Below, one piece after another: positions 1-64,000 of a stretch of DNA of 64,000 bases. The DNA comes from Fibrobacterota bacterium. GTDB taxonomy: Bacteria > Fibrobacterota > Chitinivibrionia > Chitinivibrionales > FEN-1185. How positions within the stretch are numbered: position 1 is the stretch's first letter; each line of letters begins with the position of its first letter. Location of the stretch: the NCBI GenBank assembly GCA_003165595.1, contig PLWQ01000018.1, forward strand, positions 119,393 through 183,392. Direction: 5' to 3'. The notes beneath the pieces are model-generated. The model saw only the letters and a list, made by a program, of their open reading frames with translations, searched no databases and was not told the DNA's origin. A program made the translations under genes and the position numbers.

Positions 1-41
1 AAACCTGTAGTGCTGTATGCGGTCGTTGTCGTGGCGCGGCG
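1..41. repeat. Partial copy of dispersed repeat A at the window edge
   Basis: Bases 4-34 match the core of a repeat seen again at about 26.0 kb and 43.56 kb: a CCTGTAGTG block followed by a TTGTATGCAGTCGT-like block with a few substitutions. The left part of the element lies outside the window. It ends some 50 bases before the first gene. Confidence 0.6.
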
Positions 42-96
42 GAGTACTTTAATGCACCCGCCCCTCCATATTTCCTGAACGCCGAAAGAATTGAAG

Positions 97-813
97 ATGC
101 ATGTTTCGAAAGTCCTCTTGTGCCACGAAAAGTATCCGGTAAGAGACTGCTATCCCTTCAACCTTTCTATTTTCAACAGCACGCGGTTTGTAAACTTCAC
201 ATCGCCGGTTACCTTTTTCGTGGGCGAGAATGCCACGGGGAAATCGACCCTCCTGCAGGCAATATCAAAACGGTGCGGCATTTACATTTGGGGCGAAGAC
301 TCGGGCCGACAGCGGAGCGAATACAATTTGTACGAGCGCGACTTCTACAAAGTAATCGACATTGAATGGACAAACGGCCGCGTGCCCGGATCATTTTTCG
401 GGGCCGATCTTTTCCGCAACTACGCCTCCATCGTTGACGAATGGGTAAAAATGGACCCGGGGCTGGCGGAATTTTTCGGGGGAAAATCGCTGGTGAGCCA
501 ATCGCACGGACAGTCGATCCTGTCGTTTTTCCGCGCGTGCTTCGGCGTACCCGGGCTGTATCTTCTTGACGAGCCGGAAACAGGGCTGTCGCCGTCGAGC
601 CAGCTCTCGCTGCTCTCGCTCTTGTCGCAGACGGCCGCCGCGGGTAACGCGCAGTTTATTATCGCCACGCATTCACCCATTCTCCTGTCTTTGCCGTCGG
701 CGGTTCTTCTCAGTTTCGATTCGCCTGCAATCGAGGCAATCTCTTATGCCGAAAGCAGCCACTACCGGTTGTACCGGGAGTTTTTCGACCGCCAGCGGGA
801 AACCGCCCGATGA
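97..813 (+). CDS. AAA/ABC-type ATPase of the COG3910 family
   Basis: A soluble ATPase of about 238 residues that looks like the stand-alone predicted ATPases of COG3910. Visible elements are a Walker A (GENATGKST) near residue 45, an ABC-signature-like SHGQS, a Walker B with catalytic Glu (GLYLLDEPETGLSP) and an H-loop (IIATHSPILL). A TTG at 91 is in frame, but ATG at 97 is the more usual start. Neither has a strong ribosome-binding site. The stop codon overlaps the start of the deaminase gene, so the two are probably translationally coupled. Family members have no firmly established substrate; DNA- or RNA-associated roles are only presumed. Confidence 0.85.
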   Translation: MHVSKVLLCHEKYPVRDCYPFNLSIFNSTRFVNFTSPVTFFVGENATGKSTLLQAISKRCGIYIWGEDSGRQRSEYNLYERDFYKVIDIEWTNGRVPGSFFGADLFRNYASIVDEWVKMDPGLAEFFGGKSLVSQSHGQSILSFFRACFGVPGLYLLDEPETGLSPSSQLSLLSLLSQTAAAGNAQFIIATHSPILLSLPSAVLLSFDSPAIEAISYAESSHYRLYREFFDRQRETAR

Positions 814-1370
814 TAACCTCGCTGCGATTAAAACTGCCGACATGGGTTCCCGCCGAAATCCAGCGGGCCCGCACCTGCGACACCGACACAAAGAAAATCA
901 GCCTTGCGGTGCGGTTATCCGCGAAGAATGTTGGGGAAAAGTCGGGCGGTCCGTTCGGCGCGGCCGTCTTTGCACGCGGGGGAGAACTCGTTTCGGCGGG
1001 AGTCAATTGCGTAGTTGGGCAACATTGTTTTGCCGCGCATGCCGAAGTGATGGCGCTGATGCTTGCCCAGCGCAGGCTGCGCGTGAGCAGGCTGTGCGAT
1101 GCGCCGGGGGCGCCCTATGTCCTCGCGTCGTCGGCGCAGCCCTGTGCGATGTGCGTGGGCGCGCTGGCGTGGTCGGGGATTTCAACGCTGCTCTTCGGTG
1201 CACGCCGCCGGGATGTGCAGGCGCTTGCCGGATTCGATGAAGGACCGGTCGCCGCCGACTGGGAAAGCGAACTTGCAGAGCGCGGCATACACGTGCGAGG
1301 CGGCATTCTGCGGCAACGGGCGGCGGCTGTGCTCCGGGAGTATGCCGCGTCCGGAGGAATTCTTTACTAG
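810..1370 (+). CDS. Zinc-dependent nucleoside/base deaminase (CDA superfamily)
   Basis: A 186-residue cytidine-deaminase-fold protein. The zinc and proton-shuttle signature HAEV sits near residue 76 and the second zinc motif PCAMCVGA near residue 110, the arrangement found in guanine deaminase, tRNA adenosine deaminase (TadA) and related enzymes. The deaminated base cannot be fixed from these motifs. The sequence after the second motif (SGISTLLFGA) follows the guanine deaminase/TadA pattern more than the CMP deaminase one. The start overlaps the upstream ATPase stop by four bases (ATGA), so the pair forms an operon, and a GC-rich hairpin follows the stop. Confidence 0.85.
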   Translation: MITSLRLKLPTWVPAEIQRARTCDTDTKKISLAVRLSAKNVGEKSGGPFGAAVFARGGELVSAGVNCVVGQHCFAAHAEVMALMLAQRRLRVSRLCDAPGAPYVLASSAQPCAMCVGALAWSGISTLLFGARRRDVQALAGFDEGPVAADWESELAERGIHVRGGILRQRAAAVLREYAASGGILY

Positions 1371-1385
1371 AGGACAGGCGTTGCG

Positions 1386-1410
1386 GGCCCCGCCGCCACG
1401 CGGCGGGGCC
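1386..1410 (+). terminator. GC-rich hairpin after the deaminase gene
   Basis: A perfect 11-bp stem (GGCCCCGCCGC against GCGGCGGGGCC) with a three-base loop lies 16 bases past the stop. The downstream tract is pyrimidine-rich (CCCCTTTCTC), not a clean U-run, so termination efficiency is uncertain. Confidence 0.55.
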
Positions 1411-1455
1411 ATTCGCCCCTTTCTCAAAAAGAATTGGTTTTGTCACGGCGTTCTG

Positions 1456-1483
1456 TTTACATTGGCTCCGCGGATTTTATATT
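1456..1483 (+). promoter_or_regulatory. Sigma-70-like promoter for the 44-residue basic protein
   Basis: TTTACA at 1456-1461 and TATATT at 1478-1483 are separated by 16 bases. It lies just after the upstream hairpin and about 60 bases before the small gene, so the small gene is likely transcribed on its own. Confidence 0.5.
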
Positions 1484-1498
1484 TATGGCAAGTCGAAT

Positions 1499-1519
1499 GG
1501 CGCCGCAACAAGCGGCGCC
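1499..1519 (+). promoter_or_regulatory. Hairpin in the leader of the small gene
   Basis: GGCGCCGC and GCGGCGCC form a perfect 8-bp stem around a five-base loop. It starts about 10-15 bases after the predicted transcription start and ends about 11 bases before the Shine-Dalgarno sequence. It could stabilise the short transcript or act in translation control. Confidence 0.4.
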
Positions 1520-1542
1520 CTCATCCATCAAAAAAAGGAGTG

Positions 1543-1677
1543 ATGTGTATGTCTCACAGCAGAGATGTGAAGAAGGATGTCAGGAAACAGCCGGCAAAGT
1601 CGCTCAAGGAAAAACGGCTGGAAAAACAGGCGAAAAAGGCATCGAAGTCCGGCGGCGCTCCCAGCATGGGCATCTGA
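1543..1677 (+). CDS. Very small lysine-rich protein (44 residues)
   Basis: A short frame with a strong AAAAAAGGAG ribosome-binding site, its own promoter and a leader hairpin. Starts at 1543 and 1549 are both possible; 1549 leaves 42 residues and has the better spacing. The product is extremely basic in the middle (repeated KK/EK pairs between residues 8 and 37) and ends in a Gly/Ser/Pro tail. It has no signal peptide or membrane segment. A nucleic-acid or ribosome-associated role would fit the charge, but I recognise no named family. The dedicated regulatory signals are the main reason to treat it as real. Confidence 0.6.
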   Translation: MCMSHSRDVKKDVRKQPAKSLKEKRLEKQAKKASKSGGAPSMGI

Positions 1678-1790
1678 TCCGCGCATTCAGCACATCATTT
1701 TGTGCAGCGTGAACGAGCACATGCGCAAAGCCTATGGCGTTTCTCGAAAAGAGACCAGCCCTTTGGGCGTGGTGCACAACGTTACGCTAA

Positions 1791-1858
1791 AGCACTTACG
1801 TGCTTTTCTTTGATTTCGGGGTTGTACCCCTCATCAAAGCCACGGCCTATGGCCGTGG
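1791..1858 (+). terminator. Cluster of three hairpins, probable terminator region
   Basis: Three successive inverted repeats occur: AGCAC/GTGCT followed by TTTTCTTT (1791-1804), GGGG/CCCC (1818-1830) and CCACGGCC/GGCCGTGG with a TAT loop (1840-1858), followed by TTCTTT. The first and third resemble intrinsic terminators after the small gene. The third also resembles a REP-type palindrome. Confidence 0.45.
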
Positions 1859-1947
1859 TTCTTTACCCATACCGGCGTGGCGCGTCCGCGTCCATGCCGG
1901 TATGTTGGAAATTCTCCCACCAGTGCACCGCAGAGCCGGAACAATCC

Positions 1948-2475
1948 GTGAAAACCGTTGAGCTCGTTACCGACCGGGACATTTACACAAGGATAATCCT
2001 GGAAGAAATACCCCGTGCGGGGAGTTTCGTGTGGATAGGAACGAGCGACCTGAAGGATCTGTATGTGGCCGTCCGGCGCCGCATGGCCCCGTTCCTCGAG
2101 GAACTTTCCGATTTGGTGCAAAGGGGCGTCGCTATCCGGCTCATCCACGCCAAAGAGCCCGGCCCGGCCTTCCGCCGCGACTTCGACCGTTACCCGTCGC
2201 TTATTGACGGAATGGAACGCATCCTGTGCCCCCGCGTGCATTTCAAGTGCGTGGTTGTTGACGGACGCTTTGCCTACATGGGGAGCGCTAATCTTACGGG
2301 CGCGGGCATGGGCGCAAAGAACGAACGGCGCCGCAACTTCGAAATGGGAATCGCCACCACCGACGCGGACATCGTTCGGGGGATCATGGACGAATTCGAC
2401 GGCGTGTGGATGGGGGAGCACTGCGGTGCGTGCGACCGAAAGGAATTCTGCGCCGATTACCGCGACCTTGCCTGA
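1948..2475 (+). CDS. PLD-like protein with one HKD motif
   Basis: About 175 residues with one phospholipase-D-type active-site motif, HFKCVVVDGRFAYMGSANLT. This is H-x-K-x4-D followed by the GSAN strand, near residues 95-113. Single-HKD members (the Nuc type) act as dimers on phosphodiester bonds in nucleic acids or lipids. No signal peptide is evident from the GTG start at 1948, which suggests a cytosolic role. The frame is open further upstream (ATG at 1849 and 1894), but that part crosses the hairpin cluster and does not look coding. The C-terminus carries a CxxCxxxxxC cluster (CGACDRKEFC) that could bind metal. Confidence 0.7.
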   Translation: MKTVELVTDRDIYTRIILEEIPRAGSFVWIGTSDLKDLYVAVRRRMAPFLEELSDLVQRGVAIRLIHAKEPGPAFRRDFDRYPSLIDGMERILCPRVHFKCVVVDGRFAYMGSANLTGAGMGAKNERRRNFEMGIATTDADIVRGIMDEFDGVWMGEHCGACDRKEFCADYRDLA

Positions 2476-2567
2476 ACCGGCCGTCCGGCGCGGAAAACCC
2501 GCTGTGCGGCAGGCATGCGCCCGGGCGGGGGTCTCGCCCGTAAACTATATTAGTCCGCGGAACTCCC

Positions 2568-3098
2568 ATGAACAAGGCCGCCCTCATCGTGACGCTGTCC
2601 CTGCTCTGCGCGGCGCCCGCCCATGCAACCGACTATTTCGAGACGGCGGGCGATATCGGCCAGTACGCTGTGCCCGCCGCGGCGCTTGGAATTGCATTAT
2701 GGCAAAAGGACTGGACCGGCTGCTTCCAGTTCGCCGCTTCATATGCGGCAACGCTTGCCGTTTCGTATGGTCTCAAGTACACGGTGAAGGAAACTCGGCC
2801 CAACGGCCTCGACGACCGGTCGTTCCCGTCGGGGCACACGTCGTCGGCGTTTTGCGGCGCGGCGTTTCTCGACATCCGGTATGGCCCGGCCTATGGAATC
2901 CCGGCCTACGGCGCCGCATCTCTCGTGGGCTGGAGCCGCATCGAATCGAACATGCATTATCCCCTCGATGTGGTTGCGGGAGCCGTCATCGGCATTGCGG
3001 GCAATCTCGTATTCACGCGCGCCAAAGTAAAGAACGTCAAGGTGGTACCTGTCGCGGACCACGGCTCCTACGGTGCCGTGGTCGTCTATCAGTGGTAA
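2568..3098 (+). CDS. Secreted or membrane-attached PAP2-family phosphatase
   Basis: A 176-residue type-2 phosphatidic acid phosphatase with a Sec-type signal sequence (residues 1-20, ending APAHA). The three family motifs are intact: KYTVKETRP, SFPSGHTSSAF, and SRIESNMHYPLDV with the catalytic His and Asp. Such enzymes remove phosphate from lipid phosphates, undecaprenyl pyrophosphate or similar substrates on the outer face of the inner membrane. It is shorter and less hydrophobic than typical six-helix PAP2 proteins. The next gene follows after 15 bases, so co-transcription with the regulator is likely. Confidence 0.85.
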   Translation: MNKAALIVTLSLLCAAPAHATDYFETAGDIGQYAVPAAALGIALWQKDWTGCFQFAASYAATLAVSYGLKYTVKETRPNGLDDRSFPSGHTSSAFCGAAFLDIRYGPAYGIPAYGAASLVGWSRIESNMHYPLDVVAGAVIGIAGNLVFTRAKVKNVKVVPVADHGSYGAVVVYQW

Positions 3099-3113
3099 AG
3101 GAAACTGGCTCCC

Positions 3114-4397
3114 GTGGATGCATTGCCCCTCATATCAACCAATAGCAGCCTGTTCAACCGTTTCAAACGGGTAGTGAACAGAAGAGAATCCGCCGATTTC
3201 AACAAAGCCGTTCTCATGGAGCCCTCCCGGGCCATCGATTTCCTCAACCTGGACATGCCCGAACTGGTATGCATTGATTTCTCGGACCAGCGGTTCGATG
3301 CCTTCGGCCTGCTCGACGGCATCATGGCCGACCCGTGGATTTTCCACGGCGGCATCGTTGCCCTGTGCAGCCGGTACGAAGAGTGTGCAAGACTGGAAAC
3401 GGTCAAGGGCGCCAACATCATCGTTGTGATAATGGAAGAGGACGTCGAAACGCAACTTCCAAAAATTCTCGATATCGTGCGGGCCAACAAACGCATCCTT
3501 TTTCAACGGGAACTGGGCATCGATCTGGTATGGAATATTTCCGGTTCATTCAAGATGGAAAATGATCCGCTCGAAGCAAGCTGCTATGCCAACCTGATAA
3601 GCAATTTCCTGTGCAACTCGAACAGAATAGACCAGAAAGAAAAGCCGATGCTCACCATGGCCATTTTCGAAATGCTCATCAATGCCATAGAGCACGGCAA
3701 CTGCGGCATCACCTACGAAGAGAAGAGCGACTGGCTCGACCGGGGAAAAATGATCCAGGACCTCATCCGGATCAAATGCGCAGAGCCTGCGGTTGCGGCA
3801 AAACGGGTGACATTCGAATACGGCATTTTCCCCGAATGCGCGCGGTTCTCCGTCGCCGACGAGGGGAGAGGATTCGACTGGCGTTCCTACCTGAATGGGC
3901 GGCGCGTTGCGGACGTTGCCGAGCTTCACGGCAGGGGAATTTCCATGGCGAAACGGTTGATCCGCAACATGCGGTACAACGAAACGGGCACCGTGGTGCA
4001 ATTCGAGATTCCATACCAAAAGGATGTGAGCGCGGCAACTCCCGCGCTCTTCAAATTCATAGGGTCGCGAAGCGTGAGGACGGGACAAGTGATCTTTCGT
4101 TACGGTGAGGCCGGCAATTTTATGTACTACATCGTTAAGGGCCAATACGACGTTATCGTAAACGGCCGCGTAATGTCGACCCTTTCGCCCGACGACGTCT
4201 TTATGGGCGAAATGTCGTTTCTGCTCAACAACCGTCGGAGCGCCACGGTAAAGGCGAAAACGGCCGGCACGCTCATTCCTATTTCGAAAGAAGATTTCGT
4301 GGAAGCCATCAAACGCAAGCCCCACTATGCGTTGTTTTTGTCCCGCCTTCTTGCCCAGCGGATCCAGCGGCTCAATCAGCGGGCGTTCGGGGCGTAG
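3114..4397 (+). CDS. Receiver-like / RsbW-type HATPase / cNMP-binding regulator
   Basis: A 427-residue soluble protein with three recognisable parts. Residues 1-125 look like a degenerate receiver. Residues 150-300 hold a GHKL ATPase of the anti-sigma (RsbW) type, with N-box FEMLINAIEHGN, G1 box VADEGRGFDW and G2 box HGRGISMAKRL. Residues 315-420 are a cyclic-nucleotide-binding (CRP-like) domain (GQVIFRYGEAGNFMYYIVKG ... GEMSFLLNNRRSATVKAKT). No histidine phosphoacceptor domain is seen, so it may be a serine kinase or anti-sigma factor gated by a small ligand. Start is GTG with AAAGGA upstream. The stop is one base before the arfB start. Confidence 0.8.
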   Translation: MDALPLISTNSSLFNRFKRVVNRRESADFNKAVLMEPSRAIDFLNLDMPELVCIDFSDQRFDAFGLLDGIMADPWIFHGGIVALCSRYEECARLETVKGANIIVVIMEEDVETQLPKILDIVRANKRILFQRELGIDLVWNISGSFKMENDPLEASCYANLISNFLCNSNRIDQKEKPMLTMAIFEMLINAIEHGNCGITYEEKSDWLDRGKMIQDLIRIKCAEPAVAAKRVTFEYGIFPECARFSVADEGRGFDWRSYLNGRRVADVAELHGRGISMAKRLIRNMRYNETGTVVQFEIPYQKDVSAATPALFKFIGSRSVRTGQVIFRYGEAGNFMYYIVKGQYDVIVNGRVMSTLSPDDVFMGEMSFLLNNRRSATVKAKTAGTLIPISKEDFVEAIKRKPHYALFLSRLLAQRIQRLNQRAFGA

Positions 4398-4398
4398 C

Positions 4399-4821
4399 AT
4401 GATCGCCGTTGCGCCAGGGTGCAGTCTGGACGAAGGGGAACTGTCGTTCTCGTTTGTACGGTCCGGCGGGCCGGGCGGGCAAAACGTCAACAAGGTTTCC
4501 ACCGCGGCGCAGCTGCGGTTCGACGCCGCGAAGTCGCCGTCGCTTTCGGACCCGGTGCGCAGGCGGTTGCTCGCGCTCGCCGGGGCGCGCGCGACGATGG
4601 ACGGCGTCATCATCATCTCCGCAAGCCGGTTCCGGACCCAGGAGCGGAACCGGGCCGACGCGATCGAGCGGCTGGTTATGCTTATCCATAAAGCGCTTGC
4701 GGAGCCCAGGAAACGCAGGCCTACACGCCCGACACACGGTTCAAGAGTTCGCCGCGTTCAAAGCAAACGGCTGCAAGGAGAAAAGAAACGCGCAAGGCGG
4801 GGGATGAGTGATTTTGATTAG
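4399..4821 (+). CDS. arfB: ArfB/YaeJ-type ribosome rescue factor
   Basis: A 140-residue class-I-release-factor-like protein. The catalytic GGQ motif sits in RSGGPGGQNVNKVST near residues 20-34, and it ends in a long basic C-terminal tail that in ArfB enters the mRNA channel of stalled ribosomes. The codon-recognition domain of full release factors is absent, as expected for peptidyl-tRNA hydrolases that rescue non-stop complexes. The ATG start at 4399 is just after the upstream stop, so it is the last gene of the unit beginning with the PAP2 gene. The length agrees with the family. Confidence 0.9.
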   Translation: MIAVAPGCSLDEGELSFSFVRSGGPGGQNVNKVSTAAQLRFDAAKSPSLSDPVRRRLLALAGARATMDGVIIISASRFRTQERNRADAIERLVMLIHKALAEPRKRRPTRPTHGSRVRRVQSKRLQGEKKRARRGMSDFD

Positions 4822-4910
4822 CGCAAGGTTTTGTCGCAGGTGCAGGCGACTCCGGACGCCAGATTGTTTTTTTTGTCATCGGAAGGCCCGTGTGTAGGCG
4901 ACCAGAAACA

Positions 4911-4932
4911 GGGGCACAAAATTTTGTGCCCC
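4911..4932. repeat. Perfect 22-base palindrome
   Basis: GGGGCACAAAA and its exact reverse complement abut with no loop. It lies in the 257-base gap before the aminotransferase gene. It resembles REP-like palindromes often scattered between bacterial genes and may also terminate the arfB transcript. Confidence 0.5.
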
Positions 4933-5008
4933 TACTTCGCGCAAGGTGACGCCATTGCAACGGATTGACTTCCCCGCACGCAATCACGTAAGTTCTATCC
5001 TTGGAAAA

Positions 5009-5030
5009 GGTCGCCTGTTTGAGGGCGACC
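5009..5030. other. Short hairpin upstream of the aminotransferase
   Basis: GGTCGCC and GGCGACC form a 7-bp stem around an 8-base loop, 49 bases before the aminotransferase start. It may lie in the leader. No riboswitch class is recognised. Confidence 0.3.
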
Positions 5031-5078
5031 GACGTGGCTCGGCAGGCATCAACGCGTTTGTAAAGAAGGGAACTCGGT

Positions 5079-6263
5079 ATGGCGATTGCAAAAAACATTA
5101 AAGACTCAATGGAAAATTCCTCGTTCATCCGCAAAATGTTCGAACTCGGGGCGCAGCTCAAGAAACAGCACGGTGAACAGAACGTCTGCGATTTTACGCT
5201 TGGGAATCCGGACCTCGAACCTCCGGCAAAGTTTCAGGAAACCCTTAAAGACATTGTGAGCGAGAAGATTCCCCTCAAACACGGCTACATGGCCAACGCC
5301 GGTTTTCCGGAAACGCGCAGGAGCGTTGCCGCTTATGTGTCGAAGGAGCAGGGGGTGCCGACCGCCGAAAAGAGCATCATCATGACCTGCGGCGCGGGCG
5401 GCGGACTCAACGTGGTGCTCAAGACCATCCTCAATCCGGGCGACACGATCGTCGTTAATGTGCCGTATTTCGTGGAATACAACTTCTACATTCGCAACCA
5501 CGGCGGCGAAATGGTGCTTGCGGCCACCCGTGACGATTTCGATCTGGACATCGACGCCATCGAGAAGGCAATTGACAAAAGAACGGCCGGCGTTCTCATT
5601 AATTCACCGAACAACCCCACCGGCAAGGTATATCCGGAACAGACGATACGCGACCTGGGCCGGATGCTCCAGCGCAAGAGCGCGGAAACGGGCCGGGCAA
5701 TTTACCTGATAAGCGACGAGCCGTACCGGAAAATCGTGTACGACGGACTCGTCGTTCCGCCGCTCTTTGCCAATTACGCAAACAGCATCGTGGTGAATTC
5801 GTACTCCAAGGACCTGTCGATTCCCGGCGAGCGGCTGGGCTACATCGCCGTGCATCCGGCGGCCGGGGATTTCGACAATCTCGTTGACGGCATGATCCTG
5901 TGCAACCGCATTCTTGGATTTGTCAACGCACCCGCGCTGATGCAGCGCGTGGTGGCGAAGATCCAGGGAGTGAGCGTTGACGCGGAATTGTACAGGCGCC
6001 GGCGCGACCTGCTGTGCTCGAACCTGGCAAGGCTTGGCTACGACTTCACGCCGCCGGGAGGCACTTTCTATCTGTTTCCCAGGGCGCCCGGCGGAAATGA
6101 CGTCGAATTTGTGAAAGTCCTCCAGGAAAAGCTCGTGCTTGTTGTGCCCGGCACCGGGTTCGGCGCACCGGGATATTTCCGGATCGTGTTCTGCGTGAGC
6201 GAGGAGACGATTAAGCGGTCGTTCGCGGGATTTGAGTATGCGATCAAAAAGTTGAAAAGTTGA
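5079..6263 (+). CDS. PLP-dependent class I/II aminotransferase (aspartate aminotransferase-like)
   Basis: A 394-residue fold-type-I aminotransferase, cytosolic. Seen are the NSPNNPTGKVY cofactor/substrate loop, the ISDEPYRKIVYDG segment with the Asp that contacts the pyridine nitrogen, and the SYSKDLSIPGERLGY segment with the Schiff-base lysine. A substrate arginine is plausible in the C-terminal FRIVFC segment. The exact amino donor cannot be assigned; aspartate, alanine and aromatic specificities share this scaffold. Start is ATG at 5079 with GAAGGG upstream. The last codons (KKLKS) lie within an AAAGTTGA-type repeat, so the C-terminus appears remodelled by a repeat element. Confidence 0.88.
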   Translation: MAIAKNIKDSMENSSFIRKMFELGAQLKKQHGEQNVCDFTLGNPDLEPPAKFQETLKDIVSEKIPLKHGYMANAGFPETRRSVAAYVSKEQGVPTAEKSIIMTCGAGGGLNVVLKTILNPGDTIVVNVPYFVEYNFYIRNHGGEMVLAATRDDFDLDIDAIEKAIDKRTAGVLINSPNNPTGKVYPEQTIRDLGRMLQRKSAETGRAIYLISDEPYRKIVYDGLVVPPLFANYANSIVVNSYSKDLSIPGERLGYIAVHPAAGDFDNLVDGMILCNRILGFVNAPALMQRVVAKIQGVSVDAELYRRRRDLLCSNLARLGYDFTPPGGTFYLFPRAPGGNDVEFVKVLQEKLVLVVPGTGFGAPGYFRIVFCVSEETIKRSFAGFEYAIKKLKS

Positions 6264-6289
6264 CAGTTGAATGTTTAAAGTTGACAGTG
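6243..6289. repeat. Degenerate AAAGTTGAAAGTT-type repeat at the aminotransferase stop
   Basis: Four degenerate copies of an (A)AAGTTGA unit span the stop codon at 6261-6263. The same kind of unit forms the arms of the four-helix-bundle cassette at 21.2-21.7 kb, and a variant forms an inverted repeat at 42.6 kb. Confidence 0.5.
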
Positions 6290-6350
6290 AGGCACAAGGG
6301 GCCGCCGTTTCGTTTCTGATTTGGTGGGTGAATCACCCAGCGAGCGCTAA

Positions 6351-6447
6351 CCCCGAAGCTTGCTTCGGGGTCAGCGAGCGATTACAAATATTTCTTCTTC
6401 CATAGGGATGGAAGGATTCCCCGCAGCTTGCTGCGGGGTCCTTCAAT
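6351..6447. repeat. Dispersed repeat C with two palindromes
   Basis: It contains the palindromes CCCCGAAGC/GCTTCGGGG (6351-6370) and CCCCGCAGC/GCTGCGGGG (6419-6438), linked by a TTTCTTCTTCC...GGGATGGAAG segment. The same order recurs at 26,041-26,123 with about 80% identity by eye. The rest of the gap 6290-6849 holds a GC-rich stretch without a convincing gene. Confidence 0.65.
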
Positions 6448-6632
6448 TGATTTCTGTCCGTTGGCTTCCGTCTTGTCAATTCCGTCAGGGTGCGAACAAG
6501 TCGGCAACAGTCTTCTGCCCGGCGTAAGGTGGACTGGAAGGTGCGCTGGAGCGCAGGGCTGCCTGACCCGGGCCGCCAGGCCTTAGGGCAGGCAGCACCG
6601 AGGCCAAGCGGCCGAGCCTGCAAGGAGACCGA

Positions 6633-6671
6633 CCCCGGCTTCTCAGGCCGGGGTAACGCCCAGTTTTTTTT
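6633..6671 (+). terminator. Terminator-like hairpin with T-run
   Basis: CCCCGGC...GCCGGGG forms a strong stem, followed after 10 bases by eight T residues. No gene clearly ends just upstream, so it may protect the ech operon from read-through or belong to the repeat-rich region. Confidence 0.4.
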
Positions 6672-6814
6672 GGCATTGTTCTAATAATTTGACCCCAGAT
6701 AATCCTTGCCTTAACTCCCGCCATATTCCATTTTAAATGTCTTTTTTAACACATCCGGCGACCTGATTTGAGCGTGGCGCTCCGGGGTTTGCCGCCTTCC
6801 CACTACAGAAGCTT

Positions 6815-6835
6815 GCAGCCATCCCGAATGGCTGC
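6815..6835 (+). promoter_or_regulatory. Leader hairpin before the ech operon
   Basis: GCAGCCAT and ATGGCTGC form a perfect 8-bp stem with a five-base loop. It ends 14 bases before the echA start, just upstream of the GAGGG ribosome-binding site, so it could limit or protect translation initiation. Confidence 0.4.
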
Positions 6836-6849
6836 CCGCGAGGGTGTTG

Positions 6850-8760
6850 ATGAACATACTACTGTTTCTCCTGTTGTTTCCTGCCGCGATGTCCCTGGTT
6901 TTCGCAATCTTGCCCGCTAATACGTTCCGAAATGCACTTGTCCGGATAAGCTGCCTGCTTATCGCGGCAGGTTCTGTGTACGCGGCATTCGTGTTTAACG
7001 GCCAGGGGTACCAATCTTTTAAAGTCGAGTTTCCTCACATCGACATGATCTTTTTCGGCGGCGAGATGTTGCTGTCGCTGTTCCTGTTGTATAAATGTAT
7101 AGGGATCAAGAAACACGAATGGTACATACCGGCTCTCATTATTGTCCAGGCCGGGATTATGGCATATTGCGAAATGTCCGGCGCGGTCCCGGAAGTTGAT
7201 AATGCCCTGTACATCGACAACCTTTCGATTATCATGGCGCTCATCATCGGAATCATCGGCAGCGTCATCTGCTATTATGCCATAAGCTACATGCGCGATT
7301 ATCACCACCACAACCCGCAGATGAAAGACAGACAGCGGAGTTTCTTCTTTATCCTGTTCTTCTTTTTGTCGGCGATGTTCGGCGTCGTTTTCTCAAACAA
7401 CCTGGTCTGGCTCTACCTGTTCTGGGAAATTACAACGCTTTCATCCTTTATACTCATCGGCTATCCAAAGACCGAAGAGGCCACACGCAACGCCTATAGG
7501 GCCCTGGGGCTCAACCTTTTGGGCGGCCTCGGCTTCGCCGGAGGAATCCTCTATCTTGTCAAGTTCTGCCCCGAGCACACCGTCGACCTTGCGCGTGTGA
7601 TTGCGTCGGGCCCCGGCCTCATGCTTATCCCGGTGGTGCTTATTTCGTTTGCCGGCGTAGCCAAGTCGGCACAGATGCCTTTTTCTTCGTGGCTGCTGGG
7701 CGCCATGGTCGCCCCGACGCCGGTGTCGGCGCTGTTGCATTCCAGTACCATGGTAAAAGCCGGTATCTTTATCATCATCAAATTCGCGCCCGTGCTTTCG
7801 GGAACATGGGCCGGATATTTCCTTGCGCTCATTGGGGCCGTGACATTTCTCATGACGTCCATTATCGCAGTCACCCAGAGCAACGCAAAGCGCGTGCTCG
7901 CCTATTCGACCATCGCGAACCTCGGGCTCATCGTGGCATGCGCCGGCATCGGCACCTATGAGACCCTGTGGGCCGCGGTGCTGCTTACCATTTTCCACGC
8001 CGTATCCAAGGGGCTGCTCTTCCTGGGTGTCGGATCCATCGAACACAAGATCGGCAGCCGCGATATCGAAGATATGGACGGCCTCATCGTGAACCGTCCC
8101 GGACTGGCAGTCGTGATGCTTATCGGAATTCTCGGCATGTTCCTGGCCCCGTTCGGGATGCTCATAAGCAAGTGGATGTGTCTTGAGGCTTTTGTCAGTT
8201 CCTCCATTTTCGGCCTGCCCACCGGAGTGCTGATTGCGATGATTCTGGCTTTCGGCAGCGCTCCAACGCTGTTCTTCTGGGCAAAATGGATGGGGAAGAT
8301 CGTGAGTGTTCCGGCAGGGTTGGCAAAAGGCGAGGGCCGCGTCCCGGGCGACGAATGGACCGCTCTTGTGGTGCTTGCCGTGGCAACGGTCGCGACAGCC
8401 GCGCTGTTCCCGGTTATTTCGTGGGTGTCGGTGGAGCCGTACATCGTGTCACTGTATCACCAGACCGTTTCGCTTTCCCAGGGAAACACTATCATCATGT
8501 CCATCCTTCTTGCGCTCATGATTCTGCTTCCGCTCAGCTTCCTGGCCTACCCAAAGAAGACAAAGCTTGTTCCGCGCTACCTCGGCGGCGCCAATGTTGG
8601 AGACAAAGGGGAATTCCTGGGCGCCATGGGCGTTGTGCAGCAGGCCACGATGCGTAACTACTACCTGGCCGGATTTTTTAGCGAAAAGAAATTAACAATT
8701 GCAAGCGTCCTCGTTACGATCTGCCTGATCGTTACGATGTTCGCGGTGGTGAAACTATGA
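6850..8760 (+). CDS. echA: Energy-converting hydrogenase, ion-translocating subunit EchA
   Basis: A polytopic membrane protein of 636 residues, homologous to the NuoL/MrpA-type proton channel of complex I and the largest Ech subunit. Many transmembrane helices are evident. The conserved core includes WLYLFWEITTLSSFILIGY, the AKSAQMPFSSWLLGAMVAPTPVSALLHSSTMVKAG stretch and TQSNAKRVLAYSTIANLG, with the lysines and Glu expected in the ion path. GTG at 6844 is also in frame, but ATG 6850 has AGGG at good spacing. It is first of six genes with overlapping ends, so the complex is made from one operon. It would couple H2/ferredoxin electron transfer to H+ or Na+ translocation. Confidence 0.92.
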   Translation: MNILLFLLLFPAAMSLVFAILPANTFRNALVRISCLLIAAGSVYAAFVFNGQGYQSFKVEFPHIDMIFFGGEMLLSLFLLYKCIGIKKHEWYIPALIIVQAGIMAYCEMSGAVPEVDNALYIDNLSIIMALIIGIIGSVICYYAISYMRDYHHHNPQMKDRQRSFFFILFFFLSAMFGVVFSNNLVWLYLFWEITTLSSFILIGYPKTEEATRNAYRALGLNLLGGLGFAGGILYLVKFCPEHTVDLARVIASGPGLMLIPVVLISFAGVAKSAQMPFSSWLLGAMVAPTPVSALLHSSTMVKAGIFIIIKFAPVLSGTWAGYFLALIGAVTFLMTSIIAVTQSNAKRVLAYSTIANLGLIVACAGIGTYETLWAAVLLTIFHAVSKGLLFLGVGSIEHKIGSRDIEDMDGLIVNRPGLAVVMLIGILGMFLAPFGMLISKWMCLEAFVSSSIFGLPTGVLIAMILAFGSAPTLFFWAKWMGKIVSVPAGLAKGEGRVPGDEWTALVVLAVATVATAALFPVISWVSVEPYIVSLYHQTVSLSQGNTIIMSILLALMILLPLSFLAYPKKTKLVPRYLGGANVGDKGEFLGAMGVVQQATMRNYYLAGFFSEKKLTIASVLVTICLIVTMFAVVKL

Positions 8761-9611
8761 AAACTGCTCTCTGCGTCGTCGCCTGGGTCGTTATCGCTCC
8801 CTTCCTCGGCGGGCTGCTTGCCGGCGTGGACCGCATCATCACGGCCCGAATGCAGTCGCGCGTGGGACCGCCTTTGCTTCAGCCGTTCTACGACGTGCTC
8901 AAGCTTTTCGGCAAGCAGGGCGTGGCCGTCAACGTCTTTCAGAATTACTACATGGTGTGTTTCCTTGTCTTCGTCATCGTCACCGGCGCGCTGTTTTTTT
9001 CCGGCGGCGACATTTTGCTTACCATTTTTGCGCTCGCCGTGGCAGGAGTGTTTTTCGCGCTCGGGGCGTTTTCACCGAATTCCCCGTATTCGAACATAGG
9101 CGCGGAACGCGAGCTTTTGCAGATGATGTCATACGAACCCATTCTCATCATTGCAGCAATCGGCATGTTCATGGTAACCAAGAGCTGGCATGTTCACGAC
9201 ATCGCGGGGTTCCAGAAACCGCTGTTCGTATTTCTCCCGGGCGTGTTTCTCGCGTTTCTTTTTGTCCTCACCATCAAACTGCGTAAATCGCCGTTCGACC
9301 TTTCCACCTCGCATCATGGGCACCAGGAACTTGTCAAGGGCGCTACAACCGAATTTGCCGGTCCATCGCTGGCCGTCATAGAAATTGCTCATTGGTACGA
9401 AAATGTTCTCCTGATGGGTTTTGTGTACCTGTTCTTCGCTTTCAACTGGGTCGTGGCAATTCCGGCGGTCCTTGTCGCGTATTTCATCGAAATCTTCATT
9501 GATAACACCTATGCCCGTCTCACCTGGCATTTTACCCTAAAGTCCTCGTGGATCGTGGCCGGAGTATGCGGGGTCGTCAATATTTTTCTCATCGCCTTCC
9601 TGGTTAAATGA
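8757..9611 (+). CDS. echB: Energy-converting hydrogenase, membrane subunit EchB
   Basis: A 284-residue NuoH/HyfC-like integral membrane subunit. Typical elements are the N-terminal GVDRIITARMQSRVGPP segment with LLQPFYDVLKLFGK, the SPNSPYSNIGAERELLQMMSYEPI loop, and the acidic SPFDLSTSHHGHQELVKG motif at the interface with the hydrophilic arm. The start overlaps echA by four bases. It anchors the [NiFe] and 20-kDa subunits and forms the link between redox chemistry and ion movement. Confidence 0.92.
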   Translation: MKTALCVVAWVVIAPFLGGLLAGVDRIITARMQSRVGPPLLQPFYDVLKLFGKQGVAVNVFQNYYMVCFLVFVIVTGALFFSGGDILLTIFALAVAGVFFALGAFSPNSPYSNIGAERELLQMMSYEPILIIAAIGMFMVTKSWHVHDIAGFQKPLFVFLPGVFLAFLFVLTIKLRKSPFDLSTSHHGHQELVKGATTEFAGPSLAVIEIAHWYENVLLMGFVYLFFAFNWVVAIPAVLVAYFIEIFIDNTYARLTWHFTLKSSWIVAGVCGVVNIFLIAFLVK

Positions 9612-10063
9612 GGCACACAATGAGTTTTTTCAAGAAATCTCCGTGGGTCATTCATTACGACGGATCGAGCTGCAACGGATGCGACATCGAGGTGCTTGCC
9701 TGCCTGACGCCGCTGTACGATATCGAGCGTTTCGGCATCATCAACACGGGCAATCCGAAGCATGCGGATGTTTTTCTCATCACGGGCACCATTAACGAAC
9801 AGAACCTTGAAGTGGTGCGCAACATTTACAACCAGATGCCCGACCCCAAGGTCGTTGCCGCAATCGGGATATGCGCCACGAGCGGCGGCATCTTCCGGGA
9901 ATGCTACAATGTCAAGGGCGGAGTAGACACCGCCATTCCGGTGGACATCTATATTCCGGGCTGCGCAGTGAGGCCCGAGGCGATTATCGACGGCGTGGTC
10001 GCGGCGCTCGGCGTGCTCGAAAAGAAAGCGGCCGCGCTTAAGACAATGAAAGCGAGTGCATGA
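9608..10063 (+). CDS. echC: Energy-converting hydrogenase small subunit EchC
   Basis: About 150 residues, NuoB/20-kDa family. The proximal [4Fe-4S] ligands are visible as SSCNGCDIE, GICATSGG and IPGCAVRPEAI, the usual C-x2-C...C...C arrangement of small hydrogenase subunits in group 4. ATG 9608 overlaps the echB stop. An in-frame ATG at 9620 has GAGG at better spacing and may be the real start, giving MSFFKKSPW. It passes electrons between the EchF clusters and the Ni-Fe site in EchE. Confidence 0.93.
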   Translation: MRHTMSFFKKSPWVIHYDGSSCNGCDIEVLACLTPLYDIERFGIINTGNPKHADVFLITGTINEQNLEVVRNIYNQMPDPKVVAAIGICATSGGIFRECYNVKGGVDTAIPVDIYIPGCAVRPEAIIDGVVAALGVLEKKAAALKTMKASA

Positions 10064-10431
10064 TGGTACACGTAGAAGAACAATCTCTCGTTGTCGTCGA
10101 CAAGGGCCAGATCGTGGACAAGGCGACGCAAATGAGCAAGGAAGGCTTTCGCCTGGTCCAGATTTCGTGCCTGGCAAAGGATTCATACGAAGTGACGTAT
10201 TCCTTCGACAAGAACTATGCGTGCGCACATGTGCGGGTCGTGCTTCCGAAGGACAACCCGGAACTTCCCAGCATCACGGGCGCCTATTTTGCGGCATTCA
10301 CCTACGAAAATGAATTGCAGGACCTTTTCGGCATCAAGGTGTCCGGTCTCGCTCTCGATTTCAAAGGTAAGTTCTATAAGCTGTCCGTCAAGACGCCTTT
10401 CGCTCCTCAACCTCAACAACCGGCGCAATAA
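10060..10431 (+). CDS. echD: Energy-converting hydrogenase subunit EchD (30-kDa family)
   Basis: A 123-residue NuoC-like protein. The region YFAAFTYENELQDLFGIKVSGLALDF is the family hallmark (the ERE-x-DLFG-like stretch). It has no cofactor ligands and is considered a structural partner of the large subunit. The start overlaps echC by four bases and echE follows after two bases. The length matches short EchD proteins. Confidence 0.9.
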   Translation: MMVHVEEQSLVVVDKGQIVDKATQMSKEGFRLVQISCLAKDSYEVTYSFDKNYACAHVRVVLPKDNPELPSITGAYFAAFTYENELQDLFGIKVSGLALDFKGKFYKLSVKTPFAPQPQQPAQ

Positions 10432-10433
10432 TT

Positions 10434-11513
10434 ATGGCAACCCGCACTATAGTTCCGTTTGGTCCGCAGCATCCGGTTCTTCCCGAGCCCATTCATCTCG
10501 ATCTTGTGCTCGAAGACGAGAAGGTGATTTCCGCCATTCCGTCCATCGGTTTTATCCACCGCGGCCTGGAAAAGCTCGTTGAGAAGAAAGATTTTCTTGA
10601 AATGACCTATGTGGCGGAACGCATCTGCGGAATCTGCAGTTTCATTCACGGTCAGTCGTATTGCCAGGCGATCGAAGGCGTCATGAAGATCGACGTTCCC
10701 GAGCGGGCGCTGTACCTTCGCACCATCTGGGGCGAAATGTCGCGTATCCACAGCCACCTTCTGTGGCTCGGCTTGTTCGCCGACGGATTTGGTTTCGAAA
10801 GCCTTTTCATGCACTCGTGGCGCGTGCGCGAGAAATTGCTTGATCTCATAGAGGAGACAACGGGCGGTCGCGTGATCTTCGGCACCGCAAAAGTAGGCGG
10901 TGTCCGCCGCGACATGGAGAGCCTCACGCTTAAACGCGTCGAAGACGAGCTAAAGATAATAGAAAAGATGAGCCACGAGCTTACCGACGTGTTCAAGAAA
11001 GACAGTTCGGTAAAGCGCAGGACCGTAGGCAAGGGCGTGCTGTCCAAAGAAGACGCCATCACGCTTGGCGCAGTGGGCCCCACGGTGCGGGGGAGCGGTA
11101 TCGCCTCAGATATGCGCAAGCTTGGATACGCCGCGTACGGAAAAATTTCCTGGGAGCCCGTCATCGAGACCGGGTGCGATTGTTATGCGCGCTGCATGGT
11201 CCGTTGCCGCGAGTTGTACCAGTCGTTCGACATGATTTATCAGGCAATGGCAAAAATTCCCGACGGCCCGGTCGACGTGAAGGTGACCGGCAATCCCAAC
11301 GGCGAATACTTCGCGCGCGTGGAACAGCCCCGCGGTGAAGTAATATACTATGTCAAGGGCAATAATACCAAAAATCTGGAGCGCTTCCGCGTGCGTACGC
11401 CGACGTTCGCAAATGTTCCGCCGCTTGTAAAGATGCTCGGCGGATGCGAGCTTGCCGACGTGCCCGTGATCGTGCTCACCATCGATCCCTGTATCAGTTG
11501 TACGGAGCGTTAA
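10434..11513 (+). CDS. echE: [NiFe]-hydrogenase large subunit EchE
   Basis: 359 residues, close to the length of known EchE. Both Ni-Fe ligand pairs are present: ERICGICSFIHG near residue 61 and TIDPCISCTER at the very end. This distinguishes a true group-4 hydrogenase from the complex I subunit NuoD, which has lost these cysteines. The chain ends right at the second CxxC motif with no C-terminal extension, as known for Ech and CooH large subunits. That implies no endopeptidase processing step. No hyp maturation genes are in the window. It catalyses proton reduction or H2 oxidation on the cytoplasmic side. Confidence 0.94.
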   Translation: MATRTIVPFGPQHPVLPEPIHLDLVLEDEKVISAIPSIGFIHRGLEKLVEKKDFLEMTYVAERICGICSFIHGQSYCQAIEGVMKIDVPERALYLRTIWGEMSRIHSHLLWLGLFADGFGFESLFMHSWRVREKLLDLIEETTGGRVIFGTAKVGGVRRDMESLTLKRVEDELKIIEKMSHELTDVFKKDSSVKRRTVGKGVLSKEDAITLGAVGPTVRGSGIASDMRKLGYAAYGKISWEPVIETGCDCYARCMVRCRELYQSFDMIYQAMAKIPDGPVDVKVTGNPNGEYFARVEQPRGEVIYYVKGNNTKNLERFRVRTPTFANVPPLVKMLGGCELADVPVIVLTIDPCISCTER

Positions 11514-11515
11514 CC

Positions 11516-11887
11516 ATGTCGCAAATGTCTATAGGAAAAGTCGTCTCCCGCAGTTTTCTGTCGCGTCCGGCCACGCGCCTGTATCCGTTTGAGAAACGGC
11601 CGTTTTACAAGGCCACGCGCGGTGCGGTCGCCATCGACATCGAAAAGTGCATACTGTGCGGCATTTGCCAGAAGCGCTGCCCCACGGCCGCCATCACGGT
11701 GACAAAAGCGACAAAAGACTGGCAAATCAACCGGCTGCGCTGCATTTCGTGCGGCGCATGCGTCGACGCGTGTCCCAAGAAATGCCTGTGGCTGGAGAAC
11801 ATGTATTCGCCTGCTGTGGTACAGAAGGGCGCCGACGACAAATTTCATCAACTGGACAAACCCGGCCTTGAGACCACCAAGGCATAG
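11516..11887 (+). CDS. echF: Energy-converting hydrogenase ferredoxin-type subunit EchF
   Basis: A 123-residue protein with two [4Fe-4S] motifs, CILCGICQKRCP and CISCGACVDACPKKC, the NuoI-like pattern. The ATG start at 11516 follows the echE stop by two bases. It is the electron entry point, most likely taking electrons from reduced ferredoxin. A strong hairpin after the stop marks the operon end. Confidence 0.93.
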   Translation: MSQMSIGKVVSRSFLSRPATRLYPFEKRPFYKATRGAVAIDIEKCILCGICQKRCPTAAITVTKATKDWQINRLRCISCGACVDACPKKCLWLENMYSPAVVQKGADDKFHQLDKPGLETTKA

Positions 11888-11908
11888 GCTTTGACTTCGA
11901 ACGACCGG

Positions 11909-11946
11909 GAGCGGGGCGGTTCTTGTTGCAGAGAATCGCCCCGCTC
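11909..11946 (+). terminator. Hairpin closing the ech operon
   Basis: A 15-bp stem (GAGCGGGGCGGTTCT with its complement, one G-U pair) and an 8-base loop, 21 bases after the echF stop. No strong U-run follows, so it may act mainly as a 3' stabiliser. Confidence 0.55.
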
Positions 11947-12062
11947 TCGTTGTGCAATGCTCAAAAAGGTGCCTTCCTCTGAGGCGATTGTTATATTACT
12001 AATTGCCGTCAACATGCCATAACCCCGGCGTATGCCCCCATTCCAATGCAAAGGAGCTGCGG

Positions 12063-14465
12063 ATGAAAACAAAGGTCCTCAACCTGTTTGTTGCATTATT
12101 TGTGACTTCTGCGCTTGTTCTCATGTCCTGCGCGCCCTATGCTCAACTCAAGCCGAAACCCGACCTGTCGAACGTGGAGCAAGGATACATCGAACTCAAG
12201 AACGACAAAAAGGACTTTGAGCTCAAGAAACAAAAGAAATATGTTGTGACGTTCCCGGCTCCCGCGGAAGACAATTTCTACCTTGTGCTCAATGTGCCCT
12301 CAAAAAAGAAAATGAACAGCTTCTTCTCCAACAGCTTTGCGAAGAAAAAGACACCCGGCGAGAAAACCAAGGACGAGACGTTGTGGCCCGACTCCGTCAG
12401 CGTGTACGCGGTCAACACCAAATCGCCCGCGTACTATTGGTTCCTGGAGGTGGGAGCCGAAGATTTCCTGCTGCACATGAAATACCGGTTCGCTCCCCAG
12501 TGGCGTTTCAAATTTGAGACAAAGGCAGCCGAATACAACTCGATTCTTGCGAGAAACATAGTTGACAGAAGCGCGTATAAGGGAATCGGCTCCACAACGC
12601 AGCTCGACGGCCTGAACTACGGCGTTGCCATAGATACGGTAAAGCGTCACGAAGCTGCGCTCGAAGCGGTGTACAAGGAACTTCTCGCCATCGAAAGCAT
12701 TTTTCCCGCCCGGATCGTGAATTCCACGGACCCCGCGTACCAGAATTACAAAAAGCTTCGCGCCAGCCTCGAAGATGAAATGAACTTCCAGAAGGCCTAT
12801 CTGGCTGCGCTCGATTTCTTTTCCAAAGAAAAGGCATCCCGCCAGAACCCGGCCGATTTCATGGCGCGGCTGGACGATTTTATTTCGTACTTCGGTCAGA
12901 AACAAATGCTTGCTTCCAATGTTGTTGCGGAAAGCCAGCGCGCGCTCAAGGGCAGGTTCGACGAGGTGATGCCTTTTCTTGCCATGAGAATGTCGGGCAA
13001 GGAAGACGTGACGCCCTTCGACAGCGCCCTGTACTTCACGCCGTCGCTGGGCAAGCTGGTCACGCTGCACGAAAAGGCGGATATTTCCGTGCCGCAGGAT
13101 CTGTCGCAAATGGTAAAGTTCGTCTCCGATTTCAACACGCGGACCAAGACCGTTGTGGCGCTCAAGGATTCGCTCGACCGGATTGGAAAAACCGTGCTCG
13201 GCGGGCCGCAGATGCCCGGCGACGAATTCTTCAAGACCGTGGTTGAACGCCTCACTGCGGTGAAGAATGCGATTCCGGCCAGAATAGACGAGCAATACGG
13301 AAAGTTCGCCGGATACAAGTGCTCGCAGGCGTTCAATGCCGAAATCGCGAAGCTTGCAAACGATGTTGCGCAGCATCTGGGCGAAGCCCGCCAGGCGGAA
13401 GTGCTCGTCCAACAGGTTAACATGTTCAAGGCTCAGGGTGATTACCGGTCCATGGTGGGCCTGCTTGCCCAGGCAAAGCAGCTCGGGTTCCTTATCGATA
13501 AGTACCGCGATCTCGACCGGATGTCAATCGAACAGCAGATGAAGGCGATCAAGGGCTCGCTTTCGTCAAACTCCTGGGCTCAGGCTGAGAACGGTCTCAA
13601 AACGCTGCATACCGACAACACATTCCTCAATCCTCAGGGAATTCTTCCGTACAAGCAGGCTGCCGTACGTGAGCTTGAAGACTCCCTGTACACGGGCGTG
13701 GAGCGGCTCACGCGCGCACGCGTCAATAAGTTCTGCGAAGACAAGGTTGGCGTGCTGGAGAACGTGGATTCGCTCTACTCCGATTCCGTGTTTCTGCCGG
13801 CCTATAACATAACCTTTTCGTCCGGATCGCAGAACCATCTGCTCCAGAAGAAGGACGCGCTCATGGCCGACCTTGCCAAGCTTAAGGATTACGACTTCCC
13901 GGCCAAGGCGATCAAGCTTTGCTACGAGCAATTCATCAAGAATCCTGAGGACAACGGCGTGCTCAAGGCGCGCGCCGTTGTGACGCACGGGAACCATTAC
14001 AAGGGCGACGACAAGGATCTCAAGATCCGCGTTGCGGAATGCAACCCTCAATCGGCCAAGAAAATAACCAAGCCCAAGGAATATCGGCGCGTGTTCGCGC
14101 TGCCCATCACCGACAACCGTAAGGGCGGCAAGAACAAATACTACATCCGCCTCAACGTGGACATCCCGACGGACGCAAACTTCCCGGTGTACGACGTGAA
14201 TATCAAGCTTCCCAAGGAAATCGCTCAGAACGCGGCTACGAGCCAGTGGTACGACGAGATACTGCTTAACAAGAAGCAGCTCAAGAACGAGGGCCGGTTC
14301 TCCATCGGCGCCCCCACGGCCTCAAACGAGTACGAATGCCAGATCACTCCCGTGCAGATGAACAAGGACCAGAGCAACATTCTGGAGGTCAATTTCACCT
14401 ATCACGCGTTCAAGCCGTTCCCGGTGAGCGTGATGGTGCAGAAGCCGATAATAAAGAAGAATTGA
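12063..14465 (+). CDS. Large lipoprotein of unknown function (800 residues)
   Basis: Starts at ATG 12063 with AAAGGAG eight bases upstream. A signal peptide ends in a lipobox (LVLMSCAP), so the mature protein is probably attached to the inner or outer membrane. The body is hydrophilic, lysine-rich and apparently helical across residues 150-640. The C-terminal 150 residues are more strand-like (KYYIRLNVDIPTDANFPVYDVNIKLP). I see no catalytic motif or named domain. Its own upstream gap and ribosome-binding site suggest a separate unit. It stands between the ech operon and the ABC importer genes, with no evident functional link to either. Confidence 0.75.
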   Translation: MKTKVLNLFVALFVTSALVLMSCAPYAQLKPKPDLSNVEQGYIELKNDKKDFELKKQKKYVVTFPAPAEDNFYLVLNVPSKKKMNSFFSNSFAKKKTPGEKTKDETLWPDSVSVYAVNTKSPAYYWFLEVGAEDFLLHMKYRFAPQWRFKFETKAAEYNSILARNIVDRSAYKGIGSTTQLDGLNYGVAIDTVKRHEAALEAVYKELLAIESIFPARIVNSTDPAYQNYKKLRASLEDEMNFQKAYLAALDFFSKEKASRQNPADFMARLDDFISYFGQKQMLASNVVAESQRALKGRFDEVMPFLAMRMSGKEDVTPFDSALYFTPSLGKLVTLHEKADISVPQDLSQMVKFVSDFNTRTKTVVALKDSLDRIGKTVLGGPQMPGDEFFKTVVERLTAVKNAIPARIDEQYGKFAGYKCSQAFNAEIAKLANDVAQHLGEARQAEVLVQQVNMFKAQGDYRSMVGLLAQAKQLGFLIDKYRDLDRMSIEQQMKAIKGSLSSNSWAQAENGLKTLHTDNTFLNPQGILPYKQAAVRELEDSLYTGVERLTRARVNKFCEDKVGVLENVDSLYSDSVFLPAYNITFSSGSQNHLLQKKDALMADLAKLKDYDFPAKAIKLCYEQFIKNPEDNGVLKARAVVTHGNHYKGDDKDLKIRVAECNPQSAKKITKPKEYRRVFALPITDNRKGGKNKYYIRLNVDIPTDANFPVYDVNIKLPKEIAQNAATSQWYDEILLNKKQLKNEGRFSIGAPTASNEYECQITPVQMNKDQSNILEVNFTYHAFKPFPVSVMVQKPIIKKN

Positions 14466-14500
14466 TTGCCGGCTAAAGCAGGGAAGATGCAGAGGTCGCC

Positions 14501-14719
14501 ATGACGGACAAGAGATTGCTGGACGAGTTCGTTCGAAGGATCGTCGACATCGTCCATCCCGAGCGCCACGTGCGAAAAGCTTCGGTGCTAACCGCCTACG
14601 CCGTCCAGACACGATATCCTGGTGATTATGAGCCCGTCTCGGAAACCGAATTCCGTGAGGTGTTGGAAATGGCAACACATGTTTTTGATTGGGCAAAAGC
14701 AGCAATTGTAAATAGATAG
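14501..14719 (+). pseudogene. Fused remnant of an MNT-HEPN toxin-antitoxin pair
   Basis: A 72-residue frame. Residues 6-22 (LLDEFVRRIVDIVHPER) match the start of MNT-type nucleotidyltransferase antitoxins, just before where their GSRARG motif should come. Residues 24-72 (KASVLTAYAVQTRYPGD ... ATHVFDWAKAAI) match the C-terminus of HEPN toxins. The two genes are normally adjacent in this order, so an internal deletion joining their ends explains the chimera. The nucleotidyltransferase active site and the HEPN RNase motif are both missing. A short peptide might still be made (ATG, AGAGG upstream). It sits 35 bases after the large lipoprotein gene. Confidence 0.6.
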
Positions 14720-14773
14720 AATCTGGACAGGGAGAATCGAATTGTACCCAGCAATCCATAGAAAGGGTGTCTC

Positions 14774-16507
14774 ATGAAAAAAGCAATCATCATTATCTGC
14801 GCGGTTCTCGTGGCCGCCGCGGGTGTGGCCGTGTACTGGTTCGTATTCCGCAAGAATTTGAGCGACAGCATTGTTATCCCGTATATTGCGCACCAGAAGC
14901 CGCGTATCGACCCGCACGTTCCCAGCCCGATTCCCATAGCCGACAAGCTTGACGAAGTGGTGTTCGACGGGCTGTTTAACGTTTCGGCGAACCCCAGCGG
15001 CATCACCTACGAAGACGGGCTTGGGGAATATCTGGGCATCGACAAGAACAACGTGGTGACGGTGCGGCTCAAGCAGGGAAAGAAATGGCATTCGAGCTGG
15101 AATGTCACCATGGAGAAGAACAAGGCAACAATCACGCCCAAGCTGGACGTAGTTTTTTCCGCGCAGGACCTTCAATTCACGCTGCGCCGTATTCAGAAGC
15201 TCGGCAGCCTTTCGCCCGACTATATCCTGGTGTCGCAGGCGATACCGGATTTCAATTTTTCCGGGCCGGACAACAACGGCGAAATAAAATTCCAGTTCAA
15301 AGGCGACCGCATCTGGGGAGAGAGCGACATCAAAGAGGTTCTGTCGTTCAAAATAATCCCGGCAACTTCGGAAATGGACGCCCCCGCCTACAATATCGGG
15401 ACAGGTCCGTACATGCTTACCGGTGAATACGAAGACGTGATTTTCTTCCACAAAATGCCCGAGGGTGTGGCGCATATCACGAATTTTATTCTCAAGCCGT
15501 TTATCGACAACAGCACCTACACCACCGAACTGAGGAACCGGAACGTCAACACCCTGCTGTCCACGCCGTTCGGCGCCGTGTCGCCCATCCTCGGCGACAG
15601 TACGCAGTTTTTCCATAAGTCAAGTATCGCCACGTGTTTCTTCGCCATCCTTTATAATGTTGAGAAACTCAACCACGACCAGCGGCTTGCCCTGCGCAAG
15701 CTCGTCAATAACGAGATGGTTATGGATCGCTTCTTCAAGATGAATTCCCAACAGCAGCGCCATATCGCCAATTACAAAGGGGAGGGCGACAATTACGCCG
15801 AGTATCTGAACAACAGCGTGTTTCCCACCACCTCGTACTATGTTGAAGAAAAAGTGGTGACGCCGCTTGCCGCCAGGGAAGGCCCGGACCCGTCGGTGCT
15901 GCCCGATACGGTGCGTATCCAGACCTGCCTCAACTACGATTTCCGCGAAGAGCTTTCCGACATCGTTGAAATCCTCAATGACCCGGGCATGTTCCATGGC
16001 AAGATCAAGGTGAGCGCCGTGAGCAACGACGAGATCCGCAGGGGGAATTACGACGCAGTGCTCGTTCCCATCTCCGGGTACCGCAGCAATTTCCTGTTCG
16101 ACCTGTATCCAATTTTCCTGCGCGAACCAGATTTCGAATCGTACAAAATCAACCTGCAGACCATGGTTGACGGCAAGGGAAAAGATGCGGCAGATCCCAA
16201 GTGCTTCACCGCATCCAGGAACTTTTTCCACCTTGACCTGAGCGGCTCGTCGCCCGATCGGGACGACACCAGGAAGCTCCTCGACGACATTTACAATTTC
16301 ATGTCGACGCGCGAAATCGGCGACAAACAGGCATATTCGCAGATGATAGACCAGCTCGACCAGAAGCTGGCGCTCGGCTCGTGGCTGTTCTCGCTGCCGT
16401 CGCTGGCCTATTTTTCGACGCAGTTTGATGCCTCGACTATCGACTTGTACGGCACTGCGTCGCAGTTGTCGACTGTTGAGAAGTGGGAAGAAAGAAAAAA
16501 GCAGTAG
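14774..16507 (+). CDS. Membrane-anchored family-5 solute-binding protein of an ABC importer
   Basis: 577 residues. An uncleaved-looking N-terminal hydrophobic segment (residues 4-25) is followed by a large periplasmic domain with the layout of peptide/nickel-binding proteins: KLDEVVFDGLF near the start, VVFSAQDLQFTLRRI, and YNIGTGPYMLTGEYED. No lipobox is visible, which is unusual for such proteins. The likely partners are the permeases at 20,144 and 21,692 and the double ATPase at 22,540, all on the same strand, but an opposite-strand gene separates them. The ligand is unknown; oligopeptide-type cargo is an inference from the family. Confidence 0.75.
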   Translation: MKKAIIIICAVLVAAAGVAVYWFVFRKNLSDSIVIPYIAHQKPRIDPHVPSPIPIADKLDEVVFDGLFNVSANPSGITYEDGLGEYLGIDKNNVVTVRLKQGKKWHSSWNVTMEKNKATITPKLDVVFSAQDLQFTLRRIQKLGSLSPDYILVSQAIPDFNFSGPDNNGEIKFQFKGDRIWGESDIKEVLSFKIIPATSEMDAPAYNIGTGPYMLTGEYEDVIFFHKMPEGVAHITNFILKPFIDNSTYTTELRNRNVNTLLSTPFGAVSPILGDSTQFFHKSSIATCFFAILYNVEKLNHDQRLALRKLVNNEMVMDRFFKMNSQQQRHIANYKGEGDNYAEYLNNSVFPTTSYYVEEKVVTPLAAREGPDPSVLPDTVRIQTCLNYDFREELSDIVEILNDPGMFHGKIKVSAVSNDEIRRGNYDAVLVPISGYRSNFLFDLYPIFLREPDFESYKINLQTMVDGKGKDAADPKCFTASRNFFHLDLSGSSPDRDDTRKLLDDIYNFMSTREIGDKQAYSQMIDQLDQKLALGSWLFSLPSLAYFSTQFDASTIDLYGTASQLSTVEKWEERKKQ

Positions 16508-16536
16508 TCTGAGTAATTGCTTGTAGAGAATGTGGA

Positions 16537-16558
16537 GGGAACCCGTTTTACGGTTCCC
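16537..16558 (+). terminator. Hairpin after the binding-protein gene
   Basis: GGGAACC and GGTTCCC form a 7-bp stem around an 8-base loop, 30 bases past the stop of the upstream gene. No long U-run follows. Confidence 0.45.
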
Positions 16559-16585
16559 CGTGGTTTGAACATCCCCGCAACAAAA

Positions 16586-16617
16586 CGCGAGCCCGACTAT
16601 GTGGGGCCGGGCTCGCG
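16586..16617 (-). terminator. Terminator of the beta-helix gene
   Basis: CGCGAGCCCG and CGGGCTCGCG form a perfect 10-bp stem. Read on the minus strand, the stem is preceded by eight T and followed by TTTTG, and it lies 30 bases past the stop of the minus-strand gene. Confidence 0.6.
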
Positions 16618-16647
16618 CAAAAAAAACAACTGACGCCATTCCTGCTG

Positions 16648-18885
16648 CTAGGGATACTGATCGATAACCGATTTGGTGTTTGCGCTGTTGGCAGTGGCGC
16701 CTGTTCCGTTGACAACATGCGTGATCTGCCCCTGGTTGCCGCCGAGAGAAATGATGACGGCGTGGTGAATCTTCATTGCTCCGCCGGTTGGACCTTCAAT
16801 GGCATTGTCCACCTTGATCGCAGCCTTGTTGAAATAGGCATAAATTCCAAGCCCCCATGCCTCGTGACTGGTGACCGTGCTCGCCACCTTGTATGACGCG
16901 TACCCGCTTGCGCCGTCATGGTTGAAATCGCCCTGGCTCGGCACGTCGTAGGGCATTTCACATTGCAGGAAGTAGTTTCGGCCGTCGTTTCCGTTCCACA
17001 TACACTGGTATTGCTGGTGATGTTCAACCATTTGAGCGTACACGGTCACCTTGTTGCCGTTGACAATGAGGCCGTGCTTGGAGGTATTCGAAGTCCAACC
17101 AACGCCGGTGCCGTGATCCGCGCGCCAGAGCCAGCAGTGGTCAAGGATAACATTGTTGCTGTTGATCATCACCGCGCAGGAGTCCTTTCCGGCGCCAAAA
17201 CCGCCTTCCCGCGCAAAAATGTCGAACAGGCAGGTGGGGTTTGCGCTGTGATCATTCGGACTGTCCGGATCGTCGCCTACCAGCAACTGCACGTCGACAG
17301 CTGACGTGCCGGCATCGAACAGCAGGCCGCCGATCTTCACTCCGTCAACATCGGCCACCCGCATTGATATGACGCCGTTTGCCGGTACCAGAGTGGCGAA
17401 TCCGAGTCCCAGAACCACGGTATTCGGCCGGAGAATGGAAATGGAGTTTTCGAGATTGTAAATGCCCGGCGTGAGGATCAGGTTCTTGCCCTGTGCGAGT
17501 GCCGCGTTGATGGTGGCGGCGCTGTCGGTTGCGGCCCGGGCAAGGTAGAACTGATCGATGGGCATCGATTCTCCCGCCAAGGTCGCGCCCCCCCAGGTGA
17601 TGCCCTGTGAGTTGCTTCTGAGTGCAGGAACAAATACGGAGTAATTTCCCGCTGCGTCAATGCAGAGAAAGGGCTTTTCGCGAGAGACGGGCGTAAGCGG
17701 AACAACCGAGACAGCGCCGGTGGGCCAGTTTTCCAAGGGTGGGTCCATGTCGCCTTGAAAGAACATGTTCCAAACGCCGCCGGCCCACGCTGCAAGATTG
17801 CAGTTGCGTGTGTACCACTGCTGCTGGGAGCCGGAGGAGATCGTCCCGTCAATCATGCAGTCGGACATGAAGCCGCCGCTGGAGCCGCCGCCGTCATCGA
17901 GCTTCATCGCGCCCTTCACGTGCATCCGCCTGAACGGCGCGGCCTGAGAAACCGCCCACACATCCGTGCCGCCCGTGGGAGAAACGCTCAAATTCTCCGC
18001 GCCGCGCCAGAAATATACCAGTGAACTGGTGCCCCGCGACTGCACTGCACCCGTGATCGCAACCGAATCCGGAGAAAGCCCCAGCCCGAGCGCCTGGATG
18101 TAGTAGCCCAGGGTGACTGTGAGATTGTAATGCCCCGGCTTGAACAAATAGGCTGCACGCTGGGTCGAGAACTGCGACGTGGAGCCCAGAAGTCCATCCA
18201 TGGTGGATTGGATCGTGGACATCGGCATCGACGGGTCGAATATTTCTACGTTTGGTCCAAAGTCCGGGGCGGACACGCCGGAGAGCACAATATTGATTGT
18301 GTCCGTGAGTGAGCCGATCTGCCGCACGTTCGTCTGGTACCCGGATTTGGCCGCTTGCAGCCAGTCGGTTGCCTCTCGTTTCGACAATAAACTGTTTGTC
18401 AATGACCCGCTCGATACGGAGAATGCGCCGGTACTCCGGGATTCAATCGGGTATGTTCTGTTCGTCCCGCCGATGGAGACGTGCAAAAGGAGAATGCCGT
18501 GGCCGAGCCGGTTGGCGGCGGCCGAAGCGCTCGTGGTGCCCATACTCAGCATGCCGGAAAAAACCCGTGCAACCAGTCTGCCCCGAACGTCGGAGAGCGT
18601 GACATTCGCTGGCATTGGCTCCGGAACTCGAAAGACGAACGAGCCGTTTCTGTATGCGACGCTACAGGCGGGTCTTTGAGGAACGGGCACAATTGTACCC
18701 GTCCGGCTTGCAAGCAAATAGGTGCCGTCCGCCCTCGTGGTGCAAGACGCAGCGTGCACAAAAAGCCTTACGACCACTCCTTGCAAAGGTTGGCTGGACG
18801 TGTCGGTGACGGTCCCGGAAATATTGACGGTTTGGCCGCAGACAAAAGAGAATAGGAGCAGGATCGGCAGCGAGACTTTTCTCAT
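16648..18885 (-). CDS. Secreted right-handed beta-helix protein with N-terminal CarboxypepD_reg/FlgD-like module
   Basis: 745 residues from the ATG at 18885, which has GGGGAG upstream. A signal peptide (about 1-18) is followed by a carboxypeptidase-regulatory-like domain (VNISGTVTDTSSQPLQGVVV) and a FlgD/sorting-like beta domain (residues 90-150). The large remainder (from about 210) belongs to a family often annotated as 'coagulation factor 5/8 type' or pectate-lyase-like, with conserved stretches such as YLFKPGHYNLTVTLGYYIQ, FWRGAENLSV, REKPFLCIDAAGNYSVFVPA and CWLWRADHGTGVGW. The fold should be a pectin-lyase-like beta-helix related to GH55 enzymes. Activity is unproven. It interrupts the importer gene cluster on the opposite strand. 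Confidence 0.8.
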   Translation of the reverse strand: MRKVSLPILLLFSFVCGQTVNISGTVTDTSSQPLQGVVVRLFVHAASCTTRADGTYLLASRTGTIVPVPQRPACSVAYRNGSFVFRVPEPMPANVTLSDVRGRLVARVFSGMLSMGTTSASAAANRLGHGILLLHVSIGGTNRTYPIESRSTGAFSVSSGSLTNSLLSKREATDWLQAAKSGYQTNVRQIGSLTDTINIVLSGVSAPDFGPNVEIFDPSMPMSTIQSTMDGLLGSTSQFSTQRAAYLFKPGHYNLTVTLGYYIQALGLGLSPDSVAITGAVQSRGTSSLVYFWRGAENLSVSPTGGTDVWAVSQAAPFRRMHVKGAMKLDDGGGSSGGFMSDCMIDGTISSGSQQQWYTRNCNLAAWAGGVWNMFFQGDMDPPLENWPTGAVSVVPLTPVSREKPFLCIDAAGNYSVFVPALRSNSQGITWGGATLAGESMPIDQFYLARAATDSAATINAALAQGKNLILTPGIYNLENSISILRPNTVVLGLGFATLVPANGVISMRVADVDGVKIGGLLFDAGTSAVDVQLLVGDDPDSPNDHSANPTCLFDIFAREGGFGAGKDSCAVMINSNNVILDHCWLWRADHGTGVGWTSNTSKHGLIVNGNKVTVYAQMVEHHQQYQCMWNGNDGRNYFLQCEMPYDVPSQGDFNHDGASGYASYKVASTVTSHEAWGLGIYAYFNKAAIKVDNAIEGPTGGAMKIHHAVIISLGGNQGQITHVVNGTGATANSANTKSVIDQYP

Positions 18886-19259
18886 GTGAACAAGGCTCCC
18901 CAAAGGGCAAACAGTTCGTTCTGTCGTTGGAACTCCGGCCGGACCGGCCGCCTATCAATGGTAGCCGCCTGGCGAGGAGGTCCCAGGAGAACTCCCGGCC
19001 AATAACCTTTCCCGTTGTCCTGTCCGACTCGTCTATCCTAAAATATAATTGCAGAACCAGCCGCCGTTTGAACTCCGTCACGCGTCAGAACAATTTCTTG
19101 TTATGGTTAGGTGCGGCGTGATCCGCATTCTTATCCGGGTAGGGCGAGTGAATAGATACACGGTATCCTCGGTTTCCAGCTCGATCAATAATTATTTTAT
19201 AGTCCGGGGATTTCTTCCGACGAATTCGAGCCGCGTTTCTCAACCAGGCTGCAGGCGCA
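18886..19259. other. Intergenic region between divergent genes
   Basis: This 374-base gap should contain promoters for the minus-strand beta-helix gene and the plus-strand 295-residue protein. An AT-rich TATATT occurs on the minus strand near 19,045, but no matching -35 box at good spacing is evident. On the plus strand, TTATTTTATAG near 19,190-19,202 is a possible -10 region. No gene or RNA structure is supported. Confidence 0.3.
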
Positions 19260-20147
19260 ATGAACACGATAGTCATCACATCGGGCGCAATTCTTTTGTC
19301 AATAGCCGGCTTCTGCTATTCTCAGAAATCCGCCGACTTCGCCATCTTGTCGCAGCCGCGCGATTACACCATCCTCAATCAATACCAGCAACCGCTTTCG
19401 GATGCGGAGAAGAAGTCGCTTGGGGTCAACCTGCCGGCGCAAATTGAGAATGACGATGAACTGCTCGGCGATCAGATCACCCATGCGCTCAGGTTTGATT
19501 TCGATGGAAGGACATGGTTTCTTCAAAAGGACGAAGCCGGTAACTTGATCGGCGACAGGGGCAAGCAGTTCCGGCAGATGTTCAGGAAATGCACTGTTCT
19601 TGGTGACACTCTCCTGATAACTGAAGACCGGGCCGTGCCCTTTTCGGAAAAATTCCCGCCCGCCGGCCAGGGAAAGTCTCTTGGGAAAGGGGAGGCTGTC
19701 GTAAGAATATTCTCCACCGGACAGTTCGTCTACGTCAAGCGCGGCGATGCCCGAGCGGAGTATGGGTGGTGTTCGTTCGCGAGGAGGTCGGCATGGAAAG
19801 CCGTTGAACATGCCGTGGAGAAACCCCAGGCGCTCACCGGCCATCTGTCGGATCAGATTGTCCGGCGCTTTGCAGAGGCCAACAAGGTGTACAAAGAGTA
19901 TTTCGATCATTTCAATGAATTCACGCACCAGGAGAAAACAGTTCCGGCGTGGCAATGCGAGGCAAGCGGCAACGAGGTGCGGTGCACCCTTAACCTTCCG
20001 TACAGAAACAGCTCACAGCTCGAAGAAAGCACGCAATACCTTGTTCGCGACGTGGAGAACATGTTGATCGGAAAACACTACGAGGTTGTGGGCGGCAAGG
20101 GCGAAATCCTGGTTAAGCCGAAGGCGGACGCTGGAGCGCGGCAGTGA
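19260..20147 (+). CDS. Exported protein of unknown function, coupled to the permease gene
   Basis: 295 residues with a Sec signal peptide (1-21, GFCYSQ boundary). No named domain is recognised. The segment ALRFDFDGRTWFLQKDEAGNLIGDRG and a GKGEAVVRIFSTGQFVYVKRGD stretch look beta-rich, and residues 185-240 look helical. The stop overlaps the next gene's GTG by four bases, so it is coupled to the membrane protein at 20,144 and may be a periplasmic accessory of the importer. The ribosome-binding site is weak. Confidence 0.65.
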   Translation: MNTIVITSGAILLSIAGFCYSQKSADFAILSQPRDYTILNQYQQPLSDAEKKSLGVNLPAQIENDDELLGDQITHALRFDFDGRTWFLQKDEAGNLIGDRGKQFRQMFRKCTVLGDTLLITEDRAVPFSEKFPPAGQGKSLGKGEAVVRIFSTGQFVYVKRGDARAEYGWCSFARRSAWKAVEHAVEKPQALTGHLSDQIVRRFAEANKVYKEYFDHFNEFTHQEKTVPAWQCEASGNEVRCTLNLPYRNSSQLEESTQYLVRDVENMLIGKHYEVVGGKGEILVKPKADAGARQ

Positions 20148-21208
20148 ATCGAAAACTCTTCGAACATGGGCTGAGCATCGCTTTCGTGACGGCCGTATTG
20201 CTGTGCGTGCTCTTTGCGGTACGTTCCGGCACTCAGACCAGAACCAAAGCCGAAGCAGCTTCGTCGCAGACCTACGGCAATCTCGGGTTCGTGGATTTCG
20301 ACAATGCTTTTCACAAGGCGCTGCTCAAGGACGCGGTGAACATCTTCTACCCGGACCAATACGAAAAGAACAACGCCGCGGTTGAGAAGATTCTTGCGAA
20401 TAAGGAAAACGAATTCAGCAGGAAGCTGCAGGAATCCGGCGTGGAGGAACGGCTTTCGTTTGGAAAGCTTTTGCAATTGTTGGTCATGCTTCTCAAGTTC
20501 GTACTCGTGTACGCCGTCGTAATGATCCTAACGTACTATGGCGTCCAGACGATTGCCGTGTTCCGGTTTACCCGCAAGAAACTGCGGTCGCGCGAGACAA
20601 CCCGGTCCTTTGCGGGTGTCCTTGCCCGCGTTGCAAAAACAATCGGAAAGACAGCCGTGTATTTCGTACTTTTCTCTCCCGCCTACGTAATCGCGTATTC
20701 AATAAGGACGGAATTCAATACCGACACAATCGTCTTTATGGCGCTGCTCGGCGTAATATCCAACGGCCTGCTTGTTACCTACGCGAATAAGTTCTACGCC
20801 TTTCTTGTTGCGGAAAGCAGAAAAGGATACGTTGAGACTGCGCTTGTGAAGAACTTGTCGGATTCGTATTCGCCCCGCGGACCGGGCGGCATCGGCTACC
20901 GCGCCATTCTGAGGCCCGCCAAGCGGTTCGACGGACATGTGTTTGGCCACATTTTTTCCAATGCGCGATACCAGTATCTGTCGACCATCAAGGAACAGGC
21001 GTCGTTTCTGGTTTCGGGCCTCATCATCATCGAAATGGCGCTCAACATTCACGGTCACTTGAGCTACGAGATGCTGCGTCAGATGCTGTACAAGAACTAC
21101 GACATTGTGATCGCTATTATCCTGGGAATCTTCTATGTGGTGAAGGGAACGGAAGTCGTGGTTGATATGATGGGGAACAGGGCGGAGAAGAGGATGGAGA
21201 ACAAGTGA
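20144..21208 (+). CDS. Multi-spanning membrane protein, probable first permease of the ABC importer
   Basis: 354 residues. One N-terminal helix (10-28) is followed by an extracytoplasmic segment of about 85 residues, then at least five helices (110-137, 165-185, 195-215, 285-305, 320-340). The layout is like DppB-type permeases, which carry a large first periplasmic loop. The segment GYVETALVKNLSDSYSPRGPGGIGYRAILRPA occupies the place of the EAA coupling loop but is divergent. Genes before and after are coupled or close. The stop codon is immediately followed by the left arm of an inverted-repeat cassette. I am sure it is a membrane protein, less so that it is a permease. Confidence 0.65.
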   Translation: MNRKLFEHGLSIAFVTAVLLCVLFAVRSGTQTRTKAEAASSQTYGNLGFVDFDNAFHKALLKDAVNIFYPDQYEKNNAAVEKILANKENEFSRKLQESGVEERLSFGKLLQLLVMLLKFVLVYAVVMILTYYGVQTIAVFRFTRKKLRSRETTRSFAGVLARVAKTIGKTAVYFVLFSPAYVIAYSIRTEFNTDTIVFMALLGVISNGLLVTYANKFYAFLVAESRKGYVETALVKNLSDSYSPRGPGGIGYRAILRPAKRFDGHVFGHIFSNARYQYLSTIKEQASFLVSGLIIIEMALNIHGHLSYEMLRQMLYKNYDIVIAIILGIFYVVKGTEVVVDMMGNRAEKRMENK

Positions 21209-21690
21209 GTTCAAAGTTGAAAGTTTGAAGTTGAAAGTTAAGAGAAGCAGGGAATGGGTACCACATTTGAAGACTTGGATGTATGGAAGAGATCATGCAG
21301 ATTGACCGTGGAAATGTTCTCTTTGCTTAAGTCGTGCAAGGAATACGGATTGAAGGACCAGATGCTGCGCGCCTCGGTGTCGATCGCATCGAATATTGCC
21401 GAGGGGAGTGAGAGAAACAGCTCGGCGGAGTTCCGCAGATTTCTCTTTATCGCCAAGGGTTCGGCGGCGGAGCTGCGGACGCAGGTATACATTGCCGGTA
21501 GCATCGGAGTCTTTGAGGCTGACGTTTGCCAAAGGCTTGCTGCCGAATTGAAGGAAGTATCCAAAATGCTCCAGGGACTCGCAAATTCATTATCGACAAG
21601 CAGGAGCGTGGGACGCAAAGAGCAATGAACGAGGGCGACGTTCTATTCGGTCAACTTTCAACTTGAAACTTTTAACTTTCTACTAGTTCA
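21209..21690 (+). mobile_element. Inverted-repeat cassette carrying a four-helix-bundle gene
   Basis: The left arm (21,209-21,240) is built of GTTGAAAGTTTGAAGTTGAA units and begins right after the stop codon of the upstream membrane protein. The right arm (21,653-21,690) carries the reverse-complement units (AACTTTCAACTTGAAAC...) and ends one base before the next gene's ATG. The only cargo is the four-helix-bundle gene. No transposase, target-site duplication or integrase is visible. The downstream permease gene lacks a recognisable Shine-Dalgarno sequence, as if the insertion had displaced it. Confidence 0.55.
21254..21628 (+). CDS. Four-helix-bundle protein of the 23S rRNA intervening-sequence/Avd family
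   Basis: 124 residues with the classic pattern: FEDLDVWKRSCRLTVEMF at the N-terminus, LKDQMLRASVSIASNIAEGSER in the middle and FIAKGSAAELRTQV before the last helix. Such proteins were first seen encoded within 23S rRNA insertions; relatives (Avd) accompany diversity-generating retroelements, but no reverse transcriptase or rRNA is near here. It forms basic oligomeric helical bundles that may bind nucleic acid. It lies alone inside inverted repeats, wedged between two importer genes with no functional relation. Confidence 0.88.
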   Translation: MGTTFEDLDVWKRSCRLTVEMFSLLKSCKEYGLKDQMLRASVSIASNIAEGSERNSSAEFRRFLFIAKGSAAELRTQVYIAGSIGVFEADVCQRLAAELKEVSKMLQGLANSLSTSRSVGRKEQ

Positions 21691-21691
21691 A

Positions 21692-22543
21692 ATGAAACAA
21701 TTGTTGAAAAGAAAAGACTCCCGCTGGCTCGGCATATGGCTCGCCGGTATTCTCCTTGTGGGAATATGGGACGTCCTGTTCCTCAACAGGCCCGCGCTGC
21801 TTCAGGTGACGGCCGGTTTCTTCAACACCTTCTGCGTTGCGCTCCTGGTGGTCGTCTTCACGCTGCTATTGGCATGGGGCTTCGCGCTGGCGCTCCATTT
21901 TCTTGACGCCGGGAGGAACAGGACCCCCTATATGCTGCTCACCTTTGCGCTCAATCTTATCCGTTCCATTCCTCAGATCGTGGGCATTCTCTTCGGGTAC
22001 GTGGGAGTGAGCGCGCTTGTGGAGGCCGGTTTCATTCGAAGCCCGGTCTTGATTTTCTCACTCCTCGCGCTGTCAATCAGCCTCTTTGTGTTCATAGAAT
22101 TCGTCGACCTCCTGCGCGAACGCATCGCACACTTCCAAAAGCTCGACTTTTACAATGCGATGCGTGTCTGCGGAATTTCCGAGGGGCGTGTGATCAATTT
22201 CGACATTTTGTGGAAGAACAGCAGGATTCACATTCTTAACAAACTGATATCGGTATTCGGCGCGGCCATATTCCTGCAATGCAGCGTGGATTTCATCATT
22301 TCGGTGGGCCTTTCCACCGACGTCAATTCGGTGACCCTGCCCGCGACCATGGGCAGCCTTCTCGCCAAAATAGACAGCAAGCAGGACATCCTTGCCATCG
22401 GCTACACGCTCACGCACCCGGCGTACGCGGGCAACCTGTTTTTCGAACATCTGATGGGGCTCACGGTTGCGTTTCTCGTGGTCTTCACGCTCATGTCGGT
22501 GTACCATATCGCAAATGGGTACGCGGAAAGGCACCGTCTATGA
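21692..22543 (+). CDS. ABC importer permease (binding-protein-dependent transport inner membrane component)
   Basis: 283 residues with about six transmembrane helices. The cytoplasmic coupling loop YNAMRVCGISEGRVINFDILWKN matches the EAA-type motif (A..x..G......i.f..l). The length and the ALALHFL...LRSIPQIVGILFGY segment fit DppC- or MetI-like permeases. The stop overlaps the ATPase gene start (ATGA), so coupled translation is expected. No good ribosome-binding site precedes the ATG because the inserted cassette ends there. Confidence 0.82.
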   Translation: MKQLLKRKDSRWLGIWLAGILLVGIWDVLFLNRPALLQVTAGFFNTFCVALLVVVFTLLLAWGFALALHFLDAGRNRTPYMLLTFALNLIRSIPQIVGILFGYVGVSALVEAGFIRSPVLIFSLLALSISLFVFIEFVDLLRERIAHFQKLDFYNAMRVCGISEGRVINFDILWKNSRIHILNKLISVFGAAIFLQCSVDFIISVGLSTDVNSVTLPATMGSLLAKIDSKQDILAIGYTLTHPAYAGNLFFEHLMGLTVAFLVVFTLMSVYHIANGYAERHRL

Positions 22544-24042
22544 ACGCCCATCGCTATTCCGTCTGCATCCGGGCCGGCGAGCGGACTATCGTCACGACGG
22601 ACAACTACGACGTTGTCCCGAACGAGATTACATTTCTCTTCGGAGAGTCGGGCATTGGAAAGTCGATGATCTCCAAAGCGGTGTACGGGCTGCTCGACCC
22701 CGACGATCTCGACGTAACGGTAAACGGACGACCGTATCCCGAATATTGTGCCCTCGCTTCGACTCACGAAATACGCGACAACAGTTTTTTCGTATTCCAG
22801 GAACCGTCGTCACACTTGAATTCGCTGATGAAAATCTCGGACCAATTGAGCGAGGGGAGCCTGAGGCTGTGCAAGGACGACTCCGAGATACTCGGCAGGC
22901 TGTGGCAGAACGCGGACCGCAACGCTCTTCGCCGCGTTCTCAATGTTTTTCCCAAACCCTACCGGCCAAGCGGCGGAGAAAAGCAGCGCGTGCTGCTGGC
23001 AATGGCGTTCAAGAAAATGGATGTCTTGGCATCGACAAAGGATGACGGAGCGGAGAGCTTTTTTGTGTTCGACGAACCGACGGGCAGCCTCGACAACAAC
23101 TACCGCAATCTTTTTCTTGAGTTGCTTTTTGAGAAATATACGCGTCGCCCGTTTACGGCGATGATAATCACCCACGACTACTCGGTGATAAGCGAATTGT
23201 ACGCGCGGTATCGGGGGTTCCTGCCGCGCATTCACCTCATGGAGCTGCGGCGCGCCGGCGCGCGCGCGGTGGAGGTGATCGATTTCTCGGCGCAGGAGTA
23301 CCTGAACTGGCTCGGTGAAAAGCCTCCACAGGTTTCGGGCACGGTCGCGGGCGCGGCAGTGCTCGATTTCGGCGCCCGCTTCTCCGTGTTTGGCCGGAAC
23401 CTGTGCCTTTTCAAGGACGCCGCCCACACGCAGCCGGCAAACCTGGTTATCCGGAAGGGTGAAATGGCATATGTCAAGGCACCGAGCGGCGTGGGCAAGA
23501 CAACTCTGGCAAAGGTAATCATGGGCCTGTACCATGCGCACGATCTGGCTATGAACCTCTGCGGCATGCCGATTACAGGGCGCACCGGGAAGAAGGTGTG
23601 GGAAACCAGGATATGGGGCAAGAAGGCGACCATGGTGTTTCAGCACGCCGACGAGTCCCTCAACCTTGCCGCAACGGTGCGGGAAACGTTCCTCGGTTTG
23701 CCGCTTGCGCGCAGGCTCACGCCGCAGACGCTCGTCTCGGCGCTGGGCGAGCTGTTCGAAGACTCGGTGACCGATGCTTTCCTTTCGAAGAAAGTGGCAA
23801 TGCTTTCCGGCGGTCAAAAACAGCGGCTCAACCTGCTGCGCAGCATCGTGCTGGGCACCGACCTGCTTATTCTCGACGAACCGCTCAACGGCCTGGATTT
23901 CCTAAGCGTCAAGAAGGTCTTGTCGATTCTCGACGATCGTCGCGGCCGGGGCGCAGCCCTGCTGATGATTTCTCACAACGAAGAAATCTTCGATCATTTT
24001 GTGGGCAGGGAGCATGTGTACTATTTGACGGAATGCAGCTAA
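22540..24042 (+). CDS. Fused double ABC ATPase of the importer
   Basis: 500 residues holding two complete nucleotide-binding domains. First half: Walker A GESGIGKS (near 35), Q-loop FVFQEP, signature PSGGEKQR, Walker B FFVFDEPTGS, H-loop IITHD. Second half: Walker A-like APSGVGKT (near 315; the first Gly is Ala), Q-loop MVFQHA, signature LSGGQKQR, Walker B LLILDEPLNG, H-loop MISHN. In peptide/nickel importers the two ATPases (DppD, DppF) are usually separate, so this is a DppDF-type fusion. It energises the permeases encoded upstream. Confidence 0.9.
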   Translation: MNAHRYSVCIRAGERTIVTTDNYDVVPNEITFLFGESGIGKSMISKAVYGLLDPDDLDVTVNGRPYPEYCALASTHEIRDNSFFVFQEPSSHLNSLMKISDQLSEGSLRLCKDDSEILGRLWQNADRNALRRVLNVFPKPYRPSGGEKQRVLLAMAFKKMDVLASTKDDGAESFFVFDEPTGSLDNNYRNLFLELLFEKYTRRPFTAMIITHDYSVISELYARYRGFLPRIHLMELRRAGARAVEVIDFSAQEYLNWLGEKPPQVSGTVAGAAVLDFGARFSVFGRNLCLFKDAAHTQPANLVIRKGEMAYVKAPSGVGKTTLAKVIMGLYHAHDLAMNLCGMPITGRTGKKVWETRIWGKKATMVFQHADESLNLAATVRETFLGLPLARRLTPQTLVSALGELFEDSVTDAFLSKKVAMLSGGQKQRLNLLRSIVLGTDLLILDEPLNGLDFLSVKKVLSILDDRRGRGAALLMISHNEEIFDHFVGREHVYYLTECS

Positions 24043-24151
24043 CCATGTACGATGCGGATGCAGCCGCCTGGCGCCGCAGTGCGGAGTCCTTCAAAAGCCG
24101 GTGGCTTTTCACCTGAACGATTTACTCAACCTTCATAGCCAAGGAGCATCC

Positions 24152-25045
24152 ATGAAATTCACCGTGAGGGCGATTTTGTCTTCATGCTTTATTGTTGCTT
24201 GCGCGGGCGTTTCTTCGGCCGACCCATGGAAAATTGACCTGAATCTTAACCTGACCACCGGCGTCAATTCCTACAGCAACAACTGGGTCGGCGGCGAAGC
24301 GGGGTCGTTCACCTGGGCGTCCCAGTTCCTTGGCAATGCGGAAAAGCAAATCAGTCCAATACTAAACACAAGAACAACCCTTAACCTGCAGTTCGGGCAA
24401 ACAGCTGTACAGGACAAGGACACAAAGCATTGGAGCGCACCCCAGAAATCTTCCGACCTGATTGATGGGTTGGAGCTTCTGCGGTTTACCTTGGGCGGCT
24501 GGGCCGACCCGTTCATCAGCGTACGCGCGATAAGCGAATTCCTTGACGGAAGCGATACCATGCTTGTACGCTACGGCAACCCGTTGGACGTTACCGAGGC
24601 GGTGGGCGGCGACCGCGTCCTGCAGAAGAATCAGAACGTGGACTGGTCGACACGCTTAGGCGTAGCGGCGCACCAGCTTGTCGACCGTCATCATCTCGAT
24701 ACGGCGACCGGCATACGCGCCAACGACGTCACCAACGACGGCGGGGTTGAATTCGACATGGACCTCAAGGCGAACAACAAAGCGAAATGGGTGACGCTGC
24801 TCAGCTCGCTTCGGGTATACGAAGCCCTGGTAAGCTCCAAGGCGAACGCTGAAAAAGGAACACCGGAGGAAAATGACTGGAGATATCCGCACGTGAAATG
24901 GGAAAACAATCTTACGTTGAATTTCGCCAAGTATCTCATGCTCAATGTGTCGGCATATTTGTATTACGACAAAGACATCAGCAGAGACGTGCGTTTGAAA
25001 GAAGCGATTACGGCGGGGTTGACCTACGTTTATTCCAAGAAATAA
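24152..25045 (+). CDS. DUF3078-like outer-membrane beta-barrel protein
   Basis: 298 residues from ATG 24152 with AAGGAG upstream. A signal peptide (1-23, SSADP boundary) is followed by alternating aromatic/polar strands. The early WKIDLNLNLTTGVNSYSNNW and the WVGGEAGSFTWASQF repeat-like start are typical of DUF3078 proteins of the FCB group. The chain ends in aromatic/basic YVYSKK, similar to barrel termini. The function of the family is unknown. It follows the importer ATPase by 109 bases and could be its outer-membrane partner, but this is only positional. Confidence 0.7.
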   Translation: MKFTVRAILSSCFIVACAGVSSADPWKIDLNLNLTTGVNSYSNNWVGGEAGSFTWASQFLGNAEKQISPILNTRTTLNLQFGQTAVQDKDTKHWSAPQKSSDLIDGLELLRFTLGGWADPFISVRAISEFLDGSDTMLVRYGNPLDVTEAVGGDRVLQKNQNVDWSTRLGVAAHQLVDRHHLDTATGIRANDVTNDGGVEFDMDLKANNKAKWVTLLSSLRVYEALVSSKANAEKGTPEENDWRYPHVKWENNLTLNFAKYLMLNVSAYLYYDKDISRDVRLKEAITAGLTYVYSKK

Positions 25046-25049
25046 GCAG

Positions 25050-25067
25050 GCGGGAAATATTTTCCGC
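25050..25067. terminator. Weak hairpin between convergent genes
   Basis: GCGGGAAA and TTTTCCGC pair across a two-base centre, lying between the DUF3078 stop and the DUF3795 stop. It could serve both strands. Confidence 0.35.
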
Positions 25068-25081
25068 GGTGATGAAGGGGC

Positions 25082-25489
25082 TCAGGCGCCGCGCCTCTTG
25101 CTGACCCTGTCGAGGTTCTGCTTTTTGCGGAAGAACGCCGCTTCCATTCGGCGGAAATCGTCGTGGCCGCAAGTTCCTCTGCAACGTGCGGCCAGCTCGT
25201 CCGATTCGTGAAAGGTCTTCTTCGCGACGGCGCACGGATAGTCGTCGCACATGCCGCAGTTGTCAATGTGCCTGGAGCGCGCGCAGGTTCTCTGGTCGTG
25301 ATAAGCGCACGGCTCCGCGCTTGTGCATCCATTGCACAACAGGGATTTTGCAGGCGTGCCTGCCGGCCGCAGCCCGGTTCTTACCCAGAGCGCAAGCGTA
25401 TCCTCCAGGAGTTTCGCGTCGCCGGTCCTCGTGGCAATGGCGCGCGGGCACTGGTCGCAGTTGTCGCCGCAAACGCCGAGCGTGGGCAT
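25082..25489 (-). CDS. Cysteine-rich DUF3795 protein
   Basis: 135 residues. It starts MPTLGVCGDNCDQCPR, with further Cys in LLCNGCTSAEPC, CARSRHIDNCGMCDDYPC and CRGTCGH, the signature of DUF3795. The cysteine spacing implies bound zinc or an iron-sulfur cluster. Its role is unknown. The gene starts two bases after the stop of the AHSA1-type gene, so they form a two-gene minus-strand operon. Confidence 0.85.
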   Translation of the reverse strand: MPTLGVCGDNCDQCPRAIATRTGDAKLLEDTLALWVRTGLRPAGTPAKSLLCNGCTSAEPCAYHDQRTCARSRHIDNCGMCDDYPCAVAKKTFHESDELAARCRGTCGHDDFRRMEAAFFRKKQNLDRVSKRRGA

Positions 25490-25491
25490 GG

Positions 25492-25896
25492 TTACTCCTT
25501 CGCCGGCTTGCCGAAATATTCCCGCATGGGCGCGAAATAGAAATCTTCCCAGCCTTTCTTGTAGCTGCGAGCCTGCCCCTTGGGTATCTGGCTGTGCGCG
25601 AGCGTGAGTGTTGCGCCGTGTGCGGTCTTGGCAAAGCGGATTTTCACCAGCGAATCAGGATCGTTTTCGGGAAACTCCGTAGTGCGCCATCGCTGGACAA
25701 TCTTCTTGTCCTTGACAAGCTCGATTGTGGTGCCTGTGATGTAATCGTCCCAGGCCGCAAATCTACCGCCGACTTTTGCAGAAATTCTGGCGGTCGAGCC
25801 GGTAAAGGCCGTGTGTTCCTCGGAAGAAAGCCAGGCCGTGTACAGGGTTTTGGGCGAAACGGGGAACGTGGCGGAAACGGTAAAGGATAATGCCAC
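25492..25896 (-). CDS. SRPBCC/AHSA1-family protein
   Basis: 134 residues with the START/Bet v1-like fold of Aha1-C-terminal-type proteins: SATFPVSPKTLYTAWLSSEEHTAFTG at the start, AKVGGRFAAWDDYITGTTIEL, VQRWRTTEFPE, and HSQIPKGQARSYKKGWEDFYFAPMREYF at the end. These bacterial proteins have a hydrophobic cavity but generally unknown ligands. It is the first gene of the minus-strand pair with the DUF3795 gene. A dispersed repeat lies about 60 bases upstream, so the promoter region is squeezed between gene and repeat. Confidence 0.87.
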   Translation of the reverse strand: MALSFTVSATFPVSPKTLYTAWLSSEEHTAFTGSTARISAKVGGRFAAWDDYITGTTIELVKDKKIVQRWRTTEFPENDPDSLVKIRFAKTAHGATLTLAHSQIPKGQARSYKKGWEDFYFAPMREYFGKPAKE

Positions 25897-25958
25897 AGTG
25901 TTGCCTTTCTGCTATTATCATGCTATGGAACGCGTTGGCTACGATTGCGAGGACACGT

Positions 25959-26123
25959 GTGAATCCCCAAGTTTGCGCATTCCCCGAAGGTTCGCTGTCG
26001 CGCCTACTCCTGTAGTGTTGTATGCAGTCGTGGTCGTGGTGCTTCGGGGTTGGCAAACGACTGTAAATTTCTTCTTCCTTGGGGATGGAAGAGGCCCCGC
26101 AGCTTGCTGCGGGGTCCGTCAAT
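25959..26123. repeat. Composite dispersed repeat (A joined to C)
   Basis: Three blocks follow each other: GTGAATCCCCAAGTTTGCGC, then a CCCCGAAGGTTCGCTGTCGC / CTCCTGTAGTGTTGTATGC block, then a TTTCTTCTTCC...GATGGAAG segment and the palindrome CCCCGCAGC/GCTGCGGGG. The first two blocks recur at 43,460-43,600 and, in part, at 1-41. The last recurs at 6,351-6,447. It has no coding potential I trust and no terminal repeats. Confidence 0.75.
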
Positions 26124-26255
26124 AGCCTCGGGTCATCACGCTGTTTGTGAAAATACTTTTCCCAGGCCATCGGCGCATTTATTTTCAGAGCGACCCACAC
26201 CATGTAATTGCCAGAGTGGCAGGCCCGGCCTTTAACCGTTTGAAGGAGGTCTATC

Positions 26256-26885
26256 GTGAAGTCCCAGACTGCGGTGAAATTCTTTCTCGCGCTGGCGCTT
26301 GTGTGCAGCTCGCTTTTAGCAAAGGACATGATTCTCACAACGCTCGACGGCCAGAAGATCGTACTTCACGAAGACAATACCTGGACGTTCCAAAACGGGA
26401 AAAGGGGCGAGATCGACCAGGATTTTACCGTTCCGGTAAACGGTGGAAAGATCGTGCTCATCGCAACGGACGGCACCTGGGGCTTTGTCGAAAAGGAAAT
26501 CGTACACCAGGAGGAGGAGGTGAAGGCCGATTCTGTGGTGGGCAACGGGCATTCTGTCAACAAGGACGTGATGGCGGCAAACGCCGAGGCCCAGAAGCTG
26601 GCGCTTGCACAGGCCACTGCCAAAATAAAGGTTGCTTTGGGCAAGCTGAAGATCGATGCTGCCAAACTGTCCGATTGCATCAAGCGGGCCGAAAAGGACG
26701 TTACCAAGAAGGAAGATTTCAAGCAGGGAACGGGCTGGGACGTTTCGGTTCGCGTATTTCTCGACCGTGGCAGTATTCTGGCGGTTGCCGACTGTGCCAT
26801 GAAGAAGGACGACGAAGCTGCCGATTCGACCAAGAAGGCGGCGTCGGCAAAGAAAAAGCCCGGCAAGAAACCGGCCGCACAGTAG
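26256..26885 (+). CDS. Exported protein with DUF3157-like start and lysine-rich tail
   Basis: 209 residues from GTG 26256, with GAAGGAGG seven bases upstream. Signal peptide 1-22. Two short repeats of the type LTTLDGQKIVLHEDNTWTF and IVLIATDGTWGF resemble the DGK-x-V-x-L-x-DDGTW unit of DUF3157-like proteins. A helical region (90-150) and a Lys/Ala-rich tail (AASAKKKPGKKPAA) follow. The periplasmic or surface function is unknown. It lies 39 bases before a lipoprotein gene on the same strand, probably co-transcribed. Confidence 0.7.
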   Translation: MKSQTAVKFFLALALVCSSLLAKDMILTTLDGQKIVLHEDNTWTFQNGKRGEIDQDFTVPVNGGKIVLIATDGTWGFVEKEIVHQEEEVKADSVVGNGHSVNKDVMAANAEAQKLALAQATAKIKVALGKLKIDAAKLSDCIKRAEKDVTKKEDFKQGTGWDVSVRVFLDRGSILAVADCAMKKDDEAADSTKKAASAKKKPGKKPAAQ

Positions 26886-26924
26886 GACTTTTTCCTACCA
26901 CGCCATGCAAAGGAGATGCAAACT

Positions 26925-27548
26925 ATGAGAACCGCCACACGGTATGGCATTCCCGCAGTATTTCTTGCGGCAGCCGTGCTTTTCTCCGGCTGCGCTTCCC
27001 GCATTCCACTTACAAAGGCGCTTATCCGGGAATACAATTTATCGTATGCCGACATCAAGCGGCTCCAGCTTTACACCTCGGACGATATCCTGCTTGAGCA
27101 GGAAGCCAGGAACGTCAACAAGGACATAGACCAGACGCATTCGCTCAAGAAGGTCGAAGATCAGTACATCAAGCGCGTTTATTTCAAGCGGCAGACCCCA
27201 TGCATCGCCGTTGAGGCATCGGCCGACAGGCTCAAGGTTGCGTTCGAGCCGGCCGACAACCTCACGTTCACCTACGAATCGGCCAATCCGGATCGCGAAG
27301 GCTACGTGTACAGGCCCGAAAAGAAGGCGACGAAGGAAGAGCTGTCGAGGCAATCCGAGGGAAGCCTGTTTGACAATTGGCGGATCGTGGGACAGCAAAC
27401 CTATGCTGATTCAACCTACAATGTGATTATCCGCGATGAGTTTCCGCTCCTGCTGGTCGACCAGGCCAGCCTCCGCACGTTTCTCGTTGAGTCGCGCACC
27501 GTTCCTGGCATGCGGCAGACGGACATTGACAAAGAAAAGGGGAAGTAG
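26925..27548 (+). CDS. Small lipoprotein of unknown function
   Basis: 207 residues. ATG 26925 is preferred over 26916 because the AAAGGAG ribosome-binding site ends at 26915. The signal peptide ends in a lipobox (AVLFSGCAS). The mature part carries IPLTKALIREYNLSYADIKRLQLYTSDDILLEQEA, a pattern of many small FCB-group lipoproteins, then a mostly beta C-terminal half. No catalytic motif is seen. Confidence 0.75.
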   Translation: MRTATRYGIPAVFLAAAVLFSGCASRIPLTKALIREYNLSYADIKRLQLYTSDDILLEQEARNVNKDIDQTHSLKKVEDQYIKRVYFKRQTPCIAVEASADRLKVAFEPADNLTFTYESANPDREGYVYRPEKKATKEELSRQSEGSLFDNWRIVGQQTYADSTYNVIIRDEFPLLLVDQASLRTFLVESRTVPGMRQTDIDKEKGK

Positions 27549-28084
27549 CGGCCGGGCGCCCAATTCTATTGCAACTCTTATGGAACTTGATCATTGGATT
27601 GACAATCGGTTCCACGCTGTATACGGCAATGCCATGCGCGAGCGCGCCAGAATACGAATTGTTGATGTTCCACGTGAGGCCCGGCTAGAGTCCGATCACA
27701 TTCGTCTTTCCTTTTGTCGTGAAGGGGTATTTTTTCCCCGCCTCCGCAGTAAAGGAAAGCGCCGCAAGGGGGGTGGGAAATCCGCCGTATTCATCGTGAG
27801 TACGATTAGTTTAAGGTGTTAAGCTTTTTTTACGGCATTTCAATAATAATTGAGTAAATTGTATGTGAGGAAGTAATTCCCTGTGGACACGTTCCTCAGC
27901 GATACTTAGTCTGCAAAGCTCAGGAGATCGTTTCCAGGCACAGTAAAATTTTAGCGATTAAATAGGGTAGAGGGGGAAAGGCTGCCAGTCAAAGGAGGTT
28001 GTCGCTGAAAGACCAGGTCGGCTCAGTTTTGTAAAGCCCTTGGAGTCAAGTTCACATAAGAGGGGGGGCTTTTAGGAGGGGTAG
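27549..28084. other. Long intergenic region before the glucanase island
   Basis: In 536 bases I find no convincing gene. An AT-rich section (27,825-27,870) could hold the promoter of the thaumatin-like gene, which would give a leader of about 200 bases rich in G and A. I compared the leader with cyclic-di-GMP, cobalamin and SAM riboswitch cores and found no match. A TAGGAGGGG ribosome-binding site precedes the next gene. Confidence 0.35.
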
Positions 28085-29089
28085 ATGCGTGCGATTTTTG
28101 AAGGTTTTGTTTTGTGTGCCGTCATTACGGGAGCGGCGTTTTCTCAGGATGCCACCGGTTGGCCGCACAAGAATGCCGCAGGTCAAACCGTGCGGCACGT
28201 TATAATCATGAACCATTTGAACAAGGCCTTTACCTTGGAACTCTCGGGATATGCCAACCGGACAATGAATCCCGGAGACAGTATTGTGCTTGAACATGCC
28301 TTTGGATGGGCTTCCGCGCGATGCTCCGGGACCTATCCCGGCACAACCAACATGGGGTCTTTGTCGCTTGCGGAATGGACAATGGGCTCCAACAACAACG
28401 ACGACTGGTACGATGTGAGCCTCGTTGACGGATACAATCTTCCGGTGCGGATGTTCCCGGTCAAAGGGACCTTCACTACTTCAACGGCGGCATATATGTG
28501 CGATACCGTCGGTTGCACCAAAGACCTGCTTCCCAATTGCCCGCCAGAATTGCAGGTGAAGAGCTCCGACGGAACTCTCATCCAATGCCTGAGTGCTTGC
28601 GCCAAATTTCATGCCGACTCGTTCTGCTGCTCCGGGACCTACAGCGTGCCGCAAACGTGTCATGCTACGGCGTATTCCAAACTTTTCAAAGATGCCTGTC
28701 CCTGGGCGTACAGCTATGCCTACGACGATCTTGCAAGCCTTGACCAATGCGTATATTCCAACGGCATTGGGCCGGATTACGTCATCGAATTCGGCTATTT
28801 CACGGCTCAAACCGCGGTGGCATGGAAACCGTCCATAATCCTTTCCAGCGTCAATGCCGACGCAATCACCAAGGGCAGGGACAATGTCTTGCGGTATTCG
28901 ATCACCGGACCTCATTCCGGCGGCGCTTCGCTCGGGCTGTACGACTGCGCCGGGCGTCTGGTTGCTCAAACGGAAGTGATGGAATCGGCCGGCGCTATGA
29001 CGCTGGCAGGTGTCTCAAAAGGAGTGTATGTCGCCGTGCTTAAAGCGGGAAAACAATTGCTGGCGCAGAGTACGGTGGCGGTGAAGTAG
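28085..29089 (+). CDS. Secreted thaumatin-like protein with C-terminal sorting-like domain
   Basis: 334 residues, signal peptide 1-20. The body carries thaumatin-family hallmarks: NNDDWYDVSLVDGYNLPV, CPPELQV near 155, CLSACAKF, SFCCSGTY, CHATAYSKLFKDACPWAYSYAYDD. Many paired cysteines imply disulfides outside the cytoplasm. Thaumatin-like proteins bind, and some hydrolyse, beta-1,3-glucan (GH152). Residues 260-334 form a FlgD/T9SS-like beta domain (VLRYSITGPHSGGASLGLYD ... GVYVAVLKAGKQLLAQSTV), here at the C-terminus. It heads a same-strand group with three GH64 genes. Confidence 0.85.
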   Translation: MRAIFEGFVLCAVITGAAFSQDATGWPHKNAAGQTVRHVIIMNHLNKAFTLELSGYANRTMNPGDSIVLEHAFGWASARCSGTYPGTTNMGSLSLAEWTMGSNNNDDWYDVSLVDGYNLPVRMFPVKGTFTTSTAAYMCDTVGCTKDLLPNCPPELQVKSSDGTLIQCLSACAKFHADSFCCSGTYSVPQTCHATAYSKLFKDACPWAYSYAYDDLASLDQCVYSNGIGPDYVIEFGYFTAQTAVAWKPSIILSSVNADAITKGRDNVLRYSITGPHSGGASLGLYDCAGRLVAQTEVMESAGAMTLAGVSKGVYVAVLKAGKQLLAQSTVAVK

Positions 29090-29143
29090 CTGATTCACAT
29101 TGACAAAGAGTCTTATTCATCTCAATTTAAAGGGGAGGGTTAC

Positions 29144-30679
29144 ATGAAAAGGGCAGCATTAACGTGCATGGCGCTGGCGTTTTTCGCCGGGTCTGTTTTT
29201 TCCCAAGTCAACCTTTGCGGAAAGGTGACGGACAATAATGGAACCCCCCTGACCAACACTATAGTCAGGTTGGGCCAGACAACCTACGACAACGGGTATG
29301 GGCAAAACGCGTACATTACCAAAACCGACAATACCGGTTATTACCACCTGGGGGATGGGATTTGCACCACTCCTGTTTTCAGAGAGGACCAAACGGTAAG
29401 GTCAGGCGCGTTTCCGAGGCCGTGCTATATTGGCGGGCAGGTTCTGTTTAGCCTGCCGCAGGACAATCTTCAGGTGACAATGGGACTGTATGACCTGTCC
29501 GGACGGTATGTCAAGGAACTCATGAACAGCCGTTTGTCCAGGGGTAATTACGGCGTACGGGTGGATACCCGCGCCATGTCGTCCCAATTCTATCTTGTCC
29601 GCATCACCGTCAACGGCATGTCATCCGTTTTCAAGCTTCAGCCGCTTTCCCGGATTCAGGGCCCGGCCGTTGCTCAAAACGTTTCCGGATTCCAGACCAA
29701 ACTTGAAAAACTCGCTGCTGTGGTGGACACGCTCCACGCAACGGAGCCCGGTTATACCCTCGGCGTGACGCCGGTTCAGGCGCTTACGGGACAGACCGAT
29801 TTCGTATTGACGAAGAACAATACGTATAACGGCGATACGGCCGCCTTCTGGGGGAACACGAGCACCTATCCGACGAATGCCTCGTATGTCATCCTGAACA
29901 GGACCAACGGCGCGTTCCCGGACAGCAAGATCTTCTGGAGCATTCAGCAGAACGGAACAAAGGTCTCCATTGCAACGCAACCTACGGTTCAGATCCCCAA
30001 TGGCGGCGGAAGGTTCTATATCTGGATCGCTCCCAACGATTCGGGCAACAGATATTACGATTGGCTCGAGGTCAATTACGGCGGCACCTGGAACGGCAAT
30101 ACCACGCAGGTGGATGGGTACAGGCTTCCGATTACCTTCCGGATTCACAGCGCTACCGGTTCGGATTGCATACTCGGCGCCTCATACTGGATGTTCTATT
30201 CGTCACACCAGTCGAAGTGGGATGAATTCGAGAACGAGACGCCCAAGGAATTTACCCAGCTTGCCACGCATGATAATGCCAACATTTACGCAATGCATAC
30301 CTCGCCTGTCAACCTGTTCAACACGGGCGGCCCCTATGCGAATTACTACGATAAGTATCAGGATTCGGTCTTGGCTCACAACCCCGGATCGACCAAGGTG
30401 AGTTCCTGGGACGTTTCCGCCTGCACTGGCGGAGGCGTCGGCAGTTCGCCTGGATATTGTTCTGCCGTCAACAGACATTGCGGAACGCTTCCGCAAGCGG
30501 CATGGCAGATTGACACCAATTATTACAAGGCGCCACCGTGTAACTATTACTCATATTGGGTACACCGCCGCTCCATTAAGAACATGGCCTACGGCTTTCC
30601 GTACGACGACTTCGGCGGCCATGCCGCATTTTGCGCCCAGTCCAATATCCAGTGGCTGGCGGTCGCAATAGGTTGGTAA
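29144..30679 (+). CDS. Secreted GH64-type beta-1,3-glucanase, copy 1
   Basis: 511 residues. A signal peptide (1-21) is followed by a CarboxypepD_reg-like domain (VNLCGKVTDNNGTPLTNTIVRLG), a FlgD/sorting-like beta domain (about 100-165) and a linker with FQTKLEKLAAVVDTL. The GH64 domain begins near residue 215 (VILNRTNGAFPDSKIFWSIQQ, FYIWIAPNDSGNRYYDWLE, TTQVDGYRLPITFRI). The Glu of DWLEVN and the Asp of QVDGYRLP, 15 residues apart, match the catalytic Glu/Asp pair known for GH64. Expected to cut beta-1,3-glucan outside the cell. GGGGAGGG precedes the ATG. Confidence 0.88.
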   Translation: MKRAALTCMALAFFAGSVFSQVNLCGKVTDNNGTPLTNTIVRLGQTTYDNGYGQNAYITKTDNTGYYHLGDGICTTPVFREDQTVRSGAFPRPCYIGGQVLFSLPQDNLQVTMGLYDLSGRYVKELMNSRLSRGNYGVRVDTRAMSSQFYLVRITVNGMSSVFKLQPLSRIQGPAVAQNVSGFQTKLEKLAAVVDTLHATEPGYTLGVTPVQALTGQTDFVLTKNNTYNGDTAAFWGNTSTYPTNASYVILNRTNGAFPDSKIFWSIQQNGTKVSIATQPTVQIPNGGGRFYIWIAPNDSGNRYYDWLEVNYGGTWNGNTTQVDGYRLPITFRIHSATGSDCILGASYWMFYSSHQSKWDEFENETPKEFTQLATHDNANIYAMHTSPVNLFNTGGPYANYYDKYQDSVLAHNPGSTKVSSWDVSACTGGGVGSSPGYCSAVNRHCGTLPQAAWQIDTNYYKAPPCNYYSYWVHRRSIKNMAYGFPYDDFGGHAAFCAQSNIQWLAVAIGW

Positions 30680-30704
30680 GCGTCCTTCTTGATCGAAATA
30701 ACCT

Positions 30705-30742
30705 GGTTGCCACGTTTTTCCTTACGGAAAGACGTGGCAACC
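30705..30742 (+). promoter_or_regulatory. 17-bp hairpin between GH64 copies 1 and 2
   Basis: GGTTGCCACGTTTTTCC pairs over 17 positions with GGAAAGACGTGGCAACC around a four-base loop, 26 bases after the stop of copy 1. It is followed by TTTGCCAATTTTTCG, so it could terminate, attenuate or protect a 3' end. The same structure recurs between copies 2 and 3. Confidence 0.65.
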
Positions 30743-30789
30743 TTTGCCAATTTTTCGAGAGTTCTCTTTACAAAAAAGGGGAGGAAGAA

Positions 30790-32352
30790 ATGAAAAGGGC
30801 AGCATTAACGTGTATGGCGCTGGCGTTTTTCGCCGGGTCTGTTTTTTCCCAGACGGTCAACATGTGCGGAACGGTTACGGACGCGGGCGGAAAGCCGCTT
30901 GTCAACGCAGTGGTGAGATTAGGCCAGGCAACCTACGACAATGGATACTACGCACAGGCACCGTACCTTGTGTCAACTGATGCCAGCGGACATTACCAAT
31001 TGGGAACCGGAACCTGCAATGTGAATGTCATCCCGAGAAGCACGCTCGCAAACGGCGACGCATTTTCGCGGCCCCAGTACGTGGGCGGGAAAGTGCTGTT
31101 CAGCCTTCCGCAAATAACTGCGTCGGTAAGGATGAGCATATACACGCTAGCCGGCCGGTTCGTGCGTGACGTGATGAACAAGACCCTTTCCAGCGGCAAC
31201 TATTCGGTTTCAATCGACACACGCGGCATTTCGTCGCAGTACTATCTGCTTCGGGTGACCATCAACGGCGCGGCAACGGTAATGAGGATTCAACCTGCTT
31301 TTCACAGCACGGACGGGGCGATCGTTCAGAATTCTTCCGGATTCCAGACGCGCCTCGAAAAGCTCGCCGCCGTAGTGGACACGCTTCGCGCAACCATGCC
31401 GGGCTACACCATCGGAGTCACGCCGGTAACCGCGCTGTCCGGACAGAACGATTTCATGTTGACGAAGAATAGTTCATGGAACGGCGACACGGCAGGGTTC
31501 TGGGGCAGCGGGTACCCGGTGGCGACTGGAGGAGTTACCTACGTCATCCTGAACAGGACCAACGGCGTCTGGCCGGACAGCCAGATTTATTGGGCCCTTA
31601 GCCAAAATGGAGCAAAAACAAGGCTTGACAAACAACGCACCGTCACGGTTAGCGGCGGAGGGAGATTCTACATCTTTATCGCCCCCAACGACTCCAACTC
31701 AAGATACATGGAGTGGGTCGAAGAAGCCGTCGGGAACGGAACCATTAACGGCAACAACCTGACCCGGGTAGACGGATGGAGACTACCGATAATGTTTAGA
31801 ATCCATTTTGCCACAGGCAAAAATATGGATCGCGGTGACCTGTACGAGATGTTTTTCCAACCGCGCAAAGCAAAGTTTGACGAGTTTACAAACGAGGTGC
31901 CAAAGGAATTCACGAAGCTCGCCACGGCAGACTTCGCCAATATTTATGCGCCCCACATGATAGAACGGACAGGCCCCACCCTTTTTAACACTGGTGGGCC
32001 TTACGTGAGCTATTTCGACCGTTATCAGGACTCGTGTATTGCTCATAATACGGGGGTGCCTGCCAAAACGACCGCTTGGAACATTTTTGCGTGTGCAGGA
32101 TCCTATGGCGGTGCCCCAACCTGGGGTGGCAACATGAACAGGCATGTCGGCACTCTTGCCTCGACACAATGGTGTGACTCATCAAATTTTTACCAGAATG
32201 CTCCCTGTAACTACTTTTCCAAGTGGGTCCATTTGCGGTCCGAGCAAGGTATGGAATATGGATTCCCCTATGATGACGATTGTAACAAGTACTCGGGAAT
32301 TGTGGGCGGCGTCAGCGGCGTCCAGTGGTTTGCAATTGCCATTGGCTGGTAA
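30790..32352 (+). CDS. Secreted GH64-type beta-1,3-glucanase, copy 2
   Basis: 520 residues from ATG 30790 (GGGGAGGAAG upstream). The signal peptide is nearly identical to that of copy 1 (MKRAALTCMALAFFAGSVFS), which shows a recent duplication. It has the same domain order: CarboxypepD_reg-like, FlgD-like, FQTRLEKLAAVVDTL linker, GH64. The catalytic-type Glu lies in MEWVEEAVG and the Asp in RVDGWRLPIMF. Sequence outside these motifs has drifted, so substrate or product pattern may differ. All copies end in an aromatic motif (AIGW here). Confidence 0.87.
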   Translation: MKRAALTCMALAFFAGSVFSQTVNMCGTVTDAGGKPLVNAVVRLGQATYDNGYYAQAPYLVSTDASGHYQLGTGTCNVNVIPRSTLANGDAFSRPQYVGGKVLFSLPQITASVRMSIYTLAGRFVRDVMNKTLSSGNYSVSIDTRGISSQYYLLRVTINGAATVMRIQPAFHSTDGAIVQNSSGFQTRLEKLAAVVDTLRATMPGYTIGVTPVTALSGQNDFMLTKNSSWNGDTAGFWGSGYPVATGGVTYVILNRTNGVWPDSQIYWALSQNGAKTRLDKQRTVTVSGGGRFYIFIAPNDSNSRYMEWVEEAVGNGTINGNNLTRVDGWRLPIMFRIHFATGKNMDRGDLYEMFFQPRKAKFDEFTNEVPKEFTKLATADFANIYAPHMIERTGPTLFNTGGPYVSYFDRYQDSCIAHNTGVPAKTTAWNIFACAGSYGGAPTWGGNMNRHVGTLASTQWCDSSNFYQNAPCNYFSKWVHLRSEQGMEYGFPYDDDCNKYSGIVGGVSGVQWFAIAIGW

Positions 32353-32377
32353 GTGGTTTTACGATCGATTTTAACCG

Positions 32378-32415
32378 GGTTGCCGCGTTTTTCCTTTCGG
32401 AAAGACGTGGCGACC
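32378..32415 (+). promoter_or_regulatory. 17-bp hairpin between GH64 copies 2 and 3
   Basis: The sequence GGTTGCCGCGTTTTTCC differs from the first hairpin at one base of the left arm and one of the right arm, and both changes keep pairing as G-U. Flanking sequence (TTTGCCAATTTTTCGAGAG) is also conserved. Confidence 0.65.
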
Positions 32416-32463
32416 TTTGCCAATTTTTCGAGAGTTCTCATAACAAAAAAAGGGGAGGGAGAA

Positions 32464-34008
32464 ATGCGAAAAGTAGCACGAGCAGGTCTGTTGCTGGCGT
32501 TTGTCGCCGGTACCGTCTTTTCCCAGACGGTCAATATCTGCGGAACTGTGAGGGACGCGGCAGGAAAGCCGCTTACCAACACGCTTGTACGGCTGGGCCA
32601 GACAAGGTTTACCGATACGTATGGTAACGAACCGTACTTTACCACAACCGACGCCACCGGCCAGTACCACCTGGGCACGGGAACGTGCGCCGTCAACACT
32701 ATCATTCCCGCCACGCTCATGCGGGGCGACGCCTTTTCCAGGCCCATGTATATCGGCGGCAAAGTGCTGTTTAGTCTGCCGCAGAATGATGCGTTTGTGA
32801 AGATGACCATGTACGATTTGACGGGCAGATTTGTGCGGGACGTGATGAGCAGCCGTCTAGCCAGAGGGAATTATTCCGCGTCGGTTGATACGCGCGGAAT
32901 TGCTTCGCAGTTTTATGCGCTTCGCGTAACCATTAGCGGTGTTGCCACCGTGGTGAGGATTGAGCCCTCTTTGCACAGCGCCGGCGGTTCCATCGTGCAG
33001 AACACCCCGGAATTCCAGACTCGGTTGGAAAAGCTTGCCGCAGTAGTGGACACACTGCGCGCGACGGAGCCGGGATACACGCTCGGCGATTCGGCCATAA
33101 CCACGCTGGCAGGACAATTTGATTTCACGTTGACAAAGAATCATGCTTTCAATGGCGATACCGATGCGTTTTGGGACACAGCCCATGTAAAGAAAGAGGC
33201 AGGCCATTTATGGTTTACGGTCCTCAACAGGACTAACGGCCAGTGGCCGGACAGCATGATATATTTGGCCATCGGGGATGGTGGAACTCCATGGCCGCTG
33301 AGCAAGACAAACACAATTGATATGACCAACACCGGGGGGGGAGGCAGACTGTACATTATGGTGGGGTATAACCCACTCAAAACTTCCGGGGGGTATAGGC
33401 CGCAGACGACTCAGGTGTGGGATTTTGAAGAGCATACCATCGGGGCTGGTTTGTGGTATCACGGTAATACCACGAGAGTTGATGCATATGGCTGCCCCAT
33501 GTCTTACCGGCTGCATTGTACGGACGGTTTTGATACATGCCGCGGTGAAGTCCCCCATGTCTACTATCAGACGCGCCAATCGTTTTTCGACGAATTTGAA
33601 AACGAAGTGTCCTATGAATTTTCAAAACTCGGAACCATGCAAGCCCCATATAAAATACCCAATCCGGGCACCACAGGCTCTGACATTGGTCCAGGCGGTA
33701 AATATGCAAGCTATCTGGATAAATATTGCAGTGCCTTCGGCGTTACTCAAACCCCGTATTTGAATGGCATCAATGACGCTGTAACGGAGGGTGCTGTGGC
33801 TAGGCATGTGCTCGGTATGACCAACGCTCAACAAGCAGATTCCAAATACCACTACAAAGCCGCACCATGCGATTTCTATGCATATTTTTTGCATAGGCGT
33901 GCATATGACTTCAAGTGTTATGGATTTCCATATGATGACTCATGGAATTGGTCTTCATTCATAGAACACGGCAATGTGTCATGGTTCGAGCTTGCGGTAG
34001 GATATTGA
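32464..34008 (+). CDS. Secreted GH64-type beta-1,3-glucanase, copy 3
   Basis: 514 residues from ATG 32464 with GGGGAGGGAG upstream. It has the signal peptide, CarboxypepD_reg-like and FlgD-like domains of its neighbours, then the most divergent GH64 domain. The catalytic-type Glu is kept (WDFEEHTIG), as is the Asp (RVDAYGCPMSY), and the end is aromatic (ELAVGY). Insertions such as GGGGRLYIMVGYNPLKTSG alter the region before the Glu. The gene ends the tandem array and is followed by a good intrinsic terminator. Confidence 0.86.
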   Translation: MRKVARAGLLLAFVAGTVFSQTVNICGTVRDAAGKPLTNTLVRLGQTRFTDTYGNEPYFTTTDATGQYHLGTGTCAVNTIIPATLMRGDAFSRPMYIGGKVLFSLPQNDAFVKMTMYDLTGRFVRDVMSSRLARGNYSASVDTRGIASQFYALRVTISGVATVVRIEPSLHSAGGSIVQNTPEFQTRLEKLAAVVDTLRATEPGYTLGDSAITTLAGQFDFTLTKNHAFNGDTDAFWDTAHVKKEAGHLWFTVLNRTNGQWPDSMIYLAIGDGGTPWPLSKTNTIDMTNTGGGGRLYIMVGYNPLKTSGGYRPQTTQVWDFEEHTIGAGLWYHGNTTRVDAYGCPMSYRLHCTDGFDTCRGEVPHVYYQTRQSFFDEFENEVSYEFSKLGTMQAPYKIPNPGTTGSDIGPGGKYASYLDKYCSAFGVTQTPYLNGINDAVTEGAVARHVLGMTNAQQADSKYHYKAAPCDFYAYFLHRRAYDFKCYGFPYDDSWNWSSFIEHGNVSWFELAVGY

Positions 34009-34061
34009 GGCGGAGGTGTCCTGCATCCAATAGTAAATCAACGGGCAATGTAGATCCAAGT

Positions 34062-34096
34062 CCCCGGTTCTCGATCAAAGAATCGGGGATTTTTTT
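34062..34096 (+). terminator. Intrinsic terminator of the glucanase array
   Basis: CCCCGGTTCT and AAGAATCGGGG form a stem around CGATC, followed directly by A and TTTTTTT. It is 54 bases past the stop of copy 3. Confidence 0.8.
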
Positions 34097-34314
34097 GGCG
34101 ACCTTGCTTCCTGGGTATGATCTCGACGCCGGAATTCCTAATCTGTAAAAAAGCATTTGTGGATTGGATAGGGGAAGCTTTATCCGCTTGAAAATAGTTA
34201 CTCGATGAAGACTAATGTGCTTTGGGCAGGGTGCAGCCTTCCTATTGCGGCCTTCGAAAAGTTTCAGGAAGAAAAGCTATGAAAAAAGGTTGAAATATCT
34301 CTCACGAGGGATAA

Positions 34315-34336
34315 GGGAGCGCCTGTCCGCGCTCCC
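34315..34336 (-). terminator. Hairpin after the FN3 lipoprotein gene
   Basis: GGGAGCGC and GCGCTCCC form a perfect 8-bp stem around CTGTCC, just past the minus-strand stop at 34,350. No long T-run follows on the minus strand. The remaining gap 34,097-34,314 shows no gene. Confidence 0.5.
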
Positions 34337-34349
34337 CCCAAATCTATCT

Positions 34350-37300
34350 TCAAGGCAACGGGGAAGTATATACGTTGTAATCTGAGCTATTCACGGCGTA
34401 AATAGTGGTGCTATTTATTGCCAAAGCAACTGCATACCAACCGGAACCGGACGGAAGTCCCGCATTCACCGCTAACCACGATGCGCCTCCGTCCATAGAG
34501 AGATATATTCCACTTCCACTTATGCTCGTGAATAATTGCGTTCCATTCGCTGCGAGCGCCGTGACGCTGCCAGTTGGTAGCCCTGAACTTACTTTTGTCC
34601 AAGTGTCGGTACCGTTATACTTGTAGACTCCGTCGCCTGCTCCTGCATAGATCGTTCCCGCATACATAACAAAAGCATTCACGCTGGTTGTAATGCCGGT
34701 GCCGGCAGAACCCCATGAGTACCCAAGGACAGCTCGGGATTGGACGCCACTACTTGTACCGGCATAGAGGGTACTGCCGCTTACCAACACGGCGTTTGCT
34801 GGGGGTGGGGATCCGGCGTCAACGTTCCACGAGGCCCCATTGTCAGTTGAATACATCACACTGCTACTGGTCGCGGCAAAATATCTATTGGCGGAACCAT
34901 AGTATGCAAAACCGAGGACGCTGCCGCCGACCGTAGTGCTGGACCAACTAGTTCCATAATTGGAGGAATAAAACAACTTGCCGTTGCCATAATTGTTTCC
35001 TACCAAGGAGATCCCGCCAAAAATCGCAAGACCGGTCAAGTAGTTCATTCCTACCGTCATGAAGGATGGATCCTGCACCCAATTTGAACCGTTGTCAGGA
35101 GATCGATACACTCCCTGCTTGTGGGTCCCGACCAAGATAGTATCGCCTTGGGCAGCAACCGTCATTGGGTATGTACCAGCAGACTGAAAATTGTATACTG
35201 GATTCCAAGAAACTGTCCCAATCGTCGTGAAGCTCCACGCACCAGACCAACTGCTTGGACCTCCCGCGTTCACCGCCCTGACATGCCAGTAGTATATGGT
35301 ACTGTTGGACAACGCAGGGGACACTGGCGTTGATGTAGCGGTTATTCCTGTTCCGTTAGATACTACTGTTGAAAATGCCGGGTCTGTCGCGACCTGCACG
35401 TCATATGACGACGCACCGGTTGCCGCGTTCCAATTCAATGTCGGTGTTACCGCAACTCTCGTCGAAGCGTTTGCCGGCGAGGAGAGCGTCGGGGCGCCTG
35501 GAGCCGCTGGAACAGTTGTAAAGCTCCACGTACCGGACCACGCGCTTGTACCTCCCGGGTTTGAAGCATTCGCGTGCCAGTAGTAAAGCGTATTGTTCGA
35601 CAACGTAGTCGACACGGCTTGAGACGTTGCCGTTAACCCGGACATGTTGAACACAGTTGATGCAAAGTTCGAAACGGTGGAGACCTCTACCTGGTAATAG
35701 GTCGCATCCGACGGTGCGTTCCAAACAAGAGTTGGTGAAACCGACACACTTGTAGCATTGTTCGCCGGAGCCGAAAGCGTGGGTGCCGCCGGCGCCGCAA
35801 TAATCGTGGTAAAGGAGAACGCCGTAGACCATGCGCTCACGCCCCCGGCGTTCTTGGCAATGACATGCCAGTAATACTGCGTGCTGTTCGCAAGCGAAGT
35901 CAAGGCCCTTGACCCACTTGTCAACGTCGAATCGTCAACAACAATCCCGGTCGAGAAATCGGACGCGGTCGAAACCTGCACCCGGTAGGTAGCAGCGCCG
36001 GCCACGGCGTTCCAAGTGAGCGTTGTGCTCACCGGTACGCCGGTGGCGTTGTTTGCCGGAGCCGTTGGCGTGGGAGCGGCAGGTGTCGCGATTATGGTGG
36101 TAAAAGAGAAGGCCGTCGACCAGTTGCTTGTTCCCCCTGCGTTCTTTGCGTCAACGTGCCAATAGTATTTTGTGCTGTTTGACAATAACCCGACTGCTCT
36201 TGACGGCGTTGTCAACGTCGAATCGTCAACGACTATTCCGGTTGAGAAGTCAGACGCGGTTGAAACCTGCACACGGTAGGTGGCCGCGCCGGCCACGGCG
36301 TTCCAAGTGAGCGTTGTGCTCACGGGGACTGCTGTTGCATTGTTCGCCGGTACCGTGAGTACGGGCACTCCGGAAGTCGCGACGACCGTGGTAAAGCTGG
36401 AAACCGCCGACCATGCGCTTGTCCCGCCGGCATTCTTGGCATTCACTCGCCAGTAATACACGGTGCTGTTCGTGAGACCGCTCAGCGCCTTTGACGCGGC
36501 TGTCAATGTCGAATCGTCGACAACCATTCCGGCTGAGAAATCGGACGCCGTTGAAACCTGGACCCGGTAGGTGACCGCGCCCGTGACCGCGCTCCATGTG
36601 AGTGTGGGATTCAAGGCCACACCGACTGCGCTGTTGGTCGGGGCGGAGGGTACTGGTACACCGGACGTTGCGACAATGGTGGTGAACGAAAATGGGGTTG
36701 ACCATGCGCTTGTCCCTCCTGCGTTCTTGGCATTCACCCGCCAGTAGTACTGCGTATTGTTCGCGAGCGAACTCAGGGCCTTTGACGCCGTTGTCAAGGT
36801 CGAATCGTCGACAATGACGCCGGCTGAGAAATCGGACGCTGTTGAGACCTGGACACGGTAGGTGACGGCACCAGTCACCGTGCCCCACGCGAGAGTCTGA
36901 CTTGTTGCCACTCCGGTTGCGCCATTGGCCGGGCTCGAAAGCACCGGCACTCCGGATGCCGCAACGATTGTGGTGAAGCTGAAGGCCGTGGACCACGCGC
37001 TTGCTCCGCCTGCATTTTTGGCGTTGACGCGCCAGTAATATTGAGTGCCGTTCGAAAGGGACGTCAGTGCTTTTGACGCGGCTGTCAAGGTTGAATCGTC
37101 AACGACAATTCCTGTTGAGAAATCGGACGCTGTTGAAACCTGGACGCGGTAGGCGGTGGCTCCGGTTACGGCATTCCACGTTAAGGTTTGACCCACAGCT
37201 AATCCGGTTGCGTTATTGGCCGGAGACGACAGGGTTGGTGCGGACGGTGGCATCATAACCTTGAGATGCCCGTATGCAGACGTATCCGAACCGGAAGAAT

Positions 37301-39077
37301 TTACGGCAACTACGAAATAATTCCCCGAGTCTGTGGCCGCCACTTTTGAATTCTGATACAGCGGGTTGGTGCTTGAGTCCACCATGGCGGCGCTGCCTTT
37401 GGTCCCGTGGTACCAGATGAACGTCGGCGAGGGTGACGCATTGTTTGTTGCAACTGTAAATGTCACGGATCCGCCGACTGCAACGGTGGTGTCGGAGCGG
37501 GGTTGCGTTGCAATTTTTGGAGCGACCTCGACGGAACTGACTGAAACAATGACAGTCGCCGCTGCGCTCCAGAGTGTTCCGTCCGAGGCCTTTACCGCAA
37601 ACGTATCGGCGCCTGTAAAACCGGAATTCGGCGTATAAACTATGCCGCCCTTCGTGGAATCGGCAAGTGTCGCTGTTCCGTTGTGCGGCTTTTGTGTCAC
37701 CTGCCATTGTTTGATTGAATCGTTGTCCGGATCCGTTGCGCTGAGGGAAACGGTAATGGCCTGGCTAATGGAAGTATTTACCGATTGCGCCTGCACCGTT
37801 GGCGGCCGGTCGGTTTTTGTAACGGTAATTTTGACCGTGTCTTTTCCAACGCCATTTGCGTCGGTTGCGGTGAAGATTATGTAATACACGCCGGATTCGC
37901 CATAGGTGGGCGTCCAGGTGAATTGTCCGCTTTTTGCATCAAAGGCTGCAGAATCCGGCAGATTTGCACCGGTGAGAAGCGCCGCGCTGAGCGTTGCCGT
38001 GTCCCCGGCAGAGGTAACTGCCGACACCGTAAAGCTGATGGCCTGGCCTTGCGCCACGGATGGTGCGGTGTCGGCTGCCGGTACCATGATGACCGGCGGC
38101 GTCTTGACGGATTGCGAGCCGACGGTGATGTACACATTCTGCGTATCCGACATCGGCGGGTTGCCGTTGTCGGTAACTGTGAAGACGACGGTGTCTATTC
38201 CTTCAAAAGTTGCCGGCGACGACCACGTGAAGCTGGTGCCGGTAAGGGTTGCGCCGGCTGGAGATTTGAGCATTGTATAGGTATGGGTCTGGCCGCTGTC
38301 TGCATCCGTTTCGGAGAGGGAAAGCGCACAAGCCTGTCCGCTCACGATGCTTCTTGCGCCGGAAATACTGAGAACGGGCTTGTGGTTGACCGCCGGATTG
38401 GCCTTGACATGCAGAAACGCGGGCAGGCTTACAACCGAGTCGCCCCACTGGTCCTTGATGACGCACGAGTAAGAGCCGGAATCGGCGAGATACACCGGAT
38501 TCACAATAAGGCTATCCTTGTTTGCGCCGGAGAGAATGATGCCGTTTTGAATCCATTGATAGGTAAATACAGAGCCGGTGCCGGTGACCGAAACAAAAAA
38601 CGTGTCCGATTGGCCCTCGGTGACGGAATTGCTCAGGGGATTCGCCGCCAAAGGAATCTTCTTGCCGATTATCTCAATGCTTGAGGTAGATGTCTTCTGG
38701 GCCGACCCTTGCAGGGTAGTGACAACCGTAACCGTATGTTTGCCGATCGTGTGGAGGTTGATAAGAATCCATTGCGTGTCGGTCCATGAGGCGGTATTGT
38801 TGAAGGTGATAGCTTTATCGGTATCTACCGTTCCCCTGGCAATGGTTACAGACACCTGGGTTATAAATGTTGGCAGGTATGCGCTAAGTCCTACCCGGAC
38901 CAGGTTTTCAACAGTGTCGGAGACCGAGTCCTTGCTCAGTTGGTTCAGCGAATTCTCCACTACAAGGTTGACGTTGGCGTCTTGCGTCTTGAACGGGTTT
39001 TCCTGGCCTGTGCAGGAGAGCAGCGCAAGGATGGCGCAGGTGACAACGGAGTAGAAGAGGCGAATCTTGAGGGGCAT
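34350..39077 (-). CDS. Giant surface lipoprotein: Ig-like and cadherin-like domains, seven FN3 repeats, BNR-like C-terminus
   Basis: 1,575 residues from ATG 39077 with AGGAG upstream. The signal peptide ends in a lipobox (LALLSC, Cys 22). Residues 30-610 hold several Ig-like and cadherin/Big-type domains (FTYQWIQNGIILSGANKDSL; YTPNSGFTGADTFAVKASDG). Residues 613-1286 are seven fibronectin-III repeats with strongly conserved TYRVQVSTASDFS and QYYWRVNAKNAGG units. Residues 1287-1575 contain BNR/YCF48-like units (VYRSPDNGSNW, MYSTDNGASW, IYLSMDGGASW), suggesting a beta-propeller. It is probably an adhesin or glycan-binding protein on the cell surface. The frame extends 37 codons upstream, but that part has no signal peptide. 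Confidence 0.85.
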   Translation of the reverse strand: MPLKIRLFYSVVTCAILALLSCTGQENPFKTQDANVNLVVENSLNQLSKDSVSDTVENLVRVGLSAYLPTFITQVSVTIARGTVDTDKAITFNNTASWTDTQWILINLHTIGKHTVTVVTTLQGSAQKTSTSSIEIIGKKIPLAANPLSNSVTEGQSDTFFVSVTGTGSVFTYQWIQNGIILSGANKDSLIVNPVYLADSGSYSCVIKDQWGDSVVSLPAFLHVKANPAVNHKPVLSISGARSIVSGQACALSLSETDADSGQTHTYTMLKSPAGATLTGTSFTWSSPATFEGIDTVVFTVTDNGNPPMSDTQNVYITVGSQSVKTPPVIMVPAADTAPSVAQGQAISFTVSAVTSAGDTATLSAALLTGANLPDSAAFDAKSGQFTWTPTYGESGVYYIIFTATDANGVGKDTVKITVTKTDRPPTVQAQSVNTSISQAITVSLSATDPDNDSIKQWQVTQKPHNGTATLADSTKGGIVYTPNSGFTGADTFAVKASDGTLWSAAATVIVSVSSVEVAPKIATQPRSDTTVAVGGSVTFTVATNNASPSPTFIWYHGTKGSAAMVDSSTNPLYQNSKVAATDSGNYFVVAVNSSGSDTSAYGHLKVMMPPSAPTLSSPANNATGLAVGQTLTWNAVTGATAYRVQVSTASDFSTGIVVDDSTLTAASKALTSLSNGTQYYWRVNAKNAGGASAWSTAFSFTTIVAASGVPVLSSPANGATGVATSQTLAWGTVTGAVTYRVQVSTASDFSAGVIVDDSTLTTASKALSSLANNTQYYWRVNAKNAGGTSAWSTPFSFTTIVATSGVPVPSAPTNSAVGVALNPTLTWSAVTGAVTYRVQVSTASDFSAGMVVDDSTLTAASKALSGLTNSTVYYWRVNAKNAGGTSAWSAVSSFTTVVATSGVPVLTVPANNATAVPVSTTLTWNAVAGAATYRVQVSTASDFSTGIVVDDSTLTTPSRAVGLLSNSTKYYWHVDAKNAGGTSNWSTAFSFTTIIATPAAPTPTAPANNATGVPVSTTLTWNAVAGAATYRVQVSTASDFSTGIVVDDSTLTSGSRALTSLANSTQYYWHVIAKNAGGVSAWSTAFSFTTIIAAPAAPTLSAPANNATSVSVSPTLVWNAPSDATYYQVEVSTVSNFASTVFNMSGLTATSQAVSTTLSNNTLYYWHANASNPGGTSAWSGTWSFTTVPAAPGAPTLSSPANASTRVAVTPTLNWNAATGASSYDVQVATDPAFSTVVSNGTGITATSTPVSPALSNSTIYYWHVRAVNAGGPSSWSGAWSFTTIGTVSWNPVYNFQSAGTYPMTVAAQGDTILVGTHKQGVYRSPDNGSNWVQDPSFMTVGMNYLTGLAIFGGISLVGNNYGNGKLFYSSNYGTSWSSTTVGGSVLGFAYYGSANRYFAATSSSVMYSTDNGASWNVDAGSPPPANAVLVSGSTLYAGTSSGVQSRAVLGYSWGSAGTGITTSVNAFVMYAGTIYAGAGDGVYKYNGTDTWTKVSSGLPTGSVTALAANGTQLFTSISGSGIYLSMDGGASWLAVNAGLPSGSGWYAVALAINSTTIYAVNSSDYNVYTSPLP
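35220..37240 (-). repeat. Seven tandem FN3-coding repeats
   Basis: Units of about 285 bases lie head to tail inside the surface lipoprotein gene. The middle copies share long near-identical blocks (for instance the stretch coding DDSTLTAASKAL), while the last two before the C-terminal domain are more divergent. Such arrays expand and contract by recombination and are prone to assembly collapse. Confidence 0.85.
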
Positions 39078-39367
39078 GGTTTCCAATCTCCTGAAAACGT
39101 GGGATACCCGATATTTTCCCGTATCAAAATAAAATGCCGCGCAAAGTTCGGATGTGACGCAGGTCACAATTGTCGCAGATTTTGACAAGTCACAAAATAG
39201 TTTATGACGGTCCGCAAGAACCTGCTTGATAAGGTAAGACTGCAGCTTTCAGGCAGCGGCCAAGGTGCGAGACGCCTCCGGGCCCGGCCTGGGCTCGGAG
39301 GTAATGTAATCAGCTCAAACCCGCAAAATATTCGACAATCGCAAGCGGGCTCTTTAGAGACAGATTC

Positions 39368-39790
39368 TTATTTTGCCGTAAAACTCCCTGATCCGATGAC
39401 ATTCCCGTTTTCTCCCACAACATCCACTTTCCACTGGCCAGGCGTAACGGTCTTGTAGCTCCACAGCCTGCCCGAATCGTAGCGGAGGCGGAGCGGAACC
39501 TCAAGCACTTTCTCATCGCCCTTGTACCAGACGTGTTTGACGCTATACGGCGCGGCGCTGATTGAGAGCTTGGTCCAGCAGAATATCTTTCTGGCGGTCG
39601 AGTCGAACGCGGTTGCCACCCCCTGGGGAGCACGCTGCTCGACCCCGGTACCGAAAACGATGCTGTCGAGTTTGCAGGTTTTTGCTGTTTGTGAACCGGC
39701 AGCGGCGGTAGCGGCGGAATCGTCCTGCGCACATGCGCCAAGGCACAGAAAGAGAACTCCGGCGAGGCCGAGCATGGGCGAGTTCTTCAT
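39368..39790 (-). CDS. DUF2914-domain lipoprotein
   Basis: 140 residues from ATG 39790, preceded by GGGAGG. The signal peptide ends in a lipobox (LFLCLGACAQ). The mature domain has the DUF2914 pattern: FCWTKLSISAAPYSVKHVWYKGDEKVLEVPL ... RLWSYKTVTPGQWKVDVVGENG. Its function is unknown; it is a compact beta domain exposed to the periplasm or surface. Upstream in-frame ATGs lack a ribosome-binding site. The gap to the FN3 lipoprotein gene (39,078-39,367) shows no features. Confidence 0.85.
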   Translation of the reverse strand: MKNSPMLGLAGVLFLCLGACAQDDSAATAAAGSQTAKTCKLDSIVFGTGVEQRAPQGVATAFDSTARKIFCWTKLSISAAPYSVKHVWYKGDEKVLEVPLRLRYDSGRLWSYKTVTPGQWKVDVVGENGNVIGSGSFTAK

Positions 39791-40190
39791 GGATCCTCCC
39801 GAGGCTGAGGTTGATGGTGATTGAGTAGTGAATGTATGAGTGTTCATGGTTCAATACCAAAATAGTAACACGCTTAAGCAAAAAAGTAAAGTGGTTGCAG
39901 TGCGAAATTTGTCCGCCGGTGTCTGACCTTCATGGCGCCTACCACCCTAGAAATTATGATGCGTCGAACCTTGTTGTCAAAGCTATTGAGACGGTAGTGT
40001 TGTCGCGGCCTGCCCATTTTGGGACCTTGCGCGCCGTTGAGCCTTCCCTAAAGGAGAATCGTGGAGATCGCGGCAAAAATGTCCGCCGCATTCTCGGAAA
40101 AACCTTTCGTTTTTTTTGGTTTGATTTTAATTTATGGTACGTACGATTTCCAACAAATACTTTTGCACGCGATGGAGACGCCTGGCGCAC
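39791..40190. other. Divergent intergenic region before the polyamine genes
   Basis: About 400 bases separate the minus-strand DUF2914 gene from nspC. No promoter with two good boxes is seen on either strand. The right part contains a short open frame with a strong ribosome-binding site (40,061-40,222, listed separately) and an AT-rich tract at 40,108-40,136. Confidence 0.35.
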
Positions 40191-40222
40191 ATGAAGATGC
40201 AGACTCCCTATTATCTGATTGA
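40061..40222 (+). other. Possible 53-codon upstream reading frame overlapping the nspC start
   Basis: A GTG at 40061 is preceded four bases earlier by AAAGGAG, a better Shine-Dalgarno sequence than that of nspC. The frame runs 53 codons with a hydrophobic stretch (PFVFFGLILIYG) and stops 31 bases inside nspC in another frame. It could be a leader peptide coupling or attenuating nspC translation, as leader peptides do for some polyamine genes. Chance is also possible; no homologue is known to me. Confidence 0.3.
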
Positions 40223-41294
40223 CGAACGAAAGCTGCTGCGCAATTTGAAAAGGATCGAGCGCGTGCGCGAGGAATCGGGGGCAAAGAGCATGCTTGCGCT
40301 CAAGTGTTTCTCCGCGTGGTGCGTGTTCGGCCTCATGAAGCAATACATGGACGGCACCACCAGCAGCTCGGCCTACGAGGCGAGGCTGGGCCATGATACG
40401 TTCGGTAAAGAAACTCATGCCTATTGCGTCGGCTACACAAAGGAAGATATCCTATCTGTTAAGAAATATGCCGACAAGGTGATTTTTAATTCGGCGTCCC
40501 AGCTCAAACGATTTTTCCCGCTGGTGAGGGGAGCCAAGCTCGGCCTGCGCGTAAACCCCGGCTTCAGCTATTCGCATTACGACCTCGCAGACCCGGCCAG
40601 GCGCAATTCGCGACTCGGCGTTGTTGCTGTGAAAGAGCTCCGGGCGGTGTCCTCTCTGCTGTCGGGGCTGATGTTTCATTTCAACTGCGAGAACGACGAT
40701 GTGGACAATTTTGCCGCGTCGCTCGACCGCATCAGCCGGAGGTACGGCAAGGTTCTTGACGCAATGGAGTGGGTGAGTCTCGGCGGCGGTTTGTATTTCA
40801 CCAAGGAGGGGTATGAGCTCGGGCGGTTCTGCCGGGCGCTGCGCGCGTTTTCGCGCAGGCACGGCGTTCAGGTGTACCTCGAACCCGGGGAAAGCGCCAT
40901 CACGCAGTCGGCCCAGCTTGTCACCACGGTTGTCGACGTCGTTCACAACGGCTGCGATATCGCCATCGTGGACGCTTCGGTGGAGGCGCACATGCTCGAC
41001 CTGCTTATATACCGTATTCCCGCGAAGATCGACAAATCGTGTTCCGGAAAGCACCGCTACACGGTTGCCGGCAGGTCGTGCCTGGCCGGAGACGTGTTCG
41101 GGACGTACGGGTTTCGCAGGAGGCTTCACCCGGGCAGCACGGTTCTGTTCGCCGACGCCGCCGGCTATTCGATGGTAAAGAAGAACTGGTTCAACGGTCT
41201 TGGAATGCCGTCGATCGCGGTGCAAAGGCTCAACGGGTCCATTGACGTTGTCCGGCGGTTCACGTATAATGATTTCAAGAACAATGCTTCGTAA
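40191..41294 (+). CDS. nspC: Carboxynorspermidine/carboxyspermidine decarboxylase
   Basis: 367 residues from ATG 40191. An alanine-racemase-fold PLP decarboxylase of the NspC type: TPYYLIDERKLLRNL at the start, the PLP-lysine region ESGAKSMLALKCFSAWCVF, LMFHFNCEN, VSLGGGLYFT, EPGESAI, and the C-terminal segment GRSCLAGDVFGTYGF with the active-site Cys and Asp. The enzyme removes CO2 from carboxynorspermidine or carboxyspermidine to give nor- or spermidine in the cytosol. The next gene, 15 bases on, encodes the dehydrogenase making its substrate, which strongly supports the call. Confidence 0.92.
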   Translation: MKMQTPYYLIDERKLLRNLKRIERVREESGAKSMLALKCFSAWCVFGLMKQYMDGTTSSSAYEARLGHDTFGKETHAYCVGYTKEDILSVKKYADKVIFNSASQLKRFFPLVRGAKLGLRVNPGFSYSHYDLADPARRNSRLGVVAVKELRAVSSLLSGLMFHFNCENDDVDNFAASLDRISRRYGKVLDAMEWVSLGGGLYFTKEGYELGRFCRALRAFSRRHGVQVYLEPGESAITQSAQLVTTVVDVVHNGCDIAIVDASVEAHMLDLLIYRIPAKIDKSCSGKHRYTVAGRSCLAGDVFGTYGFRRRLHPGSTVLFADAAGYSMVKKNWFNGLGMPSIAVQRLNGSIDVVRRFTYNDFKNNAS

Positions 41295-41309
41295 GAAGGG
41301 TGCGGTACC

Positions 41310-42599
41310 ATGAAACGTAACGTATTAATCATCGGCGCGGGTGCGGTCGCGCACGTGGCGGCGCACAAGTGCGCGCAGCACAACGACGTTCTGGGCGACA
41401 TTTGCATCGCGTCGCGCACGCAGTACAAGTGCGACGCCATCATCGACAGCGTCGTCCGGAAGAACAACATTAAGAACAAGTCGGGCCGGCTGTTCTCCCG
41501 AGAGATCAATGCCATGGACGTCCCCGCCACGGTGAAGCTCATCAAGGAGACCAACTCCCAGATCGTGCTCAACCTGGGGTCTGCGTTTGTCAACATGTCG
41601 GTGCTTGAGGCGTGTATTCAGGCGGGCGTGAGCTACATGGACACCGCGATCCACGAAGAACCCGACCGCGTGTGCGAAGACCCGCCGTGGTACGGCAACT
41701 ACGAATGGAAGCGCAAGGACCGATGCACGCAGCGCGGCATCAACGCGATATTGGGGGTCGGCTTCGATCCGGGCGTGGTGAACGCCTACTGTGCGCTAGC
41801 CGTCAAGCATCATTTCGACGAAATCGATACCGTCGATATCATGGACGTCAACGCGGGGTCGCATGGCAAGTACTTTGCAACGAATTTCGATCCGGAGATT
41901 AACTTCCGCGAATTCATCAAGGTGTGGACGTGGATCGACCGCACGTGGGTGTGCAAGCCCATCCACGAGGACAAAATGGTGTATACGTTTCCGGTGGTGG
42001 GGAAACAGACGGTGTATCTCAACGGTCACGACGAATTGCATTCGCTCTCGAAGAACATCGACGCCAACAGCATTCGTTTCTGGATGGGGTTTTCGGACCA
42101 CTACATCAACGTGTTTACCGTGCTTAAAAATATCGGGCTCCTGTCGCACCAGCCCGTTATCACGTCCGAGGGCCTCGAAGTCGTCCCGCTCAAGGTTGTC
42201 AAGGCGTGCCTGCCGGATCCGAGCACGCTGGCCCAGGTTTACACGGGAAAAACGTGCATCGGCAATCTTATCAAAGGGAAGAAGGACGGAAAGGAAAAGG
42301 AGATTTTCATTTACAACATCTGCGACCACAAGAAATGCTACGAGGAAGTGGAATCGCAGGCCATCAGCTATACGGCGGGCGTTCCCGCCGCCGCCGCCGC
42401 GTTGCTCGTTGCCAACGGCACCTGGAATCCCAAGACCATGGTGAACGTGGAAGAGCTCGACCCCGACCCGTTTATCGAACTGCTCGACAAAAACGGGCTT
42501 CCCACCGAAATAAAGTTTGTCAAGCCGTCGAATTCCGATGAGTCAAAGGAGAAGAAATCGGCGGGAACCAGGGCCAGGTCGAAGGCAAAGGCGCAGTAA
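41310..42599 (+). CDS. Carboxynorspermidine/carboxyspermidine dehydrogenase (saccharopine dehydrogenase family)
   Basis: 429 residues. A Rossmann start (VLIIGAGAVAHVAAHKCAQ) is followed by the family's DTAIHEEPDRVCEDPPWYGNYEW segment and GVGFDPGVVNAYCALA. It condenses aspartate semialdehyde with a diamine (putrescine or diaminopropane) and reduces the product with NAD(P)H. The product is then decarboxylated by NspC, encoded just upstream. This route replaces the SAM-dependent spermidine synthase route. The C-terminal tail (EKKSAGTRARSKAKAQ) is basic and not typical of the family. The stop is eight bases before an inverted repeat. Confidence 0.92.
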   Translation: MKRNVLIIGAGAVAHVAAHKCAQHNDVLGDICIASRTQYKCDAIIDSVVRKNNIKNKSGRLFSREINAMDVPATVKLIKETNSQIVLNLGSAFVNMSVLEACIQAGVSYMDTAIHEEPDRVCEDPPWYGNYEWKRKDRCTQRGINAILGVGFDPGVVNAYCALAVKHHFDEIDTVDIMDVNAGSHGKYFATNFDPEINFREFIKVWTWIDRTWVCKPIHEDKMVYTFPVVGKQTVYLNGHDELHSLSKNIDANSIRFWMGFSDHYINVFTVLKNIGLLSHQPVITSEGLEVVPLKVVKACLPDPSTLAQVYTGKTCIGNLIKGKKDGKEKEIFIYNICDHKKCYEEVESQAISYTAGVPAAAAALLVANGTWNPKTMVNVEELDPDPFIELLDKNGLPTEIKFVKPSNSDESKEKKSAGTRARSKAKAQ

Positions 42600-42606
42600 A
42601 GAAGAA

Positions 42607-42711
42607 GTCCCAAAGTCTGAAAGTCTGAAGGTCCGAAAGTCTCAAAGTCTGAAAAAAATCGTTTCTGCGACCTTTAGACCTTTGGACTTTAGGACCTTTT
42701 GACTTTGGGAC
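42607..42711. repeat. Imperfect inverted repeat of AAAGTC units between convergent genes
   Basis: The left arm (42,607-42,650) is made of AAAGTCTG/AAAGTCC units. The right arm (42,669-42,711) is nearly its reverse complement, ending GACTTTGGGAC. The outer 11 bases pair perfectly. It fits exactly between the stop of the dehydrogenase and the stop of pdxJ and can act as a terminator on both strands. The layout equals the four-helix-bundle cassette without a cargo gene. Confidence 0.7.
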
Positions 42712-42712
42712 A

Positions 42713-43423
42713 CTATCCTATCAGTCCCAGCATGTCGCGGACGGCAGTATCGAGCCCCACGAGCGACGCGCGCGCCACGATGCTGTGGCCTATGTTAAGC
42801 TCCTCCACGCCGTCGATGTTCGCTACGGCCGCCACGTTGCGGTAGTCGAGCCCGTGGCCGGCGTTGACGTGCAGCCCGAGTTTCGTCGCTACCATGGTTG
42901 CGTCGCGCAGGCGTTCGAGTTCATCGAATTGTGCCTGGCCCTTTGCATTCGCATAGTAGCCGGTATGCAGCTCGATATGCGTGGCGCCGGTCTTGCTCGC
43001 GGCTTTTATCTGGGAAATGTCCGGGTCGATAAACAGGCTCACCAGAATGTTGTTATTGCGGAACGACTCAAGGGTCTTTTCCAGATCACGTTCCTTGCCC
43101 TGAACCGGAATGCCGCCTTCGGTTGTGCGTTCTTCGCGTTTCTCCGGCACCAGGGTCACCATAAAAGGGAGCACGTCAACCGCGATCTTGACGATTTCGG
43201 CGGTGGCGGCCATTTCGAGATTGAGCCTGGTGGAAACCGACTGCTTGAGGAGATAAATGTCCCTGTCCTGGATATGCCGTCTGTCTTCGCGCAGGTGAGC
43301 GGTGATTCCGTGCGCGCCCGCAAGTTCCGCCATCATCGCGGCCAGAACCGGATCGGGGTCCTTGCCCCCGCGGGCCTGGCGGATAGTGGCTATATGGTCG
43401 ATATTCACTCCCAAGGTGGCCAT
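42713..43423 (-). CDS. pdxJ: Pyridoxine 5'-phosphate synthase
   Basis: 236 residues from ATG 43423, with AAAAAGGAGC upstream. A TIM-barrel enzyme that joins 1-deoxyxylulose 5-phosphate with 3-amino-2-oxopropyl phosphate to make pyridoxine phosphate. Typical segments: [94 protein letters not shown]. The frame extends further upstream, but that stretch is repeat DNA. The length is normal. No other pdx gene is nearby. Confidence 0.95.
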
Positions 43424-43459
43424 CGAAAAGCTCCTTTTTGCGTCCTTTGCGCCTTTGCG

Positions 43460-43600
43460 GTGAATCCCCAAGTTTGCGCATTGCAGGCCGCTCACTGGGG
43501 CGTACATCCGGTTGTAATCGCGGTCCCCCGAAGGTTCGCTGTCGCGTCTACTCCTGTAGTGTTGTATACAGTCGTAGTCGTGGTGCTGCGGGGTTCTTCA
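43460..43600. repeat. Dispersed repeat A, copy with an extra internal segment
   Basis: It shares GTGAATCCCCAAGTTTGCGC and the CCCCGAAGGTTCGCTGTCGC / CTCCTGTAGTGTTGTATAC block with the copy at 25,959, but about 44 bases are inserted between these two blocks. It lies directly upstream of pdxJ (37 bases from its start). The adjoining CCTTTGCGCCTTTGCG tract is another short tandem pattern, which also supplies the pdxJ ribosome-binding site on the other strand. Confidence 0.72.
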
Positions 43601-43630
43601 AGCCCACGTGTAACCAATATACTTATTTGC

Positions 43631-44791
43631 CTAGTCGGCTGCGCGCTTGACTATGTCGGAAACGAACACCAGCCGGACGCCGCTTTGCCGCAGGAAGGGC
43701 AGCGCGGCCTTGAGCGCGTCGCCCAGGCGTCGGGTGCCGGCGCAGCGTACCACCAGGGAACCTTTCATTTGGGCAATTGCGGCATCACGCTTTATCTCGG
43801 CAACAAGGTCCGGGGCATTGTCGAGCCTCGCACTCACGTTTTCATACGGAACCGCGAGGCGTTGCGCAATGGGACCGGCAACGGAATTCCTCGCCGATTT
43901 CGTCTCGATGAAATAACCGTGCTGTTTTTTGATTTCTTCGAAGACAATGGTCATCACCCGCGAGTCTTCGAGCGCGCGTGAGCCCCAGAGGTTGGAGTAT
44001 CCCTTGACATTTATGATCCGCTGGGCGGCAGCGCAGACCATGGCGCGGATCGACTGTTCGGAATAATGTACCATGATGGTGGCTTGCTGAAACTCGGCCG
44101 GCACCTTTCCGGCCGGCTCCAGGGGAAGCCTGACAACCACTTCCTTCTTGTATTGTTCGGCGAGCTGGGCAATCAGCGGCGCTTTTTTTCCGACGGGAAC
44201 CAGCGAGATGGTGAGAGGTTCCGGAAAGGAAAGCACGCCCACCGCGATCTGGTAGGCCGTGTCCTCGAGGTCTTCAATCACAAAGGCCATCCGGGCGTTG
44301 CTGGTGAGGAAACGGTCGGCCGATGTCACAACGAGCGTCACCTGGGGATCGCGTTTCGAAGCCGGGGACAGAACCATGGTGCACGAAAGTTTCTTTTCGT
44401 CAACAAGGCAGTCCGAAACTCTGTATGAGGTCCCTTCGACGGCGTTGGAGAGCTGCCGCACGACCCATTCGAACGGTTTGCCTTTCGGAACTGCCGCCTG
44501 GATGGCGAGCGAGCGGTCCTGCTGAGAGTATTTGACGGCAATGTCGGCCGGCCGGACCTCCAGATCGGAGAGCTTCCTGGTGATCGTCGATTCAATGGAG
44601 GACCGGCCCGGCTGTGTTGTATTTTTTGCGGGGTTCGTACCGGCGGGATGGTCCGCGGCCCCCGGCCTGTGCAGGATTTCAACTAGCAAGCCGGGTTTGC
44701 GTGCGACAATCGCTCCAAGGCAGATGAGCGATACGATGAAAACGGCGGCCGCCAGTGCTGGCAGGCGGCTGCGGAGCAATGAGGATTTCAA
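43631..44791 (-). CDS. Membrane-anchored divergent polysaccharide deacetylase
   Basis: 386 residues from a TTG at 44791, with GGGAG upstream. No ATG is available between this point and the divergent miaA gene. A single transmembrane helix (about 12-32) is followed by a variable periplasmic stalk and domain, then a C-terminal divergent polysaccharide deacetylase domain of the YibQ type (from about 205: FVIEDLEDTAYQIAVGVLSFPEPLTISLVP ... VVRLPLEPAGK ... QRIINVKGYSNLWGSRALED). Members likely act on cell-wall or exported glycans; the substrate is unknown. Confidence 0.8.
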   Translation of the reverse strand: MKSSLLRSRLPALAAAVFIVSLICLGAIVARKPGLLVEILHRPGAADHPAGTNPAKNTTQPGRSSIESTITRKLSDLEVRPADIAVKYSQQDRSLAIQAAVPKGKPFEWVVRQLSNAVEGTSYRVSDCLVDEKKLSCTMVLSPASKRDPQVTLVVTSADRFLTSNARMAFVIEDLEDTAYQIAVGVLSFPEPLTISLVPVGKKAPLIAQLAEQYKKEVVVRLPLEPAGKVPAEFQQATIMVHYSEQSIRAMVCAAAQRIINVKGYSNLWGSRALEDSRVMTIVFEEIKKQHGYFIETKSARNSVAGPIAQRLAVPYENVSARLDNAPDLVAEIKRDAAIAQMKGSLVVRCAGTRRLGDALKAALPFLRQSGVRLVFVSDIVKRAAD

Positions 44792-44858
44792 GGCGATACA
44801 AGGCTCCCGGTGTAAATTGTAAGCAATAAAAATACCCCTTGTTTTGGAGTATGTCAAA

Positions 44859-45809
44859 TTGGCCGCACTTGCAAAGATCCTGGTTCCGGTGCTGCTTGGC
44901 CCCACGGCCTCGGGCAAGTCGGCAATCGCCCAGTCCGTTTGCGAACGCCTCGGCTGCGACTTGCTGTCGTGTGACTCGCGCCAGATCTACCGCCATATGG
45001 ACATCGGCACCGCCAAGCCCTCGCCCGAAGACAGGGCCCGGGTGCGGCACTGGATGGTGGACGTCGTTGACCCAGGGGAAAGGTATTCGGCATTCGCGTT
45101 TGCCCGGGACGCTTGCGCGCTCATCCGCGAGCGGGCGGCGCAAGGCAAACGCGTGATGGTCTGCGGCGGCACGGGGCTGTATTTCCAGGCGCTGTGCGCC
45201 GGCCTTGGTCCGCAGGCGCCCGAGGACCCCGCGCTGCGCGAAAAATACAAGGCGCTGGCGGCGGCGCAGGGGAGACAAGCTGTATACAACGAGCTTCTGG
45301 CTGTGGATCCCGTGACCGCTGCGGCAAGCCACGCTTCAAATCTTCAGCGCAATATCCGCGCCCTCGAAGTGTACCACGCTACCGGCACGCCTCTCTCCGA
45401 ACTCAAGAAACGCGCCGCCGGCCCCGAGGATATCGCGTTTGACGTGATGGTTCTCTCGCACGACCGCGAAACCCTTTATCGGCGCATCGACAGCCGTGTT
45501 GACACGATGATAGAAGACGGCCTGCTCAATGAGTTCCATTCTCTCCTGCGGCAGGGTTATGACCAGCGGTCTCCGGGGCTGCTGTGCGTCGGCTACAGGG
45601 AATTCTTTGCGTTTGATAGGGGCGAAGCAACGCTGGAACAGGCCGTTGACAAAATAAAACAAGATACGCGCAATTACGCGAAACGGCAAATCACATGGTT
45701 CCGCCATCAGGTACTGGGCAGGGAAGTTGTTGCGGCCCCCTGCGCCAGCGAAACGGTGATGTCACAGGTCAAGGAATTCTGCGGACGCTTATCCGGGCGT
45801 TTCCTTTAA
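44859..45809 (+). CDS. miaA: tRNA dimethylallyltransferase
   Basis: About 316 residues. TTG 44859 is chosen because GGAG lies nine bases upstream; TTG 44844 is an alternative. Motifs: LLGPTASGKSAIAQ (P-loop), LSCDSRQIYRHMDIGTAKPS, HWMVDVVDPGERYSAFAF, CGGTGLYFQALC, LQRNIRALEVYHATG, and KQDTRNYAKRQITWFR for tRNA binding. The enzyme adds a dimethylallyl group to A37 of tRNAs reading UNN codons. No hfq or mutL adjoins it, unlike in many proteobacteria. The polysaccharide deacetylase gene starts divergently about 70 bases away, also at TTG. Confidence 0.94.
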   Translation: MAALAKILVPVLLGPTASGKSAIAQSVCERLGCDLLSCDSRQIYRHMDIGTAKPSPEDRARVRHWMVDVVDPGERYSAFAFARDACALIRERAAQGKRVMVCGGTGLYFQALCAGLGPQAPEDPALREKYKALAAAQGRQAVYNELLAVDPVTAAASHASNLQRNIRALEVYHATGTPLSELKKRAAGPEDIAFDVMVLSHDRETLYRRIDSRVDTMIEDGLLNEFHSLLRQGYDQRSPGLLCVGYREFFAFDRGEATLEQAVDKIKQDTRNYAKRQITWFRHQVLGREVVAAPCASETVMSQVKEFCGRLSGRFL

Positions 45810-45831
45810 AAAAATCCCCCCGCATTTTTGT

Positions 45832-45861
45832 CTGGCAACAGTTCTTCAACAGTAGTATAAT
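45832..45861 (+). promoter_or_regulatory. Possible promoter downstream of miaA
   Basis: A consensus TATAAT at 45,856-45,861 is preceded at 18 bases by a weak CTGGCA. It would give a leader of about 125 bases for the small protein gene at 45,995. Confidence 0.4.
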
Positions 45862-45994
45862 CACGTATAGAAATTTCCGCTCATTCACTCGTGCGCCGCG
45901 TCACCAGAGGCAATAGACCCAACGGACCCGAAAAACGACGCGTTCGATCACCAATTTATGACCGTGAAGGTTTCGACGAAAGGAGACTGTGCGG

Positions 45995-46393
45995 ATGATT
46001 ACCGATGATTCCCAGAGAGCAGGCATGGCAAATCTCGGCAACAGAAAGATGGGACAACCCAAGTATCCTGAGAAGATGCCGAATTACAGTCCGAGCACGG
46101 CTTTCAACTACAGCCCTGCCACCGGGTTTAACGGCGGCCAGCAGCACCCCCGGCGCCGGAACGACCGGTTCAAAAGGGAGTCGCTCAACCTCAACGACAA
46201 AATCGTCAAACAGAACGACATTATGATCCGGCTCCTTAAGGAAATCCGGGACAGGCTGCCACCGCCGCCGGTGTCGGACCAAAAAGCTGCCGAAAGCGCC
46301 GACGCCGAGCTTCCCGAAGTTGACGACATAGGCGAGACCGAAGATGCCGGAGACAAGGGAGAGCAAGGGGAGCCGGACACTTTTCAACAGTAA
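45995..46393 (+). CDS. Small hydrophilic protein of unknown function
   Basis: 132 residues from ATG 45995 (AAAGGAG nine bases upstream; a GTG at 45989 is too close to it). It has no signal peptide. The N-terminal half is rich in Asn, Pro and Tyr (NYSPSTAFNYSPATGFNGG), a short helical or coiled-coil segment follows (LNLNDKIVKQNDIMIRLLKEIRDRL), then PPPP and an acidic tail. Probably largely disordered. No family is recognised. A second small gene follows 89 bases on. Confidence 0.6.
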   Translation: MITDDSQRAGMANLGNRKMGQPKYPEKMPNYSPSTAFNYSPATGFNGGQQHPRRRNDRFKRESLNLNDKIVKQNDIMIRLLKEIRDRLPPPPVSDQKAAESADAELPEVDDIGETEDAGDKGEQGEPDTFQQ

Positions 46394-46482
46394 TCGAGCA
46401 AGTTTCTTCCTTCCAATGCCGATACATATAAAGAGTTGCATCTTTCCGGCGTCACGTTTCCTTTAATCAAGGGGGGCTTTCC

Positions 46483-46653
46483 ATGGATGGAATCGCTACA
46501 GTGGCCGCCAATCCGGTCGACGATGTCAATCGCATTCTCCAAATGGCAACGGACCAGAACCTCGATCTGGCGAAAAAGATGGTGAAGGTGGCCGTCGAAA
46601 CGGCAGTGGCAGGCGAGGCGGGTAAAGGTCAGGCCATAGACGTTTCGGCATAG
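46483..46653 (+). CDS. 56-residue protein, perhaps YjfB-like
   Basis: A short frame with AAGGGGGG nine bases before the ATG. The product is one predicted amphipathic helix (VNRILQMATDQNLDLAKKMV to about residue 42) and a small Gly-rich tail. The size and the helix carrying LAKKMVKVAVETA resemble the short YjfB-type 'putative motility proteins', but the match is by impression only and no flagellar gene is near. It precedes the 609-residue envelope protein gene by 26 bases, probably in the same transcript. Confidence 0.55.
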   Translation: MDGIATVAANPVDDVNRILQMATDQNLDLAKKMVKVAVETAVAGEAGKGQAIDVSA

Positions 46654-46679
46654 GGAGCGTTTGTGCAGGCAACAATCGT

Positions 46680-48509
46680 ATGAAGTCCAAATCGTTCTTC
46701 CGTGGCTCCCCGTTTCTATGCGCGGGCTTACTGCTGTGCGCGGCATCGGTGTTTTCTCCTGAAGCAAAGACCCGCTGGAGCGCCTTGCACTTTATCCCGG
46801 ACGCCGATCTGCTGCAGGGCGGGCAGTTTGTTTTTGATGCGGAGGGATATTTCACGCACGATTCGGCGGGAAAATCGCTTGTCAAGCCCGGCGGTTTCGT
46901 CACTCTCGGAATAGTCGAATGGGTAAATCTGGAGGCGGGGTACTGCGGCGCGCCGACAATCGGATTCAAGGCCCGCATCCTCGGAGAAACAGGCGGGTGG
47001 ATGCCCTCGCTCGCGATCGGAGCGCACAATATACTTGGCAGCAAGGAAGCGGGACTATTTGCCTCCAAGGATTCCGGCGTCACCAACGAATTCTACCTGG
47101 CACTCGGCAAGAGCATAGAACCGCTCAAAATGAGGCTTCATCTCGGCCTCGAGAGTATTCCGCAATCGCACACCGAACAGGCCAATCCGTACTTCGGAAT
47201 TGAAGAATATTTCGGAGCCGGATTGTATGCATCACTTGAGGTGTTCAGGAGGAGACAGCAGTTTCATCCCTCCCTGTTCCTCAGCTACCGGATTTTCAAG
47301 AGGCAGCTCGAACTGTCGGCGGGCGCCGTTGATCTCGCCAAGATGTTTTTCGACGAAAACAACCAGTTTAAGGTCTCTCTGGGCCCAAAAACCAACAGCG
47401 AATTTGTGAAGCCTGGCATCTGGTTCGGCTTGAGGTACAGCTTTGTGATGGGGTTCGGCAGGTCGGACGGGTTCAATTCCGTTGACGACAAAGTGGCTGC
47501 GCAGGGCAAAGCTATCCGGCAGTTGAGCATGCAGGTGGACAGCCTCAGGAGATATGCAATAGATGCCCAGCGCCGGGCGGCCGACGTGAGCCGGAAGCTC
47601 GCAATGCTCAGCGACAGCATGAGCACCGACAAGAACAGACTCAAGCCCTTGCTTCTGGAAAAGATCGTCGCTCTCAAGAATTTGTATGCCGAGGAGCCGT
47701 TCGAGCCCGAGCGCGTGAAGCGTGCGATAGAGGAGATCGTGGCCCTCCGGGAAGACGCGCTTCCGCCGCTGCGGGAACTGTTGACAGACAAGAAGACAGA
47801 CAAACGCGTCCGCGTGCTCTGCATTTCGCTGCTCGGCGACATCGGCAACGCCGGCGCCTCGGACATCCTGCTCGACGTGTTGAGCCAGACGCAGGACCCG
47901 GAAATCAAAATAGAGATTCTCATCTCGCTCGGCAAAATGAAGGAAACGAGGGCCGAGTATGTGCTCGAACAACTCGCGAATGATCCTATCGACGAAGTGG
48001 CGTTTACCGCCCAGCAAGTCCTGCGGAAGTTGTCAAAAGAGACCGGTATGAAAGTGTCGCCCGACGCGAAAATGCGGAAGATTGCGACGCTCGATTCCAA
48101 TGTGATCCCGGACGTCAAGATCAAGACGAAACCGCAAGCCGATTCGGCGGGGGCCGCCAAACCCGCGGGAACGGCGGCTCTCAATGCCGTGGCGGGTCCT
48201 CCCAGGCCGGAAACTGCCGACACGTCCAGGACGGTGCGGGCGGGCGCGTCGCCTGCCGCCGAGTCGGGCAAGGCGCAGAGGTCCCGGAGTGAGGATGTGT
48301 GGGGCGTGGGCGATTCGACAAAAGCAAGAACGGGCTTGGCCCCGGCCGCAGCCGTAGTTCCGGCAACAGCCAAAAAGGATTCCATTGCCGTCAAGGACAC
48401 CACTTCCGTAAAGAAGCCGGCCAACAAGAACGCCGGCGCCAAGAAACCTGCGGCACCGCAGCCCAAACCCCAAGCTGCGCCGGTTTCTGCCGAAGACAAA
48501 AATTGGTAG
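46680..48509 (+). CDS. Exported protein with barrel-like N-terminus, coiled coil and HEAT-like repeats
   Basis: 609 residues. A signal peptide (1-29) is followed by about 230 residues of alternating strands with aromatic girdles (GGFVTLGIVEWVNLEAGYCG; GLRYSFVMGFGR) that look like a small outer-membrane barrel. A coiled-coil (265-310) and HEAT/PBS-lyase-like helical repeats (310-450: VRVLCISLLGDIGNAGASDILLDVL; EIKIEILISLGKMKETRAEYVLEQLA) come next. The last 140 residues are a low-complexity Ala/Lys/Pro tail. The combination is unusual. Function unknown; perhaps an envelope scaffold. Confidence 0.72.
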   Translation: MKSKSFFRGSPFLCAGLLLCAASVFSPEAKTRWSALHFIPDADLLQGGQFVFDAEGYFTHDSAGKSLVKPGGFVTLGIVEWVNLEAGYCGAPTIGFKARILGETGGWMPSLAIGAHNILGSKEAGLFASKDSGVTNEFYLALGKSIEPLKMRLHLGLESIPQSHTEQANPYFGIEEYFGAGLYASLEVFRRRQQFHPSLFLSYRIFKRQLELSAGAVDLAKMFFDENNQFKVSLGPKTNSEFVKPGIWFGLRYSFVMGFGRSDGFNSVDDKVAAQGKAIRQLSMQVDSLRRYAIDAQRRAADVSRKLAMLSDSMSTDKNRLKPLLLEKIVALKNLYAEEPFEPERVKRAIEEIVALREDALPPLRELLTDKKTDKRVRVLCISLLGDIGNAGASDILLDVLSQTQDPEIKIEILISLGKMKETRAEYVLEQLANDPIDEVAFTAQQVLRKLSKETGMKVSPDAKMRKIATLDSNVIPDVKIKTKPQADSAGAAKPAGTAALNAVAGPPRPETADTSRTVRAGASPAAESGKAQRSRSEDVWGVGDSTKARTGLAPAAAVVPATAKKDSIAVKDTTSVKKPANKNAGAKKPAAPQPKPQAAPVSAEDKNW

Positions 48510-48545
48510 CTTTCCATTTCGGAGTCCCTCAAGTATCTTTTAAGG

Positions 48546-49481
48546 ATGCTTAGCACCTCCTGGAAAATCCTGCTGCTTATCGCTTGCGCCACCATGGCGA
48601 GTCAAAGAGCAAACGCCGCTTCCTGCGCCTTCCCCGTGGCCGCGCAGTTCACCGAGGACATGATAACGTTGTCGTGGGGAGACGTGCGGGACGCACACGC
48701 CTACAACGTCTATGCCGACTGCGGAAACGGGTTTGTCAAGGCCAATTTCGCCCCTATAGCCGTTCGCAACCGGTTCAGCTTTCTCTGGATCGACTCGGCG
48801 GGCAAGAAAGAACGGGTGGTAAAAGGAAACCGGGTCACGTGCCGGGTTGTTCCCCTGCTGGCCTCGGTATCGTCGAAGAACGACACGGTTTTCTCCGAAG
48901 GGCCGGCGGGCTGCAGCGTGCAAAACGATTACTTCAGGGGATTTTCCGGCGTTCTTTCCGACTCGGCGTTTTCGAAGATCCTTGAGCCTCGGCAGCGGTG
49001 CAAGAAGATCTTCGCGACCGCCGTGTCGGTTGCCGGCGCCGCGTTCCGGGCGGGGTACGCACGGCCGGCCCGATCCGTGTTTGCGCTTTATAAATCGAGA
49101 ATCGACCCGAAAGACGAAGGCGCCTGCGTTCCCTTTTCCACCATAGTGGCGAAATACTTCACAAAGCGGGGCATCACGTGCTACCGGGCCCAGGGATTAT
49201 TTGTGGGGTCGTTCCACAGCTTTAATCTGGTGGTCGTCGACAGCGTGGAATATATACTCGACTTCACCGCCGACCAGTATGTTCCGCAAAGCTCTCCGGT
49301 GTTCATGCCGCGCGATTACTGTTTTGCGGATTCATGCGGGGCGCCGACGTCGCACCCGGCGGGCACGTTCACGGCGTTCTACCGTATCGACAAGGTGTTC
49401 ACCGCGGACCAGATCGCGTTTGCCGAAACGCCCAAAGCGCGTGAGTACCAGCAGGCGCTCGACAGCCTGGAACGGCAGTAA
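48546..49481 (+). CDS. Exported protein with a possible papain-like/transglutaminase Cys-His-Asp domain
   Basis: 311 residues with a signal peptide (1-25). Residues 35-95 look like a fibronectin-III-type strand unit (ITLSWGDVRDAHAYNVYADC). The C-terminal half has GACVPFSTIVAKYFTKRGI, GSFHSFNLVVVD and YILDFTADQYVP. A Cys at a helix start, a His before a strand and an Asp in the next strand is the order of the papain-like/transglutaminase catalytic triad. If active, it would be a periplasmic or secreted amidase, protease or deamidase. The assignment rests on motif order only. Confidence 0.6.
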   Translation: MLSTSWKILLLIACATMASQRANAASCAFPVAAQFTEDMITLSWGDVRDAHAYNVYADCGNGFVKANFAPIAVRNRFSFLWIDSAGKKERVVKGNRVTCRVVPLLASVSSKNDTVFSEGPAGCSVQNDYFRGFSGVLSDSAFSKILEPRQRCKKIFATAVSVAGAAFRAGYARPARSVFALYKSRIDPKDEGACVPFSTIVAKYFTKRGITCYRAQGLFVGSFHSFNLVVVDSVEYILDFTADQYVPQSSPVFMPRDYCFADSCGAPTSHPAGTFTAFYRIDKVFTADQIAFAETPKAREYQQALDSLERQ

Positions 49482-49494
49482 CGGACGCGGCGCT

Positions 49495-50715
49495 TCACTC
49501 CCGGCTTGTCTGCTTTGTCAATTGATCCGCGGATTGGGAAAGCGCTTGCAGCAGCGCCGATCCCAGAATCGATTTCGAAAACTGCGGGTCCTTGTCGCTA
49601 AAGGTCATTCTGGCGATTTTCTGCCACGAATTGTCCTTGGTGTTGCCGCCCCGCATATCGCCCGTGAACTCATTGTCGAGCACGACCTTCTTCTCCGCCA
49701 CGTTTATCATCTGCACCGAGATGCGCACGCGAGCCAGGAAGAACTCACGATACTCGTCGGCCGTGGCCGCAATTTCGGCGTGCTGAACGACGTCGAAATC
49801 CTGTATTTCTCCGGTCACCACGAATTTCGCCTTTGCCTTTTCGCCGAACGCAAGCGGGTCGATATTCGGCGTATCGGCGAACTCCGCCGTACAGGCAGCG
49901 TGCTGCAGCCGTTCCCCGAGCATCCGCGGAATTCCCGAAGTGATGTTCCAGGGGCCGGCATACTTCGAGGAGTTAACAAAAGGCAAAATAAGCATCTTCT
50001 GTTTCAGGCTTCCGGTGAGAATCTCGTGGTCGCGTCCGGCACGCGCGAGCTGCGAGGTCATCTGCTGGTCCACCACGTCGATCGGAACCCAGGTTTTGAG
50101 GGCCATGATATCGTCCGAGAGCACGGGTTTGGGAACGATCGGGTCGCTTCTCATGTCTACGGTTGTCTTGAAACCGGCGCTCAAGTATGTCGAGACGTTT
50201 TTGAGAATGTTTCTTACCATTATCGTACCGGTGATCACCTCCACGGTGCTGCTGCCGCTCTTGTTGTCCACCGAAACCGACAGCGACGTTCCGCGAAGCG
50301 ACACGACGGCGGTGGGGGTGTATATTTTGACGTCATACGATTTTGTGAAGGTTTTGGGAAGGATTTCCTTGAGCACAAAGAACACCGCGCCGTAGAACAC
50401 CGTGATATGCCGCGAAATGATGTTTGTCTCGCCGCCGCTGTAGAAGGCGAGGAGGATCTGCGTATTCTCGTGCAGGAACGAAGCGCTGCCGTCGGACCAG
50501 GTGAGGCGGGCAAATGACTTCTCGCCGGCGCGCACGTAATCGTTGTTGCGCACATTGTCGCCTTTCGCGAGTTTGGTCCATACCTGGCCTCCCGCGCGCT
50601 GCACCTCCACTTTTCCCACCAGGGAGTCTGCGGTGGCATAGGAATCGGCCGGAGCCGCGGCGCAGGCCCATGCCGCAAGCACAATAACGCCAAGAAACAT
50701 GAGTTCTTTACGCAT
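49495..50715 (-). CDS. Exported FecR-domain protein with TolB/CsgG-like C-terminal domain
   Basis: 406 residues from ATG 50715 (AAAGGAC upstream). A signal peptide (1-20) is followed by a FecR domain: SLVGKVEVQRAGGQVWTKLAKGD, RLTWSDGSASFLHENTQI, IYTPTAVVSLRGTSLSVSV. The second half (from about 235) begins KMLILPFVNSSKYAGPWNITSG and contains AKFVVTGEIQDFDV, like lipoprotein-type TolB N-terminal/CsgG domains. Signal-dependent FecR proteins of the TonB type have a cytoplasmic N-terminal helix, which is absent here, so a structural surface role is more likely. Convergent with the papain-like gene, with 13 bases between stops. Confidence 0.78.
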   Translation of the reverse strand: MRKELMFLGVIVLAAWACAAAPADSYATADSLVGKVEVQRAGGQVWTKLAKGDNVRNNDYVRAGEKSFARLTWSDGSASFLHENTQILLAFYSGGETNIISRHITVFYGAVFFVLKEILPKTFTKSYDVKIYTPTAVVSLRGTSLSVSVDNKSGSSTVEVITGTIMVRNILKNVSTYLSAGFKTTVDMRSDPIVPKPVLSDDIMALKTWVPIDVVDQQMTSQLARAGRDHEILTGSLKQKMLILPFVNSSKYAGPWNITSGIPRMLGERLQHAACTAEFADTPNIDPLAFGEKAKAKFVVTGEIQDFDVVQHAEIAATADEYREFFLARVRISVQMINVAEKKVVLDNEFTGDMRGGNTKDNSWQKIARMTFSDKDPQFSKSILGSALLQALSQSADQLTKQTSRE

Positions 50716-50973
50716 CGGGAAAGTCCTTTCGAAAGCTATGCATGGCAGATGAGGCATGAGTAAATCGCGACTCACAGATTATACACCCTTAACCGGGTTG
50801 ATTTCAAGGTTGTTGCCGAAGAGATTGAGGTTGAAACAAAGTTACCCATGGGCGCCCAACTCTTGCATGGAGTCTTTTCTTTCCCGGGTTTTTCTAACAA
50901 ATAGCTTGAGTTCCCGCCATTTTATCAACGATTTTATCATCACCCGCAAACCAGCAACAAATCGGAGGCAGAT

Positions 50974-52809
50974 ATGAAAATAACGCTTCGCAGCGCGACA
51001 ACAACCGGGGGACGCCGCATGGCCGGGGCGCGGAGCCTGTGGCGCGCCAACGGCATGAAGGAAGAACAATTCGGGAAACCGATTATTGCAATAGTCAATT
51101 CGTTCACCCAGTTCGTTCCTGGGCACGTACATCTTCACGACATCGGGCAGCGCATCAAGGCAATCATCGAGGCGCAGGGCTGCTTCGCCGCCGAGTTCAA
51201 TACTATTGCGATCGACGACGGAATTGCCATGGGCCACAACGGTATGCTGTATTCGCTGCCGTCGCGCGAGCTTATCGCCGATAGCGTGGAATACATGATG
51301 AACGCGCACATGGCCGACGCCATGATCTGCATTTCCAACTGCGACAAGATCACGCCCGGCATGATGATGGCCGCGATGCGGCTCAACGTGCCCGCGCTGT
51401 TCGTATCGGGCGGACCCATGGAGGCGGGTACGTGGAAGGGAAGGAAATACGACCTCATCGACGCCATGGTGATGTCGGCCGACGCGGCTGTTCCGGATGC
51501 GGACATACGGGAGATCGAATTCGCGGCGTGCCCGTCCTGCGGATCGTGCTCGGGGCTGTTTACCGCAAACTCCATGAATTGCCTCAACGAGGCCCTGGGA
51601 ATCGCGCTGCCGGGCAACGGCACCATCGTTGCCACGCACAAAAACAGGATGCGCCTGTTTGAGAGCGCGGCAAAGCGGATTGTTGAGATGACAAACGCAT
51701 ACTACGAAAAAGGCGACGAATCGGTGTTGCCCCTTTCGATCGCCACTCGTGCCGCTTTTGTCAATGCGATGAGCCTCGACATCGCCATGGGCGGCTCCAC
51801 CAACACCGTGCTGCACCTGCTGGCGGTTGCACATTCGGCCGGCGTCAGGTTCGGCATGAAAGACATCGACGCGCTCTCCAGGAAGATCCCGGTGCTGTGC
51901 AAGGTGGCGCCCAGTTCCCAATACCATGTTGAGGATGTCAACCGTGCCGGCGGCATCATGGGAATTCTTGGTGAGCTCGACCGTGCCGGGCTCATAGACA
52001 CGGCCGTGCACCATGCGGCCGGGAAAGACCTTGCCGAGGTGATCGCGCACAACGATATCCGGAGCGGTCGTGTTACCACGGTTGCGATTGAGAACTACCA
52101 GAGCGCGCCGGGCGGGGTGCCGCGAAACCTGGTGCTGGGCTCGCAGGACGCACATTACTCCGAACTCGACAGGGATCGCGAGCGCGGATGCATTCGCAGC
52201 GCAAAAACGCCGTACAGCAGGGACGGCGGGCTTGCCGTCCTTTTTGGAAACATCGCCAGGAACGGATGCGTGGTAAAGACCGCGGGCGTTGACGAATCGA
52301 TTTTCACCTTTAGCGGACCGGCCAAGGTGTTTCACTCGCAGGAACAGGCTTCCGATGGAATCCTCGGAGGGAAAATCAAAGCAGGCGACGTCGTCGTGAT
52401 TATTTTCGAAGGCCCCAAAGGCGGGCCGGGTATGCAGGAAATGCTGTATCCCACCTCGTACATCAAGTCGATGCACCTGGGAGCGAAATGCGCGCTCATT
52501 ACCGACGGAAGGTTCTCCGGCGGGACTTCCGGCTTGTCAATAGGCCACGTGTCGCCCGAGGCCGCCTCGGGCGGCGAGATCGGGTTGCTCAAGAACGGCG
52601 ATATTATTGAGATCGATATTCCCCGGCGCAAGATCAACGTGAAGCTGTCCGCTGTGGAACTTGCAAACCGGCGCAAGGTCGAATTGAAAAAGGGGAAGAG
52701 CGCGTTCAAGCCGAAGCGGAAACGGATCATCTCGGAGGCGCTCAGGGCGTATGCGCTGTTCACAACGTCGGCCGACAGGGGCGCGGTGAGGGAGCTGCCG
52801 AAGGAGTGA
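50974..52809 (+). CDS. ilvD: Dihydroxy-acid dehydratase
   Basis: 611 residues, the usual length. Iron-sulfur and catalytic segments are intact: [43 protein letters not shown], and [26 protein letters not shown] with the active-site Ser/Gly loop. It converts 2,3-dihydroxy-isovalerate and 2,3-dihydroxy-3-methylvalerate to 2-keto acids in valine, isoleucine, leucine and pantothenate synthesis. It has a good ribosome-binding site (CGGAGG). It stands alone; no ilvB, ilvC or leu gene is in the window, and no leader-peptide attenuator is visible. Confidence 0.96.
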
Positions 52810-52869
52810 GATAGGTTCAAGACAAAGAAGTCGAAGACTCCCTTCAATCCCGATGGGGCTGTGCGGTGC

Positions 52870-52898
52870 TTGATTTTCCTGGCGGCCGGGTGTATTAT
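52870..52898 (+). promoter_or_regulatory. Promoter of the vapBC module
   Basis: TTGATT at 52,870-52,875 and TATTAT at 52,893-52,898 are separated by 17 bases, about 40 bases before the antitoxin start. The palindrome at 52,902 overlaps the expected transcription start. Confidence 0.65.
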
Positions 52899-52901
52899 TA
52901 A

Positions 52902-52922
52902 TGATGTCATTTGCTGACATCA
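52902..52922. promoter_or_regulatory. Likely VapB operator palindrome
   Basis: TGATGTCA and TGACATCA form a perfect 8-base inverted repeat with a 5-base centre, four bases after the -10 box and just before the ribosome-binding site GGAGG. The position suits autorepression by the antitoxin-toxin complex. Confidence 0.65.
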
Positions 52923-52935
52923 ATGGAGGCACAAG

Positions 52936-53187
52936 ATGAATCAACTCACCCTTCGTCATCTGCCGAAGAACACCGAAAGCCTTCTGCGAACGGCGGCGAA
53001 GAAAAGCGGCAAGAGTCTCAATAAGACCGCTATCGACCTGCTGAACAAATCGCTGGGATTGTCCGACTCGTCCAGAAAAAAACGTTCGTTCGCCGGGTGT
53101 TCGGGGACATGGTCAAAAGAAGAAGTGGATGAATTCAACTGCAACACCAAGGTGTTTGAAACGATCGATCCGGATATGTGGAAATGA
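52936..53187 (+). CDS. vapB: VapB-type antitoxin
   Basis: 83 residues. The N-terminus (LTLRHLPKNTESLLRTAAKKSGKSLNKTAIDLLNKSL) is a ribbon-helix-helix DNA-binding domain of the FitA/VapB kind. The C-terminal half, with WSKEEVDEF and a negatively charged end, would wrap the toxin. The stop overlaps the toxin start by four bases. The operator and promoter upstream support autoregulation. Confidence 0.87.
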   Translation: MNQLTLRHLPKNTESLLRTAAKKSGKSLNKTAIDLLNKSLGLSDSSRKKRSFAGCSGTWSKEEVDEFNCNTKVFETIDPDMWK

Positions 53188-53576
53188 AGATCTGTCTTGA
53201 CACGAACGCCTACACGGAAGTCCGACGCGGTTCGAACAGAGAGGCAATGCGTTTACTTGAAGAGGCCGAAGCGGTCTATGTCCCGTCCATAGTCGTTGGT
53301 GAATTATTTGCCGGTTTCTACCAAGGAAGCCACACGCAACGTAATCTGGCGGAGCTCTCGGACTTCTTTGAAATCCCCGGTGTGGAATTCATTTCTCCCA
53401 CGATTCCTATCTGTGAACGCTACGGTTTGCTCGTAGCGGAGTTGCGCCGGAAAGGAAGGCCTATCCCCACCAACGATATCTGGATCGCGGCGGCCGCTTT
53501 GGAAACCGGATCGAGGCTCTTGTCATATGATAAACACTTCAATGCTATTCAGGGACTAATAGTTTACAGACCCTGA
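53184..53576 (+). CDS. vapC: VapC-type PIN-domain RNase toxin
   Basis: 130 residues from ATG 53184. The four acidic metal ligands of PIN domains are present: Asp in CLDTNAY, Glu in VVGELFAG, Asp in PTNDIWIAA and Asp in SYDKHF. Such toxins cut tRNA or rRNA at single sites when freed from VapB. The module looks intact, in contrast with the MNT-HEPN scar at 14.5 kb. Confidence 0.9.
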   Translation: MKICLDTNAYTEVRRGSNREAMRLLEEAEAVYVPSIVVGELFAGFYQGSHTQRNLAELSDFFEIPGVEFISPTIPICERYGLLVAELRRKGRPIPTNDIWIAAAALETGSRLLSYDKHFNAIQGLIVYRP

Positions 53577-53626
53577 TGTCGCTTTGAAATGCACGATTGC
53601 AGAACAGCAATGAGAACGGATGCACC

Positions 53627-54280
53627 ATGACCCCTTCCGCTAAGCAGTATCTCGATGAGTGCCTCACCTCCTATCCTGCGCTCAATGCGTGCCAGGACGC
53701 CATCGTTCGCGCGTTCGGCCTGCTTGTCACCTGCTTTACAAACGGCGGCAAGGTGCTTGCCTGCGGCAACGGAGGAAGCGCGGCCGACGCCGACCACATC
53801 GTGGGCGAAATGATGAACAAGTTCGCGCTCAAGCGCCATTTGAGGAATGAGGATACCGACAGAATCAGGCGCAGCGCGCTCTTGCTCAACGATAAACAGT
53901 TCCTTCTGAGCCACCTCCAGCGACAGCTTCCGGCCATATCCCTTTCCGCGCATTCTCCGCTTGTTACCGCCATTGCCAACGACGAAGACGCGGAGATGAT
54001 ATTTGCCCAGCAGGTGTTCGGCTACGGCAGGGAAGGGGACATTCTCATCGCGCTGTCCACGTCGGGAAATTCGAAAAACGTCGTCCGCGCGATTGCCGTG
54101 GCAAAGATATTCGGGCTCAAGGTGGTTTGCCTCACGGGAAGATCCGGGGGAACGATCAATGCCCTCGGGTGCGACGCCCTCATTTGCGTGCCCGGGGACG
54201 TCACCTATAAAGTCCAGCAGCTCCACCAGCCGGTGTACCATTGTTTGTGCGGGATGGTGGAGGCCGAATTGTTCGGATAA
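53627..54280 (+). CDS. SIS-domain sugar-phosphate isomerase, GmhA-like
   Basis: 217 residues from ATG 53627. CGNGGSAADADHIVGEMMNKF closely follows the sedoheptulose-7-phosphate isomerase pattern GNGGSAADAQH-x2-GE. Further matches are VTAIANDEDAEMIFAQQV, GDILIALSTSGNSKNVVRAI and a C-terminal His (VQQLHQPVYH). A short insertion near 70-95 (RNEDTDRIRRSALLLNDKQF) makes it longer than the usual 190-200. It would feed heptose synthesis for lipopolysaccharide or S-layer glycans. No other heptose gene is close. Confidence 0.82.
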   Translation: MTPSAKQYLDECLTSYPALNACQDAIVRAFGLLVTCFTNGGKVLACGNGGSAADADHIVGEMMNKFALKRHLRNEDTDRIRRSALLLNDKQFLLSHLQRQLPAISLSAHSPLVTAIANDEDAEMIFAQQVFGYGREGDILIALSTSGNSKNVVRAIAVAKIFGLKVVCLTGRSGGTINALGCDALICVPGDVTYKVQQLHQPVYHCLCGMVEAELFG

Positions 54281-54348
54281 CACCGCGCCCGCATCCTTTG
54301 CGAACTCTGTTTTCCCCGCCTCCTACGTTCCATTCCGATGCTGTTTCT

Positions 54349-54378
54349 TTGACCGGCCCCCTTCGCCAATGATATAAT
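54349..54378 (+). promoter_or_regulatory. Promoter of the Ser/Thr kinase gene
   Basis: TTGACC at 54,349 and consensus TATAAT at 54,373-54,378 with 18-base spacing, giving a leader of about 30 bases before the ATG at 54,417. Confidence 0.7.
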
Positions 54379-54416
54379 AATGTGTTGTCCGTTTATCATG
54401 CCTGGATCGAAGCAAA

Positions 54417-55556
54417 ATGCCCGACACGCCAACAAAAATCGGCCGGTACAACATTGTCAAGCTGCTTGGCAGCGGCGCAATGGGCAAGGTATATCTCGCT
54501 CACGATCCCGTCCTGGGGCGCAATCTTGCCCTCAAGACCATTGCAATCGATCCGCGGGTGCAGAGCCAGACGCGGGAAGAGTACCTGGCGCGCTTTGCCG
54601 CAGAGGCAAAGGCATCGGCAAGGCTCGATCATCCGTCAATTGTGCAGACCTACGACGCTGGCCAGGAAAACGGCGAACCGTGGATCGCCTTCCAGGTGGT
54701 GGACGGTGAAAGCCTCGAAGCGATTCTCGCGGTGCGCGGAAGACTCACCATACGCCGGTCAATCCTCTTTACGGTCGATATCGCGTCCGCGCTCCAGCAC
54801 GCGCACGGATGGAATATTATCCACCGGGACGTGAAACCCGCCAACATTCTCGTTGAAAGCCGTACCGGCATTGCCAAGCTCGCCGATTTCGGCATCGCGC
54901 AGGCGCCGTGGTCGGCGCCGGTTGCGGATGGTTCCATGATGGGCTCGCCGGGCTATATGTCGCCGGAACAAATTGACGGAAAAGAAGTCGACCAGCGGAG
55001 CGACCTGTTTTCTCTGGGCATCGTGTTGTACCAGATGGTTTCGGGGCGCCACCCGTTCCTGCGCGACACGATGAACGCGACTATCGACGCTACGTGCCGC
55101 GGCGGTTACAAGCCGCTTCGCGACCTCGTGCCCGAGGTCCCCCGCCAGCTCGACGCCGCGGTTCGGCGCTGCCTGTTTGCAAATATCAAGATGCGAATGC
55201 GCACCGCAGCGGAGCTGGTGGACATCCTGAGGCCGCTGGCGCCGGACGTTGTCCGGGACCACGCCGGCCGTCCTAAGTCGTTCGCCACAACGCACGTTAT
55301 TGTCGGAAGCAGGGCTTCGGGCACCGACCAGGGAAAAACGGCGCTGCTGGGCAACGTTTTCTACCGGCTTAAGATCATGCGATGGTATTCCGCGGGCCTG
55401 GATGCGGTGAGGAAACGATTCGCCATCCTGATGGGACGCAATGAATTGTTCACCGGGGAAGCGCTTGAGGATGCGGCGGGGATGTTCAAGACCTTGTTGA
55501 GGAGGTTGGAGAGATGGGCAAGGGAAATTGGGGAACGGTTTCGGGGGAAGGAATAG
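54417..55556 (+). CDS. Eukaryotic-type serine/threonine protein kinase
   Basis: 379 residues. The kinase domain spans about 8-275 with GSGAMGKVYLAHD (glycine loop), LALKTIAID (ATP lysine), FAAEAKASARLDHPSIV (helix C Glu), IIHRDVKPANILV (catalytic loop), DFGIA, GSPGYMSPEQ and DLFSLGIVLYQMVSG, so it should be active. The remaining 100 residues are basic and amphipathic, without a transmembrane helix or PASTA domain, which makes it a cytosolic kinase. Its targets are unknown. It has its own promoter. Confidence 0.9.
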   Translation: MPDTPTKIGRYNIVKLLGSGAMGKVYLAHDPVLGRNLALKTIAIDPRVQSQTREEYLARFAAEAKASARLDHPSIVQTYDAGQENGEPWIAFQVVDGESLEAILAVRGRLTIRRSILFTVDIASALQHAHGWNIIHRDVKPANILVESRTGIAKLADFGIAQAPWSAPVADGSMMGSPGYMSPEQIDGKEVDQRSDLFSLGIVLYQMVSGRHPFLRDTMNATIDATCRGGYKPLRDLVPEVPRQLDAAVRRCLFANIKMRMRTAAELVDILRPLAPDVVRDHAGRPKSFATTHVIVGSRASGTDQGKTALLGNVFYRLKIMRWYSAGLDAVRKRFAILMGRNELFTGEALEDAAGMFKTLLRRLERWAREIGERFRGKE

Positions 55557-55573
55557 GGTTTTCCCGCTGTCAT

Positions 55574-55755
55574 ACCTCACCCCGGCCGCCACCCCTCTCG
55601 GCCGTCACCACCTCACCCCGCCGCTTTGCGGCACCCCTCTCCTTTGCAAGGAGAGGGGAATGACTTATTACTTCAACGAATATTGCAAAATGGAATTGGC
55701 CGTCTTTGGTCCTGCCCCCTTCTCCTTGGTAAGGAGAAGGGATGGGGATGAGGTG
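55574..55755. repeat. Left repeat block of the DUF559 unit
   Basis: It contains one full copy of an 85-90-base repeat (55,574-55,660: ACCTCACCCCGGCCGCCACC ... CCCCTCTCCTTTGCAAGGAG) and, after an unrelated spacer, a partial copy (55,715-55,755: CCCTTCTCCTTGGTAAGGAG ... GGGATGAGGTGC). The same repeat, in the same orientation, follows the gene at 56,173. The inner CCCCTCTCC/GGAGAGGGG is palindromic. Confidence 0.8.
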
Positions 55756-55781
55756 CTTACTGTGAAAGAAGAATAACTGCC

Positions 55782-56159
55782 ATGACAACAACCATCTTCA
55801 ACAAAACCATTATGAAAGGCAGACGACGCGAGCTGCGCAAAAAGCAAACACCTCAGGAAAAGAGGTTGTGGGATTTTGTTCGCGGGCGTCAACTTGGAGG
55901 CGCAAAATTCAGAAGGCAATACAGCGTCGGCGGTTTTGTGCTGGATTTCTACTGTCCGGAATTGAGGCTGGCTGTGGAAATTGACGGGCCAATTCATTGT
56001 TTCCGGAAAAGATATGACAGGTACAGGCAATCTGCTATTGAAGGAATGAGGATCGGCTTTTTGCGGTTCACAAATACTGAAATTGAATGTGATTTTGGTC
56101 TTGTCACAGAAAAAATCAAGTCGGAAGCGGAAAGACTTCGTTCGACGCGCAACACTTAA
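55782..56159 (+). CDS. DUF559 endonuclease-fold protein
   Basis: 125 residues. ELRKKQTPQEKRLWDFVRGRQLGGAKFRRQ, GGFVLDFYCPELRLAVEIDG, YDRYRQSAIEGMRIGFLRFTN are the family hallmarks. The Asp of VLDFYC and the Glu of VEIDG with following residues match the metal-binding core of Vsr/restriction-type nucleases. Enzymatic activity of DUF559 proteins is not settled. ATG 55782 is used; ATG 55812 is possible. The gene lies alone between direct repeats, as a cargo gene would. Confidence 0.88.
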   Translation: MTTTIFNKTIMKGRRRELRKKQTPQEKRLWDFVRGRQLGGAKFRRQYSVGGFVLDFYCPELRLAVEIDGPIHCFRKRYDRYRQSAIEGMRIGFLRFTNTEIECDFGLVTEKIKSEAERLRSTRNT

Positions 56160-56172
56160 CCGTCGCTTTCGC

Positions 56173-56273
56173 ACCTCACCCCGGCCGCCACCCCTCTCAG
56201 CCGTCACCACCTCACCCCGCCGCTTTGCGGCGCCCCTCTCCTTTGCAAGGAGAAGGGTTGGGGATGAGGTGCA
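56173..56273. repeat. Right repeat block of the DUF559 unit
   Basis: A near-identical copy of the left 85-90-base repeat, starting ACCTCACCCCGGCCGCCACC and continuing through the CTTTGCAAGGAGAAGGG palindrome to GGGGATGAGGTGC. The last part matches the partial left copy at 55,715, so the right block looks like a fusion of both left pieces without the spacer. Confidence 0.8.
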
Positions 56274-56377
56274 ACCCGCCCGCCAACCCAACCATTAACC
56301 CGTCCAACCTGCAATCCCGGGAAACCGAACCGCCTGCAGTCATGCTGGCCCGATTATTAGTCGTTTAATGTTTGTCC

Positions 56378-56406
56378 TTGAAAAAACCTTCCTTTGTCCA
56401 TATAAT
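56378..56406 (+). promoter_or_regulatory. Promoter of the giant surface protein gene
   Basis: TTGAAA at 56,378-56,383 and consensus TATAAT at 56,401-56,406, with the ideal spacing of 17. The leader would be about 95 bases. Confidence 0.75.
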
Positions 56407-56444
56407 AGATATGTTGTGTGCACAGGTCTCATCCGAAGGACTTT

Positions 56445-56484
56445 CCGGGCAATCCGCCGTAAAGGGTTTTTCGTGTTTGCCCGG
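56445..56484 (+). promoter_or_regulatory. Stem in the leader of the giant gene
   Basis: CCGGGCAA and TTGCCCGG can close a 24-base internal segment rich in T. It lies 24 bases before the ATG. It could influence translation or transcript stability; it does not match a riboswitch class I know. No clear ribosome-binding site precedes the ATG. Confidence 0.35.
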
Positions 56485-56507
56485 TGTTGATTATTATAAG
56501 TAAAGTT

Positions 56508-59500
56508 ATGACCCAACCACATCTTATTGTCATTCGTAAATTATGTGCCGCGGGAATGCTGCTGCTTGCCGGGGAGGCGTGGCAGGGGGATGTTTCCGCA
56601 GCCCCGATATTCGCGACAGCAGTGTCTGCAAGCTCAGATGACGCTTTTGAGGATACCTCCGATCATTCCGTAAACATTGACAGTGTTTGCAATCCAGTGG
56701 GTGCCGGTGCTCAAAATAACCGCAAAGTTGGGTGGGTTGGTCTTCGTTTTCAGAATGTTACTATTCCGCAAGGCTCTATAATAACCGCGAAAACAGGGAC
56801 GGATTCAACCTACCTCCGGTTTTCATGCAAGGTTGCATCACTCGGATCTGCCAACGTTTACATCAAGGCGGAAGCATCGGACAATGCCTACGCGTTTGCG
56901 GCAACCGCAAGTAACCTCAGCGCCAGGCCCCAGACAACGGCATCAGTCTTATGGACATGTTCGGGCGGAGGTGCGGTGCAATGGGATGCCAAATATATCA
57001 GCTTCGACATCGCTTCCGTGCTTCAGGAAATTGTAAACCGCCCCGGCTGGAGTTCCGGAATGTCGATAAATTTTCTGATTCACAATAATGCAGCGGCTCC
57101 AAACGGCTGGTTTGGCGCGGGCACTTTCGACAACGGCGCGGGATATGCCTGTTCGCTTCATGTGTACAATTACACCGCTCCGCCGTCGACGCAGACGGCA
57201 TTAATCACCTTTAGCGCCGTGACCTCAACGGGAATGACTATTGGCTGGCAGCGTGGCAATGGCGCCAATTGCGCGGTGTTTATGTATCAGGGAACCTCCG
57301 GAAGCGCGTCCCCAGTATACGGCACCACCTACACCCAAAACACAACTTTCGGAAGCGGCACGCAAATAGGTTCCAGCGGTTGGTACTGCATCTATAACGG
57401 CTCAGGTACATCGGTTACTGTTACGGGTTTAACTACCAAAACATTTTATCGTATAATGGCCTGTGAATACAACAGCTCCGGAGCAACAACCCTCTACCAG
57501 ACGAGTTCGAGCGCCGCAGGCAATCCCGCCAACTACGCCACCTACCCCAACCTTGCACTCGGCAAGACGGTAACGGCTTCTTCTGCAGGCGGGGGAAATT
57601 TCGCTTCCAAGGCAACCGACGGCGGTTCCGGCACCCGGTGGGAGAGTACACAAGGTGTCGACCCCCAAACGATGTACGTCGATCTTGGAACCGGATACTA
57701 CGTTGACTCGGTCTACATCGATTGGGAAACAGCCTCAGCGAATCACTACCAGATTCAAGGTTCCAACGACGCCATAAACTGGACCACCATCAAGGACACT
57801 ACCGACGGGCTAAGTCAGCAGCATCGTTTGAGGAGTTTCAGTTTTACAAAGACGTTATACCGTTACATTCAGATGTACGGTTACACCAGAACCACGGGAT
57901 ATGGATATTCCATTTGGGAATTCGGGGTCTACGGCGACACCAACAAGGTGCCGGCAACGCAAGCTTCGGCCGTGACATACAGTTCCGTCACCTCAACCGG
58001 AATGACCCTTGGTTGGACACGCGGCAGCGGTGCCAATTGCGCCGTGTTTGTCTACGCGGGAGCCAGCGGGAATGCCGCGCCCGTGTATGGCACCACGTAT
58101 ACCGCCAACACCGCGTTCGGGAGCGGCACGCAAATAGGTTCTTCCGGATGGTACTGCGTGTACAATGGCGCAGGCACATCCGTGGCCGTCACTGGCTTGA
58201 CACAGGGTACTGCGTACCAGACAATGGTTTGCGAGTACAACAGTTCCGGCGCAAGTACCGCATACAACACAAACACTGCCACCAGCAATCCGTCGAACCA
58301 GATAACGGCACCCGGCACTCAGGCAACTACCGTGACTTTTGGTTCCATCACTTCAAGCGGAATGACCATCGGCTGGACAAACGGCAACGGCACCAGCCGC
58401 GCGGTGTTTGTTTATCAGGGAACCACCGGGAATGCCGCGCCGGTATACGGCACCACGTACACTGCCAGCACCACATACGGGAGCGGAACGCAGGCCGGAG
58501 CCGGATGGTACTGTGTCTATAACGGCACGGGCACATCGGTAGCTATTACGGGACTGGCCGCGAGCACGGCGTACAGGGCAATGGTATGCGAATACAACAG
58601 TACCGGCCCGGGCGCCAGCTACAACACGGGCACCGGCACCGGTAATCCGGCGAATCAGACATCAGCGGCTGCCGGGGCGCCTGCGACTCCCACCGGGTTG
58701 ACTTCAGGGACCTTAACGGCGACAACCGCGGCATTGTCGTGGTCTACATCCACGGGCGCGACCTCGTATGAAATTCAGGTGTCGGTAACCTCCGGTTTTA
58801 CATCCGTTTTGATAGATCAAACAGGAATCTCATCCACGAGCTATTCGGCAACCGGACTTTCGGCCAGCACTACGTACTATGCTCGCGTAAATGCCACGAG
58901 TGCCGGAGGTACCAGCGCCTGGTCGGGTAACTACAGCTTTACCACGAGCGCCGCAAGCGGCAGCCTGGATGATTACAACAAATGGGCATACAGCGCCAGC
59001 GTTGTTCTGAACACCACCAACAGCGGCGGCGGTGCGAACGTGGCCACCGACCAGAGCAATTTTCCCGTCCTGGTGAGATTAACGAGCAGCAATTCCAATA
59101 TCTTTAGCCAGGCAAAGAGCGATGGGACCGACATCCGTTTTTCAAAGTCGGACGGCACGCACATTCCCTACCAGATAGAGCGCTGGGATAATGCCGATAA
59201 TATGGCGGAAATTTGGGTGAAATTTGACGTAAAGGGCAACAACAGCACTCAGTACTTTATGATGTACTGGGGCAACAGCGGCGCCGGGGACAGTTCGGGC
59301 GCGAGTGCGGTGTTTGCTACGGCAAACAATTTTCTGGGCGTGTGGCATCTTAAAGAAGGCGGAAACACCACAGCCGGCGGCTACGCCGATGCAACTGGCG
59401 TTTACCCTGCCACGGGAAACAATATGGCCTCTGCCGATCAGGTTGCCGCGGTAATTGACAGCGGTCAGAGCTATGGAAGCGGAACCGGCGGCAAGGCCAT

Positions 59501-62500
59501 TTCATTGTTCAGAAATGGACTTGGGAGCGGATGTACAATAAACATCACAACTGTTACCGCGGGTGTAATAAACGCGATAAACTCCACTCCAACGGCGGGC
59601 GGCAGCGGTTATGCCGTGGGAGATCAGTTACTGGTGGCAGGAGGAGATTGGGGAATAGCACGTGTGACTGCGGTTAGCGGAACGACTGTCACCGGGGTCA
59701 CTATTAACGAAAGTCCAGCTCCCGGAGCGGGATGTACAATAAATACTACTGCCGCGGGGGGCAACTTAACTGCTGCTACTGTTAATGTCGCGAGTACATC
59801 TGGTATGTATTGTGTGGGTGACATTTTGTCGGTTGCCGGCGGCACTGGCGGAACGGTAAAGGTGACTGGAATTGCCGTGAATGGAGGAGGCGTCACCGCA
59901 CTTGCCGTGCAGAATGCCGGAACCGGATATACTACTGCAACCGCAGTCGCAACTACCACCACTAATCTCTATACCGTAAGTGCAGGAAATGCAACGACGG
60001 ATTTTGGGCCGGGAATCGCTCTTTCGGCCGGTCAGACACTTACCTTTTACGCCTGGGTTGTATCCACGGGAAGCAGCCAGGCTTCCTGCATATTCGACAT
60101 GGCGACCGCAACAAATGGGAATTACATCTTCATGGCTCGAAAGGATGCAAATAACTTAACCGTTTCCACAAAAGGCGTTAATGACAATGGCGCCTACACA
60201 ACGGACAATTCCTATCCGGTGACGACATCCACCTGGACGCACATCGGTTTCACGGTGGACGGCTCGGGAAATGTAGCCATCTATGTAAATGGTGTTTCGC
60301 GCGCCACAACATTGGGCACAGGTTATCCTAAAGCAATTACCGCGGGCAATTATTTTCTCAATACTTTGGGATCGCGATATTACAACGGTCCATCGCAGTT
60401 TTTTCAAGGAACAATCAACGAAGCCGTGGTTTCCAACGCGGTCTGTTCCGCGGACTGGATAAAGCTCTGCTACCAGAACCAGCAGAATGTCGCCGTTGGA
60501 GGATCGGGCCAGCTTGTTTCGAGCATCACGTGCAGTCCCGCGGCTCCCACACTGTCCAATCCCGCCAATGGCTCAACTAATCAAACCACGACCCCCTCCC
60601 TGTCGTGGGGAACCTCGACCGGCGCGACCAGCTACAGAGTCCAGGTTTCAACAAATTCGGACTGTTCCTCTCCGATCTACGATCAGAGCGGCATCGCCAG
60701 TACGTCGCAGACAGTGTCCCCGGCATTGTCAAACAGCACAGTATACTATTGGCGTGTGAGCGCCGCGAACAGCGGCGGTTCCAGTGGTTTTTCTTCGATT
60801 TGGAGTTTCACCACTACTTCGTCAAATCATGCGCCCACAGATATGTCGCTTTCCAACAAGGTCTTCAATACCACCACGCCGGTGGGAGCGAGGATCGGAA
60901 CCTTCTTTACAACCGATGTTGACCTGCCCAACGATTTCCATACCTATACATTTAACGGCGGCACGAACGATGCGAGTTTCAGCATCGCGGGCAATGCGCT
61001 GTATCTGGCCTCAACGCTTTCCGCAGGCACGTACCATATCAATGTCCGGACAACCGATCAGGGAGCACTGCATTTCGATTCGACTTTTACGCTTACCGTT
61101 CAGACATGCTCGGGCGCGTGCACCGACAATTACTCGCAGTGGCAGTATTCGAAGCGCATCACGCTCAATACCACCCGGACCGGCGCGAATGTGACGAACA
61201 CCGTGACGAATTTCCCCGTCCTGGTGAGTTTAAACCCGGGGAATTTCTCATGGTTTTCGCAGACGCGGCCGGGCGGCACGGACATTCGTTTCTCCACAAA
61301 CGACAGCGCCGCTACGCACCTTCCTTATCAAATCGAGCGCTGGTCCATTAACTCGGGAAACAGCGACACGGCTGAAATCTGGGTCCTGATAAGCTCGGTC
61401 GCGGGAAGCAACAATCTGCAGACGTTCAAGATGTATTGGGGAAAAAGCGATGCGGCCGACAGTTCGAACGGCCCCGCTGTTTTTGCGACATCCAACGGGT
61501 TTGTAGGTGTCTATCATTTGAGCGAAGGCGGAACAGGAACGCGATACAATTCCGCGCAGAGCAGCCATAATGGGACGACCGTCAGTTATGACGGCGATGA
61601 AAAGGGGACTGGTTTGGTGGGAGTAGGCGACTACCTTACTACCAACGACGGCATCAATCTCGGAGATATCGAAATAACCACAGCCATCACCCTGAGCGCA
61701 TGGGTCAACCCGAATTCACTTATCGGCCGCGGGAGATTCATCAGCAAGCAATGGACGACAAACGCGGCTCCATGGCAGTCGTATGCATTGCAATGGGATA
61801 ACAGCGGCACGCCCCTGGTCCAGTTGCAGCTCGCGGTCAACGGCGCCCAAACAGACGCGACCATGACGACAGCCTTGACATCAGGTACATGGGCCTATGT
61901 GGCCGGTACCTACGACGGCACCACTATGACAGCATATTTGAACGGAACGTCCAATGGTACTCCGACGACAGCGGCCGGATCAATCTCCGCAACGACGAGG
62001 AATGCAACGATCGCGTATAACGAGGATGCCGGCGATCAGCGGTTCAACGGCAGTATCGACGAAGTGCGCATCGAGAATACGGCGCGCTCCGCCGACTGGA
62101 TACGACTCTGCTACCAGAACCAGCAAACCTCCCAGAACCTGGTGGATCCCGACGACTATTCGGAATGGAAGTATTCGAAGAATATTGTACTCAACACCTC
62201 GCCCACAGGCGCGAACGTGGCCACGCCGCAGGCCGATTTCCCGGTCCTCGTGAGATTGACAAGCGGCACCTTCAATTTCTCGCAAGCGCAGGATTCCGGC
62301 CAGGATATCCGGTTTGCAAAGAGTAACGGTGCCCACCTGAAGTATCAGATTGAACGGTGGGACCGGAGCAACCAGCTTGCCGAAATCTGGGTGAGGGTCG
62401 ACACGGTGTACGGCAACAACGGGAGCCAGTATTTCACCATGTACTGGGGGAAAAGCCCGGTTGATTCCAGGAGCAACGGGGCGGCGGTGTTCGATACGGC

Positions 62501-64000
62501 GAATGGGTTCAGCGCGGTGTATCATCTCAATGATGCTAGTAGTGTCAGTCCTAAAGCTGATGCAACGGCTAATGGAAATGGTGCTCTTGATACAAATACC
62601 ACCACCTTTACGCAAGCCTCTGCGGTGGCAGGTTTTGGCGCCCAGTCAGGTAACCTTAGCGGCCATTTAGTGGTTCCAGCCAGTGTCATTAATGCCGGTA
62701 CAAACGGTGGTACAATATCTTTCTGGGCCAAGGGAACTGCAACCGGAAATGGTCGCTACCTTTTTTGTACCAGCAATACTGCGACAGAACGATTCAATTT
62801 GTTTGCTAATGGCACCACCATGAGTTGTAATCTCGGTGACGGAACCAATATCGGTGGAACCAATACGGTTTTTGACGGCAATAACCATTACTTAAGCCTT
62901 GCATGGAATTCGGACGGCAGCGGGGCGTGTTATGTGGACGGGGCCAGTGTCGGTTCCCATTCTGCACAGACCCTCGCTGCTCCCCCGGGACCAATTTATG
63001 TAAACTGGGGTGGCTCGTATTACGGCAGTTCGCATCAGTATGCTCTGTATGATGAATTTCGCGCAGAGAAAACTGCCCGTTCCGCGGACTGGATCAAGCT
63101 CTGCTACTGGAACCAGAATCCCAACCAGACCCTTCTCGACTCGGCCCTCGAGGATTATACAAAGTGGGCGTTCTCGAAGAACATAACTATTAATGCTGGA
63201 GGGTTGGGGTTGTCCGGCAAGGTTCCTCGTTTCCCGTATCTTGTGAGGCTCAACAAGACCAATTTCGACTTTAGCCAAGCCCAAAGTTCGGGCCAGGACA
63301 TCCGGTTTTCGCGCTCCGACGGCGCGCATTTCCCGTACCAGATTGAGCGGTGGAACAGCACGAGCACCGTTGATTCAGCAGAAATATGGGTCCTTGTCGA
63401 CACCGTTTACAATAACTCAACCCAGTATTTCAAGATGTACTGGGGCAATGCCGGCGCGCAGAGCTGGTCGAATGGCCAAAAGGTGTTCGAAACGTCAAAC
63501 GGATTTATCGGAGTGTATCATTTAAGCGAAGGCGGAACAGGCACAAGGAATAATTCCGCGCAGAACGCCTACAATGGGACCACCGTCAGTTATGACGGCA
63601 CCGAAAGCCGGAGCGGAGATATTGGAGCCGGTGACAGCCTCAAGGCCGGCGCCAGCACCGACGGCATCAATCTCGGCACCGGCATCGCGCCGACAAATAT
63701 TACTTTGAGCGCCTGGGTCAAGGAGCACACAGTTACAACGTGGGGAAAGATCATTAACAAAGAGTTTGCTACAACAAATACTGCTCCCTATGAAATTTTC
63801 ACGTTGCAGAGTGGCAATGGCACGGGAATAGCCGAACTGACACTTGACCTGAACGGTAACGAAGCAAAATCCGTCATGACGCATACTTTGACGGTAGATG
63901 GCTGGAACTACGTGGCCGGCACCTACGATCAAGTTACCGAAAGAACGTATTACAACGGTGCTCCCGATGGGACGAATGCGTCAACGTATCCAATTGGAAC
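56508..64000 (+). CDS. Giant multidomain surface protein (FN3, F5/8C, four DUF2341-LamG units), truncated by the window end
   Basis: Open from ATG 56508 to the end without a stop, more than 2,490 codons. The N-terminus (to about residue 30) is a signal peptide. Order by position: CBM96-like domain (56.6-57.18 kb), FN3-like GNGAN-type module (57.2-57.53), F5/8-type C/CBM32 domain (57.55-57.95; KTVTASSAGGGNFASKATDG), two more GNG-type modules (57.96-58.68), FN3 (58.68-58.95), DUF2341-LamG unit 1 (58.97-60.53), FN3 (60.54-60.82), cadherin-like domain (60.83-61.1), DUF2341-LamG units 2-4 (61.1-62.15, 62.15-63.13, 63.14 on). Units 1-3 end with SADWIKLCYQNQ-like text. Probable carbohydrate-binding adhesin or cell-surface enzyme; no catalytic domain is seen so far. 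Confidence 0.88.
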   Translation, partial: MTQPHLIVIRKLCAAGMLLLAGEAWQGDVSAAPIFATAVSASSDDAFEDTSDHSVNIDSVCNPVGAGAQNNRKVGWVGLRFQNVTIPQGSIITAKTGTDSTYLRFSCKVASLGSANVYIKAEASDNAYAFAATASNLSARPQTTASVLWTCSGGGAVQWDAKYISFDIASVLQEIVNRPGWSSGMSINFLIHNNAAAPNGWFGAGTFDNGAGYACSLHVYNYTAPPSTQTALITFSAVTSTGMTIGWQRGNGANCAVFMYQGTSGSASPVYGTTYTQNTTFGSGTQIGSSGWYCIYNGSGTSVTVTGLTTKTFYRIMACEYNSSGATTLYQTSSSAAGNPANYATYPNLALGKTVTASSAGGGNFASKATDGGSGTRWESTQGVDPQTMYVDLGTGYYVDSVYIDWETASANHYQIQGSNDAINWTTIKDTTDGLSQQHRLRSFSFTKTLYRYIQMYGYTRTTGYGYSIWEFGVYGDTNKVPATQASAVTYSSVTSTGMTLGWTRGSGANCAVFVYAGASGNAAPVYGTTYTANTAFGSGTQIGSSGWYCVYNGAGTSVAVTGLTQGTAYQTMVCEYNSSGASTAYNTNTATSNPSNQITAPGTQATTVTFGSITSSGMTIGWTNGNGTSRAVFVYQGTTGNAAPVYGTTYTASTTYGSGTQAGAGWYCVYNGTGTSVAITGLAASTAYRAMVCEYNSTGPGASYNTGTGTGNPANQTSAAAGAPATPTGLTSGTLTATTAALSWSTSTGATSYEIQVSVTSGFTSVLIDQTGISSTSYSATGLSASTTYYARVNATSAGGTSAWSGNYSFTTSAASGSLDDYNKWAYSASVVLNTTNSGGGANVATDQSNFPVLVRLTSSNSNIFSQAKSDGTDIRFSKSDGTHIPYQIERWDNADNMAEIWVKFDVKGNNSTQYFMMYWGNSGAGDSSGASAVFATANNFLGVWHLKEGGNTTAGGYADATGVYPATGNNMASADQVAAVIDSGQSYGSGTGGKAISLFRNGLGSGCTINITTVTAGVINAINSTPTAGGSGYAVGDQLLVAGGDWGIARVTAVSGTTVTGVTINESPAPGAGCTINTTAAGGNLTAATVNVASTSGMYCVGDILSVAGGTGGTVKVTGIAVNGGGVTALAVQNAGTGYTTATAVATTTTNLYTVSAGNATTDFGPGIALSAGQTLTFYAWVVSTGSSQASCIFDMATATNGNYIFMARKDANNLTVSTKGVNDNGAYTTDNSYPVTTSTWTHIGFTVDGSGNVAIYVNGVSRATTLGTGYPKAITAGNYFLNTLGSRYYNGPSQFFQGTINEAVVSNAVCSADWIKLCYQNQQNVAVGGSGQLVSSITCSPAAPTLSNPANGSTNQTTTPSLSWGTSTGATSYRVQVSTNSDCSSPIYDQSGIASTSQTVSPALSNSTVYYWRVSAANSGGSSGFSSIWSFTTTSSNHAPTDMSLSNKVFNTTTPVGARIGTFFTTDVDLPNDFHTYTFNGGTNDASFSIAGNALYLASTLSAGTYHINVRTTDQGALHFDSTFTLTVQTCSGACTDNYSQWQYSKRITLNTTRTGANVTNTVTNFPVLVSLNPGNFSWFSQTRPGGTDIRFSTNDSAATHLPYQIERWSINSGNSDTAEIWVLISSVAGSNNLQTFKMYWGKSDAADSSNGPAVFATSNGFVGVYHLSEGGTGTRYNSAQSSHNGTTVSYDGDEKGTGLVGVGDYLTTNDGINLGDIEITTAITLSAWVNPNSLIGRGRFISKQWTTNAAPWQSYALQWDNSGTPLVQLQLAVNGAQTDATMTTALTSGTWAYVAGTYDGTTMTAYLNGTSNGTPTTAAGSISATTRNATIAYNEDAGDQRFNGSIDEVRIENTARSADWIRLCYQNQQTSQNLVDPDDYSEWKYSKNIVLNTSPTGANVATPQADFPVLVRLTSGTFNFSQAQDSGQDIRFAKSNGAHLKYQIERWDRSNQLAEIWVRVDTVYGNNGSQYFTMYWGKSPVDSRSNGAAVFDTANGFSAVYHLNDASSVSPKADATANGNGALDTNTTTFTQASAVAGFGAQSGNLSGHLVVPASVINAGTNGGTISFWAKGTATGNGRYLFCTSNTATERFNLFANGTTMSCNLGDGTNIGGTNTVFDGNNHYLSLAWNSDGSGACYVDGASVGSHSAQTLAAPPGPIYVNWGGSYYGSSHQYALYDEFRAEKTARSADWIKLCYWNQNPNQTLLDSALEDYTKWAFSKNITINAGGLGLSGKVPRFPYLVRLNKTNFDFSQAQSSGQDIRFSRSDGAHFPYQIERWNSTSTVDSAEIWVLVDTVYNNSTQYFKMYWGNAGAQSWSNGQKVFETSNGFIGVYHLSEGGTGTRNNSAQNAYNGTTVSYDGTESRSGDIGAGDSLKAGASTDGINLGTGIAPTNITLSAWVKEHTVTTWGKIINKEFATTNTAPYEIFTLQSGNGTGIAELTLDLNGNEAKSVMTHTLTVDGWNYVAGTYDQVTERTYYNGAPDGTNASTYPIG
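59515..59990 (+). other. In-frame insertion of Gly-rich repeats inside the first LamG domain
   Basis: Between the SYGSGTGGKAI strand and the TDFGPGIALSAGQTLTFYAWV strand of unit 1, about 155 residues are added that the other three units lack. They contain GSGCTIN, GGSGYAVGDQLLVAGG, VTAVSGTTVTGV, a second GAGCTIN and GTGYTTATA, a pattern typical of phage tail and tail-fibre-like repeats. The reading frame is intact across both junctions. Confidence 0.65.

Follow-up and report, generated by a model that had tools for sequence, protein, structure and literature searches.

An IVP gene between inverted heptamer arrays, inserted into an operon, and a candidate link between the IVP family and dispersed seven-letter repeats

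To our knowledge, the IVP/S23 family (23S rRNA-intervening-sequence protein, four helix bundle protein) still lacks an assigned function, decades after its proteins were first described. Likewise, we know of no origin given so far for the heptameric intergenic repeats of Xanthomonas, Nostoc, Geobacter and other bacteria. The 23S intervening sequence of Coxiella is 428 nt long, contains the S23 ORF, has a 28-bp terminal stem, is excised by RNase III and carries tandem GACAGAT heptamers 5' of the ORF (PMC4990558). IVP also occurs in CPR bacteria, within 16S/23S insertions (PMC11270868), and IVP genes have been reported in CRISPR-Cas loci (PMC3936711). In X. campestris, 186 dispersed intergenic GGGAATC arrays have been described, mostly of four units and with 70 in convergent pairs, their origin being left unexplained; 90% of GGGAATC arrays sit between the same genes in two Xanthomonas species (PMC4692102).

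In this study, we report an IVP gene packaged in inverted heptamer arrays. The cassette resembles the 23S rRNA intervening sequences of Leptospira and Coxiella in size (about 430-480 nt) and in having an IVP ORF within complementary terminal arms. It differs from them in lying in a protein-coding operon, not inside an rRNA gene, and in having heptamer arrays for both arms, with a unit that is specific to the lineage and also occurs in dispersed hairpins lacking the gene. The REPIN-RAYT system is similar in having one protein gene between inverted repeats, a lineage-specific repeat matched to the protein and, with the exception here of genomes G045 and G047, many short inverted-pair copies dispersed between genes. 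However, IVP is a four-helix-bundle pentamer whereas RAYT (TnpA-REP) is a Y1 HUH transposase, and the IVP repeats are heptamer arrays in contrast to the REP palindromes of REPINs. The GGGAATC/GGGGAYT arrays of Xanthomonas and Nostoc are also dispersed, intergenic, mostly of four units and often in convergent pairs, and the GGGAATC unit forms the IVP arms in Xanthomonadales; they were described, however, as G-quadruplex simple repeats without a gene partner, and IVP is unmentioned in the main text of that report (PMC4692102). Avd of the diversity-generating retroelements has a homologous fold, is a pentamer and acts as a nucleic-acid-working accessory protein (PMC10053308) but, unlike Avd, the IVP reported here has no reverse transcriptase or template/variable repeat beside it (positions 19260-25045). 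From insertion sequences and MITEs the element differs in carrying no transposase.

As judged from sequence comparison, the IVP family is probably linked to the seven-letter repeats of unexplained origin that are spread through the genomes of bacteria such as Xanthomonas. This link offers a testable partner to each side, a binding partner for the protein and a source for the repeats. No paper joining IVP with dispersed heptamer repeats was found in the open literature, to which the search was confined.

The cassette and its insertion site

The window, which is the whole stretch of DNA that was analysed, comprises 64,000 nt (G000:C13:119393-183392) of a 5.39-Mb draft genome, G000. The whole element spans positions 21208-21684 and consists of an IVP gene (21254-21628, plus strand, 124 aa) between two 39-nt arms of tandem heptamers. 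The left arm (21208-21246, plus strand) and the right arm (21646-21684, minus strand) are both period-7 tandem repeats that read (AAAGTTG)n inward, with 399 nt between them. They are 82% complementary over 39 nt, in agreement with an earlier note which had described them as imperfect reverse complements, and the arm score of this locus (L010) exceeded that of all 200 shuffles in the inverted-arm test. RNA folding predicts that the two arms pair with each other (MFE -166 kcal/mol, z -3.1). Elsewhere in the window, a lone GTTGAAA/GTTGACA array of the same family (6253-6289, plus strand) has no partner arm.

The ORF matched PF05635 (E 5.5e-33, 113.8 bits against a curated cut-off of 33.8) and TIGR02436 (E 1.5e-32, 112 bits against a cut-off of 24) in profile searches, which bears out the earlier assignment of the sole cargo to the intervening-sequence/Avd family. 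No other cargo and no transposase were present in the element, as had been noted before; PF05635 was the only match, no catalytic domain being found in IVP, and IVP had no match in phages. A search over 20900-22000 for rRNA or Rfam families gave no match, and the cassette lies between two protein genes. Among solved structures, the nearest to the window protein is XCC0516 from X. campestris (PDB 2GSC, E 5e-17), a pentamer. At another locus, L242:4467-4944 (G041), an IVP ORF lies inside matching arms, but the sole ATG would give it a length of 81 codons, so that truncation or the use of a different start codon is possible.

Upstream of the element lies a membrane-protein gene (20144-21208, plus strand), which adjoins or overlaps the next gene in relatives, and downstream is a displaced, permease-like membrane-protein gene (21692-22543, plus strand), followed in the same operon by a double ABC ATPase gene (22540-24042, plus strand). 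The sequence before the downstream ATG at 21692 is ...TTTCTACTAGTTCAA-ATG, and it holds no Shine-Dalgarno sequence, as the earlier note had remarked. That note had called the flanking genes ABC importer genes; the two ABC_tran domains of the ATPase are in favour of this, but neither membrane protein matched any family in Pfam or NCBIfam. The fit of the left arm to the upstream gene is tight, although the arm starts on the last base of the stop codon (TGA, 21206-21208) and not on the base after it. The right arm had been thought to end one base before the ATG, but its inverted repeat already ends at 21684, and the seven bases 21685-21691 are part of a direct copy of the 8-bp sequence AGTTCAAA. 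This sequence forms the first 8 nt of the left arm (21208-21215, plus strand), also fits the heptamer, and recurs directly at 21685-21692 (plus strand), its last base being the A of the permease start codon. The pair is a possible target-site duplication or due to chance; direct repeats showed no excess across 32 elements, so the target-site footprint from which a mechanism was to be read did not emerge.

The downstream permease gene was detected in 17 of 41 genomes. In 13 of the 14 informative relatives from the same order, the flanking genes abut, overlap or lie no more than about 30 nt apart, so that the proposed search for the importer operon lacking the segment found the junction empty; in the fourteenth (L052) there is a 439-nt spacer with N runs and without heptamers. 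The only congener, G001, has a heptad insert at the same junction, with GTTGACA-type arms and a GIY-YIG gene as cargo (L044:1066-1293, PF01541). In the nucleotide alignment of the two congeneric genomes, similarity breaks exactly at the stop codon and restarts at the ATG. From the empty sites and this alignment break, comparative evidence shows that the flanking genes were adjacent in the ancestor and that the cassette copy between them is a derived insertion, and the different cargo within heptad arms in the congener indicates that the junction has been invaded in the genus with cargo differing between species. Around the other heptad hairpins, the two genomes share too little gene order for empty sites to be scored.

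The best matches of the window IVP come from Pseudomonadota, Desulfobacterota, Nitrospirota and Planctomycetota, at 60-64% identity, whereas the IVPs of its own genome and order reach only 35-45%; it therefore probably arrived horizontally. Together with the empty sites in 13 relatives and the break at stop and ATG, this horizontal source upholds the earlier proposal that a packaged element had been inserted here.

In the congener, the GIY-YIG gene lies within a second inverted repeat (GTCATTGCGAGGAGC.../...GCTCGCAACGAC; ATTGCGAGGAGC...) that is itself nested in the heptad arms (L044:956-1530, G001:C31). GIY-YIG genes were considered as general heptad cargo and rejected, because heptad arms flanked only one of the 19 small GIY-YIG genes that could be tested in the order. 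Two further small GIY-YIG genes of the order, at L267 and L259, are flanked by different palindromes (CGTCATTCCGGCGAAAGCCGGAATCCAG and CTGAGCGAAGTCGAAG), which suggests that GIY-YIG genes possess arm families of their own.

Arms and dispersed hairpins in other genomes

The earlier note had asked whether arms of one type, AAAGTTGAAAGTT, flank all copies of the gene family. This fixed-sequence test fails even inside G000, where the other IVP copies bear GGGGTCA arms (one copy), AATGACT arms (one copy) or none (one copy), and it was therefore replaced by tests free of the unit sequence. In the AAAGTTGAAAGTT scan, Markov-chain shuffles served as background, since reversing the pattern merely rotates the unit and so gives no valid control. 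Arms were called where the score beat all 200 shuffles, and control windows with identical geometry were taken from these loci.

Convergent inverted arms were present at 81 of 119 IVP loci from other orders, Xanthomonadales and cyanobacterial plasmids included, and at 53 of the 77 from other phyla, compared with two of 214 control windows; about 30% of IVP loci have no significant arms. Among the 53 armed loci of the 77-locus subset, the period is 7 in 46 and 8 in five, and the orientation is convergent, with the G-rich strand inward, in 52. There are about 4-5 units per arm, and the heptamer consensus across arms is NN[AC]AG[TG][TG]. Arm units at IVP loci of the order to which G000 belongs comprise GGGGTCA, AATGACT, AGTGGGG, GGAGACA, AGAATCC, GAATGAG, GTGTCGG and several 8-mers. 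The 7-nt period, the convergent orientation and the AG core are thus constant across the family while the unit sequence varies, and the expectation that arms surround other family members holds for arms in general, not for one arm sequence.

Similarity between IVP proteins predicts similarity between their units (Spearman 0.43, and 0.38 for cross-phylum pairs only), and none of 2000 permutations gave a correlation as high. By these comparisons, the IVP gene and its arms are a recurrent unit across phyla in which the arm unit co-varies with the protein. The co-variation indicates that gene and arms are inherited as one unit and makes recognition of the arms by the protein possible; it could also reflect common descent of the unit and not recognition.

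The units are also dispersed without the gene. The AGTTTTC unit (CAGTTTTCAGTTTTCAG) had 22, 194, 36 and 43 matches in its four matching genomes and 0-1 in twelve others; the AAGGTTC unit had 7, 11, 4 and 14 matches, and AAGTGAG 19 and 4, in their matching genomes, against 0-1 elsewhere. The unit-by-genome matrix is nearly diagonal, a unit being dispersed where the IVP of that genome carries it and almost missing from the others. For G045 and G047, matches are confined to the IVP locus itself, as is the GGGGTCA unit of the second IVP in G000. In the planctomycete G042, short intergenic hairpins (arms of about 35 nt, loop of at most 53 nt) were contained in 15 of 20 sampled array stretches and the IVP in one, and several heptamer sites in G000 are likewise hairpins. 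Of 63 array edges, 24 lie no more than 6 nt from a stop codon on the same strand, as compared with 3.5% of random non-ORF positions. The base-level precision remarked on at the window junction is therefore general, being shared by the hairpin family at large and not peculiar to this copy. At L030:1260-1526 (G000:C35), heptad arms enclose only a ATTGCGAGGAGC palindromic repeat and no gene.

Possible mechanism and alternative explanations

The explanation that we favour, with the balance of probability standing about even, is a horizontally acquired IVP cassette that behaves like a REPIN/RAYT system and has a partner protein that is no recognisable transposase. In single-stranded DNA or RNA, the pentameric IVP would recognise its cognate heptamer arrays, the about four to five units of an arm, with one AG core per unit, being read by the pentamer. 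It may promote the spread of its own cassette and of gene-less hairpins, as RAYT does for REPINs. Since IVP is without a known catalytic domain, catalysis would be borrowed from the host or from a trans enzyme recruited by the pentamer. Insertions would survive where the hairpin directly follows a stop codon. The stem in the transcript would draw the stop and the next start close together, or RNase III could cleave it, as happens with the intervening sequences of 23S rRNA, and by such proximity or processing the operon would remain usable. The analysis gave no sign of a transposition event, an excision product or a catalytic residue, and participation of the bundle protein or mobilisation in trans, as suggested earlier, would still be the best proposal. 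If IVP moves its repeats, it would represent a mobilising system without a recognisable transposase. A broader proposal, which we offer only tentatively, is that a new class of repeat-mobilising systems is founded on IVP/S23 proteins, in which the pentamer reads heptamer arrays with about one unit per subunit and drives their dispersal; if true, it would explain the intergenic heptamers of Xanthomonas, and possibly also such repeats in cyanobacteria and elsewhere among bacteria.

The strongest rival, which we nevertheless consider unlikely, places the element at the RNA level, as a 23S-type intervening sequence residing in mRNAs, with RNase III cutting the stem, IVP acting as a passenger or stem chaperone, and the hairpins being passive, gene-less relics. 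The anatomy does match the Coxiella intervening sequence (PMC4990558), the arms pair in the predicted fold, and IVP occurs in the 16S/23S insertions of CPR bacteria (PMC11270868). Yet the gene-less hairpins of G042 far outnumber its IVP copies, above what simple relics would lead one to expect, RNA excision alone does not account for spread, and the window locus has no rRNA or Rfam family. Somewhat less probable again is a regulatory network in which IVP is an RNA-binding regulator, similar to TRAP or CsrA, of heptad hairpins at gene ends, its own arms serving for autoregulation. Hairpins adjoining stop codons, positions long conserved in Xanthomonas (PMC4692102) and a pentamer (2GSC) set against about 4-5 units per arm would suit such a regulator; but cross-phylum transfer, the exchange of IVP and GIY-YIG cargo at one junction, insertion into unrelated operons, CRISPR included, and units that differ sharply between genomes look mobile or selfish.

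Heptamer arrays might also be slippage hot spots, produced by polymerase slippage and snap-back copying, with IVP tolerating them or hitch-hiking. Over-abundance of heptamers was indeed credited to polymerase slippage in earlier work, as cited in PMC4692102. We disfavour this improbable reading; against it stand the association of IVP with arms (53/77 vs 2/214), the near-diagonal relation of unit to genome, the protein-unit correlation, the constant convergent orientation, and the 22 arrays found with IVP against one without it in Xanthomonadales groups that were not phylogeny-matched. The null of the earlier note, an ordinary vertical gene beside low-complexity DNA, finds a parallel in the Xanthomonadales IVP, which has been retained vertically at one locus. 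It is refuted for the window copy by empty sites in relatives and by cross-phylum identity of the IVP, the arms being moreover a family trait, and we give it almost no weight.

Heptamer repeats of Xanthomonadales, cyanobacteria and other bacteria

Xanthomonadales homologues of XCC0516 have (GGGAATC)n or (GGGATTC)n as their inverted arms and occupy one conserved locus. In IVP-positive Xanthomonadales, 22 arrays (eight convergent pairs) were counted per 0.73 Mb sampled, compared with one (no pair) in IVP-negative members, the two groups not being phylogeny-matched. The conserved IVP locus, together with the 90% of array positions common to two species, suggests that movement is slow or past. Seven Xanthomonadales IVPs at the same conserved locus (L326, L327, L330, L333, L336, L339 and L341), with ~135 aa to the stop, have no significant arms and possibly form a domesticated subgroup.

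IVPs of cyanobacterial plasmids have arms of GGGAGTA, AGGGAAC or GGTGACA. An IVP with inverted arms lies between cas6 and cas4 on a plasmid of Anabaena sp. 90 (L304:822-1599, period 7), and another between cas10 and cmr3 on a Picosynechococcus plasmid (L305:1147-1576, period 8). The presence of armed IVPs inside two CRISPR operons is a possible reason for the reported cas association, which may reflect insertion of IVP between operon genes.

Beggiatoaceae have TAACTGA repeats (PMC4679880) that were kept apart from this class because they are direct repeats located 5' of start codons. In Geobacter metallireducens, families of 4-5 tandem heptanucleotides (GGGACCG, MTYCTGA) have been described as putative regulator sites (PMC2700814), and these may be further cases of the IVP-type repeat class.
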